DNA of 44,203 bases from a virus. Numbering within the stretch: position 1 is the stretch's first letter; each line of letters opens with the position of its first letter. Shown here piece by piece: positions 1-44,203 of the stretch. The notes under the pieces are model-generated. The model made no database searches. It saw only the letters and a program-made list of their open reading frames with translations, and was not told where the DNA came from. The position numbers and the translations under genes were made by a program. Location: IMG/VR virus record IMGVR_UViG_3300031753_000301, positions 1 through 44,203 of that record; one strand, written 5' to 3'.

Positions 1-255
1 TCAATCTCCGATCTCGATCGCGTGCTCGCAGACAAACATCCGAACGGGAACTGAAGGCATGCCAGGAAAGAAACGGCGGATGCTTTCGTTCGATTGCGGC
101 GTAAGAAACCAGGCGCGCCCTCCGCAGCGAGCTGGAAACATGATGGAAGTGTCGATCTCCAGAGGCACATGCGAGATATCGCGGTCCGGGAGGAAATCGA
201 AGGTCGTTCCGTGTCCGGGCGGCGATACCGGACGGAAATGGACGCGGGCGATCAT
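1..255 (-). CDS. Small hypothetical phage protein (84 aa)
   Basis: Function not recognised. The ATG at 255 lies inside an ATGA overlap with the stop of the gene at 252-407, so the two are probably translationally coupled. The protein has no evident membrane segment or zinc motif. Its TGA is on bases 3-1. If the molecule is circular, its last codons (plus-strand bases 6-9) supply the GGAG ribosome-binding site of the capsid gene starting at 44203. Coupling and position make it a likely real gene. Confidence 0.6.
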   Translation of the reverse strand: MIARVHFRPVSPPGHGTTFDFLPDRDISHVPLEIDTSIMFPARCGGRAWFLTPQSNESIRRFFPGMPSVPVRMFVCEHAIEIGD

Positions 256-407
256 CGGCGGCTCGCGATGCGCAGGCGGCGATGCTCGCGGAGGCGCGCG
301 ATATCGCTCCTCAATTCCGGGCCGACGCAGTTGCGGACGAACCAGATCCCAAAATAGACCGCGCTGCAGAGGACGAAGATTCCGAGAATGTAAACAATTG
401 TTGTCAT
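252..407 (-). CDS. Small single-pass membrane protein (51 aa)
   Basis: A hydrophobic stretch at about residues 3-25 (TIVYILGIFVLCSAVYFGIW) is followed by an arginine-rich tail. This pattern suggests an inner-membrane protein with a cytoplasmic basic tail. GGAGG lies 9 nt before the ATG, within the intergenic repeat at 408-471. The stop overlaps the next start as ATGA. Function unknown. Confidence 0.6.
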   Translation of the reverse strand: MTTIVYILGIFVLCSAVYFGIWFVRNCVGPELRSDIARLREHRRLRIASRR

Positions 408-471
408 CCGCCTTCGCCTCCGGCTATGGCGCGATCAAATCTCGCCGAAGCAGCGGTATCGCGCAGGCGGG
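408..471 (-). repeat. Intergenic repeat family 2, copy A
   Basis: This copy fills the gap between the TGA of the gene at 472-720 and the ATG at 407. On the minus strand it reads CCCGCCTGCGC, then GCTTCGGCG, CGCCATAGCC and GGAGGCGAAGGCGG. The last part supplies the ribosome-binding site. It aligns with 36302-36362 and, less closely, with 4782-4839. Confidence 0.65.
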
Positions 472-720
472 TCATCTGGCGGCGGCTTTCACCCTGGGAG
501 CGGTGTAAGGGTAAACAATCGCGCAAAGTTCCGAAAGCGGAACGACGGCGACGCAATCGAGGTTCGAGCAGAGCGTATGCGCTTCATCGAGCCAGCTGCA
601 GGCGGCGAGGGCCGAAGGATCTCCGTCGCGGTCCACCAGGAGTCCCTGCGAAATGATGCAGGGCGCCAGATCCGTGCATCCGCAAACGCGGCAGACTCCG
701 GAAATGTAGGGTCCGCTCAT
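472..720 (-). CDS. Cysteine-rich small phage protein (82 aa)
   Basis: The N-terminal half holds CRVCGC, a later Cys, then CSW and LCSNLDC. This matches a common small phage family with the pattern CRVCGC...C...CSW...LC..C and probably binds zinc. The tail (VVPLSELCAIVYPYTAPRVKAAAR) is less conserved in type. The ATG at 720 overlaps the upstream stop as ATGA. The biochemical role is unknown. Confidence 0.7.
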   Translation of the reverse strand: MSGPYISGVCRVCGCTDLAPCIISQGLLVDRDGDPSALAACSWLDEAHTLCSNLDCVAVVPLSELCAIVYPYTAPRVKAAAR

Positions 721-929
721 TGGTCCGCCTGCTTGAGAAAATATTCCGCCAGGCTCTTCAGCTCCTCGCGGGTGACGGTGAGCTCGAACTTTCGCGTTCC
801 CACATAGGCGAAGACGGTCAGCGCCGTGCCGTCGGGAATGATTTCGAATCCGACGCTGCCATCGAATTGCTCGCAGCGCGCGGCGAGCTGGTGGTCTTTG
901 TGCGGGTGCCCGTTGCCGTTTCCGCTCAT
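717..929 (-). CDS. Small hypothetical phage protein (70 aa)
   Basis: Start chosen at the ATG at 929, which overlaps the previous stop as ATGA. Longer readings of this frame run into arginine-rich shadow sequence. The body has alternating strand-like segments (GFEIIPDGTALTVFAYVG) followed by a helix (TREELKSLAEYFLKQA). Function unknown. It belongs to a run of coupled mini-genes (1060 to 472). Confidence 0.65.
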   Translation of the reverse strand: MSGNGNGHPHKDHQLAARCEQFDGSVGFEIIPDGTALTVFAYVGTRKFELTVTREELKSLAEYFLKQADQ

Positions 930-1060
930 GCTGCCTCCGGACCGTCGCCTTCGATGTCGCACTCGCAGTTTTCGAGGAGCTCGCCGCAATCCGGGCAGCG
1001 CTCGCCGCCATCGGCTTCTTCGCCGGTTTCATCGTCGCGAAAATCGCGCAGGTTCATCAT
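926..1060 (-). CDS. Mini zinc-ribbon-like protein (44 aa)
   Basis: An acidic 44-residue protein with CPDCGELLENCEC at about residues 22-34, a plausible four-cysteine zinc site. Start ATG 1060 (or 1057) has GAGGAA about 5 nt upstream. The stop overlaps the next ATG (ATGA). It is the first gene of the chain 1060-472. Role unknown. Confidence 0.6.
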   Translation of the reverse strand: MMNLRDFRDDETGEEADGGERCPDCGELLENCECDIEGDGPEAA

Positions 1061-1191
1061 GGGCGTTTCCTCAGAAGAAATTCGTCTCAGGGCCAGACGT
1101 CAGTTAACCCGCGTCCGGGATAGACATTCTGGCCCTGCCAGCAGAACGCACTCACGGCCAGTCGCTGCTGGACGCTCTAGGCCGGTAAACT
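1061..1191. other. Gap of 131 bp without a gene
   Basis: No open frame with a credible start and no clear promoter was found. The stretch separates the integrase operon (ending at 1192) from the mini-gene chain starting at 1060. Confidence 0.4.
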
Positions 1192-1443
1192 TTAACCATT
1201 CGCGCCAAGCTGCCCTTGCCGGGACACGTTGGCGCGTCTAAGCGCGTTGCGGCTGGTGACAGTGCGGAAGCTGTCTTCGAATTCGATCATGCAGCTGTTC
1301 ATCTTCCCGCGGACCATTCGCGCCAAGCTGCCCTTGCCGGGACACGTTGGCGCGTCCTTCACCCGGCAGGCCTGGCCCTTGCGATCGAGGACGCGCATCG
1401 CCGTGCGCTTCCAGGTGTAAACGTAAGGCAGCCGGGCGCTCAT
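1192..1443 (-). CDS. Conserved small phage protein carrying two palindromic elements (83 aa)
   Basis: The core reads like a widespread small phage protein with the elements RKGQACRV, VRGKMNSCMIEFEDSFRTV and TSRNALRR. In this copy 14 residues (DAPTCPGKGSLARM) lie between RVK and VRGKMNS. They are encoded by the palindrome at 1319-1354 plus its flank, so the element sits in frame within the conserved body. A second palindrome (1201-1236) encodes the final ANVSRQGQLGANG after NALRR. The start at 1443 overlaps the previous stop (ATGA). Function of the family is unknown to me. Confidence 0.75.
   Translation of the reverse strand: MSARLPYVYTWKRTAMRVLDRKGQACRVKDAPTCPGKGSLARMVRGKMNSCMIEFEDSFRTVTSRNALRRANVSRQGQLGANG
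1201..1236 (-). repeat. Palindromic element family 1, copy 1
   Basis: 36 nt, arms CGCGCCAA/TTGGCGCG, core CCC-TTGCC-GGG. Read on the minus strand it forms the C-terminus of the gene 1192-1443. Confidence 0.9.
1319..1354 (-). repeat. Palindromic element family 1, copy 2 (inside a gene)
   Basis: 36 nt, identical to copy 1 across the hairpin. It lies in frame inside the conserved body of the gene 1192-1443. Confidence 0.9.
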
Positions 1444-1709
1444 CCTTTCACTTCCGAGAAGATGTGCCAGATGAACCGGCCATCCTCCATTTGCACCGTG
1501 CCGAGAAATAGGAAATTCCCTGGCGGCATGGCATGTCCTGTTCCCACGATGAAGAACGTCCGCGTTTCTTTCGGGTCCTCGGGGTCAACGATGAACCACA
1601 TGCAGATTGAATCGCGCTGCATCTGGACGCTGAGAAATTCCGCGCCGACGGGCAGGGCCACGTCTTGCCGCCCCAGAAACTCGAGCGGGTATTTATAGAT
1701 GGTCCTCAC
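1440..1709 (-). CDS. DUF7352-like small phage protein (89 aa)
   Basis: The pattern RTIYKYPL, then ALPVGAEFLSVQ, MWFIVDP, FFIVGTGHAMP, FLGTVQ and FIWHIF matches the small beta-rich family found in many phages and annotated DUF7352. The GTG start at 1709 overlaps the previous stop as GTGA, and CGGAG lies about 7 nt upstream. The ATGA overlap at its end couples it to the gene 1192-1443. Biochemical role unknown. Confidence 0.75.
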   Translation of the reverse strand: MRTIYKYPLEFLGRQDVALPVGAEFLSVQMQRDSICMWFIVDPEDPKETRTFFIVGTGHAMPPGNFLFLGTVQMEDGRFIWHIFSEVKG

Positions 1710-1960
1710 CGGGAAACTCCGAAGAGGCTGGCCTTCGCTTCGAGCCTTCCGCGAATGTCTTCGAGCCGGTCCGCGATGTTCAGAACTTCCTGCATGTGTT
1801 CGGCGTTCAGCTCCACGCTGGCGGCCGCCGCTTCGCGCACCCAAGCGAGCGTGGCCGAGCGCGCGGACTTCAGATATCTGGCGGCCTCCCCCAGTTTCTC
1901 GCCGGTCACGATTCCCGCCCGCGCGGCTGACGTCTCCACTGCCGTCGCTGCTCTGGTCAT
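1706..1960 (-). CDS. Small helical hypothetical protein (84 aa)
   Basis: An alanine- and glutamate-rich protein predicted to be mostly helical (EKLGEAARYLKSARSATLAW, then NAEHMQEVLNIADRLEDIRG). The ATG at 1960 has AGGAGG five bases upstream. That ribosome-binding site lies in the 3' flank of palindrome copy 3. The start overlaps the integrase stop (ATGA). Function unknown. Confidence 0.65.
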   Translation of the reverse strand: MTRAATAVETSAARAGIVTGEKLGEAARYLKSARSATLAWVREAAAASVELNAEHMQEVLNIADRLEDIRGRLEAKASLFGVSR

Positions 1961-3180
1961 GCGATCCTCCTGACCATTCGCACCGAGCGGCCCTTGCCGG
2001 GACCCTCGGCGCGTTCCTGTTTCATTTTCGCGGGCGTCGCGGCGGCTGGACCATTGGCGCCAAGCTGCCCTTGCCGGGACACGTTGGCGCCTACTAATTT
2101 CTCGATCGCGGCCTTGCCATGCTCCGGAGAAAGATGCGCGTAACGCATCGTCGTCACAATCGTGGTGTGCCCGAGGAATTGCTGCACGGTGCGGAGGTCC
2201 ACCCCGGCCATCACCAATCTCGAGGCAAATGTGTGACGCAGATCGTGCCAGCGGAAATTCACGACGCCGGCTTTCGCGGTGATTGCGCGGAAGCGGTCGG
2301 AGCGGCGATCCTCCGGAGAATCCGTGCGGTAGCAGACGTAGGCCGAGCCGTTCGATTGCTCGTGAAGCTGCAGGAGCGCCGCGCGGCACGCGGAATTGAT
2401 GGGAATGAAACGCCGGCCGGTCTTCCCTTCCTTCGGCACGGTGAGGATGCCGCGCTCGAGGTCGATCAGATCCCAGGTGAGCAGGAACTGTTCGCCGGAG
2501 CGCAGGCCGGTGTTCAGCGCCAGGTCCATTTCCGCTTCGATTCCCGCCAAGCTGCCGCCGGGACACGTTGGCGCGTCCACGTCCGGGTTCGAATCGCGCA
2601 TGCCCGCGCGGATCGCGGCTTCCTCGTCCGCCGTCAGATAGCGGATGATCGGGGGATTGTTTTCGAACGTGCGCGTCTCCGCGACGGGATTTTTGGCGCA
2701 GTATCCGTTGGCGATCCCGTAAGCGAAAATGCTGTTGAGAAGCGCGCGGTAATTGTTCAGCGTGGGCCCGCTGAGCTCGAGGGCCAGGCTGGCGGAGGGG
2801 CAGCGGCCGGGCGCCGGCTTGCGCGTGCGCAGGCTGCGAAGCACTTCATTGATTTTCGCGGTCCCGATGGCCGCGGCCGGCAGGCTGCCGATGAGCGGGA
2901 AGAGGCGCGAAAGAGACGTGCGATTGCCGTAAGAAGTTTTTCGCCGGCAATGGCCTTCCTTGTCGGCCAGCATGCGCTCCGCGAGCTGCTGGAAGGTGAC
3001 GCGCTGTTCGCGCTTCGGAGCGACGTAGCGCCCCTCGCGAATCTCGCGTTTCTTGTTGACGTAAGCCTCGATGGCCACGGATTGCCGGCCGACGTGTTCG
3101 CGGTGACGATGCCCGTCGGAATCCACGTAGCAGATGTACCAGTCGTTCGAGCCTTTGACCTTTTCGTAGATTCCTCTCAT
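1957..3180 (-). CDS. int: Tyrosine recombinase / integrase with embedded palindromes (407 aa)
   Basis: Site-specific tyrosine recombinase for lysogenic integration and excision. An N-terminal arm-binding-like region and a core-binding domain (about residues 60-170) precede the catalytic domain. The visible catalytic set is R227 (NTGLRSGE), K253, H312 and R315 (WHDLRHTF), H338 (LGHT) and Y347 (RYAHLSPEH), so it looks intact. Three palindromic elements are read through: one in frame at about residues 202-214, just before the R227 helix (2543-2575), and two after the catalytic domain, giving a 43-residue tail. The ATG at 3180 has AAGGGAAGGGAA upstream. It lies in an operon with the gene at 3205-3429. 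A nearby attP cannot be identified from sequence alone. Confidence 0.93.
   Translation of the reverse strand: MRGIYEKVKGSNDWYICYVDSDGHRHREHVGRQSVAIEAYVNKKREIREGRYVAPKREQRVTFQQLAERMLADKEGHCRRKTSYGNRTSLSRLFPLIGSLPAAAIGTAKINEVLRSLRTRKPAPGRCPSASLALELSGPTLNNYRALLNSIFAYGIANGYCAKNPVAETRTFENNPPIIRYLTADEEAAIRAGMRDSNPDVDAPTCPGGSLAGIEAEMDLALNTGLRSGEQFLLTWDLIDLERGILTVPKEGKTGRRFIPINSACRAALLQLHEQSNGSAYVCYRTDSPEDRRSDRFRAITAKAGVVNFRWHDLRHTFASRLVMAGVDLRTVQQFLGHTTIVTTMRYAHLSPEHGKAAIEKLVGANVSRQGQLGANGPAAATPAKMKQERAEGPGKGRSVRMVRRIA
1979..2013 (-). repeat. Palindromic element family 1, copy 3
   Basis: 35 nt variant with arms CGCACCGAG/CTCGGCGCG. The inner arm bases changed on both sides (CAA/TTG to CGAG/CTCG), leaving one mismatch. 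It encodes part of the integrase tail and is followed by the ribosome-binding site of the gene 1706-1960. Confidence 0.8.
2056..2091 (-). repeat. Palindromic element family 1, copy 4
   Basis: 36 nt, arms GGCGCCAA/TTGGCGCC. The outermost C-G pair of the consensus is replaced by G-C on both arms. It encodes ANVSRQGQLGANG directly after the integrase catalytic domain. Confidence 0.85.
2543..2575 (-). repeat. Palindromic element family 1, copy 5 (inside integrase)
   Basis: 33 nt copy with a 3-nt core deletion that keeps frame. It lies between integrase residues DSNPDV and AEMDLALNTG. Confidence 0.85.
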
Positions 3181-3204
3181 GTCGATTCCCTTCCCTTTCT
3201 TGAG

Positions 3205-3429
3205 CTAACGAATTCCGAGGATGCGGAGCGCCTCGATTTCCTCCGCGCGCAGCGCCGGCGCGCACTTCGCGCCGCGCGCGAGCCGCTGGCGAATCTGCCC
3301 GCGGATTTTCGCGCGCTGGCGCTCGAGCTCGCGGATCTCTTCGGCCAGGATGCGCTCGTGCAGGATGAGCCGCTGCGCGGAGCTCGCGCGGCGCCTCCCC
3401 TTGATGAGGTGGATTTGTCTTTGCGCCAT
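3205..3429 (-). CDS. Small helical protein upstream of integrase (74 aa)
   Basis: A highly charged helical protein (LILHERILAEEIRELERQRA, then KIRGQIRQRLARG) resembling a short coiled coil. The start at 3429 has a GGGGG stretch about 6 nt before the ATG. It ends 24 nt before the integrase start, so it probably shares its transcript. It could act as a recombination accessory factor, but no motif proves this. Confidence 0.65.
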   Translation of the reverse strand: MAQRQIHLIKGRRRASSAQRLILHERILAEEIRELERQRAKIRGQIRQRLARGAKCAPALRAEEIEALRILGIR

Positions 3430-3585
3430 GTGTACCCCCAGGAGTTGAAATAGTCGCGGGAGGCGACAGGGCGGGAAGTGTGCTCTTCCGAGTCAAGTGT
3501 TGTCAATGGAAACTTTAATTTACAAAGAAGCGGGGATGTGGAAAAGCTGTGCGGCACGTGCTGCGGCCATGCCGCGCATGTGGAA
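3430..3585. promoter_or_regulatory. Gap upstream of the integrase operon
   Basis: A perfect TTGACA (minus strand, bases 3506-3501) is present, but the hexamer 17 bp downstream (GCACAC) is a poor -10. ATGGAAACTTTA at 3506-3517 shares ten bases with ATGGAAACTTAT at 3884-3895 at the divergent promoter, so both may bind the same regulator. Confidence 0.3.
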
Positions 3586-3885
3586 TTATTTCTTGCGGCG
3601 GCGGAGGAGCTCGCGGTGGGCCTGGCGCTCTTCCCGCAGGGTCCTCTCGATGAGCTCGTCGGGAAGGACCATATAGCGAAGCGCCCGCATGGAGCCAATG
3701 GCTTCGTATTGTTCCAGGCCCCAGAGGAAGATCTTGCGGACGAAATCGGCCATGGGGATATCTTCCGCTTCCGCGACAGCCTCGATGCGCTGCCCCAGAG
3801 CGTCCTCGACCTTGAACGAAATCTGCTTCGTCTTCGTAATGCCCATCTCGGGTGCTGGAAGGGGGTCCGCATTTGATCTTTCCAT
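3586..3885 (-). CDS. Ribbon-helix-helix (CopG/Arc-type) regulator (99 aa)
   Basis: Probable DNA-binding repressor. The RHH unit spans about residues 19-60: strand KQISFKV, helix DALGQRIEAVAEAED, then helix MADFVRKIFLWGLEQY. A basic tail follows (ERQAHRELLRRRKK). The start at 3885 lies only a few bases after the predicted transcription start, so the message may be almost leaderless. An internal ATG at 3846 is the alternative. It faces a second RHH gene (3973) across overlapping promoters, the position of a lysogeny switch. The regulatory role is inferred from fold and position. Confidence 0.75.
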   Translation of the reverse strand: MERSNADPLPAPEMGITKTKQISFKVEDALGQRIEAVAEAEDIPMADFVRKIFLWGLEQYEAIGSMRALRYMVLPDELIERTLREERQAHRELLRRRKK

Positions 3886-3893
3886 GGAAACTT

Positions 3894-3922
3894 ATAATAT
3901 CCTATAACTCTGTTTGACGCAA
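3894..3922 (-). promoter_or_regulatory. Minus-strand promoter of the RHH gene
   Basis: TTGCGT (3922-3917), a 17-bp spacer and TATTAT (3899-3894). The -35 shares bases 3917-3919 with the opposing promoter's -35. Confidence 0.55.
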
Positions 3923-3942
3923 TAAGAATTATATGCTATGTA
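3914..3942 (+). promoter_or_regulatory. Plus-strand early promoter
   Basis: TTGACG (3914-3919), a 17-bp spacer and TATGTA (3937-3942). It leads into the gene at 3973, which has GGAG 8 nt before its ATG. Confidence 0.65.
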
Positions 3943-3972
3943 GACTCCGCAGGAGTTAAAGGAGCCTACCAG

Positions 3973-4167
3973 ATGGCCGAACCGAAAAAGCCCGAAACGC
4001 GAAAGAAAGGCGCGCGCGAAAACAAGCCACGCCTGGTCTCGACGCAGGTCACGAACGAGGCCTATCAAAAGCTCAGGGAGAAGGCCGCGAAGGAAGACCG
4101 CACGATCGGGTACCTCATTCGCCGGTTCATCCTCGATGGCCTGGGACTCGATTCGAAAGCGGCCTGA
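3973..4167 (+). CDS. Second ribbon-helix-helix protein (64 aa)
   Basis: A lysine-rich N-terminus is followed by an RHH unit: strand RLVSTQVT, helix NEAYQKLREKAAKED, helix IGYLIRRFILDGLGL. As first gene of the plus-strand operon, transcribed away from the RHH gene at 3586-3885, it could play a Cro- or antirepressor-like role. That is inference from position. GGAG lies 8 nt before the ATG. Confidence 0.75.
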   Translation: MAEPKKPETRKKGARENKPRLVSTQVTNEAYQKLREKAAKEDRTIGYLIRRFILDGLGLDSKAA

Positions 4168-4168
4168 G

Positions 4169-4405
4169 ATGGAAGCCCCGAAAGTTCTCTACGTCCGCGT
4201 GTATGAAAACGCGGCCTTCAAGACGCTGCGATTTGAGGCCTCGGACAAACTGGAAGATTTCAAAGAGTCCGGCCCGATCGCTACCTATCGGCTCGCACGA
4301 GTCGGCCACTTAAACGTCGAGCGCAATTTATCGAAGGCCGCGATCGGCGCGCCCGATGCTCCGAGCCCGCGCGCGTCAACGCCTGTGAAAAGACGGGGGA
4401 AATGA
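4169..4405 (+). CDS. Hypothetical early protein (78 aa)
   Basis: Not recognised. Start ATG 4169 lies directly behind the stop of the RHH gene. A beta-rich first half (VLYVRVYENAAFKTLRFEAS) is followed by a charged region and a basic tail ending PVKRRGK. It is tightly packed between two DNA-binding genes, so an early regulatory or accessory role is possible. Confidence 0.6.
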   Translation: MEAPKVLYVRVYENAAFKTLRFEASDKLEDFKESGPIATYRLARVGHLNVERNLSKAAIGAPDAPSPRASTPVKRRGK

Positions 4406-4406
4406 G

Positions 4407-4781
4407 ATGGAGCCGCTCCCGACCCAAGCGAAAGCGGTCCCGAAACTTCTCTATTCGCGCAAGGAAGCCGCCGAGCTGCTCTCGCTCTCCAGGTCCACGC
4501 TCGATGCGTTCATCACGCGCGGGCAGCTCCGCTCGCGCCGGATCGGCCACAAGCGTCTGATCGCTCACGCGGACCTGGTCGCCTTCTCGCAGAAAAATCT
4601 TCCCTCGGCCTGGCTGCCCGGTCCGGACGGAAAAAAGAATCAGCGCAGCGCCGTGTCCGCGAAGCAGATGCGCCTGCCGTTCAAATCCACGCGCGACCGC
4701 GAAGCGGCCGACGAACCGGCGCGCGAAACGCCGGCGGCGAAAGCCGCGCCGGCGGAGAAAGCGAAAGCCCAGGCCTCGTGA
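4407..4781 (+). CDS. Excisionase-family helix-turn-helix protein (124 aa)
   Basis: Residues about 13-55 (LLYSRKEAAELLSLSRSTLD, then FITRGQLRSRRIGHKRLI) match the MerR-like HTH_17 fold of excisionases and small phage regulators. This is followed by a linker and an alanine-, lysine- and glutamate-rich tail (about 85-124). It probably directs integrase toward excision or regulates early genes. Its location away from int but in the early operon fits an Xis role. The family fold is clear, the specific role is inferred. Confidence 0.8.
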   Translation: MEPLPTQAKAVPKLLYSRKEAAELLSLSRSTLDAFITRGQLRSRRIGHKRLIAHADLVAFSQKNLPSAWLPGPDGKKNQRSAVSAKQMRLPFKSTRDREAADEPARETPAAKAAPAEKAKAQAS

Positions 4782-4839
4782 TGCGCCTTCACCTGGTTTC
4801 GGCGCATTGGTCTATCCGCCGTAGCGTTCGCGGAGGCGG
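4782..4839 (+). repeat. Intergenic repeat family 2, copy C
   Basis: Fills the gap between the TGA at 4779-4781 and the ATG at 4840. It shares TTCGGCG, CCGCC-TAGC and GCGGAGGCGG in the same order and spacing as copies A and B. GGAGG at 4832-4836 is the ribosome-binding site of the next gene. Confidence 0.55.
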
Positions 4840-5070
4840 ATGATGTACGTCAGGCGATCGCCGGAGAAAGTGATGCTCTTCCCCCACGGCCGCGCGCAAT
4901 GGCTTTTGGTGTTCGAGGATCCGCACCTGGAACCTGGGCAAGCGCGAATCGCGAACGACGTTCTTTACATCGGGAGAGAAACGGACGTCGACGAGCTGGT
5001 CTTCTGCCTGAATCTGACGTCGGCGGATGTGCGTTTCTTGAAATCGATTCATATCGCGGAGTCGTGGTGA
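4840..5070 (+). CDS. Hypothetical early protein (76 aa)
   Basis: Not recognised. There are two ATGs at 4840 and 4843. GGAGG is 3 nt before the first and 6 nt before the second, so 4843 may be used. The sequence alternates strand-like segments (QWLLVFEDPH, NDVLYIGRET, ELVFCLNLTS). The stop overlaps the next ATG (TGATG). Confidence 0.6.
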   Translation: MMYVRRSPEKVMLFPHGRAQWLLVFEDPHLEPGQARIANDVLYIGRETDVDELVFCLNLTSADVRFLKSIHIAESW

Positions 5071-5531
5071 TGGATTGCCCGCGGTGCGGCGCGCAGCTCG
5101 AGGAGCGTTTGCCGAGCGCGACCTGGCTGCGGCATTTCGAATGCCCGGAATGCTGGAGGGTGTTCAGTTTTTATTCTGGCCGGCTCGAGCCCGGGCGCGA
5201 TCGCCCGGTCGGCTTTGTCGAGAATAACGCGCCAACGTGTCCCGCCCTTTCTCAGGGAAACGACAGCAGCTTGGCGCGAATGGGCCTTGCCGGGGTCCGG
5301 ACGCCTGGCGCAGTTCCAGGAAGCCGCGGGGAAGGAATTCCGGATCCCGGCGGGCAAGGTTGGGGACAGGAAGAGGAGGAGCGATGCTCGCAATCCGCTG
5401 GCGCTGGAAGGGCAAATGTCCAAAGCACGTTCGCTATAACCCTGCGAAGGATGGAGAGGGCGGGATCAAAGGGGCTTGCCCGCATTGCCGGATGCTCTAC
5501 CACATCTTCCGCGCGCATCTCGCGACGATAA
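5070..5531 (+). CDS. Zinc-ribbon protein with palindrome-derived extension
   Basis: Residues 1-50 form a clear zinc ribbon (CPRCGAQ at 3-9, CPECW about residue 32). After GFVEN the frame enters the 51-nt palindrome copy 6 (NAPTCPALSQGNDSSLARM). It then runs on through the neighbouring gene in an unnatural glycine- and proline-rich frame to 5531. Probably the original protein ended near residue 50 and the element removed its stop. Whether the long form is made is unknown. Start 5070 overlaps the previous stop by one base. Confidence 0.55.
   Translation: MDCPRCGAQLEERLPSATWLRHFECPECWRVFSFYSGRLEPGRDRPVGFVENNAPTCPALSQGNDSSLARMGLAGVRTPGAVPGSRGEGIPDPGGQGWGQEEEERCSQSAGAGRANVQSTFAITLRRMERAGSKGLARIAGCSTTSSARISRR
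5228..5278 (+). repeat. Palindromic element family 1, copy 6 (long form)
   Basis: 51 nt. It has the same arms CGCGCCAA/TTGGCGCG, but the core is replaced by a longer one containing CCCTTTCTCAGGG. The right arm is also the left boundary of the duplicated block 5273-5497. Confidence 0.85.
5273..5497 (+). repeat. Direct duplication, unit 1
   Basis: 225 bp nearly identical to 5665-5889 (offset 392), with only a handful of substitutions. It covers the end of palindrome copy 6, a 5'-truncated frame and the start of the gene at 5384. Confidence 0.9.
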
Positions 5532-5620
5532 GCCAGGCCACATGCTTCGATGAAGTGCAGCGCGCCGGCTCATCCATTTCCAATATTCAAAGCGCGTCCG
5601 TGCGCGTCTTCGGCCGATGA
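5384..5620 (+). CDS. Small CxxC/His protein, paralogue 1 (78 aa)
   Basis: The ATG at 5384 has GGAGGA 3-4 nt upstream. MLAIRWRWKGKCPKHVRYNP and GACPHCRML give cysteines and histidines suited to a zinc site. The first 38 residues are shared with the paralogue starting at 5776, after which the sequences diverge (YHIFRAHLATISQATCFDEVQ-like versus LKVHDLHRGAIASATVFDEIQ-like). It ends with an ATGA overlap with the next frame. Function unknown. Confidence 0.7.
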   Translation: MLAIRWRWKGKCPKHVRYNPAKDGEGGIKGACPHCRMLYHIFRAHLATISQATCFDEVQRAGSSISNIQSASVRVFGR

Positions 5621-5671
5621 TCTTCTTCCTCAAGTTCGAAACGGAGGCGCGGTGTGCCGGCTGCGGCGCGA
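5615..5671 (+). repeat. Direct duplication of a gene start, unit A
   Basis: 57 bp shared with 6519-6575 (offset 904), with one visible substitution. It encodes MIFFLKFETEARCAGCGA in both places. Confidence 0.85.
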
Positions 5672-6024
5672 ATGGGCCTTGCCGGGGTCCGGACGCCTGG
5701 CGCAGTTCCAGGAAGCCGCGGGGAAGGAATTCCGGATCCCGGCGGGCAAGGTTGGGGAGAGGAAGAGGAGGAGCGATGCTCGCAATCCGCTGGCGGTGGA
5801 AGGGGAAATGTCCAAAGCACGTTCGCTATAACCCTGCAAAGGATGGAGAGGGCGGGATCAAAGGGGCTTGCCCGCATTGCCGGATGCTCCTCAAGGTCCA
5901 TGACCTTCATCGCGGCGCGATAGCTTCCGCGACCGTCTTCGACGAAATCCAACGCTCCCGGATTCCGCTCGCCGGCCGTCTCCCGTCGCTTAGGAATGCG
6001 CGCCGAATTCTGCAGATCGGGTGA
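5617..6024 (+). CDS. Hybrid reading frame containing paralogue 2
   Basis: The ATG at 5617 overlaps the previous stop (ATGA). Residues 1-18 are the beginning of the gene at 6521, joined at GGCGCGA to the duplicated block. The same frame reaches an internal ATG at 5776 with its own GGAGGAG ribosome-binding site. From there an 82-aa paralogue of the gene 5384-5620 is encoded, with divergent C-terminus. The 5776 start is the more natural product. The 135-aa fusion is possible. Ends GTGA with the next gene. Confidence 0.6.
   Translation: MIFFLKFETEARCAGCGANGPCRGPDAWRSSRKPRGRNSGSRRARLGRGRGGAMLAIRWRWKGKCPKHVRYNPAKDGEGGIKGACPHCRMLLKVHDLHRGAIASATVFDEIQRSRIPLAGRLPSLRNARRILQIG
5665..5889 (+). repeat. 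Direct duplication, unit 2
   Basis: Second copy of the 225-bp block 5273-5497. Its left end is fused to the beginning of a zinc-motif gene duplicated from 6519-6575. Confidence 0.9.
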
Positions 6025-6524
6025 CTTCGATGCCGCGCGCGCCCGACCTCATCGGCGAAGTTTTCGGTCGTCTGTTTGTTGAACGGCAGGAAATCAGCAG
6101 AGGGACGAGCAGCCAAACGAAGTCCCGTTGCCTATGCCTCTGTTCATGCGGACAGTACACGTCGGCGTTACCAGGTCAGCTCGAACGCGGCCATACAAAG
6201 AGCTGCGGATGCTTGCAGCGTGAGATAGCCATGGAGCTCTGCATTTTTGGGCGCCAATGGAAGACCGCCCGCAAAGCTAGGAAAGGGCAGCGAGGCAAGC
6301 CGGCCTGGAACGAAAAGCAGCGAGCGCGAATAGGCCGATGGGCGCGCCGGAAATGGCAGGACCCAAATTTCAGGGCGAAAGTCGAGGCCGGCTGTCTCAC
6401 TTATCGCGGGAAGCGTGCGCGCGGCGCCCGTTCAAAGCGGCCGGGCGGATGCAAAGGGCTTTCAGTTTTCGGAAGGTGCCATGGCCGCGCGCGTGACCGG
6501 TTCGGCAGGCTATTACCGCGATGA
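6021..6524 (+). CDS. Zinc-domain protein related to phage AP2/HNH-associated proteins (167 aa)
   Basis: The N-terminal domain has G-VFGRLFVER, then CLCLCSCG and GHTKSCGC, the four-cysteine pattern seen at the N-terminus of many AP2- or HNH-type phage proteins. The second part is basic (RIGRWARRKWQDPNFRAKVE). That fits nucleic-acid binding, but no HNH or AP2 catalytic motif is evident. The GTG start at 6021 overlaps the previous stop (GTGA); ATG 6030 is the alternative. It ends in an ATGA overlap. Confidence 0.65.
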   Translation: MTSMPRAPDLIGEVFGRLFVERQEISRGTSSQTKSRCLCLCSCGQYTSALPGQLERGHTKSCGCLQREIAMELCIFGRQWKTARKARKGQRGKPAWNEKQRARIGRWARRKWQDPNFRAKVEAGCLTYRGKRARGARSKRPGGCKGLSVFGRCHGRARDRFGRLLPR

Positions 6525-6575
6525 TCTTCTTCCTCAAGTTCGAAACGGAGGCGCGGTGCGCCGGCTGCGGCGCGA
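6519..6575 (+). repeat. Direct duplication of a gene start, unit B
   Basis: Matches 5615-5671 with one substitution. This copy opens an intact small gene, so it is probably the parent. Confidence 0.85.
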
Positions 6576-6670
6576 TCGGGCCCGTGGAATTCTCTCGCTG
6601 GCTGTGCTGCCGGTGCTTTTGCGATTGGCAGGATTTTTTCAAATGGCTGTCGAGGAAGGCGGCCGCGTGA
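6521..6670 (+). CDS. Mini zinc-finger protein (49 aa)
   Basis: MIFFLKFETEARCAGCGA is followed by RWLCCRCFCDWQDFFKWLSR, giving two cysteine pairs that probably bind zinc. The start overlaps the previous stop as ATGA. The first 18 residues recur in the hybrid frame at 5617. Role unknown. Confidence 0.65.
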   Translation: MIFFLKFETEARCAGCGAIGPVEFSRWLCCRCFCDWQDFFKWLSRKAAA

Positions 6671-6980
6671 TGCTTTTCCACATTCCCGCAGGTTTTCCAC
6701 TTGCTGTTGTTGCTCTTCGCTTTCCGGAGAACACCAGGGAAAAGAGGAAACCAAGAGGGCCGAAAACCACGGGGAAAAGAATTTCTTTCTTTGTTTCTTT
6801 CTTTCTTGGATTTTTGTCAAGCCCAGGGCTGTGCATGGAGGTCCCGAATCGGAGGGGCGAATCGGGATCGGCGCGGGCGCGCCGCGCCTTGCCGCGCTTC
6901 CCCGCGCTAGTTTTTGGCCGAAACGGAAAATGCACAGGTGCGCCTGTGAATCACGGTGATTTTTCTAGGAAGACGCGCCC
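6671..6980. other. Structured non-coding region, candidate replication origin
   Basis: 310 bp without a convincing gene. It holds TTTTCCACA (6674-6682) and TTTTCCACT (6693-6701), close to the DnaA-box consensus. It also has an AT-rich polypyrimidine run (about 6782-6809), a GC palindrome GGCGCGG/CCGCGCC (6870-6888), and two adjoining hairpins: CACAGG/CCTGTG (6933-6948) and AATCAC/GTGATT (6949-6961) followed by T residues. It could be an origin or a control region for the gene at 6981. Confidence 0.4.
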
Positions 6981-7202
6981 GTGAGCGAGCCGCGCCAATG
7001 CCAATGGGTCGATAGAGAGCCGATGTTCATCAAGCGCATCGGAAATTTCGTGATCGACCGCTCCGAATACGAGGACGAGCGAGGGGCCTTCTTCCGCTAC
7101 AAAGAGACGGAGTGCAGATTCATCGCCGATGAAGGAAAGAAGTTTTGTCCGAAACACGAATTAGTGCATCTGCTCGCCCTGGAACCGAAGGCGACGGCAT
7201 GA
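6981..7202 (+). CDS. Hypothetical early protein (73 aa)
   Basis: GTG start with AGGAAG 8 nt upstream. It contains FVIDRSEYEDERGAFFRYKE, then ECRFIADEGKKFCPKHE with two cysteines and a histidine. Not recognised. It is the first gene after the structured region 6671-6980 and is coupled to the next gene by ATGA. Confidence 0.6.
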   Translation: MSEPRQCQWVDREPMFIKRIGNFVIDRSEYEDERGAFFRYKETECRFIADEGKKFCPKHELVHLLALEPKATA

Positions 7203-7537
7203 GCCCGACGCGCAAGGAAAACGTCGCGCGGGCCGTGGCCAGCGAGCTGAAGCCGTGCGCGCTATGCGGCCGGCCGAAATGGTTTCACGCGCACTCGGCT
7301 CAAGCGAGGCGCGAGATCGATTGGCGGGATGACGGCCATCTATTCAGGCCGTCGATGGGAGCGCAAATGAAACTCGCGTTTGAAAAGCCGTCGCCGCCGC
7401 CGGCCGAGATTCCCCGGAAAGAAATTCCGAAGAAGCCGCTCGCGAAACAAAACGCGCCAACGTGTCCCGGCAAGGGCAGCTTGGCGCGAACGGTTAGGGA
7501 AAGGAATCGCCATGAGAGAACAAAGCGCAGTGCGTAA
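7199..7537 (+). CDS. Zinc-motif protein extended by a palindrome (112 aa)
   Basis: Residues 16-50 hold LKPCALCGRPKWFHAHSA and a RREIDWRDDGH segment typical of small phage zinc proteins. The C-terminus is a proline- and lysine-rich tail. It is followed by NAPTCPGKGSLART, encoded by palindrome copy 7, and a short run overlapping the next gene by 26 nt. The natural protein probably ended before the element. Function unknown. Confidence 0.65.
   Translation: MSPTRKENVARAVASELKPCALCGRPKWFHAHSAQARREIDWRDDGHLFRPSMGAQMKLAFEKPSPPPAEIPRKEIPKKPLAKQNAPTCPGKGSLARTVRERNRHERTKRSA
7453..7488 (+). repeat. Palindromic element family 1, copy 7
   Basis: 36-nt consensus hairpin. It is directly followed by the ribosome-binding site and ATG (7512) of the next gene. 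Confidence 0.9.
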
Positions 7538-7823
7538 GATGCAGCCCACCGAAGACCAGCTGGCCACGGAAACGTTTCGTCAGCGCACCGCCGGCCAGCC
7601 AGGCGGCCGCGGAGCGACGCGGACGCTCTTCGGGCCTCATGCGCTGCACCGCATCCGGCTGCAGCTGAAGGTTGAAATCTTTCTCGCGAAGCTGCGCGGC
7701 GATGAAGAGTGGATGCTGGCCTGCCAACTGGCCAGAGAAACGGTCAGGAATCTTTTTCCGGAAATTCGTGCGCGGATACATCGGGCGGCCGTGCGGGCAG
7801 CTCGTCGCCGGCCGGCGGCTTGA
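7512..7823 (+). CDS. Hypothetical helical protein (103 aa)
   Basis: The ATG at 7512 has AGGGAAAGGAA upstream, the same leader type as several other genes here. The body is helical and basic at the end (RIRLQLKVEIFLAKLRGDEE, then ETVRNLFPEIRARIHRAAVR). Not recognised. It is the last plus-strand gene and overlaps the convergent gene 7744-8109 by 80 bp. Confidence 0.6.
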   Translation: MREQSAVRKMQPTEDQLATETFRQRTAGQPGGRGATRTLFGPHALHRIRLQLKVEIFLAKLRGDEEWMLACQLARETVRNLFPEIRARIHRAAVRAARRRPAA

Positions 7824-8109
7824 CGCGAGGCAATGAATACTCCGCGGGGCCGCCGGTCTCCGCTTCGCTGCGTTTCTTCTCTTGCCCGCGCTTTGCAATT
7901 ACATCCACGAGCACGCCGAGACGGTCATCTACCCATAGCCGCAGTTCTCGCTGGAGCTGCGGACGAGGTTTCAAAACGATGTGCGCGGAATGCTCGAGGG
8001 CTTCGACGTAATGCGGCGTGCAGGCGCGCAGGCCGAGGAGCTCATGCGGCGCCGCGGCGCCGCATCCCGGATCGTAGCAGCTGTTCATAGGAATATTTTT
8101 TATTCGCAT
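7744..8109 (-). CDS. Hypothetical protein downstream of prohead protease (121 aa)
   Basis: Cysteine-containing N-terminus (NSCYDPGC, LRACTPHY), a helical middle (QLQRELRLWVDDRLGVLVDV) and a charged, proline-rich tail. ATG 8109 or ATG 8088 could start it. Both lie within 21-bp direct repeats. Function unknown. Being the last gene of the late operon, it runs into the early operon. Confidence 0.55.
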   Translation of the reverse strand: MRIKNIPMNSCYDPGCGAAAPHELLGLRACTPHYVEALEHSAHIVLKPRPQLQRELRLWVDDRLGVLVDVIAKRGQEKKRSEAETGGPAEYSLPRVKPPAGDELPARPPDVSAHEFPEKDS

Positions 8110-8138
8110 AGGAACAATTTTTGTTCGTATAGGAATAG
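8086..8138. promoter_or_regulatory. Three 21-bp direct repeats with two inverted repeats
   Basis: YATAGGAAYA recurs at 8086, 8107 and 8128, a spacing of exactly two helical turns. Between them lie GAATA/TATTC (8091-8105) and GAACAA/TTGTTC (8112-8126). The layout resembles operator iterons. It could also be an AT-rich spacer with fortuitous repeats. Confidence 0.45.
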
Positions 8139-8141
8139 AGG

Positions 8142-8855
8142 TCAGTTCTCGCGCTCGACCAGGGAGAGCCGGCGCTTCGCGGCTTCGAGCGCGATGAAGC
8201 GAGGCATGGGAAGTTTGTCGCGCATCGTGCCGATGCGGAGAATCATCAACCCGAGAAAATCGCGGTCCTCGGGCTTCGGCGGGAGGTTGTGCTCGAGGCG
8301 CATGATGATTTCCTCGAACCGATAGATATCCATCCCCGCGGCCTTGGCGAGCGAGCGCACGCCGATATCGGTATCTTCGTAAGCGGGGAAGGTCACGACG
8401 CTGACGTCCATGAGGTCCACGTCGATCAGGTCGCGAATCGTTTCTCCGTCCTGCATGTGCCAATTATCGGTGACGGTGCGGAAGCGGAAGCTGCCCTGGG
8501 TGATGTCGCCGCGATCGATGGAAGTCATCAGGTCGCGCGCCACCTGGGTGTCCGGAGGATCGATCTCCATGCGCAGGCCGACGCTCGTCTCGCTGAGCCG
8601 CATGGTGCCGGCTTTGTTCCGGCCGAGCACCATGTCGGGATTGTGGTTGAGCAGGCCGCGGACGTCCGCGCCCTCCGCGAGCGTGCGCTTGAACGCGCCG
8701 GGCAGGATCTGCTCGCGCATCCCCCACATCCGCTGGCTGAGTTTATTGAATTTGGCGGGATAGCCGGTGATAAGGGTGGGCTTTCCGTCGCGCTTCTCGA
8801 CGCGAAATTCGCCGGTGAAATCCGTTGCGTTCAGAAACCTGTGTTCGAGTTCCAT
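8142..8855 (-). CDS. HK97-family prohead protease (237 aa)
   Basis: Processes capsid and scaffold during head maturation (peptidase family U35). The family signature is visible: GYPAKFNKLSQ, LPGAFKRTL, LLNHNPDMVLGR with H71, DITQGSFRF with S122, and DLMDVSVVTFPAY. Length is normal. AGGAGG lies about 5 nt before the ATG. It follows portal and two small genes. Unusually, the capsid gene is not next downstream but at 44203, reached only through the early region if the genome is circular. Confidence 0.93.
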   Translation of the reverse strand: MELEHRFLNATDFTGEFRVEKRDGKPTLITGYPAKFNKLSQRMWGMREQILPGAFKRTLAEGADVRGLLNHNPDMVLGRNKAGTMRLSETSVGLRMEIDPPDTQVARDLMTSIDRGDITQGSFRFRTVTDNWHMQDGETIRDLIDVDLMDVSVVTFPAYEDTDIGVRSLAKAAGMDIYRFEEIIMRLEHNLPPKPEDRDFLGLMILRIGTMRDKLPMPRFIALEAAKRRLSLVEREN

Positions 8856-8875
8856 GCGTTCCTCCTAAGATTTCG

Positions 8876-9043
8876 CTATTCCATCGCGCATTCCAGGCAA
8901 GGTTGGCAAACCTCGCAGTATCCGTGCTGGCATGTCACGCCTTCTCCGCAGAACCCGCATCTTCTGTTCGGGGTCTGTTTGCAATCGTCCACTTCCCCGC
9001 TCCGATGGCTCTCGGCTTCCTGCCGGTCGAACTTATCCCTCAC
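8876..9043 (-). CDS. Mini cysteine-rich protein (55 aa)
   Basis: The GTG start overlaps the previous stop (GTGA). The second half has eight cysteines in CGFCGEGVTCQHGYCEVCQP and CLEC, suggesting one or two zinc sites. It lies between a secreted protein and the prohead protease. Role unknown. Confidence 0.6.
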   Translation of the reverse strand: MRDKFDRQEAESHRSGEVDDCKQTPNRRCGFCGEGVTCQHGYCEVCQPCLECAME

Positions 9044-9444
9044 CGGTCCCGCCACTGGATCCCGATGATCGCGAGGATTCTGTCGTCCTCGCCTGGCGCC
9101 GGCGGCCCGCAGTTCAGCATCTGTTCGTGCACGTTGAACCCCTCGATATCGCCGTTCGCTGCGATTTTTTGCATCGGGGTGATTTCGAGAAACGGACGGC
9201 AATGCACCAGCTCGCCGATCGTCAGCACGCGGGACCCGCTCTTCGATTGCACGCCGATGGCGATGGGAATCGTCGGCAGGAAAATCGCGACATGCTCCCC
9301 GGTCGCGAGCGTGAGCTGCTGCTGGTAGAGAAGCTGCTGCGGGGACACGTTGGCGCGTTCATCCGGCGGCGCCGGCGCCGCGATCGCGGCCAGGGCCGCG
9401 CCGAGCCCCAGCATGATCAGAATCAGCCAGGCGCGGTTACGCAT
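9040..9444 (-). CDS. Secreted hypothetical protein with decayed palindrome (134 aa)
   Basis: An N-terminal signal-like segment (RNRAWLILIMLGLGAALAAI) is followed by PAPPDERANVSPQQLL. ANVS and the following residues derive from palindrome copy 8. The mature part is beta-rich (HVAIFLPTIPIAIGV, RILAIIGIQW). The start overlaps the end of the portal gene by 8 nt. Function unknown. An exported protein between portal and protease is unusual. Confidence 0.6.
   Translation of the reverse strand: MRNRAWLILIMLGLGAALAAIAAPAPPDERANVSPQQLLYQQQLTLATGEHVAIFLPTIPIAIGVQSKSGSRVLTIGELVHCRPFLEITPMQKIAANGDIEGFNVHEQMLNCGPPAPGEDDRILAIIGIQWRDR
9331..9357 (-). repeat. Palindromic element family 1, copy 8 (half copy)
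   Basis: 27 nt with an intact right arm (TTGGCGCG) and part of the core. The left outer arm is lost. It lies in frame just after the signal segment of the gene 9040-9444. Confidence 0.65.
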
Positions 9445-11383
9445 TGTCCACCGCGACGATCTGGCATTCGCAGCGCGGGCCGGAAGGCGGATGGTTTCCC
9501 GCGGCCGGATCGTGGAGCCGCCTGGCGATCGAAGTACATTCCGAACTGCAACCCGTTTCCGGGAGGATCCACGCCAGCGTTTTCGCGCCGGCGGTTTTAT
9601 AGATGTTCAACGCGAACGCGTTGGAAGCCCGCATGGCCTCTTCATGGGCGCGATCGGCGATCCCGTTGGCCCAGGTGCCCGCCTTGGTGATGTGCTGGAC
9701 CAGCGCTTCCTTGACGTAGCGGTGCGCGAAATTGTCCGCGTAGCTCTCGACGAATTTTTCACGCTCCACCGGCGGGGCCTCGCGCCCTTCCACCCGGAGA
9801 AGCGTCGAAACGGATTCCTCGATGCAGGCGAGCACCGGAGCCAGGCCGTCCCGCACGTAGGGGAGATGATCGCGGAAGAAATTATCCGGATCGGCGCCGG
9901 AGCGCGATAGCGCGGCGACTTCCTTGCGGGAGAATCGTTCGCCGAGGTTGCCGAGCAGCGGGATGAAGGCATGGGCCACCTGGCGGCGGCGCTCGGCGAG
10001 CTCCTGGGCATGCTTGCGTTTGGCCTTGGGGTCGCTTATGGGAGGCGGAGGATTCTTTGGCGTCCCAGGAGGCAAAGGCTTCCCGTCCGGGCCTATGGTG
10101 GCCGCGGGAGGCGGTTCTGGGGGGTTTATAGCCCTGTCCAACGATTGTTGGGTCACCGGGATGAAGTAAACCTTGCCCTGGCCGTCCGGCAGGGGGTTCA
10201 TGTTCTCGCGCTGGCGGACCTCGTCGATGGATAAGTCGCCGTTCTTCTGCATCAGGTCGTAGAACTTCGCCCGGCTCTCGGGATCCCCGCGCATGGCGCC
10301 TTCGAGGTTGAACTCCGAATAGAACGTCTTTCCCGCCGGCATGGTCGGCTTGATCAGTTTTCTGAAGATCTCCTGCTCGGCGGCTTCCGCCCAGGGCAGC
10401 ACCCCGCCCTTGACGTATTCGATCTCCTGATCCTCGATGTTCGAAAACGTGGCGTGCGTCAGCTCGGCGAGCTTGTGGAGCGGGACGTGGTACATTCTGG
10501 AAACTTCCGAAAGCTGAAACACGCGCGTCATGAGATATTGCGCGTCCTCATTCGACATCGAGATCTCGGTAAACTTCAGGCCCTGTTCGAGCACCGCGAT
10601 GCGGTGCGCCTGGTCGCCGCCGCGGTGCGCTTCCTCCCAGGATTCCTTCAGGCGCTTCGTCGCCTTGGCGTCCAGCTTCGCGGGAGTCTCGAGCACGCCG
10701 CCCGGGCGCGCATCATTGCCGAAGAAGCGCGCGCCGTAATCGGTCGCAGCCATGGAAAGCCCCAGGCTCTCGCGATGCAGCGCGATCGGCGAAAGCCCGC
10801 GCAGCCCATCGTAGCTATAGCCCATGACGTGCAGGACCTGGTCAGGGCGCAAAATAATTTCCGGGCCCGCGCTCGAGCGCGCCACATAGATCAAATCCCC
10901 GGTGGAATGCCCGGCCTTGTCGGTCATGCGCCGCGGGAACGTGCGGTCCGGGCGCAGCGGCCAGATGGCTTGCACTTCGCCGTTGCCTTTGCGCTCGATC
11001 TCGCCGTAGAAATTTCCCCAACAGAGAATGTGGCCCATCAGCGTTTTCCAGAACGTGAAGGCGGTCATCTCGTCGTTCGGCTGATCGTGCAGGATGGGAT
11101 AAAGCGGATGCTCGTCGGCTTCGCGCCGGCCGGCGTCATTCGGAAGTTTTTCGAACATGCAAAGCGGCGACGTCGCGATCGAATTGGAGATCAGCCCGAC
11201 GGCGCACCATACGGCGGAGAGCTGCATCGCCGTGCGCTCCGTCATGGTCTGGCCGGAAGCCGTCGGATGCCCGCCGGCATATTCGACCAGCCAGCGGTCG
11301 GGTTCGGAAAGATTCGACCGCAGCTCGAGGCTGAAGGGGTTCCAGGTGGCGCGGATCCCGTATTTGCCGGCCGTCAGAATCAT
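9437..11383 (-). CDS. Portal protein with C-terminal MuF-like domain (648 aa)
   Basis: HK97-type portal through which DNA enters the head. Typical portal segments are NSIATSPLCMFEK, HPLYPILHDQPN, WGNFYGEIER, LRPDQVLHVMGYS and GLRGLSPI. The usual portal length ends near residue 430. A proline-rich linker follows, then a helical region of about 200 residues closing with GCSSECTSIARR and HPPSGPRCECQIVAV. That closing pattern is like the C-terminal cysteine/histidine motif of Mu gpF-type minor head proteins. The MuF assignment is inference. The start overlaps the upstream stop (ATGA). Confidence 0.9.
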   Translation of the reverse strand: MILTAGKYGIRATWNPFSLELRSNLSEPDRWLVEYAGGHPTASGQTMTERTAMQLSAVWCAVGLISNSIATSPLCMFEKLPNDAGRREADEHPLYPILHDQPNDEMTAFTFWKTLMGHILCWGNFYGEIERKGNGEVQAIWPLRPDRTFPRRMTDKAGHSTGDLIYVARSSAGPEIILRPDQVLHVMGYSYDGLRGLSPIALHRESLGLSMAATDYGARFFGNDARPGGVLETPAKLDAKATKRLKESWEEAHRGGDQAHRIAVLEQGLKFTEISMSNEDAQYLMTRVFQLSEVSRMYHVPLHKLAELTHATFSNIEDQEIEYVKGGVLPWAEAAEQEIFRKLIKPTMPAGKTFYSEFNLEGAMRGDPESRAKFYDLMQKNGDLSIDEVRQRENMNPLPDGQGKVYFIPVTQQSLDRAINPPEPPPAATIGPDGKPLPPGTPKNPPPPISDPKAKRKHAQELAERRRQVAHAFIPLLGNLGERFSRKEVAALSRSGADPDNFFRDHLPYVRDGLAPVLACIEESVSTLLRVEGREAPPVEREKFVESYADNFAHRYVKEALVQHITKAGTWANGIADRAHEEAMRASNAFALNIYKTAGAKTLAWILPETGCSSECTSIARRLHDPAAGNHPPSGPRCECQIVAVDNA

Positions 11384-11679
11384 AGGAGTCCTTTGGGCAC
11401 CGCTGCGAAGAACATCCTGATCAGCACAGTGGCGGTCGCGATCCCCGCGCCGAGCATGTAGAAGCCGAAGTCGCGCAAGTTCGCGATGAAGGGCTGCGCT
11501 TCGACGACCGAATCAAAAATAAATTCCTTCAGCGCCGCGAAAACGAAAATCCCGGTGAGGCCGACCCACCCGTGGCCCGGCCAAAGCGCTTCGGCGCCGA
11601 AGACGGCCGTCGTCCCGGCCAGCGCATGCGCGAATTGCGCGTCGAGGTCCGCGCTCGGAAACCAGTGAGGCGTTTTCAT
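11380..11679 (-). CDS. Small membrane protein between terminase and portal (99 aa)
   Basis: Two hydrophobic segments (about residues 35-52, WVGLTGIFVFAALKEFIF, and 70-93, DFGFYMLGAGIATATVLI). Both ends are coupled by ATGA overlaps. A membrane protein inside the packaging cassette is uncommon. Function not recognised. Confidence 0.65.
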   Translation of the reverse strand: MKTPHWFPSADLDAQFAHALAGTTAVFGAEALWPGHGWVGLTGIFVFAALKEFIFDSVVEAQPFIANLRDFGFYMLGAGIATATVLIRMFFAAVPKGLL

Positions 11680-13325
11680 ATCGTGATCAATCCGCGGTCG
11701 TCGTACACCGACGCGCCGCCGTCGAGCTGGATGCTGGCGCGGCCGAGCGCCATGATCAGCGCGACGATTCCGTCGATGCGCTTGCGGCTGGCGGCCTTGT
11801 CGGGCTTCCAGTTTCCCGCCGGATCCGTTTTAACCGTCACGTTCGAAGCCATCCAATCGAGCACCGGGTTTCCCCCGTGGTGCAGCGTCCGCTTCAGCGC
11901 CGTGTCCATCAGCTGCTTGGTCGGGCCCATCATCGATGCGAAGCCCTGCCCGAAAGGCACCATCGTGAAACCCTCGCCGGTCAGCTGCGTGATGATCTGC
12001 GCCGCATTCCATCGGTCCACCGCGACCTCTTTGATCTCATATCGCTCGCCGTCTTCCACGATCGTCCGGCGAATGACGTCGTAGTCGATGTAGTCGCCCT
12101 CGGTGAGCGTGATGAATCCCCGCTCGGCCCAGAGCTCATAGGGCGCGCCGTCGAGCTCCTGCTTCTTCCGCAAATTCGCCCGCGGGAGCCACAAGCGCAG
12201 CGCCGCGAAAAAATGAAATTCGCCGCTCCGCTCATCGAGCACCGGCCAAACTTTCGCGAATGCCGCCAGGTCCTGGACCGTCGCGAGATCGAGCCCGCCG
12301 AAACAAATCTGCCCATCGAGCGGCTCGAGCGGGAACGCTGCCCCGCAGGGATCCCACACTTCCTTCGGCATCCACAATTCCATCTGCCGCGTCCAGATGT
12401 TCAAGTGCAGCCGCTTAAAGGTGTTCTGATACGCCGGCGTCTTCTTCGCGGTCTCGCACTCGGCGCGGAGATATTCGGCCTTCACGCTGATGCCGAAATT
12501 GGGATTGGCCTTCCGCCAGGTCGCCTCGGCCGTCCAATCGTCTTTCTTCTCGTCGGCCTCGAAGATCACCGGCAGCAGAGTGGGCACGTCGAAAACCGCG
12601 TCGCGCACTTTCCTGGCCAGCTCGTGCAGCTCGAAGCAGATGGTCGTCTCGTCGTAGCCGGCCGTCGTGGCCGCCCAGGTCATCGGCTGCCGGCGCGCGA
12701 CCGTGGAAGTTTTCAGGATGTCCCACAGCTTGCGATCGGCCTGCTCGTGGACCTCGTCGAAGACGATTCCGCTGGCGTTCAGCCCGGATTTTTTCGGATG
12801 CCCGGAGAGCACGCGCCACACTGCCCCACTTTTTTCCACGTACATCGAGCGTTTGAAGACCTCCGCCCGGGCGGACAGATCCGGCGAGGCCTTCACCATC
12901 GCCGAAGCCAGGTCGAAGATGATTCCCGCCTGCTCTTTTTCCGTCGCCGCGGAGAAAACTTTGGCGCCCGGCTCGAGATCCGCGAACGTCAGATAAAGGC
13001 CTACGCCGGCGGCTTCCGTGGATTTGCCGTTCTTGCGCGGGACCGCGACCCACACCAGGCGGTATTTCCGCGCGCCGTCCGAGATGTTTTTCCAGCCGAA
13101 GGCGTCGCGCAGCGTCTGGTACTGCCACTGCTCCGGGATCAGGGGCTTGCCCGCCCATTCGCCTTCGACATGCGTGCAATAGAGCTTGAAAAAATCGAGC
13201 ACGCGTGCCGCGGCTTCCGGATCGAACCAATAAAGTTTGGGATCGTAGCGGGAGAGATCCTCTTCGGGCAGGAACCACGCGTCGATGAGCGCGTGCGGGT
13301 AACCGCGATAGTCTCGCCGCTTCAT
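11676..13325 (-). CDS. terL: Terminase large subunit (549 aa)
   Basis: ATP-driven DNA packaging motor and nuclease. The ATPase domain shows Walker A VPRKNGKST (about 95-103) and Walker B GIVFDE (186-191) followed by HEQ. The nuclease domain shows GGLDLA with D346, VAVDRW with D437 and RIDGIVALIMALGRA with D518, the usual acidic triad. It resembles the Terminase_1 / HK97-type group. Full length. The small subunit lies 2.7 kb upstream (15986-16477), with small genes between. Confidence 0.95.
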   Translation of the reverse strand: MKRRDYRGYPHALIDAWFLPEEDLSRYDPKLYWFDPEAAARVLDFFKLYCTHVEGEWAGKPLIPEQWQYQTLRDAFGWKNISDGARKYRLVWVAVPRKNGKSTEAAGVGLYLTFADLEPGAKVFSAATEKEQAGIIFDLASAMVKASPDLSARAEVFKRSMYVEKSGAVWRVLSGHPKKSGLNASGIVFDEVHEQADRKLWDILKTSTVARRQPMTWAATTAGYDETTICFELHELARKVRDAVFDVPTLLPVIFEADEKKDDWTAEATWRKANPNFGISVKAEYLRAECETAKKTPAYQNTFKRLHLNIWTRQMELWMPKEVWDPCGAAFPLEPLDGQICFGGLDLATVQDLAAFAKVWPVLDERSGEFHFFAALRLWLPRANLRKKQELDGAPYELWAERGFITLTEGDYIDYDVIRRTIVEDGERYEIKEVAVDRWNAAQIITQLTGEGFTMVPFGQGFASMMGPTKQLMDTALKRTLHHGGNPVLDWMASNVTVKTDPAGNWKPDKAASRKRIDGIVALIMALGRASIQLDGGASVYDDRGLITI

Positions 13326-13597
13326 GCAGCACGGGTGAGTCTCCGCTCATTTCGCTTCGGTTTGTTCAGCGCGCGAATCATCCTGCGGATGCCGCGGATG
13401 ATGGCCATGCGCGTCGCCGGATGCGGCAGGGTGTCTCCGGCCGAGCTGACGCAGCTCGCGCAAATCTGGCTCCCCCGAATGAAGAACATGACGCGTTTCT
13501 GCTTGCCGCAATTCGAGCAGCTCCCCTTCGTGCGGCGGAGCTCGCCGGGGATCTCGCGCGGCGGCGCGATGAGGCGGTCCAGAAAGGCGGAGTTCAT
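13322..13597 (-). CDS. Zinc-ribbon hypothetical protein (91 aa)
   Basis: A four-cysteine ribbon (CSNCGKQKRVMFFIRGSQIC, then ASC; residues about 27-49) and a basic C-terminus (IIRGIRRMIRALNKPKRNER). ATGA coupling to terL. Position suggests a packaging accessory protein, but no HNH catalytic residues are present. Function unknown. Confidence 0.65.
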   Translation of the reverse strand: MNSAFLDRLIAPPREIPGELRRTKGSCSNCGKQKRVMFFIRGSQICASCVSSAGDTLPHPATRMAIIRGIRRMIRALNKPKRNERRLTRAA

Positions 13598-13767
13598 GAC
13601 TTCAACTTTCGGATCCGGCTATCGATGCTCGCCAGCGCTCCATAGAGCATCCAGGCGATCGTGGCGGCTTCCCATCGCCGAGTGAGCCGATATGCGCACC
13701 AGGAAAAGAGAGCAGCAAAAAGAGTGTTCACGATCGCGGTGACAATCACGTCGACGGGGTCCTTCAT
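13594..13767 (-). CDS. Small membrane protein (57 aa)
   Basis: One hydrophobic segment near residues 6-26 (DVIVTAIVNTLFAALFSWCA) and a basic C-terminus. Both ends overlap neighbours as ATGA. Role unknown. Confidence 0.6.
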   Translation of the reverse strand: MKDPVDVIVTAIVNTLFAALFSWCAYRLTRRWEAATIAWMLYGALASIDSRIRKLKS

Positions 13768-14078
13768 CGGGGCAACCGCCCGTTCAGCTCTTCATCGAGC
13801 CGCATCTCTTCTTTGATGACCTTCGGGCTGCTGTTCTTGTTCATGACGCGGACGAGCGTCGGCGGGTATGGCCTGCCAAAAGTCCAGACACTCACGAAAA
13901 TATCGGCGCCGTTCGCAATCATTTCGCGTTCTTCCGGTGTGAGTTCCCATCGGCTCATCACGGAGATTTCGGGCCCGGCCGATCGCAAAGCCGGCAATGG
14001 CTGATATTCCGGCTGTGCTTCGCCGAAAATGATTTCGTAAGGCTCGAGGCCAACGATCACTGGAGAGCTCGGCTTCAT
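13764..14078 (-). CDS. Conserved small phage protein (104 aa)
   Basis: The segment WELTPEEREMIANGADIFVS followed by WTFGRPYPPTLVRV is a familiar small phage/prophage family of unknown function. The start at 14078 lies in an ATGA overlap. Longer upstream readings are shadow sequence. Part of a chain of coupled genes between 14604 and 11380. Confidence 0.7.
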   Translation of the reverse strand: MKPSSPVIVGLEPYEIIFGEAQPEYQPLPALRSAGPEISVMSRWELTPEEREMIANGADIFVSVWTFGRPYPPTLVRVMNKNSSPKVIKEEMRLDEELNGRLPR

Positions 14079-14425
14079 CGGGGCAACCGGATCGGGAATT
14101 TGCGTTTGTAGTTCGCGTTGCGCTTGCAGTAGAGGCGCGGCTTCTTCGGCCGCTTCTGGCCGGCGATCACCTTCATGATCATGCCGGCCGCGACTTTGCT
14201 CAGACCCTTTTGCCGAAGATATTTGAAAAATTCCCGTCCCCAGTTCACCCGGTCTTCCGCCTTGCCGAGCTCGAGGAGATAGGGCCCGAGCTCCGGGCAG
14301 CGCGCGCCGTGGCGCATGTCGGCGAGGATCTCCGCCTGCTTTTCTTCGAGCCATTTGTCGAGAAGGTTTTTCAGCGCCCGGTATTTCGCGTAGCGCGTGA
14401 CGAGAGTTTGTTGCAGCAGTTTCAC
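14075..14425 (-). CDS. Hypothetical helical basic protein (116 aa)
   Basis: Helical first half (YRALKNLLDKWLEEKQAEIL) and a strongly basic end (KRPKKPRLYCKRNANYKRKF). It may bind nucleic acid. Not recognised. Coupled to both neighbours by overlaps. Confidence 0.6.
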   Translation of the reverse strand: MKLLQQTLVTRYAKYRALKNLLDKWLEEKQAEILADMRHGARCPELGPYLLELGKAEDRVNWGREFFKYLRQKGLSKVAAGMIMKVIAGQKRPKKPRLYCKRNANYKRKFPIRLPR

Positions 14426-14604
14426 GGATAAATCTTGTCGTAGATGAACCCGGCGAAGCTCACGCCGAGCCCGATGATCGCGAGCGGCCAGCCGAAAAAC
14501 GGATGGCGCAGCGCGATCGTGATGAGCCCGATGAAGGCCAGGATCAGCCCGACGAATTGCAGGAACGCGGGCAGCTTCACGAACTTGTCGATGTTCAGTG
14601 GCAT
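14422..14604 (-). CDS. Small two-pass membrane protein (60 aa)
   Basis: Two hydrophobic helices (about residues 12-32 and 38-56: FLQFVGLILAFIGLITIAL and WPLAIIGLGVSFAGFIYD). Holin-like in size, but it lies in the packaging region rather than the lysis cassette, so that is not claimed. Confidence 0.6.
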   Translation of the reverse strand: MPLNIDKFVKLPAFLQFVGLILAFIGLITIALRHPFFGWPLAIIGLGVSFAGFIYDKIYP

Positions 14605-14605
14605 C

Positions 14606-14701
14606 TCATCTCCATAGCCAGGCGCAGAGGCATTTCACGACCTCCGCGGGATTCTTCTTTTCGAGCGACCGGCCGCACCGCGGACAATTGCGGCGCCACA
14701 T
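14606..14701 (-). CDS. 31-aa zinc-motif micro-protein
   Basis: Too short for most gene callers. It reads NCPRCG and KCLCAW, giving two cysteine pairs. It fits the 6-nt gap to the gene at 14707 and ends just before 14604. Support is from motif and packing only. Confidence 0.4.
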   Translation of the reverse strand: MWRRNCPRCGRSLEKKNPAEVVKCLCAWLWR

Positions 14702-14706
14702 GGCGC

Positions 14707-14973
14707 TCAGGCGGAAAGCGCGGCTTCTTCTTCGGCGTTGATTCGCAGGCATTCCTTCAGCGTGACGCAATCCGGAAAGTGGTTCGTTGCGGGATACCAC
14801 GGCGAATCTGTGCTGTGCTTGCGGGCGAGCGGAAGCACGCCGGCGTTGCAGGTTTCCGTTCCCAGGTTGATGGAAACGACGATCCCGAGCACGCGCGCGC
14901 TCGTGGGATACGGCGGGACCGAATGAACCAGGTCGCCCACCTTCGCCGGCGAACCGTCTTTGTAGTGCGGCAT
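14707..14973 (-). CDS. Conserved small phage protein (88 aa)
   Basis: It begins MPHYKDGSPAKVGDLVHSVP, a start typical of a small SH3-like phage family, followed by RVLGIVVSINLG and a CN pair. GGAGAAG lies about 5 nt before the ATG. Function unknown. Confidence 0.65.
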   Translation of the reverse strand: MPHYKDGSPAKVGDLVHSVPPYPTSARVLGIVVSINLGTETCNAGVLPLARKHSTDSPWYPATNHFPDCVTLKECLRINAEEEAALSA

Positions 14974-15044
14974 TTTTCTTCTCCAGGTTGGAATCGACGC
15001 GAGTGGAATTCCGTTCTTCGTTCGAGCCGGCGGATAAATCCATT

Positions 15045-15100
15045 CCCCTTCGCATTCGCGGATCGTGCCCGCCGAGGCGGGAGGCTCGAATGCGAAGGGG
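15045..15100. repeat. Large perfect inverted repeat (14-bp arms)
   Basis: CCCCTTCGCATTCG (15045-15058) pairs with CGAATGCGAAGGGG (15087-15100). The loop contains a second stem, CCCGC/GCGGG. There is no T-run, so an ordinary intrinsic terminator is unlikely. Confidence 0.75.
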
Positions 15101-15118
15101 AGCTGATGCAAGTCCATT

Positions 15119-15153
15119 CGCATGAAGCGCCCCTTGCCGGGAGCCTTCATGCG
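15119..15153 (-). repeat. Palindromic element family 1, copy 9
   Basis: 35 nt, arms CGCATGAAG/CTTCATGCG. The stem differs from consensus at several bases, yet both arms changed together. The core TTGCC is kept. It lies 4 nt after the stop of the gene 15158-15916. Confidence 0.85.
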
Positions 15154-15157
15154 TCCG

Positions 15158-15916
15158 TTACTGCAGGTCGTAACCCTGCATCGAGATCGATTCATTCAGG
15201 TTCGCGAGGCCGCCGGAAAATGCGGCCGTCATCGCCGTGTTCGTCGTGCCCTGCAAATTCAGGCCCGGCACCACGAGCGAGCCGCCGCCCACTGCGGCGG
15301 GAACGAAAATCGTCGCCGTCCAAACGACCGTGGCGCCATCGAGCACCGTGACCGTCAAAACTGTGGCCGCTGGCGCGACGCTGGCCGACCAGCTGATCGT
15401 AAGGCCGGTGCAGATGTGCCGAAGGTCCGCCGCGGCCGCTTGCGCCGCGGATGCGACCGTCCCCGTCGCCGGCGCGCTCGTGATGGTCCAGCCGGTGCTC
15501 TGTTGCGGCGAAATGATGTTGCCGGAATTGTCGGTCTGCGCGGGAATCTCGCCGAGCAGGCCCGCGGAAAGTTCGAAGGTCGTCTGCGTCACGCCGCCGT
15601 TCGTGTACTGCACGCGCCAATACCGTTTGCGGATGGGACAGATCAGCCGCTGAAGCGTGGCCGCGTTGCAGGTGTCCTTGGCGGCGGTCGACGTGAAATT
15701 CGCGTTGGTGACGTCGTCCGATTCCTGAACGACCAGCCCGAGGAGCGCCGAAGCCTGGTCGGAATAGACGCTCAGCTCCAGATAATTCAGCGGGATCATC
15801 GTGGCGTCGAACCAGGGAGACGTATAGACGGCGCCATTGGCGAGCACCGCGCCGACGGGAGGCGTGCCCGCCGGGTTAACCAGGATCATCGACATCTGTT
15901 GTGAGACTGGCGCCAT
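15158..15916 (-). CDS. Putative virion-associated protein (252 aa)
   Basis: Glycine-, alanine- and threonine-rich, beta-type sequence (YLELSVYSDQASALLGLVVQ, YWRVQYTNGGVTQTTFELSA, TVLTVTVLDGATVVWTATIF) resembling phage decoration or fibre-type proteins. No signal peptide. It sits between the small and large terminase genes. GAAAGGAAT, in the flank of palindrome copy 10, is the ribosome-binding site. Structural role inferred from composition only. Confidence 0.55.
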   Translation of the reverse strand: MAPVSQQMSMILVNPAGTPPVGAVLANGAVYTSPWFDATMIPLNYLELSVYSDQASALLGLVVQESDDVTNANFTSTAAKDTCNAATLQRLICPIRKRYWRVQYTNGGVTQTTFELSAGLLGEIPAQTDNSGNIISPQQSTGWTITSAPATGTVASAAQAAAADLRHICTGLTISWSASVAPAATVLTVTVLDGATVVWTATIFVPAAVGGGSLVVPGLNLQGTTNTAMTAAFSGGLANLNESISMQGYDLQ

Positions 15917-15930
15917 TGCGGGATTCCTTT

Positions 15931-15981
15931 CGCGCCAAGCTCCCGTCGTTTCCCTAAAAAAGGGCGGGAGACGTTGGCGCG
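15931..15981 (-). repeat. Palindromic element family 1, copy 10 (long form)
   Basis: 51 nt, arms CGCGCCAA/TTGGCGCG, with additional inner stems CTCCCG/CGGGAG and CCCT...AGGG. It fills the gap between the small terminase stop (15986) and the ribosome-binding site of the gene at 15916. Confidence 0.85.
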
Positions 15982-15985
15982 TCCT

Positions 15986-16477
15986 TTAGCCGAACATGCG
16001 GTCGGCGGTGCGATCGGCCGGGGCCTCCGGCTCGACGTGGATGCGCGTGCGCGCCGCGGGCGAAAGTCCGAGCTCGCCGGCGAGCTTGCACATCATCAGC
16101 AAAGATTTCTGCGCGATGGCCACTTGCGGCCATTGCTGAATGAATTTGATTTTTCCCTGCTCGCCTTTTTGCGCGGCCGGCTCGCGCATCACGAACGTGA
16201 GCCCGTGCGCTTCGAGGAAGTCCTCGGCATCGCGCCAGCGCGCGTAACTCGAACAGTAAGCGGCGAAGAGGTCGACGTCGGCGACGGAAAGCCAGGGGAG
16301 GTCCGGACGCAGGCGCTTCCAGACCTCTTTGGCTTTTTGGGACAACCAGGGCGGAGAGGGAAGATCGGCGGCCGCAGGGGTCGGGTGCGGCTCATCGGCG
16401 TTCAACTTTAGCTTGCCAGGATTACCTTGCAGGACTCGGAGTGCAGTTGGCTTTGGTGAGGGGCCGCGTCGTCCCAT
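15986..16477 (-). CDS. terS: Terminase small subunit, P27 family (163 aa)
   Basis: DNA recognition subunit of the packaging motor. Family signature: GRRGPSPKPTALRVLQGNPG, then EPHPTPAAADLPSPPWLSQK, a WKRLRPDLPWL segment and FAAYCSSYARWRDAEDFL. The start is taken at 16477 because MGRRGPSPKP is the usual N-terminus; ATG 16513 in the same frame is an alternative. No strong ribosome-binding site is seen. Unusually, it is separated from terL by seven small genes and a virion-type gene. Confidence 0.88.
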   Translation of the reverse strand: MGRRGPSPKPTALRVLQGNPGKLKLNADEPHPTPAAADLPSPPWLSQKAKEVWKRLRPDLPWLSVADVDLFAAYCSSYARWRDAEDFLEAHGLTFVMREPAAQKGEQGKIKFIQQWPQVAIAQKSLLMMCKLAGELGLSPAARTRIHVEPEAPADRTADRMFG

Positions 16478-16558
16478 GCACGCCAGTAGGCGAAAAAGCG
16501 CCGCATGGAGCAATAGAACGCCGTGCCAGTGTTCTAAGGGATGTGTCGCAAGGTAAAC

Positions 16559-16888
16559 TCACCATTCGCGGATCTCGGCCGGCCTGGCCGGCAGCCCGCT
16601 GACGTGAGGAAGGAGCTCGCGGACGCTCTTCTCGCTGATCGGCGTCACGCTGTAAATCGCGGCGCGGCCGACGTAGCGCGTGAAGCCCGCGCGAACGATG
16701 GCGCCATCTTTCTTCAGATCCGGAACGTCGATGCGCGCCATTCCCGGAAAGTCCGGCGGGTCCACCGTCACCCATCCGACAATTCTTTGGTGGCCGAAGA
16801 GTTCGACGAGCGCCCAGGCCTTCAGGCCTTCGGATTTGTCCTGCCTGTCTTTCCCAGAGAAGTCCGGAATGAGCGCAAGCTGCTTCAT
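16559..16888 (-). CDS. Conserved phage/plasmid hypothetical protein (109 aa)
   Basis: The pattern AWALVELFGHQRIVGWV, then MARIDVPD, GFTRYVGRAAIYSVTP and SEKSVRELL matches a common small family in phages and mobile elements. Its true function is not established. ATGA overlap with the upstream gene. Confidence 0.7.
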   Translation of the reverse strand: MKQLALIPDFSGKDRQDKSEGLKAWALVELFGHQRIVGWVTVDPPDFPGMARIDVPDLKKDGAIVRAGFTRYVGRAAIYSVTPISEKSVRELLPHVSGLPARPAEIREW

Positions 16889-17118
16889 CCGGAGAAGCTC
16901 TCGCCGGCGGCCGCGGCGTCCGCTTCCGTGAAGACATACTGCGGATATTTTTCCTTCATCTCGAGCAGGAACGGCCGCATGAGCGGATAGTTTTGCCAAT
17001 CTGCGCGCAGCGCCGCTTCCGCCAGGCTGCGAAGGAAATCGCCGGGCCTTGTCGGTTTGTTGTTTATGATCCCGAGCAGCCAGTCGAGCAGCTCCGGATC
17101 TTCGTGCGCGATAATCAT
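16885..17118 (-). CDS. Conserved small phage protein (77 aa)
   Basis: Contains GDFLRSLAEAALRADWQNYP followed by LMRPFLLEMKEKYPQY, a frequent small phage family with an alpha-helical core. Function unknown. Coupled by overlaps on both sides. Confidence 0.7.
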   Translation of the reverse strand: MIIAHEDPELLDWLLGIINNKPTRPGDFLRSLAEAALRADWQNYPLMRPFLLEMKEKYPQYVFTEADAAAAGESFSG

Positions 17119-17594
17119 TTGCTCTTCTCCGCGAATTCCATGCGCTTGCACTTCTTGAGCAGGACCGCGGCGTCCTCGGCCGTCAGCTCCTGCAGGGTAG
17201 TCGGCGGCATGCCGACGCCCATCTTTGCGACCGTGTCCTGGCGCAGATAATAGGATTTTCCGGCTTCGAGCGTGAGCTTCAGATGCGTCGCATTGTCGCC
17301 GGACTTCGAGCAGAAATCGTGCGCCCCGGGTTCGAGCGCGACGACGAAATAGCTCTTGTACTGGTTCACGCCGATCCACACGCGATCGGCGGAAACTTTC
17401 ATCTGCAGGTAGCCGCCTTCATAAGTGGGAGAGAGAACGTAGACGAGAGCCTTGCCGCCCGGCGGATTCGTTTCGAGCGGCGATTTGCCTTCGACCTTCT
17501 TCGTCGAGTGCTTCACGTCCGGCCCGCAGAGTTGCCCGCGCGCCGGCGCGGCCGCCAGAATGAGACTGGCGAGTAACAGCGTGGTGATTTTCAT
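17115..17594 (-). CDS. Exported DUF2846-like protein (159 aa)
   Basis: A Sec signal peptide (MKITTLLLASLILAAAPARG) precedes a domain with KALVYVLSPTYEGGYLQMKV, then WIGVNQYKSYFVVALEPGAH, matching the DUF2846 pattern of small bacterial envelope proteins. No lipobox is evident: the first cysteine (GQLCGP) is not preceded by a typical one. This may be a lysogenic-conversion gene, together with the superinfection-immunity gene 17886-18215. Its role in the envelope is unknown. Confidence 0.7.
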   Translation of the reverse strand: MKITTLLLASLILAAAPARGQLCGPDVKHSTKKVEGKSPLETNPPGGKALVYVLSPTYEGGYLQMKVSADRVWIGVNQYKSYFVVALEPGAHDFCSKSGDNATHLKLTLEAGKSYYLRQDTVAKMGVGMPPTTLQELTAEDAAVLLKKCKRMEFAEKSK

Positions 17595-17647
17595 GATTGT
17601 TCTCCGCTCAGCAGTGGCATCACTTCTTCTCGGAGTTGCCCTCTGGC

Positions 17648-17881
17648 TCACGCTGCTTTCTTTTTCCTGGGAATTCCGGCGTTCATCCGCCCCCACCGTC
17701 GAAAATCCTTTTTCGTATAGAGCTTGCTTCGCTTTGCCCCGCCTTTCGCGCCATGCTTCTTGTGGTCGAGGATGTGGTTTTTCAACGCCGCGACCGCGAG
17801 CCGGATCGCCTCGCTGAATTTCGTGCCGAGGGAGAACGTCTCCGCCTGTGCAAGAATCCTCGCCGCCGTCCTGTTCGTCAT
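17648..17881 (-). CDS. Small basic hypothetical protein (77 aa)
   Basis: Helical N-terminal part (FSEAIRLAVAALKNHILDHK) and lysine/arginine-rich C-terminus (RRWGRMNAGIPRKKKAA). Start chosen at ATG 17881, directly behind the stop of the immunity gene. Not recognised. Confidence 0.6.
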   Translation of the reverse strand: MTNRTAARILAQAETFSLGTKFSEAIRLAVAALKNHILDHKKHGAKGGAKRSKLYTKKDFRRWGRMNAGIPRKKKAA

Positions 17882-17885
17882 CGAA

Positions 17886-18215
17886 TCACGCTCCTTGGGG
17901 CTTTGCCATCCCTGGCGTGGCCGAGCTCGCCCACACCAGGGCAACTATCCAGCCGAGAATCGTCCAGCCTAGAAAGACGTCGAGCACCCATATCGCGGTC
18001 CGTTGATGATGATGCCGGCTCTGCCCGATCAGCCCGGGCAGGAGATAGGCGCCCGCGGCGAAAGCCAGAATCAGAAACCCGCGCAGCATTGCGCCGGCGT
18101 GATTGGGGTCAATGTTTATGTCGGTGAAGCCCGCGATGAACAGCGCGGCGGCGCATGCGCCGCCAGCCGTGATTGCCGTCCACTTGATTATTTTTCCCGC
18201 TTGCTGGTTCGTCAT
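17886..18215 (-). CDS. Superinfection-immunity family membrane protein (109 aa)
   Basis: Three hydrophobic segments (about 12-30, 45-62 and 75-96). The last, VLDVFLGWTILGWIVALVWA, is the diagnostic part of the T4 Imm-like family (Pfam Imm_superinfect). GAYLLPGLIG before it also fits. In T4 the protein acts at the inner membrane to block DNA entry of related phages. Here that is inferred from family. ATAATG overlap with the upstream gene. The leader has GGGAAAGGAAACGA. Confidence 0.8.
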   Translation of the reverse strand: MTNQQAGKIIKWTAITAGGACAAALFIAGFTDINIDPNHAGAMLRGFLILAFAAGAYLLPGLIGQSRHHHQRTAIWVLDVFLGWTILGWIVALVWASSATPGMAKPQGA

Positions 18216-18442
18216 TATCGTTTCCTTTCCCTTGCCGCCTCTTTACGAAAATCGACCAGCTTGCCGTCGACTCGCGCCATGGCCGGCTGGTCCACCGTGC
18301 ATCCATGCGTGTCCGTCGCCGAGCGGTATAGCTCTCCGGCGAGAGCATCGGCCAATACTTCGAACTCCGTGCTCTTCACCCGAATCCGGAAGCTCAGCGT
18401 TTTCCAGATTGGCCTGCGTGGGAATGGGGTCATGTTCGTCAT
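18215..18442 (-). CDS. Small hypothetical protein (75 aa)
   Basis: Start ATG 18442 has GGGAAAGGAAACGA upstream, nearly the same leader as the next gene. It contains TLSFRIRVKSTEFEVLADAL and a charged tail. Not recognised. Its leader carries the TAAGGTA/TACCTTA palindrome (18473-18492). Confidence 0.55.
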   Translation of the reverse strand: MTNMTPFPRRPIWKTLSFRIRVKSTEFEVLADALAGELYRSATDTHGCTVDQPAMARVDGKLVDFRKEAARERKR

Positions 18443-18472
18443 AGTCGTTTCCTTTCCCTTGCACTCGCAGCA

Positions 18473-18492
18473 TAAGGTAGCGGGGTACCTTA
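18473..18492. promoter_or_regulatory. Palindrome TAAGGTA/TACCTTA
   Basis: 7-bp perfect arms with a 6-nt spacer, 31 bp before the gene at 18442. It shares AAGGTA with 18531-18539 and 20144-20161. Operator candidate. Confidence 0.45.
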
Positions 18493-18530
18493 GTAAAGGC
18501 AATTCGGCGGATATCCGCGTCCGGGGGCGA

Positions 18531-18539
18531 CTAAGGTAC
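18531..18539. promoter_or_regulatory. Half-site CTAAGGTAC
   Basis: Third occurrence of the AAGGTA motif. It overlaps the in-frame stop of the unshifted methyltransferase. Confidence 0.3.
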
Positions 18540-18606
18540 GGTTGGCGTCCTCGCCATCGATTTCCGGGAGGATAGTGGTTTCCCTGCTTGTTCTAAAAGC
18601 GCTGGT

Positions 18607-20031
18607 TTAACTCCCATCCCGGCCAGGCGCTCGAGCGTGACGGCCACAAACTTCGGATCGAGCTCGACGCCGAAGCATCGGCGCCCTGTCTCCTCGGCCG
18701 CCAGCGCCACGAACCCCCCCCCCCAGGAAACTGTCGAGAACAATCTCCCCGGGCTTTGAACTGTTCACGATCGCGCGCATGGCGAGAGCCGTTGGCTTCT
18801 GCGTCGGATGCAAATTAACTCCGCGCTCGTGGGATATCGCCCACTGATCGCCGGCGCGGGAATCGACGGTCGCCACGATCTCGTCGCCCGGCGTGACACG
18901 CAGCAGCCTGAACTTTTTCCCTCTGGGCGATTTCGCCGCGAGGAAGAGCTCGATGCCTTCGCCATTGGAAATTCGCAATCCGCCAGCGAGCGATACGACG
19001 CGTGCGCCCTTGCCATCGCGATACCCGATCCTCCAGACCGTGGATTGATCCCGCTCGCCGTAGAATGGCGCATGGCCGCCGCCGGCCTTCTCGGCATAAA
19101 AGCAAGGCTCCGCCTGCCAGTGGTAGTCCGCGCGGCCCAGAACGAAGGAATCTTTCGCCCAGATGATGCATTGCTTCTCGAGCAGGCCCGCGCGGTCCAT
19201 CGCGATTTCAAAATCGCGCCTGGTCGAGCTGGCGTGCCAGATGTAAAAGGCAGCATTCGGCAGCGTGCATCGAGACATGGCCTTCAGCGCCCCAACGAGC
19301 ATCTGGAGCAGCGCGTCGTCGCGCTTCTCGTCGTTCAGGATCGTCCCGGTCGCCGTGCTCTCGTAGCTCACGCCATACGGTGGATCTGTGACGACTAAGC
19401 TCGCGGATTCGCCGTTCGCGAATAATCGCTTCACTTCCTTCAGCTCTGTCGCGTCGCCGCAGAGGATCCTGTGTTTTCCCGCGGTCCAAAGCTGGCCCCG
19501 CGCGGTCTTCCACTTTTTTCGCAGCTCCTCCGCTTCATCGATCCGCGCTTCGGGCGCCTCTTCCTCCGCGCCGGTGCCCATGAGCCGCTCGAGCTCCGCT
19601 TCATTCCAGAATTGCGCGAGGTCCACGTCGCGCGCTTTCAGCGTTTCTGGATCCCAGTCGAGCCCGAGCTCCGATGAACGGTTGTCGGCGATCGCCAGCT
19701 CTTTCGCTTTCTCATCTTTCTCGAGATCCAGGTCCGTCCGGCCGACGGCGATCACTGTGTCGCCGTCGGTTTGAATCACCGCGACTTTCTTAAAGCCGGC
19801 CCTCCGCGCGGCTTCGAGAGTTTTGTTGCCGGCGATCACCTGTCCCTTGCGGTCAATCAAAATGGAACGGCCTGCGCCGAACTTTTTCAGCGATGTTTCG
19901 ACGAACGCCCGGCCTCGTGCGGTTCCCAGATTCGGATTGTGAGCGTCGGGAACCAGGTCCTCGATCGGAACGAGGCGCACCGCGAGCGATTTTCGCTTTG
20001 CGCTAACCGACCCGGTTTTCTTTACGCTCAC
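18607..20031 (-). CDS. ParB-domain DNA methyltransferase, frameshifted at a G11 tract
   Basis: The N-terminal ParB/Srx-like domain (VRLVPIEDLVPDAHNP, IAGNKTLEAARRAGF) precedes a beta-class N6/N4 DNA methyltransferase with the catalytic motif TDPPYGVSYE and a C-terminal SAM-binding motif beginning EIVLDSFLGGG. At 18714-18724 eleven G residues shift the frame, so the product ends in unrelated residues at 18607. With ten G the frame reads FLGGGFVALAAEETGRRCFG, then VELDPKFVAVTLERL and would end at 18531. GTG 20031 has AGGGGGGA suitably spaced; TTG 20037 is the alternative. The target site is unknown. Confidence 0.85.
   Translation of the reverse strand: MSVKKTGSVSAKRKSLAVRLVPIEDLVPDAHNPNLGTARGRAFVETSLKKFGAGRSILIDRKGQVIAGNKTLEAARRAGFKKVAVIQTDGDTVIAVGRTDLDLEKDEKAKELAIADNRSSELGLDWDPETLKARDVDLAQFWNEAELERLMGTGAEEEAPEARIDEAEELRKKWKTARGQLWTAGKHRILCGDATELKEVKRLFANGESASLVVTDPPYGVSYESTATGTILNDEKRDDALLQMLVGALKAMSRCTLPNAAFYIWHASSTRRDFEIAMDRAGLLEKQCIIWAKDSFVLGRADYHWQAEPCFYAEKAGGGHAPFYGERDQSTVWRIGYRDGKGARVVSLAGGLRISNGEGIELFLAAKSPRGKKFRLLRVTPGDEIVATVDSRAGDQWAISHERGVNLHPTQKPTALAMRAIVNSSKPGEIVLDSFLGGGVRGAGGRGDRAPMLRRRARSEVCGRHARAPGRDGS
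18714..18724 (-). repeat. Homopolymer of 11 G in methyltransferase motif I
   Basis: The run encodes the glycines of the SAM-binding loop. G10 would be in frame; G11 is frameshifted. It is a phase-variation candidate or a sequencing/assembly error. Confidence 0.85.
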
Positions 20032-20154
20032 CGGCAATCCCCCCCTAGTGAAACCCTCGGCCGCGCGCGCGGTTGTGCCACGCCGGTATCCGTCGCAAAC
20101 CCCGGAGCTTTTTCGACCCCTTGGTCATGGTACGGCCATGACTAAGGTAGCCGC
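20032..20154. other. Leader between HNH nuclease and methyltransferase
   Basis: About 120 bp without a gene. It contains most of the AAGGTAG/CTACCTT palindrome and a G-rich ribosome-binding site. No clear sigma-70 promoter. Confidence 0.4.
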
Positions 20155-20161
20155 CTACCTT
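20144..20161. promoter_or_regulatory. Palindrome AAGGTAG/CTACCTT
   Basis: 7-bp perfect arms with a 4-nt spacer. It overlaps the HNH stop codon and lies about 110 bp before the methyltransferase start. Related to the site at 18473-18492. Confidence 0.45.
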
Positions 20162-20508
20162 CCGCCGAACGCGCGTCGGGAGGCGGCCGTCCTTCGCGAG
20201 TGATGAGGCTTGCATAGACCGCGCCCGTTCTCCGCTGCGAGGTTCGTATTGTCGCCATCGACGTGGTGCGCCTCTGTCGCTGGCGTAGTGCGCGGAGGTT
20301 TCTCTTCGAGACAGTCCACGCAGAGTGGATCGCGCGCCAGGACATATGAGCGCCAGCGCTGATGCGCTCTGCCATATCCACGGCGAGACGGGGAAAGACG
20401 CGTGGCAATCGGTTCGTGCTCGGCCGACTTGTGCTTCGGGCAGAACCGCCCATCGGTGAGCTCCGGGCAGCCAGGGCGTTTGCATGGCTTCTTCGGCTGC
20501 CACGGCAT
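20155..20508 (-). CDS. HNH endonuclease (117 aa)
   Basis: Typical small phage HNH protein. It has an N-terminal CPELTDGRFCPKH zinc motif, then YGRAHQRWRSYVLARDPLCV with C63 and C66, TEAHHV with H81/H82, an asparagine-containing segment, and GLCKPHHS with C99 and H102/H103. Such proteins often work with terminase during packaging. Here the neighbour is a methyltransferase, so a role in a modification-related cleavage is another possibility. Start ATG 20508. Confidence 0.88.
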   Translation of the reverse strand: MPWQPKKPCKRPGCPELTDGRFCPKHKSAEHEPIATRLSPSRRGYGRAHQRWRSYVLARDPLCVDCLEEKPPRTTPATEAHHVDGDNTNLAAENGRGLCKPHHSRRTAASRRAFGGR

Positions 20509-20520
20509 TGCTCCATTGCA

Positions 20521-20880
20521 TCATCGTTCGATGCGCTTCACGCGGCGCGCTTCTGGTCCGCGTTCCGTTTGGATAATGTGAAACGTCACGCGCGCGCCCT
20601 TGAGCATTCTCTGGAAACGCACCGCGTTGTATTCGCGCAGCGCGCTCGCCTGCTGTTCAGCTGGCAAGAGCGCCAGCGCGCGCGCGCAGATTCCGCGGTT
20701 GTGTTCGCACTCGCCGCCATCCCAGATGATCGCGGAATGGTGCATGAAAACGTCAAGACCATCATCCGTCCTCAGAAAACCGAATAGATTCGCGACTTTG
20801 TAAAAAACGACTTCGCCGCGCGCGGCGATCCCGATTTCGGAATCGGTCGATGAAGCCGGAGCTGGATCCGCAAAATCCAT
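20521..20880 (-). CDS. Cold-shock-domain-like protein with insertion (119 aa)
   Basis: RGEVVFYKVANLFGFLRTDD and LDVFMHHSAII correspond to the RNP1 and RNP2 regions of a cold-shock OB fold. GARVTFHIIQTERGPEARRV is the matching C-terminal strand pair. About 40 residues (GGECEHNRGICARALALLPA onward) are inserted between them, making it longer than a normal 65-70 aa Csp. It probably binds single-stranded nucleic acid. Downstream of the ATPase gene 20891-22642. Confidence 0.7.
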   Translation of the reverse strand: MDFADPAPASSTDSEIGIAARGEVVFYKVANLFGFLRTDDGLDVFMHHSAIIWDGGECEHNRGICARALALLPAEQQASALREYNAVRFQRMLKGARVTFHIIQTERGPEARRVKRIER

Positions 20881-20890
20881 CAGTCTTTCC

Positions 20891-22642
20891 TCAATCGATG
20901 AAAAGCCAATCGGAGGCCTTGACGTGTCCTTTGTCCGGATATTCGAGAACTTCGGCCGAACGCAATGCCGCGACGTATTTCTCGAACGTGCTGCTGCCCG
21001 ACTGCAGGCCGGTGAGCTCGCCGAGCTCGTGGCGCGTCATGGCCTGGGGATGCGCGTCGACCAGCGCGCGAACGAGCTTCTGCTGGTAAGGCGAAAATAG
21101 CGCAAGAACTTTCTTGTGCAGTTCTTCGCTAGTAAGTGCGTCATCGGATGCCGGCGCGATCGAACGGCCGCGATCGTTGAGCCGGATCGTGCCGGTGCCG
21201 TATTCGATGAGGCCGGCTGACTTTAATTGCGCCACGTATTTTTCAAACGTGCTCGAGCCTACCGCTTTGCCGGCGGCCGCCGCGACCAGGGCTCGTTTCG
21301 ATTCTTTTCGGCCAATCGCTTCGAGCATCGCCAGGCCCGAGAGGATCTCCATCTGATAGGAGGTCAGCTCGTGGTCGCCATTATTTTCTGGCGAAGGAAC
21401 TGCATCCGGGCGAGGATGAACCTGCCTTTGAGTGATCTCCTTTTGGGTGAACCTCTCCTCTCGGTGAATTTCCCCGCCCGGAATCTTTGGAAGCGCAATC
21501 GGCCCGAACTTGGGCGCTTCGATGCCGGCAGCTTGCGCCGAGGCCTCCGCGATCAGTTTCAGAGTTCGCTGCTGTTTCGCGATCGCCCGCTGCGCTTCGC
21601 CGATTTGGGCTTTGAATTGTTCAGCGACTTGTCGCGCAGCGCGCTCGATGGCGCGCGGATCCGCGACTTTGACTTCCAGCGTCTTCGCCGGCGCGGCCGG
21701 CTGCGCGCGCAGCTGGGCCTTCAGCGATCGAATCTGCGCCTTGAATTCGGCGGCTGTCTTCGCCTGTGCTTCCGCCTGTTTCGGCAAATCGATGAGTTTG
21801 GGAAGAAGCGCTTTGATCTTCTCCGGAGGCGGAGGAGGGCTCAGCTCATATTTCAGCGCTTCCTGCCCGTGCGCCGATCGGATGCCGCCGACGTGGACCA
21901 GGACTCGTTCGCGCGAAATGGCGCGGCCGAGTGCGAAGAAATATCCCGGCTCGAGGAGCTGAATCTGTTTGTTGAATTCATGCTGCTGCTCTTTCGTGAC
22001 GCTGAGCACTTCGGCGGCTCGTTTGCGATTGAGGTCCTCGAACGTGGGCCCGATCATGCGATTCAGCAGCATGGAGCTGGCGTCTTTGTTCAGCGTCGCC
22101 AGGCGCTGCGTGGCGAAGAGCGCGCACAACAGGCGCTTGCGGCCGCGCGTGCATAAATCCCGCATCGCTTCCGTGGCAACGGATTCGCCTTTCCCGCGTT
22201 CCGGACAAAACATGTGCGCTTCGTCCACGATCACCAGGCAGGGATGCCGATGCTGCTTCGGCGCCTCGATGAGCCCGTTCAGAAACGCGCTGACCCATTC
22301 GTGGCGCGCCGTCGGCTTCATCTCGTAAATATCGAAAATTGCCGATGCGCCTAGCTTCAGCAATGTCTGCCCGACGGTTTCGGCGCTGCGAACGTCGGCC
22401 GGCGTCTCGCCTCGCGGACCGACCAGCACAAAATTGAAATGCTCTCTGAGCGGTGCGAATTCGCCTTCCGGATCCACGATGAAGATTTGAATTTTGCCGC
22501 TGGCTTCCTCGACGATGCGCTTGATCGCAAACGTCTTTCCGCCGCCGGAATCGGCCGTCAGCAGCATCCGCGTGCTGAGCAATACATCGAGATCGAGATA
22601 GATTTTCTTTTTTCCGGCGAGCCCGATGAGGATTTTCGTCAT
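20891..22642 (-). CDS. HerA/FtsK-superfamily ATPase with tandem winged-helix-like C-terminus (583 aa)
   Basis: P-loop ATPase. Walker A is ADSGGGKTFAI (about 30-40). VDPEGEFAPLREHF follows at about 56. Walker B is CLVIVDEAHMFCPE with D140/E141, then a CTRGRKRLLCALFATQR sensor-like segment. The domain is of the HerA DNA-translocase type. A helical linker (about 270-400) leads to two similar C-terminal units, each with GSSTFEKYVA and a following strand pair, suggesting duplicated DNA-binding domains. The leader has AAGGGAAGGGAA. It is likely a DNA translocase or helicase. Biological role not established. Confidence 0.82.
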   Translation of the reverse strand: MTKILIGLAGKKKIYLDLDVLLSTRMLLTADSGGGKTFAIKRIVEEASGKIQIFIVDPEGEFAPLREHFNFVLVGPRGETPADVRSAETVGQTLLKLGASAIFDIYEMKPTARHEWVSAFLNGLIEAPKQHRHPCLVIVDEAHMFCPERGKGESVATEAMRDLCTRGRKRLLCALFATQRLATLNKDASSMLLNRMIGPTFEDLNRKRAAEVLSVTKEQQHEFNKQIQLLEPGYFFALGRAISRERVLVHVGGIRSAHGQEALKYELSPPPPPEKIKALLPKLIDLPKQAEAQAKTAAEFKAQIRSLKAQLRAQPAAPAKTLEVKVADPRAIERAARQVAEQFKAQIGEAQRAIAKQQRTLKLIAEASAQAAGIEAPKFGPIALPKIPGGEIHREERFTQKEITQRQVHPRPDAVPSPENNGDHELTSYQMEILSGLAMLEAIGRKESKRALVAAAAGKAVGSSTFEKYVAQLKSAGLIEYGTGTIRLNDRGRSIAPASDDALTSEELHKKVLALFSPYQQKLVRALVDAHPQAMTRHELGELTGLQSGSSTFEKYVAALRSAEVLEYPDKGHVKASDWLFID

Positions 22643-22801
22643 GGACGATTCCCTTCCCTTACCATTCGCGCGAAGCGCCCCTTGCCCAGAACCCCCGCGC
22701 GATCATCACGGAAACGGGTAGCCGGGCCGCGCCCGCTGGACGCGGCCCGGGGTGAGCGCCGGCGATTTCCCCTTTCCCGCCAGCGAAATCGTTTGGCCGA
22801 G
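22643..22801. other. Leader of the ATPase gene
   Basis: 159 bp without a gene. It contains degenerate palindrome copy 11 and a GC-rich inverted run (GGGCCGCGCCC type) near 22722-22751. The ribosome-binding site is AAGGGAAGGGAA. Confidence 0.45.
22667..22701 (-). repeat. Palindromic element family 1, copy 11 (degenerate)
   Basis: 35 nt. The left arm is CGCGCGAAG, the right end only CGCGCG, and the core is CCCCTTGCCC. It sits immediately before the ATPase ribosome-binding site. Confidence 0.6.
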
Positions 22802-23122
22802 CTACGTTCGGCCGGCGGCTGCAGCCATCTTGGGCGGCAGATGCCAGGTCCCCGGAACGAGCGCCGCGCCAGTGGCGCCGGCGGGCACTTCGTTATAGGG
22901 AATATCCTCGACCCAAAGCGTTCCGGTCCGGAGCAGCTCCGAGCGGATCTCCGCATCGAGGCGCTCCTGATCATTCGGACCGTCGAAGTGCAGCGTGCCG
23001 TTCACGCTGCCGTTCTCCGGGAAGGTGCGGGTCACGATCAGCGGGCGAATTTCACGGTTTTTCAAAACGAAAAAAAGCGTGTCGCCTGGCTGGACGTGCT
23101 TAATCGCTTCCTGCTTGTTCAT
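22802..23122 (-). CDS. Hypothetical phage protein (106 aa)
   Basis: Contains VQPGDTLFFVLKNREIRPLI and FPENGSVNGTLHFDGPND, a beta-rich sequence followed by ERLDAEIRSELLRTGTLWVE. It looks like a recurrent small phage family of unknown function. GGAGG in the flank of palindrome copy 12 is the ribosome-binding site. Confidence 0.65.
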   Translation of the reverse strand: MNKQEAIKHVQPGDTLFFVLKNREIRPLIVTRTFPENGSVNGTLHFDGPNDQERLDAEIRSELLRTGTLWVEDIPYNEVPAGATGAALVPGTWHLPPKMAAAAGRT

Positions 23123-23291
23123 TCGGCTCCTCCATTCGCGCCAAGCTGCCCTGACCGGGACACGTTGGCGCGTTCTTCGAAGAATGGCTGCGCCCCGCGC
23201 TGACGCCGGGTGCCGGACACGCGGCGCGAACGCGGGACGAAGCTTCCGTTTCCTCTACCGCGGGCGTTTGTAGCAGAGGATATCGCGGGAG
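23123..23291. other. Intergenic control region
   Basis: 169 bp without a gene. It contains palindrome copy 12 and the promoter at 23267-23295. It is the probable entry point for transcription of the 23122-18531 island. Confidence 0.5.
23137..23172 (-). repeat. Palindromic element family 1, copy 12
   Basis: 36 nt, consensus arms. The core loop is CTGACC instead of CTTGCC. It is followed by GGAGGAG and the ATG of 23122. Confidence 0.88.
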
Positions 23292-23295
23292 TCAA
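23267..23295 (-). promoter_or_regulatory. Sigma-70-like promoter for the DNA-processing island
   Basis: TTGACT (23295-23290), a 17-bp spacer and TACAAA (23272-23267) on the minus strand, about 145 bp before the gene at 23122. Confidence 0.55.
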
Positions 23296-23528
23296 TCGCT
23301 AGCTGAGGATTGCTGAGGAGTCGAGGGATTCTGGCGCTCCCAGGGATCGGGAGAGCGCGGGCGCGCCAGCGATTTCGGGACGATCTCGCGCAGGAGGGTG
23401 TCGCGCCAGTTGAAATAGTACATACAGCGCGGGCAGTAGGCCTTTCCGCTGAACCAATGCTGGAAAAAACCGTGGATGAGGCCGATGGCATAGCCGAGAA
23501 CGAGAAGGACGAGCGACCATCCCCACAT
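23292..23528 (-). CDS. Membrane protein with CxxC tail (78 aa)
   Basis: A transmembrane helix (WSLVLLVLGYAIGLIHGFF, residues about 4-22) is followed by AYCPRCMYYFNWRDTLLREI, so a cytoplasmic or periplasmic zinc/CxxC motif, and a proline-rich tail. ATG 23528 is assumed; a TTG further upstream is possible. Function unknown. Confidence 0.55.
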   Translation of the reverse strand: MWGWSLVLLVLGYAIGLIHGFFQHWFSGKAYCPRCMYYFNWRDTLLREIVPKSLARPRSPDPWERQNPSTPQQSSASD

Positions 23529-23601
23529 CGGCAGTGAATTCCAATGATCCAAAGCTGCGGCTCCTCCGTAATCAGATTCTATTTTCCGGGCGATCGTTTT
23601 T

Positions 23602-23760
23602 TCAACCGGATTTTTGAAACCAGCGCCCGAAAAAGAAAGCCCCTGTCCCGACGACCAGGAGCATGATGATCGCGGGATGGTGAGCGGCCAGCACGAGCGC
23701 GCCGAGAAGCGCAACATATCCGACGATCACGAGGATGTTTCCGAACCGGGGTCTCGTCAT
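23602..23760 (-). CDS. Small membrane protein (52 aa)
   Basis: Two hydrophobic stretches (ILVIVGYVALLGALVLAAHH and IIMLLVVGTGAFFFGRWF). Start ATG 23760 with GAAAGGAATCGCG upstream, overlapping the previous stop. It lies in the lysis-like cluster, so a holin-type role is possible but unproven. Confidence 0.55.
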   Translation of the reverse strand: MTRPRFGNILVIVGYVALLGALVLAAHHPAIIMLLVVGTGAFFFGRWFQKSG

Positions 23761-24467
23761 TTCGCGATTCCTTTCGCCAGTGTTTCCGCGATCGATATCG
23801 GCGCAGGCAAGCTCAAGCGGTTCTTCGGTTTGCAGAGAAACAGGCAGTACCACCGGCGATGCCCGCCGATGGCGGCATTGTAGGCCTGGGTATAGAGCGG
23901 TATCAACTGGTTAAATGCCGCAATCGCCGCGTCGCGCTCGCCCGCGGCGTTCTGGGTCTGCGATTGCGATGTACCGAGGCTCGAGTTCAGCGCCGCGAGT
24001 CCATCCGTCTGCGCCTTCACGATGTCGAGCTGGTGAGGGTAGTCGGTGAATACGTCGTCGACGCGGCGCAGCACGATCAGGTTCTCGAGCGGACCGCCGG
24101 CTTTCGCTTCGAGGTCCGCTTTGATCGCGGAGTCCGGGAGCGCTTTCACTTTCGCCTGGTCCGCCGCGGATGCGGCTCTAGCCGTATCCACGCGGTTCGC
24201 GGCCGCGGCGGCGAGATCCGCGAACCTCATGGCCAGCTGGCCGAGCTGCTCTTCGCGCGCGCGGCCGGCATCGAGCGCCGTCTGGAATTGTTTCTGGATC
24301 TGCTCAAACTGCGCTTTGTTCGTTTCTACCTGGCGGCCGGCTTCGGACTGCGCGCCAGCATGCAGGCCCGCATGGTAGATCGCGAAAATGATGGCGGCCA
24401 AGGCGGCGAGGACCAGGACCGCGCCGGCCAATTTCCTAAACCACGGAAGCGCGAAGAGCGCCCACAT
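23757..24467 (-). CDS. Membrane-anchored coiled-coil protein, spanin-like candidate (236 aa)
   Basis: An N-terminal transmembrane anchor (LAGAVLVLAALAAIIFAIYH, about 13-32) is followed by a long helical coiled-coil region (about 40-120, AQFEQIQKQFQTALDAGRAR) and a C-terminal domain ending near KGIAK. This topology and its position after the M15 peptidase and small membrane proteins fit an Rz-type inner-membrane spanin subunit. It is longer than lambda Rz, and no outer lipoprotein gene is seen inside it. Confidence 0.5.
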   Translation of the reverse strand: MWALFALPWFRKLAGAVLVLAALAAIIFAIYHAGLHAGAQSEAGRQVETNKAQFEQIQKQFQTALDAGRAREEQLGQLAMRFADLAAAAANRVDTARAASAADQAKVKALPDSAIKADLEAKAGGPLENLIVLRRVDDVFTDYPHQLDIVKAQTDGLAALNSSLGTSQSQTQNAAGERDAAIAAFNQLIPLYTQAYNAAIGGHRRWYCLFLCKPKNRLSLPAPISIAETLAKGIAK

Positions 24468-24652
24468 CAGATGTATCCCTTCCGCTTCAGCTCGAAATAG
24501 AAAAAGACGTCGCCGATGAAATGCGCGCCAAAGCCGAGCTCGAGCACGATCTTGCCGGGCGTGCCCGGTATGAATATCCCGATGATGCCGATGATGAAGC
24601 CCGCGATCTGCGCGGCCAGGATCCTGTTTTCTACGGTCACTAGTAGCTCCAT
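24467..24652 (-). CDS. Small membrane protein (61 aa)
   Basis: A hydrophobic helix (ILAAQIAGFIIGIIGIFIPG), then GKIVLELGFGAHFIGDVFFY and a basic end. Its ATG at 24652 is provided by the conserved GCGCGAATGG flank of palindrome copy 13. Holin-like size in the lysis cluster. Function inferred only. Confidence 0.55.
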   Translation of the reverse strand: MELLVTVENRILAAQIAGFIIGIIGIFIPGTPGKIVLELGFGAHFIGDVFFYFELKRKGYI

Positions 24653-24653
24653 T

Positions 24654-24704
24654 CGCGCGAAGCTGCTGTCGTTCCTCCAAAAAAGGGCGGGACACGTTCG
24701 CGCG
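24654..24704 (-). repeat. Palindromic element family 1, copy 13 (long form)
   Basis: 51 nt, arms CGCGCGAA/TTCGCGCG: the inner C-G pair is exchanged for G-C on both arms. It fills exactly the space between the stop at 24705 and the ATG at 24652. Confidence 0.88.
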
Positions 24705-24920
24705 TTATTTTTTCAGTTTGTCGAGATTGGCGGCCGCTGAGTGCATCACGATGTACCACCAGGCATAGCGCCGGCTGCTCGATGGCGTCGGCGGCGTCGT
24801 CACATAGACGGTCACATAAGCGCTGAACATCCATCCAAAGATGGTGGTGGCGACGGAGCTCGCGATCACCTGGTGGTGACAGATAAATTTCCAAATTGCC
24901 GTCGTGGCGAAGATGTTCAT
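24705..24920 (-). CDS. Small membrane protein, possible holin (71 aa)
   Basis: A hydrophobic central part (IASSVATTIFGWMFSAYVTV) and a second segment (RRYAWWYIVMHSAA). It directly follows the M15 peptidase. Start ATG 24920, or GTG 24929 overlapping the peptidase stop (GTGA). A lysis role is inferred from position. Confidence 0.55.
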   Translation of the reverse strand: MNIFATTAIWKFICHHQVIASSVATTIFGWMFSAYVTVYVTTPPTPSSSRRYAWWYIVMHSAAANLDKLKK

Positions 24921-24925
24921 GGGGG

Positions 24926-25384
24926 TCACGCGACCGTCCAATCGATATATCCGGTCGCATTGTGCGTCGCGCCTTCTTTCGCCAGGCGCTCGGTCGCATT
25001 GCGGTTCCAGGAAATGTGGATGACGTCCGAGGCGGCGCCGTGCTCGAGCGTCACATGATGGAAAGGCAATCCGGACTGCAGGCGGATCCAGTCGAAGATC
25101 TGGCGCAGGTCATGCGCGCCGGGATCGATCCAATCGGCCGCGCAGTAATCGGCCGTGGCGACGTGCTCGCTGTGCGCGTTGCCGTGGGCATCCGCGTTGC
25201 CTTCCGGCGTGCGATAGCCAGAAGTCACATCCATCGGCTCGCCGAACTGAGCGCGGATGGGCTCGAGGATGTTTTCCGAGAGAAACTGAAACGCCGGCAC
25301 GCACTCTTCCGGCATCGGACCTTCCTTCTCGAATTCCTCGCGCCTAAAATTCTCGCTGAGCTGGTTTGCCGTTTCGTCGTACAT
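24926..25384 (-). CDS. Peptidase M15-type protein, probable endolysin (152 aa)
   Basis: Related to D-Ala-D-Ala carboxypeptidase / L-Ala-D-Glu peptidases of the M15 fold. Signature: LSENFRREEFE, LEPIRAQFGEPMDVTSGYRT, then HSEHVATADY (H74 and D79 as zinc ligands) and DVIHISWN with H123. The SxHxxGxAxD motif is slightly altered (threonine for glycine). It probably cuts peptidoglycan cross-links at lysis. No signal peptide, so export would need a holin. Confidence 0.82.
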   Translation of the reverse strand: MYDETANQLSENFRREEFEKEGPMPEECVPAFQFLSENILEPIRAQFGEPMDVTSGYRTPEGNADAHGNAHSEHVATADYCAADWIDPGAHDLRQIFDWIRLQSGLPFHHVTLEHGAASDVIHISWNRNATERLAKEGATHNATGYIDWTVA

Positions 25385-25397
25385 TGCGATTTCTCCT

Positions 25398-25733
25398 TTA
25401 GTGGTGCCCGGAGCTGCTCCAGATGTGAAGCAGCGAAATAATCAGTGCCGCGGCGCCGAGCGCGGCTCCCCAAAGCCAGTTGAGCGTGGAGCGCGCCGTC
25501 GCGATGTTGCTGAGCTTCGTTTCGCTGGCGCTGGTCCGCGTCGCGAGCTGCTCGTTTTTCGTGTCATACATCTCGCGCGAGACGAAGCTCCCTCGCTCGC
25601 GATTGATCTGTTCGCGGAGTTCGTTCATCCCATCGAGCCGGCGCTCAATTTCTCTTTCGTGCGCATGCCGGAGCTGGCGCTCATGGTCGATCTTCAGCTC
25701 CAGGAATTCGCGCAGGCTGACCGTTTCGCTCAT
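25398..25733 (-). CDS. Coiled-coil tail-anchored membrane protein (111 aa)
   Basis: A charged coiled coil (EFLELKIDHERQLRHAHERE, then RLDGMNELREQINRERG) ends in one C-terminal transmembrane helix (LWGAALGAAALIISLLHIW). This topology resembles XhlA/haemolysin-type small lysis proteins. Located directly before the M15 peptidase. Start 25733 overlaps the previous stop. Confidence 0.6.
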   Translation of the reverse strand: MSETVSLREFLELKIDHERQLRHAHEREIERRLDGMNELREQINRERGSFVSREMYDTKNEQLATRTSASETKLSNIATARSTLNWLWGAALGAAALIISLLHIWSSSGHH

Positions 25734-26041
25734 GTGATCGCCGCCTGCGGCCCGCTCATCGCCACCTGCCAAGCGGCGTTGTCCGCGACCAGCTGGCGAT
25801 ATCCATCGAGCTGAGCCTGGAGCTGGATCGCGGTCATAAGCGGGCCGCCGCCGTTCGCGCCGATCGAATGACGCTCGACCCACACGTGCGCGGGCGTCCC
25901 AGGAATTGTCGCCGTGATTTCATAGGTGATCGGGCTCGAGTCGATCTGGGTCGTGTCAATCGCGATGTTCACGGCCGGAAGGTTCACGGACGTCAGCGTC
26001 TTCGTCGCGAAAGTTTTTGGCGTGAATGTCGTAGCGCCCAT
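25730..26041 (-). CDS. Small virion-type hypothetical protein (103 aa)
   Basis: Threonine-rich beta sequence (TTFTPKTFATKTLTSVNLPA, ITYEITATIPGTPAHVWVER), then a helical end. It follows the tail hub/fibre gene, so it may be a tail-tip or fibre accessory protein. Not recognised. Confidence 0.55.
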   Translation of the reverse strand: MGATTFTPKTFATKTLTSVNLPAVNIAIDTTQIDSSPITYEITATIPGTPAHVWVERHSIGANGGGPLMTAIQLQAQLDGYRQLVADNAAWQVAMSGPQAAIT

Positions 26042-26050
26042 GATTTCTCC

Positions 26051-29000
26051 TCAGAACAGATGGTTGCGGCCGCCGCCGGATCCCGGTGGATCCACGCTCG
26101 CACCGCCGCCGCCGACGGCGGTCGTGATCTTCCCGAAATAAACTCGCCCGTTCGCCGCGTAGACGTCCGATTCGTTCGCGCTCGCGATGTAGGTCACGGC
26201 TCCGCCGACATAGGTCGGGTCGTCGGCGTAGATAAAAAATGTCCCGTAGGCGCCCGGCGTCACCGATCCGCTGTTGTAGGCGACGGTTCCGTCGCCAAAC
26301 TGGATCGTCGATCCGGCGATCAAAATTGTTTTCGAGGTGCCCGACTGCGTGACTGCGGCGCCGCCCGTGGAATGCCCGCTCGTATTGATCGGGGTCAAAT
26401 CGAAAGCCGTCGCCTGCAGCACCATCATCAAATCGTCGAATTGAATGTCGGCGCAGAGTCCGTTCGGAGTGGAGATGGCCGAGCCCGTATTGTTCTGCAC
26501 GTACGCGTTGCATTCCACGCGCACGTAGGAAACGGCGGAAAGAGCAACCTGCACCGAGGCCTGGAGCAACGTGTAGGCTCCGTTCTGGGCATTCAGGGCC
26601 TGCGCCAGCAATTCGGTCAGCAGCGTGTCCGTGGCGTCATAGAGCAGCAGCCCGATCTGGCAGTAGATCGTGAGCCCCGCGGGAATCGCGATGTTGCTGT
26701 CCCATCGGAAATATCCCTGAACGCGAACGATGTCCCCGTTCCGGATCGGAATTTTTCGCGATGCGACCGTGCATCGGTATTGGGGGCTCGTCGCCGGAAT
26801 CGAAATGTTTGAATTCACGCGGATCTCGGCGTTGCCCGCGCCAGATCGCGGAGTGCCATTTTTGTAAAAGACGGCGAAGAGCGCGCCGCCTGGGGTCTGC
26901 TTGCTGATCACCGTCCAGCCATCGCTGACCGTCCCATTCAGCGCTATGTCCGTCGCCACGGGAGTTCCGCCGGTATTGAATTCGAAACCCGGATTGGGGC
27001 ACATATTCTTTCCGTGGCTGCCGGGGCGCCCATAGGTGATGCCATCGCCGAGAGTGTCGATCGTCACCGCCGTCCCGTTCGCGGTGACGCTGCCCGTGAC
27101 GGCCGCGCTGTTCACCCCGGCATGGTTCTGCGCCCACATCTGAATGTCGTATTGAATGCCATCGAGGATCGGTCCGATCTGCGCGGTCGTGATGTCGCCG
27201 GGCCGCTTGCCGTGATCCGTCCAAAGCGCATCGGTATGCTTCTTGTACTGGATGATGATGTGCCCGCCCTTGAGGACGAACTGATCCGCCGGCGCGGTCC
27301 ATGCGAGCGCGATGAAATTCGTCCGGATCCCGTCCGCGGTGCGCACGATTTCCGACGCGCTGACCATGACGGCCGTCGGAGGCTGGCAGACCAGGTTGCT
27401 CGGCAGGATTGTCGTCGGCGGCGCGTTGATTGCGACCTCGTCGGCCGTCGTCCAGTCGTAAATCGTCGAATCCGCTTCGCGCAGCGTCAGGTCCACCCCG
27501 ACCGCCATCGCGCCTGCGCTGTCCGCGCCATAGATCAATGTGCAGCCCGTCACTTCGAATGTTTTATTCACCCATCCGAATCGCGGATGCGAAAACTGGA
27601 TCACGTCCAGCGCCTGCGCCTGGTAGGCCGTCAGCTTGAATTGAGCCTGGATGCTCGTTTGCCGGCGCGCGCGGCGCAGCGCGATTTTCGAAAGCCTCTG
27701 CGCGGTCGCGCCGGATGTCGTGAACGGCAATTCCACGTCCAGCCAAAGCGGCTCATTGTTGTCTTCGAGCAGATAAGCGGGCGATTGAAACGGAGGATAA
27801 TCGGAGATCTGCCAGTTGTTCAGCGCCGAAATATACGTTCCCTTCACGCCGTTGTAGAGATCGCGATGAGGCATGCGCGTTTGCACGGTCATCGGCCCGC
27901 GCAGATCGGAATCGGTCAGGCTGATCGTCGGCGCGCGCCAGATCCCGGGAAAAATTCCCCAAAGCCCGGCGATGTAAGCGGCCGAGCCGGCGATCGCCGA
28001 ATTCATTCTGCCGACGACGGCCGCCGGCGCTTCGCTGGTATCGAAACTCCCGTTGATCGTGAAGCGCGGCTCCGTCCCGCCGGCGAGGATGTTCACGGCC
28101 TCGTCCGAAGTGTTGGCGGCGGAGATGAGCTGCACGGAATCGACATCGCTGGTATAAAACTCCAGCTCGTTCACGAACCCCGCTTCGGTGATCGTGGCGT
28201 CCGCCTTGATCCGCCAGTAGCGGTGCGCGCCGTTTGGCGCGAGCTCCACGTCGTTCCACCCGATGATGTCCGGCAGGAACGCCGCCGCGGCCGTCGTCCA
28301 GGTGGAATTGTTGTCGGAAAATTGAACGTCGTAGGTCTGCACCTGGCCGGTGACGCTCAGGTACATCCGGCAGCGGCGAAACTCCGCGGTGACGCCGGCG
28401 CCGAGATCGAGCGAAACCGTCGAGCCGATGTTCGTCGTGTTATTGCTCCAGCCATTCGTCGTGGTGTCGCCATCGACGAGCTGCGCGGCGTTGAATCCGG
28501 AAAATCCGGAATTCGTCAGCATCGCCGCGGTGACCGCATATTTTGTCTGCGCGACCAGGCCGAATGCCGAATTGTTCAGGTAATCCGCGATGCAAAGGGC
28601 GGCATTGTTGCTGTATGCAATCGTTCCCGTTCGCGGGTCGTAAACTTTCCTGCCCTGCACGTCGAAGGTGATGTTCGGCACGCCGTTCGGAAATTTGTTC
28701 ACGTCCCAGGTGAGCGCGACGTAAGCGCCGGCGCACCCGCGCTGGCGATGCGCGGAGGTCCAGAACGCCGGCGCGGCCGCGACCAGGCCGGGGAAAGAAG
28801 CCTGCCCGCGCGTGCCGAGATTGAATTCCGCGTGCACGAATCCCGCGAAATTTCCCGTGGCGTTTCCGCTGCCATCGAGCGGCACTGCCACGCCGTCGAA
28901 ATACATCGTGCCGATGGAGAAGAGTTCATGTCCGGCGAGCGTGATCACGATATGCAGCTTTTCGTTGTTTGTTCCGGTTGTGTGCAGGAAGGTGATGATC

Positions 29001-29254
29001 CCGCCGAGGCGGCCGACGCCGTATTGCACGCGCCGCGGCGCGATGGCCTGGCGGCTCGTGACGGTGCGGCTCGCGATCTGCGTGGCCAGCGAGGAGCTTG
29101 TCGGCCGGCTGCTGTTCGCGAACATTTTGCTGATCTCGCCCAGGACCAGGCTGACGCCAAGCGAGAGAATCATCGGGGCGAGGACGCCGGCGACCGCGGC
29201 GCTGATGCCGATCGCTTCGATGACGAAAACGATGGCGGCAATGATAGGAGGCAT
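26051..29254 (-). CDS. Tail hub / host-specificity fibre protein (1067 aa)
   Basis: Large tail-tip protein in the position of lambda J / GTA hub. The N-terminus is hydrophobic, then RRVQYGVGRLGGIITFLHTT and HELFSIGTMYFDG typify J-like proteins. A discoidin-like module (LVDGDTTTNGWSNN, YDVQFSDNNSTWTTA, HRYWRIKADATITEAGFVNE) lies around residues 235-365. J-type core segments follow (RRARRQTSIQAQFKLTAYQA). Then comes a fibronectin-III-like unit (IALAWTAPADQFVLKGGHII) and a glycine-rich end. Discoidin and FN3 modules suggest binding to surface sugars. Gene order with 29259-33817 supports the tail-tip role. Confidence 0.82.
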   Translation of the reverse strand: MPPIIAAIVFVIEAIGISAAVAGVLAPMILSLGVSLVLGEISKMFANSSRPTSSSLATQIASRTVTSRQAIAPRRVQYGVGRLGGIITFLHTTGTNNEKLHIVITLAGHELFSIGTMYFDGVAVPLDGSGNATGNFAGFVHAEFNLGTRGQASFPGLVAAAPAFWTSAHRQRGCAGAYVALTWDVNKFPNGVPNITFDVQGRKVYDPRTGTIAYSNNAALCIADYLNNSAFGLVAQTKYAVTAAMLTNSGFSGFNAAQLVDGDTTTNGWSNNTTNIGSTVSLDLGAGVTAEFRRCRMYLSVTGQVQTYDVQFSDNNSTWTTAAAAFLPDIIGWNDVELAPNGAHRYWRIKADATITEAGFVNELEFYTSDVDSVQLISAANTSDEAVNILAGGTEPRFTINGSFDTSEAPAAVVGRMNSAIAGSAAYIAGLWGIFPGIWRAPTISLTDSDLRGPMTVQTRMPHRDLYNGVKGTYISALNNWQISDYPPFQSPAYLLEDNNEPLWLDVELPFTTSGATAQRLSKIALRRARRQTSIQAQFKLTAYQAQALDVIQFSHPRFGWVNKTFEVTGCTLIYGADSAGAMAVGVDLTLREADSTIYDWTTADEVAINAPPTTILPSNLVCQPPTAVMVSASEIVRTADGIRTNFIALAWTAPADQFVLKGGHIIIQYKKHTDALWTDHGKRPGDITTAQIGPILDGIQYDIQMWAQNHAGVNSAAVTGSVTANGTAVTIDTLGDGITYGRPGSHGKNMCPNPGFEFNTGGTPVATDIALNGTVSDGWTVISKQTPGGALFAVFYKNGTPRSGAGNAEIRVNSNISIPATSPQYRCTVASRKIPIRNGDIVRVQGYFRWDSNIAIPAGLTIYCQIGLLLYDATDTLLTELLAQALNAQNGAYTLLQASVQVALSAVSYVRVECNAYVQNNTGSAISTPNGLCADIQFDDLMMVLQATAFDLTPINTSGHSTGGAAVTQSGTSKTILIAGSTIQFGDGTVAYNSGSVTPGAYGTFFIYADDPTYVGGAVTYIASANESDVYAANGRVYFGKITTAVGGGGASVDPPGSGGGRNHLF

Positions 29255-29258
29255 TTTT

Positions 29259-29708
29259 TCAAATTCTCCAGGCCCGGCGGCCTTCGCTAATCGGAACGCA
29301 AACGAGGTGCTCGTCGCCCGGGGCCCAGACGTCCGTGCCGTCCAGTGAAATTATTCCCAGCGATTCGCCATGCTCGCGCTCGAGGAGCACGAGGTCGCCG
29401 CGCTGCGCGAAAGGCGGCGGCACTTCGCGGATCCCATACAGGCACATGAGCTCTGCCGTCACGTCGCCGACCCCGAAAAGCTCGCCGCGGCCGCGCACCA
29501 CTTCGAGCGCCCCCCGCGCGGTGTCATAGAGCCCTCGAAATGGAGCGGCAAAATCCGTGCCGGTCATCGCGATGATGGCGTCGGCGGCGAATAGGCAGCA
29601 ATCGTTCACGCCCCATGCGAAAGGCATCTCGCGGCGAGCGGCGATGAATTCCGAGAGTCGCGCCGGCCAGTCATTGAAGCGTTCGATTGCGCAGCCAGCT
29701 TTGGTCAT
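29259..29708 (-). CDS. NlpC/P60-like tail protein, DUF6950 type (149 aa)
   Basis: The sequence FAWGVNDCCLFAADAIIAMT (C37/C38 as catalytic candidates) followed by FRGLYDTARGALEVV and FAQRGDLVLLEREHG matches the cysteine-peptidase-like protein found between tail-tip genes. Such proteins probably process peptidoglycan or tail protein at entry. ATGA overlap with the upstream gene. Confidence 0.78.
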   Translation of the reverse strand: MTKAGCAIERFNDWPARLSEFIAARREMPFAWGVNDCCLFAADAIIAMTGTDFAAPFRGLYDTARGALEVVRGRGELFGVGDVTAELMCLYGIREVPPPFAQRGDLVLLEREHGESLGIISLDGTDVWAPGDEHLVCVPISEGRRAWRI

Positions 29709-30355
29709 CGAAGTCCCCCGCCGTCGCGCGGATAGCCGCCGCCGCGCCCGCCGGTAAATCCGCCGCCGCCCGGCTTCGTCGGCGCCGACGTTGGCGTCGC
29801 CTTGCCCCACACAATCGAGAGCTCCTGGAGCGATGGCACATAATCGAAACCCAGGTCGGTCGGGTAATCGATGGACTGGTCCTGCTTCTCGTAGCGCCGC
29901 TCGCGCGAGCGGTTCAGATCTAGCATGCGGCTCTCCGCCGTGATGGAAATGACCGCGGTGTCGCCGCCCTCGGCAATTTCGCAGGCGTCCATGCGGCCCT
30001 GCCAGGCGTTGTTGGGATTCGAAACGACGCCTCCGGATGGAGTGAGAAATCCCTGGTAGATGATCACGGGATTTCCCTGGCGCACTTCGCCTAGCGCGCT
30101 GGTGATGAGGCTCGCCGGGATCCCGGAGAGCGCGAGCTTCACGCCCACGGCCGCGACATCGCTCGTCTCCGGGATTGCGGAAACCGTTCCGAGGCTGCCG
30201 ATGCCGGTCCACGTCTGGCCGTTCCAGGAGATCGGGCCGATCCCCGACCAAAGGTAGATGTATCCGGAAGTGAATAGCGCTTGCAGGAACATCACCGGGC
30301 GCATGTTCTGCGCGGTGATTTCGGCAATTTGAGCCGCTGTAAGATTCCTTGCCAT
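29705..30355 (-). CDS. Tail-tip protein, DUF2163-like (216 aa)
   Basis: Begins LTAAQIAEITAQNMRPVMFL, then YIYLWSGIGPISWNGQTWTG and a region with WQGRMDACEIAEGGDTAVIS and DLNRSRERRYEKQDQ. This is the pattern of the tail protein preceding the NlpC/P60 gene in GTA-like tail modules. A glycine-rich end closes the protein. The DUF2163 label is likely but not certain. Confidence 0.7.
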   Translation of the reverse strand: MARNLTAAQIAEITAQNMRPVMFLQALFTSGYIYLWSGIGPISWNGQTWTGIGSLGTVSAIPETSDVAAVGVKLALSGIPASLITSALGEVRQGNPVIIYQGFLTPSGGVVSNPNNAWQGRMDACEIAEGGDTAVISITAESRMLDLNRSRERRYEKQDQSIDYPTDLGFDYVPSLQELSIVWGKATPTSAPTKPGGGGFTGGRGGGYPRDGGGLR

Positions 30356-30393
30356 TTAGATCACCTGGCACCCTTTCGAGCGCGGCGGCTGAA

Positions 30394-30429
30394 CGCGCCA
30401 ACGTGTCCCGGCAAGGGCAGCTTGGCGCG
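30394..30429 (+). repeat. Palindromic element family 1, copy 14
   Basis: 36-nt consensus in inverted orientation relative to its neighbouring genes. It lies between the stop at 30447 and the ATG at 30355. Confidence 0.9.
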
Positions 30430-30446
30430 AATGGACGCGGGCCACT

Positions 30447-31541
30447 TTAGAAGGCCTCGCGCGCGCCGAAAGAAATGTTGTAGAAGCCGGCCGTCTCGAT
30501 CATGTATTGGTCGAGGTTGGCGTCCAGGCGGAATGTGCCGAGCGGACTCGCGAGGCGAACGCCGGAGGCGAGTGTGGGCGATTCGCGCAGCCGTGGGAAA
30601 ATGTCGAGATTGTTCGTCGCTCCGCCCACCGCGTCGGTCAAATTTTGATGCAGCCGCTTGCCCGTGCCGATCGCGCTCGTCGTCGTAACATACGGGCCGG
30701 CCGAGGATGCGCGCTCGAGCTGCGCGCCCCAGGCGAAAACTGTCACCGCCCCCTGCGATGCCGGTTGGGTCAACCGCACAAGCCAAAACCCCGTTCCTAT
30801 TGCGGCGATGGGGCCGCTCAGGATCGTGAATCTTTGCCATGAGGTCGTAACGGACTGGGACGTCACAATGCTGTTTTGGCCCGTGCTCTGTCCGAGCTGC
30901 ATCTGGATGCTCACGGCGCCGGCTGCTTTCAGCCAGATCGAAAACGCCCAGGTCTCTCCGACGTTCGGCAGTAAGGTCGTCGATTGCCTGAGATCGTTAA
31001 CCTGGCCGGCGCCGGTGGCCGGGAACGCGACCTGCGCAGCGTCCACGTTGCCGTTCGGGTCAGCCGTCGCATTGCCCGTCACCACGGGAAAGGACGGTGT
31101 TCCCTCCCCGAACCAGGCGGCGTTCTGCAGTTGCTCCGAATAGAGCAGGAAATTTTCGTTGCCGATCTGAAAATAATCGCCGGCTTTCAGCGTCCCGGTC
31201 AGCCCGCTGATGAGGAGCTGCTTTCCCGTTTGCCCCGCGCCGCTCACGACGGGCGCGCCTCCGGCCGTGCTGAGCGGCGAGGTCCCGAGAGGATCTCCGA
31301 GCAGAAATGTGCCGCTTCTGCCGTTCAGCGCGGCGAGGAATGCGAGCCACGGCGAAGCGGTCGCGCGGCTCATTGGTGGCAGATCGATCTTCGCCGTCCA
31401 CAAGGATCCCTGCTGTTCATAGATTTGCGATTGCCCGGTGAACGGCGAATCGAATTCCCCGACCATGAAATTGTGCGCGAGGGTGATTGCCCGCGGCCCC
31501 GGCGGCGTTCCCGGCATCGTCAGCGGGTAGATGATGCTCAT
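30447..31541 (-). CDS. Distal tail protein with inserted jelly-roll-like domain (364 aa)
   Basis: The N-terminal 110 residues (IYEQQGSLWTAKIDLPPMSR, WLAFLAALNGRSGTFLLGDP) and the C-terminal end (SPLGTFRLDANLDQYMIETA) are of tail-tip type. Between them lies FLLYSEQLQNAAWFGEGTPS through TTSWQRFTILSG and VFAWGAQLERAS. That is a carbohydrate-binding-like jelly roll commonly seen as an add-on in phage structural proteins. It probably contacts the host surface. The stop of this gene is followed by palindrome copy 14. Confidence 0.7.
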   Translation of the reverse strand: MSIIYPLTMPGTPPGPRAITLAHNFMVGEFDSPFTGQSQIYEQQGSLWTAKIDLPPMSRATASPWLAFLAALNGRSGTFLLGDPLGTSPLSTAGGAPVVSGAGQTGKQLLISGLTGTLKAGDYFQIGNENFLLYSEQLQNAAWFGEGTPSFPVVTGNATADPNGNVDAAQVAFPATGAGQVNDLRQSTTLLPNVGETWAFSIWLKAAGAVSIQMQLGQSTGQNSIVTSQSVTTSWQRFTILSGPIAAIGTGFWLVRLTQPASQGAVTVFAWGAQLERASSAGPYVTTTSAIGTGKRLHQNLTDAVGGATNNLDIFPRLRESPTLASGVRLASPLGTFRLDANLDQYMIETAGFYNISFGAREAF

Positions 31542-33817
31542 GCGGTCCTCAGCTGCGCTTCGCGGCCGGTCTGGATTGCGCGCTGCACCGCGCGGCCTTC
31601 GACGAGCTGCAGCGAGCGGCGGAATTGCTCCTCGGTGATGGAGCTGCCGCGCGCGTCAATCTGGTAAACGATTTGCACCTGGCCGCCGGCGCTGACGCCG
31701 TTCGGGATGATCGCCCCCGCCGTCGACGGCCGGAAAATTTCCGGGCCGTTTTCGCCCACGAGGATCGGGACGTTCGCGTCCACCGGGCCGCCCGCGGCGA
31801 ATCCGAAGCCCACGCCGGTATCGAGAAAAGCGTTTTCCGCGGCGCTGAATCCATCTCCGCCGAGGCCTCCGAAGAGTCCCGACAGTCCGCCGGCGAGCAT
31901 GCCGAAGAGCCCGCCGCCCGTGCTGCTCTTGCCGTTCGATCCGAAGCCGAACAGCGCCCATTTCAAAAACATTTCGCCGAGCTGCTTGGTGATGTCGGAA
32001 AGAACCTGCGTGAATTTCTTCCCGCTGAAGATCAGGTCGTTCAGCGACGTATCCGCGACGCGGCCGAATTCCTGCCAGGCCATCGCCGAGCGCGCCGCCG
32101 AGGAGTTCATCTGCTCGAGCTGCTGGCGCTCCGCGATCAGTTTGTCGGTGAGCTTTTGCGCGCTGACGCTGGAATCGAGCTGCGCCAGGTCATAGCGCGT
32201 AATCTCATCGGCGCTCATTCCCCAGGTCGCGAGCGAGTGCTCGACGGCCGCAGTTTGCTGCGTGATGGCGTCGGTGAAGGCCTGCGTCTGCGTGATGGCG
32301 CCGATATTCGACGTCGGCGAGAATTTCGAAGTGTCCAGCTGCATCTCGATGTCGAGCTGCTTCTGGAGGGTGGCGATATCCGCCAGCTCGAGTGCGTTGC
32401 GGTCTTCGAGGAAGCGTATCTTCGATGCCTGCGTCGTCTCGTTGTCGATCTTCGCGATCTGCTGCATGACCGTCAGTTTCGTCTGCAGCTGGCGATACAG
32501 CGCGATCTCCGCTTCCGCCCATGCCCCCTGGCCGAGCGCCGCGGCGGCGGTGCGCATGTTGTATTCCTGAACCTGCTCCTGGCTCATGCCGAGGGTGGCG
32601 ATCTGCGTCTTCAGCGACGTGATCATCCCATCGACGCTTTTCTGGAGTGCCTCGAAGGCCTTCGCGGCTTTGTCCTTCACCGTGGCCGATAGCGAATCGA
32701 GCGCCTTTTGCGCCGCGGTAGTGGCTTTCGTCCCTTCGCCCCAGATGGCCGTCAGGCGCTGGTTGGCATCGACGCCGATCGCCAGCTCGCGCGCTGCCGC
32801 GGCCTGCGCGGCAATTCCCGCCAGCGCGAAGTCATCGGTCATCGCCTGGAACGCTCGATGCGCTTCTGCGAAGTTTCCCGTGGCCGCGGAGCCGACGGCG
32901 CTGAATCCCTCGACGATGACCTTCGAATACAAAACGACCAGGTCGCCGAGCTCATGCATGGCGCTGCCGAAAAGCGAGAGCACCTGGATCGTGATGACGG
33001 CGGCGCTGGCCATCACCTGAAAACCGAATTTGAGCGCGTCGATGGCTCCGCCGGTTTTCGGAGCTTCCATACGTTCCTGGACCAGGATGTCGGTCAGCTC
33101 GTTAAGGTTCGGCAGGATGGCTTTCTCGAGCTGGATCCGGAATCCCTCGAAGGATCCCTGCAAAATTTCGAGGTTCTGTTTGAAATGCAGTGCGGCTTCC
33201 GCGTCCTCCTTGTCGAAGACCAGGCCGAGCGAGCGCGCCAGGTCCAGGTATTTTTGCAGCGCCACTGGGCCCTGGTTCAGCATCTCGAGCATCACGGCTC
33301 CGTTTTTGCTGAACGCCAGCATGGCCTCGCCGGTCTTCAGGATCCCGTCGGGCATCTGCGAAAAATGCGCGGAGAGTTTCATCAGCGCTTCGTCGCTGGT
33401 CTTGATCGTCGCGGGATCGATCCCGAGCAGGCTCATGTTCTGCTCGGCTTTTTTATTTCCGAGCTGCGCGGCGATCAGCTGCTTGTCGAATTTCTCGAGG
33501 GCCGAAGCGACCTGATCGACTTCCAGGCCGAACATCTTGGCGACAAACGCCAGGCCGCTCATGCTCTCGACCGTCATGCCGGAGGCCTCGGCCAGGTGCA
33601 GGATGTGCGTTTCGAATTCCGTGGTGCGGTCGGTCATCGCGACCATCGCGCCGGCGAACGCGCCGAGCATGCCGAGCGCGGCCGTGCCAATCAGGGAAAA
33701 GCTGCGCTGGATCTGCGTGGCTGTGTCGAAGGAAAGATTTTTGACGCGGTTCAGGTCGGTTACGAACGAAGCGGTGTTCGCGTTGAGGTTGATGATCAGT
33801 TCGCCGATGGTTGCCAT
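31538..33817 (-). CDS. Tape measure protein (759 aa)
   Basis: Determines tail length and is ejected with DNA. It begins IGELIINLNANTASFVTDLN, typical of tape measures, with hydrophobic helices (LIGTAALGMLGAFAGAMVAM), long coiled-coil stretches and a glycine-rich hydrophobic part (LFGMLAGGLSGLFGGLGGDG). At about 1.5 A per residue the tail would be roughly 110 nm. Start ATG 33817, because the upstream reading is palindrome copy 15. No strong ribosome-binding site is seen. Confidence 0.92.
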   Translation of the reverse strand: MATIGELIINLNANTASFVTDLNRVKNLSFDTATQIQRSFSLIGTAALGMLGAFAGAMVAMTDRTTEFETHILHLAEASGMTVESMSGLAFVAKMFGLEVDQVASALEKFDKQLIAAQLGNKKAEQNMSLLGIDPATIKTSDEALMKLSAHFSQMPDGILKTGEAMLAFSKNGAVMLEMLNQGPVALQKYLDLARSLGLVFDKEDAEAALHFKQNLEILQGSFEGFRIQLEKAILPNLNELTDILVQERMEAPKTGGAIDALKFGFQVMASAAVITIQVLSLFGSAMHELGDLVVLYSKVIVEGFSAVGSAATGNFAEAHRAFQAMTDDFALAGIAAQAAAARELAIGVDANQRLTAIWGEGTKATTAAQKALDSLSATVKDKAAKAFEALQKSVDGMITSLKTQIATLGMSQEQVQEYNMRTAAAALGQGAWAEAEIALYRQLQTKLTVMQQIAKIDNETTQASKIRFLEDRNALELADIATLQKQLDIEMQLDTSKFSPTSNIGAITQTQAFTDAITQQTAAVEHSLATWGMSADEITRYDLAQLDSSVSAQKLTDKLIAERQQLEQMNSSAARSAMAWQEFGRVADTSLNDLIFSGKKFTQVLSDITKQLGEMFLKWALFGFGSNGKSSTGGGLFGMLAGGLSGLFGGLGGDGFSAAENAFLDTGVGFGFAAGGPVDANVPILVGENGPEIFRPSTAGAIIPNGVSAGGQVQIVYQIDARGSSITEEQFRRSLQLVEGRAVQRAIQTGREAQLRTA

Positions 33818-33838
33818 AGATTTCGCGCCGGTCTTAAA

Positions 33839-33874
33839 CGCGCCAACGTGTCCCGGCAAGGGCAGCTTGGCGCG
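33839..33874 (+). repeat. Palindromic element family 1, copy 15
   Basis: 36-nt consensus between the chaperone frame stop (33896) and the tape measure start (33817), inverted relative to these genes. Confidence 0.9.
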
Positions 33875-33895
33875 AATGGAGCGCCAGTTAAAAAA

Positions 33896-34282
33896 TTAGC
33901 CGCTCAGGGGACGGTTCCGCGGGTGCACGATGCCGCCCATCTCGAGCGTGATCTGCTCGAGGATTGCGCGCATTTCCTCTGGCGTTTGCGCGCGCGCCGG
34001 TTCCCGGTTCTCCGCGAGCCAGGGAAGCAGATCCTTGGGCTCGATCGCGCGGTCGTCTTTCCCGCGGTGCACGTTGTAGACGGCGCAGGCAATCAGGGCC
34101 GCGCGCCAGTCCTCGCGCTTCACGCGCTCCCAATGGGCTTCCTCAAGCGCCCCGAGCTGGCCGAGCGAAAGTTTTCCCAGCTCTTCTTCGCCGAGGCCGA
34201 GATCGATCCGGCCGTGAGCGAAAAACTTCAGCCGGCGCTTGCGACTTTCTCCGGAGCGGGCGCCGGCGCCTGCGCGTTTGGG
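33896..34282 (-). CDS. Tail assembly chaperone, -1 frameshift extension
   Basis: Open frame in the -1 register behind the gene 34228-34680. Reading from the slippery site at 34282-34276 it gives a basic stretch, then FFAHGRIDLGLGEEELGKLS and DWRAALIACAVYNVHRGKDD, to a stop at 33896. The fused product would have about 261 residues. This is the gpGT arrangement of siphoviruses. A GTG at 34123 could start it alone, but no ribosome-binding site favours that. Confidence 0.75.
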   Translation of the reverse strand, partial: PKRAGAGARSGESRKRRLKFFAHGRIDLGLGEEELGKLSLGQLGALEEAHWERVKREDWRAALIACAVYNVHRGKDDRAIEPKDLLPWLAENREPARAQTPEEMRAILEQITLEMGGIVHPRNRPLSG

Positions 34283-34680
34283 ACGTCATCTTTTTTCGCT
34301 CCCGCGGCCGCGGGGGGCTCCGTGACTTCCTGTGCGTTCCACGCTTCGATGTAGGCCTTCACGACCGGCGCCAGGTTCACCGGATTCAGCATTGCGCCGA
34401 CTTGGCGCACGGTGAGCGCGGGATCCTCGTGGAGAAGCCCGGCCCACACGATCGCGCGCACTCGCTTGAACGACGGCACGGCCGGAACGAAGACCGGCTC
34501 CGGCTTGTCATCCATCGTTTGCGGCGCCGGCGTCACGGTCTTGCCGGCGAGCTCTTCCCAGCCTTCTTTCGTCATCAGGTTCAGGTCGAGCTCGTCGCCG
34601 AGCGCGATCAGCGCGTTGACGTCGTAAAGCAGATGGCGCTCTCGATCGAGCCGGACCGCCACGCTCTTGATGCTCTGCAT
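34228..34680 (-). CDS. Tail assembly chaperone, zero-frame product (150 aa)
   Basis: The gpG-type chaperone that coats the tape measure. It contains VNALIALGDELDLNLMTKEG and VRAIVWAGLLHEDPALTVRQ, then an alanine- and proline-rich end. Start ATG 34680 with GGAGGAAACGAC upstream. Codons GTC CCA AAC near residue 134 contain the slippery heptamer C CCA AAC, leading into the frame of 33896-34282. Confidence 0.8.
   Translation of the reverse strand: MQSIKSVAVRLDRERHLLYDVNALIALGDELDLNLMTKEGWEELAGKTVTPAPQTMDDKPEPVFVPAVPSFKRVRAIVWAGLLHEDPALTVRQVGAMLNPVNLAPVVKAYIEAWNAQEVTEPPAAAGAKKDDVPNAQAPAPAPEKVASAG
34276..34282 (-). promoter_or_regulatory. -1 ribosomal frameshift site CCCAAAC
   Basis: A canonical X XXY YYZ heptamer in correct phase (zero-frame codons CCA AAC). 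It is followed by a self-complementary GGCGCCGGCGCC stretch that could form the stimulating structure. Confidence 0.7.
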
Positions 34681-34717
34681 GTCGTTTCCTCCAAAAAATC
34701 GGGCCACATTTCGAAAT

Positions 34718-34741
34718 TGCTAGCTTGCTAGCTTGCTAGCT
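34718..34741. repeat. Tandem 8-bp repeat GCTAGCTT
   Basis: Three to four units of GCTAGCTT directly at the stop codon of the tail tube gene 34740-35372. Probably a slippage product. Confidence 0.7.
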
Positions 34742-35372
34742 AGAACAGGACCGGCTTCGAAGTGATTTTCATCGTGCCGCTCACGACGATGCGATCGTCC
34801 ACCGGATAGGCAGGATTCAGCGCGCTCACATAGCCCGTGAACGTCCAGATGCCCGTGCCGGCCAGCGGCAATGCCACGCACCAGTTCGAAAGCACCGCGC
34901 TTTCGAAATCCGTGCGCAGCGTCACCTGCGAGTTCGTCGCTTCCTTCGGGATGTAGTTCCCCTCGAAAGTGATGTCGCCGCCCTCGCGGAGCCCGGCGAT
35001 GAATTCCTTGTAAGTGTTCGGCGAGCCCATGTTGGAGGCTTCCTTCATGTCCGCCTTCATTCCCGGACCGCCAATCTTGAAAATTTCGAGGACCGGAACC
35101 ATCAGCGCGATGTTGATGTTCGTGCCGTGGCTGTTGTTGAAAATCGCGGAGAATGTCGGCCCCGGCGCCGCGGAGACTTCCACGACTTCGGTCAGAGCCG
35201 GGTTTCCCGTGTCGATCGCCAGCAGCGTGCCGACGACGATCGAGGTCATCGATGCCGGCGTCACCGCCTGCGGCGAGGCGTTCGCCGTGATGGCCAGCGC
35301 GATGGTGGTCAGCGTCGCGGCGCGGCGTCCGAGAACGCATCCATATCCAATCTGTGCTTGTGAGACGGGCAT
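34740..35372 (-). CDS. Tail tube protein, long paralogue (210 aa)
   Basis: Shares with the gene 35439-35843 the segment GGPGMKADMKE, SPNTYKEF-AGLREGGD, TFEGNYIPK, TLRTDFE and NPAYPVDDRIVVSGT. It has about 76 extra residues near the N-terminus (TLTTIALAITANASPQAVTP to NINIALMVPV), probably a separate small domain on the tube surface. Leader: stem GCCGGC...GCCGGC with a short loop, then AAGGAGCAAGAG. Confidence 0.8.
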   Translation of the reverse strand: MPVSQAQIGYGCVLGRRAATLTTIALAITANASPQAVTPASMTSIVVGTLLAIDTGNPALTEVVEVSAAPGPTFSAIFNNSHGTNINIALMVPVLEIFKIGGPGMKADMKEASNMGSPNTYKEFIAGLREGGDITFEGNYIPKEATNSQVTLRTDFESAVLSNWCVALPLAGTGIWTFTGYVSALNPAYPVDDRIVVSGTMKITSKPVLF

Positions 35373-35438
35373 CTCTTGCTCCTTCGGCCGGCGCGGTAAG
35401 CCGGCCGGCCTCTAAACAGAATCTTTTTCTTCTCTGGC

Positions 35439-35843
35439 TTACGACAGGACTGGCTTGCCGGTGATCTTCAGCGTGCCGCTTACGACGATGCGATCGTCGA
35501 CCGGGTAGGCCGGATTGATCGCCGAGACCATCGCGGTGAACGTCCAGGTGCCGAGCGCATTCGGCAGCACGATCGTCCAGCTCGATTGCGTCCCGTTTTC
35601 GAAATCGGTGCGCAGCGTGATCTGTGTCGCATCCTTCGGGATGTAGTTCCCCTCGAAGGTGACGTCGCCGCCTTCGCGCAGCCCGGCGACGAATTCCTTG
35701 TAGGTGTTCGGCGAGAGCATGTTGGAAACTTCCTTCATGTCCGCCTTCATTCCCGGACCGCCGAGCTTGATGATCTCGAGGACCGTGACGCCGGCGCGCT
35801 GCAGAAGCGTTCCGTATCCGACAACTGCTTGAGAGACAGCCAT
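35439..35843 (-). CDS. Tail tube protein, short paralogue (134 aa)
   Basis: Same family as the neighbouring 210-aa protein: EIIKLGGPGMKADMKEVSNM, EGNYIPKDATQITLRTDFEN and PAYPVDDRIVVSGTLKITGK. Length and composition fit a tail tube subunit forming stacked hexamers. Leader hairpin CCGC...GCGG followed by AAAGGAGCAACAC, closely like that of its paralogue. Which paralogue builds the main tube is not known. Confidence 0.8.
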   Translation of the reverse strand: MAVSQAVVGYGTLLQRAGVTVLEIIKLGGPGMKADMKEVSNMLSPNTYKEFVAGLREGGDVTFEGNYIPKDATQITLRTDFENGTQSSWTIVLPNALGTWTFTAMVSAINPAYPVDDRIVVSGTLKITGKPVLS

Positions 35844-35890
35844 GTGTTGCTCCTTTTGTCGCCGCGGTAAGCGGCGCGCAAATCAAAAAA

Positions 35891-36301
35891 TCAGGGCTCG
35901 CGGTGCCAGATTTGAAAATCCAGGTCACAGCGGAAAGAGAGTTCCAGCCAGTCGTACATGTCCCGTTCGGCCAGCAGCGACGAATCGAGAAAAACCGTCG
36001 AGCCGACGGTGCCGGTGAATTTCAGCAGCACCTTGCGCACCGCCTGCGAAAGTTTTTTCGCCGTCAGATAATCCTTTGCCATGCACGCGAACTGATACCG
36101 GCCGTCGTTCAATCCCGTCGCGCCTTCCATCGTCGAGGGCCGCACGCCGGAAACCTGCGTGTAGACGACGGCCGGCAGAAACGTGCTGGTCGCCGATTTC
36201 TCCGGCAGGTTCTGCGCGAATACTTTCGTGCCCACGATTCCGCTCACGCCGGCGTCGTTCTTCAGCAGCGTCGTGATGTCTTCGACCGGGATCGTGCTCA
36301 T
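35891..36301 (-). CDS. Tail completion/terminator protein, DUF3168-like (136 aa)
   Basis: DITTLLKNDAGVSGIVGTKV, then FLPAVVYTQVSGVRPSTMEG and a long second half with DLDFQIWHREP fit the DUF3168 family, whose members complete the upper tail end. Position between gp10-like and tail tube genes is the usual one. Its ribosome-binding site lies inside the family 2 repeat 36302-36362. Confidence 0.78.
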   Translation of the reverse strand: MSTIPVEDITTLLKNDAGVSGIVGTKVFAQNLPEKSATSTFLPAVVYTQVSGVRPSTMEGATGLNDGRYQFACMAKDYLTAKKLSQAVRKVLLKFTGTVGSTVFLDSSLLAERDMYDWLELSFRCDLDFQIWHREP

Positions 36302-36362
36302 TGCCCGCCTCCGCCGAGGCTATGGCGGGCTCGTCCGCCGAAGCATCTTTTGCGCAGGTGGA
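36302..36362 (-). repeat. Intergenic repeat family 2, copy B
   Basis: Fills the gap between the TGA of 36363-36914 and the ATG at 36301. On the minus strand it shares CTGCGC, GCTTCGGCG, GCCATAGCC and GGAGGCGG with copy A. Confidence 0.65.
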
Positions 36363-36914
36363 TCATTGCCGGTGCAGCTCCCGCGCCGCCGCCTGGATTC
36401 CCGCTTCGAGCTTTTGCGAGATGATGGCCAGCGCGCGATACTTCTCGCCGTCAAACGCCGGCCGCATGAACGGGTGCGCGGCGATCTGCGTCACGCCCTT
36501 CGCGTTCCAGCCGAACTCGATCAGCCGGCCATACCAGACGTCCGGATGCAGCCCGACCTTGCCGTGCACCCAGGAGCCGGCCGTGCTCTTCGAGCCGGTC
36601 CGCATCTGCTTCTTGATTCCATCCTGCAAATGCATGCCTTCTTTTTTCTCCGGGTCGTAGGGCGCGAGCTCGATGGCCCGCTGGCGAAATGCTTCCGTCG
36701 CTTCGGTCATCGCCTCGACCATGCTTTTCTTCGCGACCTTTTCGGGGAGCTGCGTGAGCGCGGCTTCGAGCTCCGCCAGGCCGACGACTTTCACGGTGAT
36801 GGTTGTCCCGTTGCCGGCGTGGCTTCCGGCGATGATCCGTTGCAGGTTCTGATCGACGCCGAAGCGACCGATCATTTGCGAAAGCGTTCCGCTCAGATCC
36901 GCGAGGCCGGGCAT
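36363..36914 (-). CDS. HK97 gp10-like head-tail protein (183 aa)
   Basis: VVGLAELEAALTQLPEKVAK, then MVEAMTEATEAFRQRAIELA, VWYGRLIEFGWNA and AHPFMRPAFDGEKYRALAII match the HK97 gp10 tail component family. Start 36914 overlaps the previous stop as TAATG. The family acts at the head-tail interface during tail assembly. Confidence 0.85.
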   Translation of the reverse strand: MPGLADLSGTLSQMIGRFGVDQNLQRIIAGSHAGNGTTITVKVVGLAELEAALTQLPEKVAKKSMVEAMTEATEAFRQRAIELAPYDPEKKEGMHLQDGIKKQMRTGSKSTAGSWVHGKVGLHPDVWYGRLIEFGWNAKGVTQIAAHPFMRPAFDGEKYRALAIISQKLEAGIQAAARELHRQ

Positions 36915-37273
36915 TACAGGACCGCTCCTTGTCTTTCCTTCGCGATCAGCTCGAGCTCGAAATTGCGTTCGTCGCGGTTGTTCACCGCCTGCACGTCGAA
37001 GACGCGCGTGCCGTAGAGGATCTGGTCCTTGGGGCAGAGATCCGCGATGCGCGAATCCCATCGCAGATGGAAGCGGGTGTAATCGAGCCCGATCAGCTGG
37101 TTGCCGGACCATTCCTCACGGCCGGCGCGGGCCGAGCCGACGTAGGGCTCGATCCAGCACCAGGTCTGCGCCAGCGTGTTCCAGGTGAAGGTCTCCCCTC
37201 CGGTCGTATCCACGGCGCCCGTCTGCCGCTGGATCGTGCAAAGGTGCCGGAATTTTCCCGCGCGCAGCGCCAT
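36914..37273 (-). CDS. Head-tail adaptor/stopper, SPP1 gp16-like (119 aa)
   Basis: RAGKFRHLCTIQRQTGAVDT, then TWNTLAQTWCWIEPYVGSAR, GREEWSGNQLIGLDYTRFHL and YGTRVFDVQAVNNRDERNFE fit the head closure family. TAATG overlaps on both sides. The protein seals the head after packaging and connects the tail. Confidence 0.85.
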   Translation of the reverse strand: MALRAGKFRHLCTIQRQTGAVDTTGGETFTWNTLAQTWCWIEPYVGSARAGREEWSGNQLIGLDYTRFHLRWDSRIADLCPKDQILYGTRVFDVQAVNNRDERNFELELIAKERQGAVL

Positions 37274-37623
37274 TACGTTGTGCTCCGCATGACTACGCGC
37301 GCCGGAATTTCCCAATGCCCGGGGCCGCCGGGCGCGCCGGCCATGTCGACTTTCAAGACATAGCCGCCGGCGATCGGCGGATTGAAGGTGCCGCCAAGCG
37401 GCGCGCGATAAAGTCCAGTCGAGGCGGCCACATAGGCGAAGATGATCCCGTTGAATCCGGGCACGACCGTGCCCGTCGAGTCGTAAAGCGAAGCAGTGCC
37501 CGTCAGCGAATTGAGATATGTCGGCGGCGTGACGTTGTCCGTCGTGCCGTCGATGACCGGGCCCCATTCGAGGTATTGGCCATTGATGCCGGCGAAAAAT
37601 GTGAATGTGACCGGGATGCTCAT
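37273..37623 (-). CDS. Hypothetical virion-type protein (116 aa)
   Basis: Beta-rich sequence (IPVTFTFFAGINGQYLEWGP, GTASLYDSTGTVVPGFNGII, GGYVLKVDMAGAPGGPGHWE). It resembles small Ig-like proteins carried between head-tail genes. Start ATG 37623 overlaps the previous stop (TGATG). Not recognised further. Confidence 0.6.
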   Translation of the reverse strand: MSIPVTFTFFAGINGQYLEWGPVIDGTTDNVTPPTYLNSLTGTASLYDSTGTVVPGFNGIIFAYVAASTGLYRAPLGGTFNPPIAGGYVLKVDMAGAPGGPGHWEIPARVVMRSTT

Positions 37624-39563
37624 CAGCAGCACACCACTCGCGCGGCCTGAGATTCCATCGCGGGGATCATCCGCGCGGACAGTGCTTCCATCGCGGGCGC
37701 GAGCTCCGGAGCGATGGCTTCCATCGCGAAACGCACTTGTCCCGATTGTGATTCCATGGCCGGCGCGACTTCGGCGATTTGCGCTTCCATCGCCAGGATC
37801 ACTCGCGCGAAGAGCGCGCAGATGGTCGGGCCGAGTCCGGCCGAGACAGGCGCATTGACGAATTCATCGAGGAAGAGCAGCAGAGAGAGTCCGGCCGCGA
37901 CGTTGGACTGAATGGATTGCTCGTCGTCCCAGGCCTGCGCCGGCAGCGGAGGCTTTCCGCTGAAATCCGAAGCGTCGATCTGGAAAAATGTCGGGCTCGA
38001 GGAAGTCGTTTTCAGATCGTCTTCGAATGCCAGGGGAGGCAGCGGCGCCGTCGTCGTCCAATCGTCCTCGATCGCCGGTGAGAGCCAGCCGCGCCAGCTA
38101 TGCTGCTCGTCGTCCTGAATCGAAGCCGGCGGAAGCGGAGGAACCGGCGGCAGCGTGGATCCGTCATCCTCAAACGCGGGCGCGGCTGTGCTCGTCCATT
38201 TCTCGCTGACCTCTTCCGTGATTGCGAACGGGGGAACCGGCGGCCGCGCGGTCCAGTCATCTTCGATCGCCGGCGAAAACCAGTTGAATGTTCGCTCGCT
38301 AATTTCATCCTGCTGCGCCAGGGGCGGCGGCAACGCCACCGTGAAGACATCGTCCTCGTGATAGCTGCTCACGCGGTCGTAGGCTTTGACATGCGCTTCG
38401 ATGTCGTCCAGGCCGATGTTCGGCGCCGCTTGCGCGACGATGGGCTTGCCCGGCTGGTCTTCTTCGATGAATGGCGTGAAGAGTCCAGTGAACCGTTCGC
38501 TGATTTCGTCCTGGACCGCGAAGGGCGGCGTCGGCGGCAGGCTGCGATGCGTGTCGGTGTCTTCGAACTGAATCGCCGACCAGCTGCAATTCTTTTCATC
38601 TTGGTGCTCGTCCTGAATGGCGAAGGGCGGCGTCGGCGGCAGGCTGCGATGCGTGTCCGTGTCTTCGTATTGCCGAGCGCGCCAATCCACGAAAATTTGC
38701 TCGGTGAATTCTTCCTGAATGGAGACCGGCGGAATCGGCGGCAGCGCCCTTTGTGTTTCCGGATCCTCGTGGAGAAGCGCGCGCCAATCGCACCAGCGCA
38801 TGCTCTGGCCGTCATCTTCGAAGGCGAAGGGTGGCCGCGGCGGCAGGATCCCGAAGCTCTCGGCTAGCTCCTGCTGGTGCTGCGATTCCATTCGCGTCGA
38901 CTGCGTGAAGCGCTGAGCCTGGATATCCGTGTCGTCTGGAGCAGCCGCGACCGCTTTGAAAGTCGCGACCAGGGCGATGTATTGCTGACTGGTTGAGTCC
39001 ACCCAGGTTCCGGAGATCGCGCCCTTGGATGTCTGCGTCGCCCATTCATCGAAGAGCAGCGTCGTAGTTGCGCTATCGATGAGAGCGAGGCCCGCGCCTT
39101 GCGTCGGCGTGTCCGTGCCCATGCTCACCGCCGCGAAAATCAGTTCGCCGTCGACGGTCGTGGTCACGCTGCCACTGGTGGGATTCGTGCCGGAGGTTTG
39201 CTGGCCGGTATTTTGATCGAGTGGACTGACCCCTACCACGCCGCTAAAACCGGCCGCGACGATCGCGCCGAATTGCTCTGTTGTCCCCAGGGTCGCGGTG
39301 ATGACCGGACTTCCCGCTGCGCTCTTCGGAAAGAAGAAGAGCTGCGCGCATTGGTTCATCGTGGCATTGCGGATGACCGCGCCAATCGGAGTCCACGCCC
39401 CGTTGAGAGAATCGGATACCGAAATGGTGGGCGAAGAAGCGTTTCCGGCGCTGACCGCGCAGACGAGCAGGTCGCCGGCGGCGACGCCCGAGAGCGTTAC
39501 GACGACAGTCGTCGAAGTGGGGGAGCCATTGTCATGGACGGCATGTTTGTCGAGCGCAATCAA
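37623..39563 (-). CDS. Proline-rich acidic repeat protein (646 aa)
   Basis: Three parts are visible. Residues 1-210 form a beta-rich, alanine/serine/threonine-rich domain (VVVTLSGVAAGDLLVCAVSA) like many virion add-on domains. Residues about 235-575 hold roughly nine degenerate repeats of 30-45 residues with the pattern LPPxPPFAxQDE, an aromatic/W-containing stretch and an ED pair. Two neighbouring repeats are nearly identical in DNA (38519-38565 and 38622-38668). The end (about 590-640) has short helical repeats of the type AMESQ-A-V-P. It lies between head-tail genes. Probably virion associated. No family recognised. Confidence 0.7.
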   Translation of the reverse strand: MIALDKHAVHDNGSPTSTTVVVTLSGVAAGDLLVCAVSAGNASSPTISVSDSLNGAWTPIGAVIRNATMNQCAQLFFFPKSAAGSPVITATLGTTEQFGAIVAAGFSGVVGVSPLDQNTGQQTSGTNPTSGSVTTTVDGELIFAAVSMGTDTPTQGAGLALIDSATTTLLFDEWATQTSKGAISGTWVDSTSQQYIALVATFKAVAAAPDDTDIQAQRFTQSTRMESQHQQELAESFGILPPRPPFAFEDDGQSMRWCDWRALLHEDPETQRALPPIPPVSIQEEFTEQIFVDWRARQYEDTDTHRSLPPTPPFAIQDEHQDEKNCSWSAIQFEDTDTHRSLPPTPPFAVQDEISERFTGLFTPFIEEDQPGKPIVAQAAPNIGLDDIEAHVKAYDRVSSYHEDDVFTVALPPPLAQQDEISERTFNWFSPAIEDDWTARPPVPPFAITEEVSEKWTSTAAPAFEDDGSTLPPVPPLPPASIQDDEQHSWRGWLSPAIEDDWTTTAPLPPLAFEDDLKTTSSSPTFFQIDASDFSGKPPLPAQAWDDEQSIQSNVAAGLSLLLFLDEFVNAPVSAGLGPTICALFARVILAMEAQIAEVAPAMESQSGQVRFAMEAIAPELAPAMEALSARMIPAMESQAARVVCC

Positions 39564-39574
39564 ATTTCCTCACT

Positions 39575-40291
39575 TCATTCGAAAACGATGGAACTGCTCT
39601 GTATCCCGGTGGGCACGCCCGCGACTTTGATGAGAATCGCCGAGGCCTTCACCTGGGTGAGACCGGGGTAGAGCAGATGGATCAGCGGGCCTTCCAGGAA
39701 GTAATAAGACTGAATCGCGCAGCTGGTGGCGCATGGAGGCAGGGTGAAATCTGCGCGATACCATAGCGTCGGATCGAACGCGAATGAGCCGCTTGCGTTG
39801 CCGGCCGCATCCGGCACCAGCTGTAGGATCGCGGTGGTGATGGTCGTGCCGTCAGGATTCACGACGACTTTGCTGATCACCAGCTGAGCGGGGGGGATCG
39901 TGCCGTCGGTGTAGCTGACGGCGATGGTGGTCGTGATCGTGGGGAGCGGCGGGGGCGGGGGCGTGACCGTCAGCACCGCTTTGTTTGAAAACAGTTTTGC
40001 GGAGCCGCCGGTGCAACCATAGAGCTCAACCTGCACCGTGGTGCCATTTTGCGCGGCGGTGACGTTCGCGATCGAGTAGGAAAAGCTCGAGGCGACGGCG
40101 CCGTAATGAAGGACACCATTTACATACCATGCGCTGCGGCAAGGTCCGCCGCCGACGGTGACGGTGAACGTAGCCGTCTGGCCCGCAACGACAGACTGAT
40201 TTTGCGGCTGCTGCGTGATGCTTTGCGCGCGCAGGGATGCGGGGACGGCGGCGAGCAGAAGCAATGCGAACAGCCTCATGATGTTCTTCAA
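39575..40291 (-). CDS. Secreted Ig-like protein in the head module (238 aa)
   Basis: A signal peptide (MRLFALLLLAAVPASLRAQS) is followed by an Ig-like domain (SITQQPQNQSVVAGQTATFT, SAWYVNGVLHYGA, SIANVTAAQNGTTVQVELYG), a proline stretch (PPPPP) and a second beta-rich domain. The TTG at 40291 has GGAGG 6 nt upstream; ATG 40279 is the alternative. A Sec signal is unexpected in virion genes, so the product may act on the host surface of infected or lysogenic cells. Confidence 0.7.
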   Translation of the reverse strand: MKNIMRLFALLLLAAVPASLRAQSITQQPQNQSVVAGQTATFTVTVGGGPCRSAWYVNGVLHYGAVASSFSYSIANVTAAQNGTTVQVELYGCTGGSAKLFSNKAVLTVTPPPPPLPTITTTIAVSYTDGTIPPAQLVISKVVVNPDGTTITTAILQLVPDAAGNASGSFAFDPTLWYRADFTLPPCATSCAIQSYYFLEGPLIHLLYPGLTQVKASAILIKVAGVPTGIQSSSIVFE

Positions 40292-40385
40292 AGCATTCCT
40301 CCAAAACAAATCGAAACGGCCGGGCGCCGCCAGATCTGCGCGCGCCCGGCCTGCTCGAATCTCCGCTTCACCGGAGCTCATCGAA

Positions 40386-40420
40386 CGCGCAAAGGCTCCC
40401 GGCAAGGGGCGCTTTGCGCG
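40386..40420 (+). repeat. Palindromic element family 1, copy 16
   Basis: 35 nt, arms CGCGCAAAG/CTTTGCGCG, a perfect 9-bp stem differing from consensus on both arms. It lies 6 nt behind the stop of 40427-40891. Confidence 0.88.
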
Positions 40421-40426
40421 AACGGA

Positions 40427-40891
40427 CTACTCGGAGTGCGAGAGCGCGACGTCCACCGGGACGGCCACGCTTCCGGACTGCGCCGAATCCACGACGATCT
40501 CCGCGTTCGAGGCCGTTGCGCCCGAGAACGATTTCGCTTCGTCCTCGACCGTCGCGAACCAGAGGCCGGTCCCGCGCGAGTTGAACGCGAGCTGCGCGGC
40601 GAATACGGCCGCCAAAGTTCCCCCGGTCGGGAGCGACGTCGGCAGCGCCGCGGCCGCGGGGCCTTCGGTCAAGCCCTTCGAAGGCACGATCGCGGTGCCC
40701 GCTGTGCAAAGCACCGTCGTGCGCGCGAGCATGATGCGCACCTGCACGTCGACGGCGTTCGCGTTCGGGCCGCACTGCAGGCGGCGGACGTATCCGCGCA
40801 GCCCGGCGATCCCGACGATGTTCAGCAAATGGACTTTTGTGCCAGCGACGGCGCTGGTGGACTGCTCAGTTGTGGTGTCGAACCAAAGCAT
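40427..40891 (-). CDS. Virion-type hypothetical protein (154 aa)
   Basis: Alanine-, threonine- and glycine-rich beta protein (KVHLLNIVGIAGLRGYVRRL, NAVDVQVRIMLARTTVLCTA, GTLAAVFAAQLAFNSRGTGL). Composition is like capsid decoration or fibre proteins. The start overlaps the previous gene by 70 nt. Not recognised. Confidence 0.6.
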   Translation of the reverse strand: MLWFDTTTEQSTSAVAGTKVHLLNIVGIAGLRGYVRRLQCGPNANAVDVQVRIMLARTTVLCTAGTAIVPSKGLTEGPAAAALPTSLPTGGTLAAVFAAQLAFNSRGTGLWFATVEDEAKSFSGATASNAEIVVDSAQSGSVAVPVDVALSHSE

Positions 40892-41223
40892 GATGGGTTG
40901 TCTCCTCGGGCGTCTGCAGGGGCAGGCGCCTTTTCTGGCTTGTAGCCGAAAGCGTCAAAAAGCTCGGTGGGGATTTTGTCGAAGGGAAGATCCCCGTACT
41001 TCGCGATGATGTCGTGATCGCAGGGATCGCACGTCACGACGATGTGCTCCGGAGCAGCGAAGGCGTAGGAATCCTTGCTGATCCAGCCCGCCGGCGCGCC
41101 GCAGAGGAAGCAATACGCGCGCTGAAATCTCCCGCTCGTGTCGCTGACGATGATCTGCGTGTTGCGGCTGTCGGCGTCCTTCAGTAGTTTTGTCTGCTCC
41201 ATCTTTTTTATGCGCGCCTGCAA
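40822..41223 (-). CDS. Zinc-motif hypothetical protein (133 aa)
   Basis: RNTQIIVSDTSGRFQRAYCF, then CGAPAGWISKD and VTCDPCDHDIIAKYGDLPFD give two cysteine pairs. The C-terminal 30 residues overlap the next gene and may be unconstrained. TTG 41223 or ATG 41202 starts it. Similar small proteins occur in phages, function unknown. Confidence 0.6.
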   Translation of the reverse strand: MQARIKKMEQTKLLKDADSRNTQIIVSDTSGRFQRAYCFLCGAPAGWISKDSYAFAAPEHIVVTCDPCDHDIIAKYGDLPFDKIPTELFDAFGYKPEKAPAPADARGDNPSCFGSTPQLSSPPAPSLAQKSIC

Positions 41224-41238
41224 TTACAGGCGACTCCT

Positions 41239-41916
41239 CTAAGGAATTTCGTATACCCTGTCGGCCCACAGCAGCTGCTCGAATCCTGGCACCGCGAAGC
41301 TCATCTTCTCGGAGTTGGCCTCGCGGTTTTCATAGAGCTGGCCGATCAAAAGCTTCATGGTGTGCTTGACCGTTTCCGGGACGGCCGCGGCCGTCGCGCC
41401 GTATCCCGCCACGTATAGGACCTGGACCGCCGATTGCTGCGCGAGCGTGATGGCCCAGGGCAAGTTGTTCGCCGGCGCGATCCGCGCGGGCTCCGAATCC
41501 GTGTCCACGATGTAGCCCGGCAGGCCCGGCGCCGGATTTTGCGCCAGCGTTTGCAGCACGCCGTTCGAATCCAGGTATTTGATCGAGGTCACCGAAATGC
41601 ACGGCGAGCGGAATAGCCGAAGCGGGCCGCTCATCAGCGAGATCGCGCGAGCCAGGTAGGACTCCACGGAATAGGTCGGGATGAAAAATTTCAGCGTGGC
41701 GTTCGGCAGGTCCGGGAAGGCGTCGCACTGCATCCTGAAGGTTGTCTGGATGAAGGCGCGGTTCTGGACTTTTTCGAGGTACTGGCGCGCGGTGGTGATC
41801 AGGCCGTCGATGTAGGCGTCGTCATCCGTTCCGGTGACGCGCAGGTGGAGTTTCGCTTCATCGCGGGTGATAGGCTCTGATTGTGGGGGAGTCACGGTGA
41901 CAAGCGAATAAGACAT
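41239..41916 (-). CDS. Head-tail connector, gp6-like (225 aa)
   Basis: PITRDEAKLHLRVTGTDDDA, then IDGLITTARQYLEKVQNRAF is the signature of the phage gp6-like / phiE125 gp8 head-tail connector family. The C-terminal half has VKHTMKLLIGQLYENREANS and ends in a LLWADRVYEIP-type motif. It forms a ring under the portal. Normal length and position after capsid. Confidence 0.88.
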   Translation of the reverse strand: MSYSLVTVTPPQSEPITRDEAKLHLRVTGTDDDAYIDGLITTARQYLEKVQNRAFIQTTFRMQCDAFPDLPNATLKFFIPTYSVESYLARAISLMSGPLRLFRSPCISVTSIKYLDSNGVLQTLAQNPAPGLPGYIVDTDSEPARIAPANNLPWAITLAQQSAVQVLYVAGYGATAAAVPETVKHTMKLLIGQLYENREANSEKMSFAVPGFEQLLWADRVYEIP

Positions 41917-41935
41917 CGTGCTCCCTTCTCATCTC

Positions 41936-42244
41936 TTAGGATTTTTTCGCCGCTTTGGACTCCGCTGTCTTCGGCTTGAGTTTGTCCATCAGCGTTTCCG
42001 ATTTCTTGTCTGCGGCCGGGTTCTCGGCCGTCTCGCCGTCGGCGATCGCGGCCGTTTCGGTTTCCGCTTCGGCCGCGGCGGGTGCGGCAGGCGCCTGCTT
42101 GGGATTCGGATCCGCCACTTCTTCCGCGGCCCGGAGGGCGACGAGCTCCTCTCCGAGCTCATCCTCCACCTGGTAGACCTTCTCTGAAAGAAGCGCATGC
42201 GGGAGCCGTGGCCCCGCGGCCGTCGAAATCATTCGGATCCACAT
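41936..42244 (-). CDS. Hypothetical protein in head module (102 aa)
   Basis: A short ordered start (MWIRMISTAAGPRLPHALLS, then KVYQVEDELGEELVALRAAE) is followed by an alanine-, glutamate- and proline-rich tail, probably disordered. GGAGG lies 9 nt upstream. Proteins of this kind follow the capsid gene in many HK97-like phages. Role unknown. Confidence 0.65.
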   Translation of the reverse strand: MWIRMISTAAGPRLPHALLSEKVYQVEDELGEELVALRAAEEVADPNPKQAPAAPAAAEAETETAAIADGETAENPAADKKSETLMDKLKPKTAESKAAKKS

Positions 42245-42284
42245 CACGCTGAAACCTCCGAAACAAATTAACTGCTGCGGCGGT

Positions 42285-42301
42285 CGGCCCGGCAAGGGCC
42301 G
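42285..42301 (+). repeat. Palindromic element family 1, core-only remnant (copy 17)
   Basis: CGGCCC-GGCAA-GGGCCG keeps the family core and loop but lacks the long arms. It lies between the stop at 42310 and the start at 42244. Confidence 0.4.
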
Positions 42302-42309
42302 CTGGAAAA

Positions 42310-42744
42310 CTACACGCCGACGGCTGCGAGCAGCTGGCTGATTGAGGCGTCGAGCGCCGCGGGCGGCAGCTTGTCGCCGCTGTATTGAATGGCGATGACG
42401 CCGTCGATCGCCGCATTGGCCACCGATCGAAGGACGACCGGGCGCACGTATCGCAGCAGCGGCCGGACGACTTCGAGAACCAGGGCCTTGTTGGAATCGC
42501 CATCAAGCGCTTGCGGCGTCGCCGCGGCGGTGATGTCCGCCTGGTCGGTGTCGTTGGCCAGCGAGCCGTTCTGCGCTTTCAAAATGGTGATCTGGGTTGC
42601 GGTCAGCGCTCCCATCAGGCAAATGAAAACGACATTGTCCCAGCCCTGCATATCGACGTGCGTGCCGTTGATGTTGGTGACGCCGGCCGCGGTCGAATTG
42701 ACCACGCGCACGAGATTGAAATTCTTTGAAAGATTGATTCCCAT
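42310..42744 (-). CDS. Virion-type protein downstream of capsid (144 aa)
   Basis: NLVRVVNSTAAGVTNINGTH, then DNVVFICLMGALTATQITIL and RPLLRYVRPVVLRSVANAAI match a recurrent phage family located directly after the capsid gene. Decoration or minor capsid role is likely from position. GAAGGAG lies before the ATG. Confidence 0.7.
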   Translation of the reverse strand: MGINLSKNFNLVRVVNSTAAGVTNINGTHVDMQGWDNVVFICLMGALTATQITILKAQNGSLANDTDQADITAAATPQALDGDSNKALVLEVVRPLLRYVRPVVLRSVANAAIDGVIAIQYSGDKLPPAALDASISQLLAAVGV

Positions 42745-42853
42745 CGCTCTGGCTCCTTCGAAAATTTCCCGCTTTTTCCCGTGCCCTCATACTGCGCGGG
42801 GTTGAAACCTTTGCACTTAGCCCGGGCGTTCCCGCCAATTCCCGCGGCGCCGC

Positions 42854-44203
42854 TTAGTTGTTGATCAGGCGGACAAACGGCTCTTCGAGAACCGGCGCGC
42901 CATCGACTTCCGCGCGCGCGATGTAGCCCGTCTGGTTCGTCGCGGCATAGAGCTCGACCAGGCGCTGCAGCTGCATGGAGAGCGCGTCCACGATCCAGTA
43001 GAAAGAAAAGTCGCCGAGGATCCCGACGTAAAGGCCGGTCGTGAACGTCGAGGGCATGTATTCCGAAATGAAGTACGGCAGGCCGAGGATCGCGTCGCCG
43101 ACGCCGACTTCGAGGGAAGCCTGGCCGATGCCGGAAGGATTCCAGAGATACTGGCCGTTGGTGTCCTTCAGCTGGCGGATCCGCTGGATCGCGAAGCGAT
43201 GGAAGCCCCACACCGCGTCATCCCAGTACTGTGGCTTCAGGGCATATTTCGCGTTGATCAGGCCGTCCGCGGTGAAGTTCGTGGCGCTGCCCGTCTGGAT
43301 GTCGCGCGCCGTCGAGATTCCCGAGCCGTTGGTCGTCGGCGTCATTACGCCGAGCGGCTGTTGCGCTCCGCTGCCCAGGAGAAACGCTTTTTCCTGGGTG
43401 ACCCCGAACTTATAGGCGAGACGATCTCGCACGATGGATTCCACGTCGAGCGCGCCGGCGCGAAGCAATTTGTTGCTCACGCGGATGCGCTTGGCGAGGG
43501 GATGCGGCTGCAGCTCGCGCTTGCCGAAAGCGAGGACGGTGTCCTCGTTCCCGGTCGTCAATTCCGAAGTCCAGTCGGAATCCGCGATGTCCACATCGCG
43601 GGTGGGCACGCCCAGGGTCGTGGCGCTTGTGAGCGTCATGATCGTGGCGCGCTGGCGGATGAAGACTTCGTTGTCCACGATGGCGATCAGCTCGGCCGCG
43701 AATTGCTGCGGGGTGACCAGAAAGCCGCCGGCCGTGTCCAGGTCCATCTGCAGGTTACGCAGCTCGTTCTCTTCGCTCTGCAAACGGCCGCCGACGAACC
43801 TCCGGAACGCGGACCGCATTTCGTCGGAGTTCAGCTTGTGTTTGCCGTCGAGCTTGATCTCGCGCATGCTGGATCCGCCCAGGCCGTGCGCATTACGTTT
43901 CGGGAATTTGAAGACTCCGGCCTGCGCGTCGCCGGCGGGATCCGGATTCGGCTGCTCGGTGCGCCGCCCTTCGCGCTTGTCGAGTTCGTTGCTGGCGGCG
44001 TTCAGGCGCTTGGTGCGCTCTTCGTCCTTCGCGAGCTTGTCGATCTCGTCCTTCACCGCGTCCGACTCGTCCATGTACTTGTCGAAGTTGGTGCGCTCAT
44101 CTTCGCTCATGTCGCGCTTTTCTTTTATGACCAGGTCGTGAATCGTGCGGCCCTGGGTCACCAGGGTGTTCCGCTTGGTTTTCAGTTCGAGAAGTGTGGG
44201 CAT
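42854..44203 (-). CDS. HK97-type major capsid protein (449 aa)
   Basis: The first about 110 residues are a charged coiled-coil delta domain (IKEKRDMSEDERTNFDKYMD, DEIDKLAKDEERTKRLNA) acting as scaffold, to be removed by the prohead protease. The HK97-fold part follows (TAGGFLVTPQQFAAELIAIV, HPLAKRIRVSNKLLRAGALD, AFLLGSGAQQPLGVM, LGLPYFISEYMP, ILGDFSFYWIVDAL). The ATG is the last codon-sized triplet of the window, so its leader is visible only if the ends are joined. Confidence 0.93.
   Translation of the reverse strand: MPTLLELKTKRNTLVTQGRTIHDLVIKEKRDMSEDERTNFDKYMDESDAVKDEIDKLAKDEERTKRLNAASNELDKREGRRTEQPNPDPAGDAQAGVFKFPKRNAHGLGGSSMREIKLDGKHKLNSDEMRSAFRRFVGGRLQSEENELRNLQMDLDTAGGFLVTPQQFAAELIAIVDNEVFIRQRATIMTLTSATTLGVPTRDVDIADSDWTSELTTGNEDTVLAFGKRELQPHPLAKRIRVSNKLLRAGALDVESIVRDRLAYKFGVTQEKAFLLGSGAQQPLGVMTPTTNGSGISTARDIQTGSATNFTADGLINAKYALKPQYWDDAVWGFHRFAIQRIRQLKDTNGQYLWNPSGIGQASLEVGVGDAILGLPYFISEYMPSTFTTGLYVGILGDFSFYWIVDALSMQLQRLVELYAATNQTGYIARAEVDGAPVLEEPFVRLINN

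Follow-up and report, generated by a model that had tools for sequence, protein, structure and literature searches.

A proline-rich acidic repeat protein, probably an accessory virion fibre, encoded in an exchangeable cassette among the connector genes of a soil-type phage

What does a long, acidic, proline-rich repeat protein do among the head and connector genes of a tailed phage? In this work we focused on P0001, a 646-residue protein encoded at positions 37623-39563 (minus strand) of a virus contig of 44,203 nucleotides, hereafter called the window. The window carries genes for an integrase, terminase, portal, head protease, HK97-type capsid protein, the head-tail adaptor Ad1, the head closure protein Hc1, tail tube proteins in tandem and a tape measure. 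Ad1 (41239-41916; PHROG 40/442, Pfam Phage_connect_1) and Hc1 (36914-37276; Pfam Phage_HCP, E 5e-19, PHROG 25) border a slot with five genes, all on the same minus strand: an open reading frame for a small CxxC-containing protein (40822-41223), another for a 154-residue protein without a family match above cutoff (40427-40891), an Ig-like protein (39575-40405, probable start about 40279), P0001 and a small protein named g3 (37273-37623). The Ig-like protein begins with the signal peptide MRLFALLLLAAVPASLRAQ; its Pfam Ig_3 match (E 4e-4) is below cutoff, and its PHROG matches are to tail and Hoc-like proteins. Apart from these, a tail-tip protein that has an F5/8-type domain is encoded at 26051-29254. 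The two tail tube genes lie at 34740-35372 and 35439-35843 (minus strand), and contig L093 likewise gives two tandem matches. Because the record ends (44203) exactly at the capsid start codon, whereas the genes for protease and portal are found at 8142-11383 and that for the integrase at 1957-3180, it may have been cut or be a circular permutation.

P0001 is a real gene. Its frame runs for 646 codons from a TTG start with no internal stop, a GAGG ribosome-binding-like sequence lies upstream of the start, and the GC content at the three codon positions (0.63/0.50/0.74) follows a coding-type pattern. No signal peptide was detected by a simple rule. The composition of the product changes along its length: T, A, S and G are abundant in residues 1-205, residues 206-545 contain 13% P and 18% D+E with a net charge of -42, and residues 546-646 contain 21% A. 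Between residues 240 and 545 (37929-38846) we found about nine repeats of 30-34 residues of the form LPPxPPFAxQDE...W...EDD, with nine PP-type motifs starting near residues 240, 274, 308, 342, 411, 441, 471, 508 and 537. TRF gave a period of 102 bp over this region, and the highest off-diagonal self-score of residues 206-545 was 246 at an offset of 34, whereas none of 200 shuffles exceeded 58. The C-terminal 101 residues scored 89 at an offset of 11 (shuffle maximum 38), and in the array at residues 588-646 (37626-37802) AME recurs at residues 591, 602, 613, 624 and 635, which makes five exact 11-residue repeats. The original prediction, which had described about nine acidic proline-rich repeats and an AMExQ array behind a beta domain, is thus borne out, the repeats lying far beyond chance. 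It had also pointed to two repeats almost identical in DNA and taken them as a sign of recent expansion. The near-identity holds for 15 codons (EDTDTHRSLPPTPPF), encoding residues 300-314 (38622-38666) and 334-348 (38520-38564), where 44 of the 45 bases are the same and beyond which the flanks of both units have diverged. Since the DNA diverges outside the 45-bp stretch, only this short block is recent, which speaks for duplication on a local scale, or for gene conversion, and not for a recent expansion of the whole array.

The AlphaFold model, built from a shallow alignment, contains a predicted linker helix at residues 211-236 (38856-38933; pLDDT about 80 at its core), after which most of residues 244-540 are predicted to be unstructured or extended, with a pLDDT of about 30. 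The helices predicted for the C-terminal array reach a pLDDT of about 60, so that its supposed helical nature is uncertain. Searches with P0001 in Pfam, PHROGs, NCBIfam, PDB sequences and sequenced phages gave no match, and no full-length relative was found in viral_contigs, the phage collection or PDB sequences. Among PHROG minor tail and tail fibre profiles there was likewise no match, the only hit being phrog_9391 (E 0.63), whose function is unknown. Profile searches of Pfam, PHROGs and NCBIfam yielded no known fibre family with this repeat, whose sequence is an orphan.

The N-terminal domain (residues 1-205, 38949-39563) has left clearer traces. AlphaFold predicts a beta-sandwich, best over residues 1-110 (shallow alignment), and the domain is homologous to regions of large secreted Chloroflexota proteins (E down to 2e-9, 32% identity) with FN3-like and LamG-like sequence around the matched region. 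Phage homologues are encoded in four contigs. Those in L193 and L194 were found by way of the Chloroflexota sequences, and a profile from verified homologues then matched proteins of L003 (E 5e-14) and L112 (E 1e-11), neither of which had been included in it; this profile took the place of an iterated HMM started from the window sequence alone, which had wandered into antisense ORFs and was dropped. In L194 the domain is followed by 22-residue tandem repeats and is encoded between the capsid gene and the Hc1/neck genes, and in L193 it is followed by a poly-serine run and encoded after the capsid and glycosyltransferase genes. In both contigs the capsid gene is separated from the gene of the N-domain repeat protein by glycosyltransferase-type genes (L193:3976-7550 and L194:5352-7159), in L193 together with a gene judged by eye to be sulfotransferase-like, an arrangement suggesting that the Ser-rich or repeat stalk is glycosylated. 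Foldseek searches of viral models gave matches to many proteins of uncultured phages, the best with E 4e-10. Mycobacteriophage minor tail proteins also matched, among them those of Hawkeye (E 1e-6) and Tweety (E 2e-6), at a probability of 1.00, a likeness of fold only; sequence profiles did not support the Hawkeye gp35 domain as a homologue. Against PDB folds the domain matched many sandwiches at Z 6-8, none of them decisive, and P0001 has no Pfam Ig match. Overall, the N-domain looks adhesin-like.

The start codon of g3 overlaps the stop codon of P0001 as TGATG. The g3 product is a small predicted beta-sandwich protein (AlphaFold pLDDT 79) with homologues in L006, L158 and G354, a genome of the G008 phylum, to which a conserved-motif scan added further loci; no match was found in 151 genomes of the G005 phylum. 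The members of the family that were tested are not recognised by Pfam, NCBIfam or PHROGs models, and g3 has no match among PDB sequences. Its VIA matches, including Douge, T5/DT57C and NF5 baseplate proteins, have Z values of 6-7, within the stated noise range of the tool, and were rejected. In G354 the homologue (L164:1084-1851) is part of a fusion with a predicted coiled coil and a hydrophobic segment at the C-terminus, and its gene adjoins a predicted M15 peptidase gene.

A tandem-repeat protein, as defined by a self-score threshold chosen in this analysis, is encoded directly upstream of g3 in 7 of 11 readable loci, a small set found partly through the motif search, as compared with 73 of 2063 background genes (3.5%) from related phage contigs (Fisher p 3e-8). 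The repeats themselves differ in length: 34 residues in the window, 36 in L006, 23 in L158, about 24 in G354, 20 in L179 and 21 in L182. The window and L006 repeats share LPP motifs, but their profile score did not rise above column shuffles, and homology between them was rejected. The C-terminal 75 residues of the proteins preceding g3 show a short period above the 99% shuffle level in six of the nine tested. This period is 11 in P0001 and elsewhere 10-12, or 21 in L179 (about twice 10.5), and occurs in L006, L164, L179, L182 and L187. The AMExQ array is the window's version of this short-period C-terminus, and P0001 thus combines the two features by which we define the g3-linked cassette, namely a tandem-repeat protein upstream of g3 and a short-period C-terminal array. 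Several of the repeat proteins upstream of g3 are PHROG minor tail proteins or lie within tail-fibre regions. In the L158 and L179 cassettes they have GIxSxEAFG-type repeats as in mycobacteriophage minor tail proteins; these sister cassettes contain PHROG minor tail (families 13352 and 8501) and tail fibre proteins, the latter in L158, and have a PHROG 644 type neighbour in common with Hawkeye gp36. In G354 the trio of a 308-residue protein, the repeat protein and g3 stands between tail-fibre-type genes and the predicted M15 peptidase gene. The view that no phage family has the architecture of P0001 is therefore correct for the repeat sequence, but a beta-sandwich with tandem repeats and a small beta protein recurs in unrelated phages.

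The slot itself is variable. Among the 82 loci in which both the Ad1 and Hc1 profiles match (81 distinct, L168 repeating L158), the gap between the two genes is shorter than 400 bp in 73 and at least 1 kb in seven. The module is exchanged between phages that share 75-88% of the capsid protein: in L004 (capsid protein 75% identical) the slot has about 250 bp and no P0001-type gene, and in L002 (88%) and L003 (79%) it holds other small genes. L003 has a relative of the N-domain at the equivalent place, only about 20% identical to that of the window although Ad1 is 81% identical. Other slots contain proteins of 801 and 635 residues, each carrying a signal peptide, alongside smaller predicted ones (L093), a protein with a tail-tube-like domain at its start followed by 42-residue tandem repeats and a DUF6242 match (L136, 5661-6953), a repeat protein similar to the latter (L140), and a 388-residue protein with a LamG-type domain by reading of its sequence (L015). 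We conclude that the slot is a cassette site. Elsewhere the cassette stands upstream of the terminase genes, as in L006, or between those for terminase and portal, or next to tail-fibre and lysis genes. P0001 had been assigned to a head-tail module, which is right with respect to its position between Ad1 and Hc1; since the cassette also occurs elsewhere, position alone does not make P0001 a part of the head-tail joint.

The closest known counterparts agree with P0001 only in part. Mycobacteriophage minor tail proteins with GIxSxEAFG repeats (Hawkeye gp35; PHROG 553, 13352, 2106, 8501) also combine tandem repeats with a beta-sandwich that matches the N-domain in Foldseek. However, P0001 has no profile match to them, its repeats are 34 residues long, proline-rich and acidic, and the order is reversed, the domain coming before the repeats, whereas in Hawkeye gp35 GIPSAEAFG repeats precede a C-terminal domain. 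Genes of the gp35 type lie beside lysis genes, whereas P0001 is encoded between Ad1 and Hc1 and not after tail tip genes. In Tweety gp54, Che8 gp57 and PMC gp51, in-frame repeat expansion is known, and these genes, absent from the close relative Llij, are presumed non-essential (PMC2884959), but their repeats are AAxx tetrapeptides, no beta-sandwich has been reported for them and they are not in a connector slot. The secreted Chloroflexota proteins are homologous across the whole N-domain but are bacterial, mostly about 1000-2000 residues long, with FN3- and LamG-like domains and no proline-rich repeats.

Of the three roles originally considered, flexible fibre, binding scaffold and decoration anchor, the fibre is the best supported, through the predicted unstructured repeats, the adhesin-like N-domain and the PHROG minor tail and tail fibre proteins of like cassettes. 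We propose, with a probability of about 0.62, that P0001 serves a soil-type phage as an accessory fibre of the virion, or adhesin, and is carried in an exchangeable cassette. This reading draws on the homology of the N-domain to secreted Chloroflexota modules with FN3- and LamG-like neighbours, its combination with repeats between capsid and connector genes in L194 and with poly-Ser after the capsid gene in L193, and its fold matches to mycobacteriophage minor tail proteins. The g3 linkage, the fibre-type contents of the sister cassettes and neighbours of the G354 trio, and the fusion of a tail-tube domain to repeats in L136 point in the same direction. So do the absence of the cassette in L004, its replacement in L002, L003 and L093 and its different place in L006, in a slot that is usually shorter than 400 bp, and the coupling of P0001 to g3 with no internal sigma-70-type promoter found (host promoters may differ) and terminator-like sites at chance level. 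Against it stand the lack of a sequence match of P0001 to annotated tail or fibre families, of profile support for the Hawkeye gp35 fold match and of profile similarity to the L006 repeats. Because the sequence test failed for all known tail and fibre families, we do not file P0001 in any of them; it is fibre- and adhesin-like by architecture and gene company.

P0001 could instead be a decoration of the head or neck, anchored on the capsid or connector and acting like Hoc, pb10, head fibres or neck whiskers, with no part in the tail. T4 Hoc, T5 pb10, phi29 gp8.5 and SPP1 gp12 are encoded in head regions, as is P0001, and share with it the proposed role of an accessory, surface-exposed adhesin, but P0001 has no match to these families, and its N-domain was not recognised as having an Ig, coiled-coil or collagen-like fold. 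Decoration proteins are known that help in binding carbohydrate (PMC7602432). In the window, L158, L179, L182, L193, L194 and L006 the cassette has head and connector genes around it, and the Ig-like neighbour has Hoc-like matches; given the tail-fibre and lysis surroundings in G354, the tail-tube domain in L136 and the minor tail assignments of related repeat proteins, we regard this as rather unlikely. Another candidate for P0001 is a proline-rich glue or scaffold running along the capsid or neck and organising other proteins, for which PRD1 P30, proline-rich and extended as are the predicted unstructured P0001 repeats, would be the precedent (PMC7602432). L004, a close relative whose capsid and connectors are the same, has no such cassette; the cassette is thus not needed for assembly, which makes such a role very improbable. 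To our knowledge PRD1 P30 has no large adhesin-like domain, which we also count against it.

Signal peptides are unusual on virion proteins, and their occurrence on the adjacent Ig-like protein and on proteins of the equivalent cassettes in L003 and L093 speaks against the fibre. They are also found on the products of three genes after the tape measure in L112. On the neighbouring cassette proteins they are the strongest point for a moron-type cassette, in which a lysogen would make surface or secreted proteins that alter the host surface and are not parts of the virion. The integrase of the window phage and the bacterial secreted relatives of the N-domain would fit this as well. P0001 itself, however, lacks a detected signal peptide, is packed tightly on the same strand within a structural block and overlaps g3; no sigma-70-type promoter was found, and terminator-like sites stood at chance level. 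We therefore consider a lysogenic function improbable.

As an accessory fibre, P0001 would carry its N-terminal beta-sandwich as the business end, an adhesion domain that probably binds carbohydrate. There are precedents for phages binding surface glycans by add-on domains of this sort, in decoration proteins (PMC7602432) and in mycobacteriophage Douge (PMC13033339). The proline-rich acidic repeats would form an extended, largely unstructured, charge-repelling stalk holding this domain away from the particle, and the length of the stalk could change through repeat duplication. The C-terminal 11-residue array, translationally coupled with g3, may serve as the oligomerisation or attachment end. 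We infer that P0001 would be incorporated into the virion, attached through its C-terminus and g3, with a carbohydrate as ligand and a seat on the tail, neck or head. The cassette would then equip the phage with a second means of adsorption, additional to the normal tail tip and dispensable. A wider and more tentative proposal, which we hold at less than even odds, is that in tailed phages g3 and the repeat fibre upstream of it make up an exchangeable module for adsorption that has not been described before. It could be borne on the neck or head as a second apparatus for binding hosts or surfaces, in which g3 would be the conserved anchor ring or tip and the stalk would be freely replaced by unrelated repeats.

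Many phages carry proteins of this kind, although the exact stalk sequence of P0001 is new. The g3 protein, which in the members tested is not recognised by library models, is in unrelated phages often encoded after a fibre protein of repeat type and offers a sequence handle for fibre genes that are too variable in sequence to recognise. For the biology of these phages, the findings lead to a testable claim: soil-type siphophages would carry adsorption cassettes within their block of head and connector genes.
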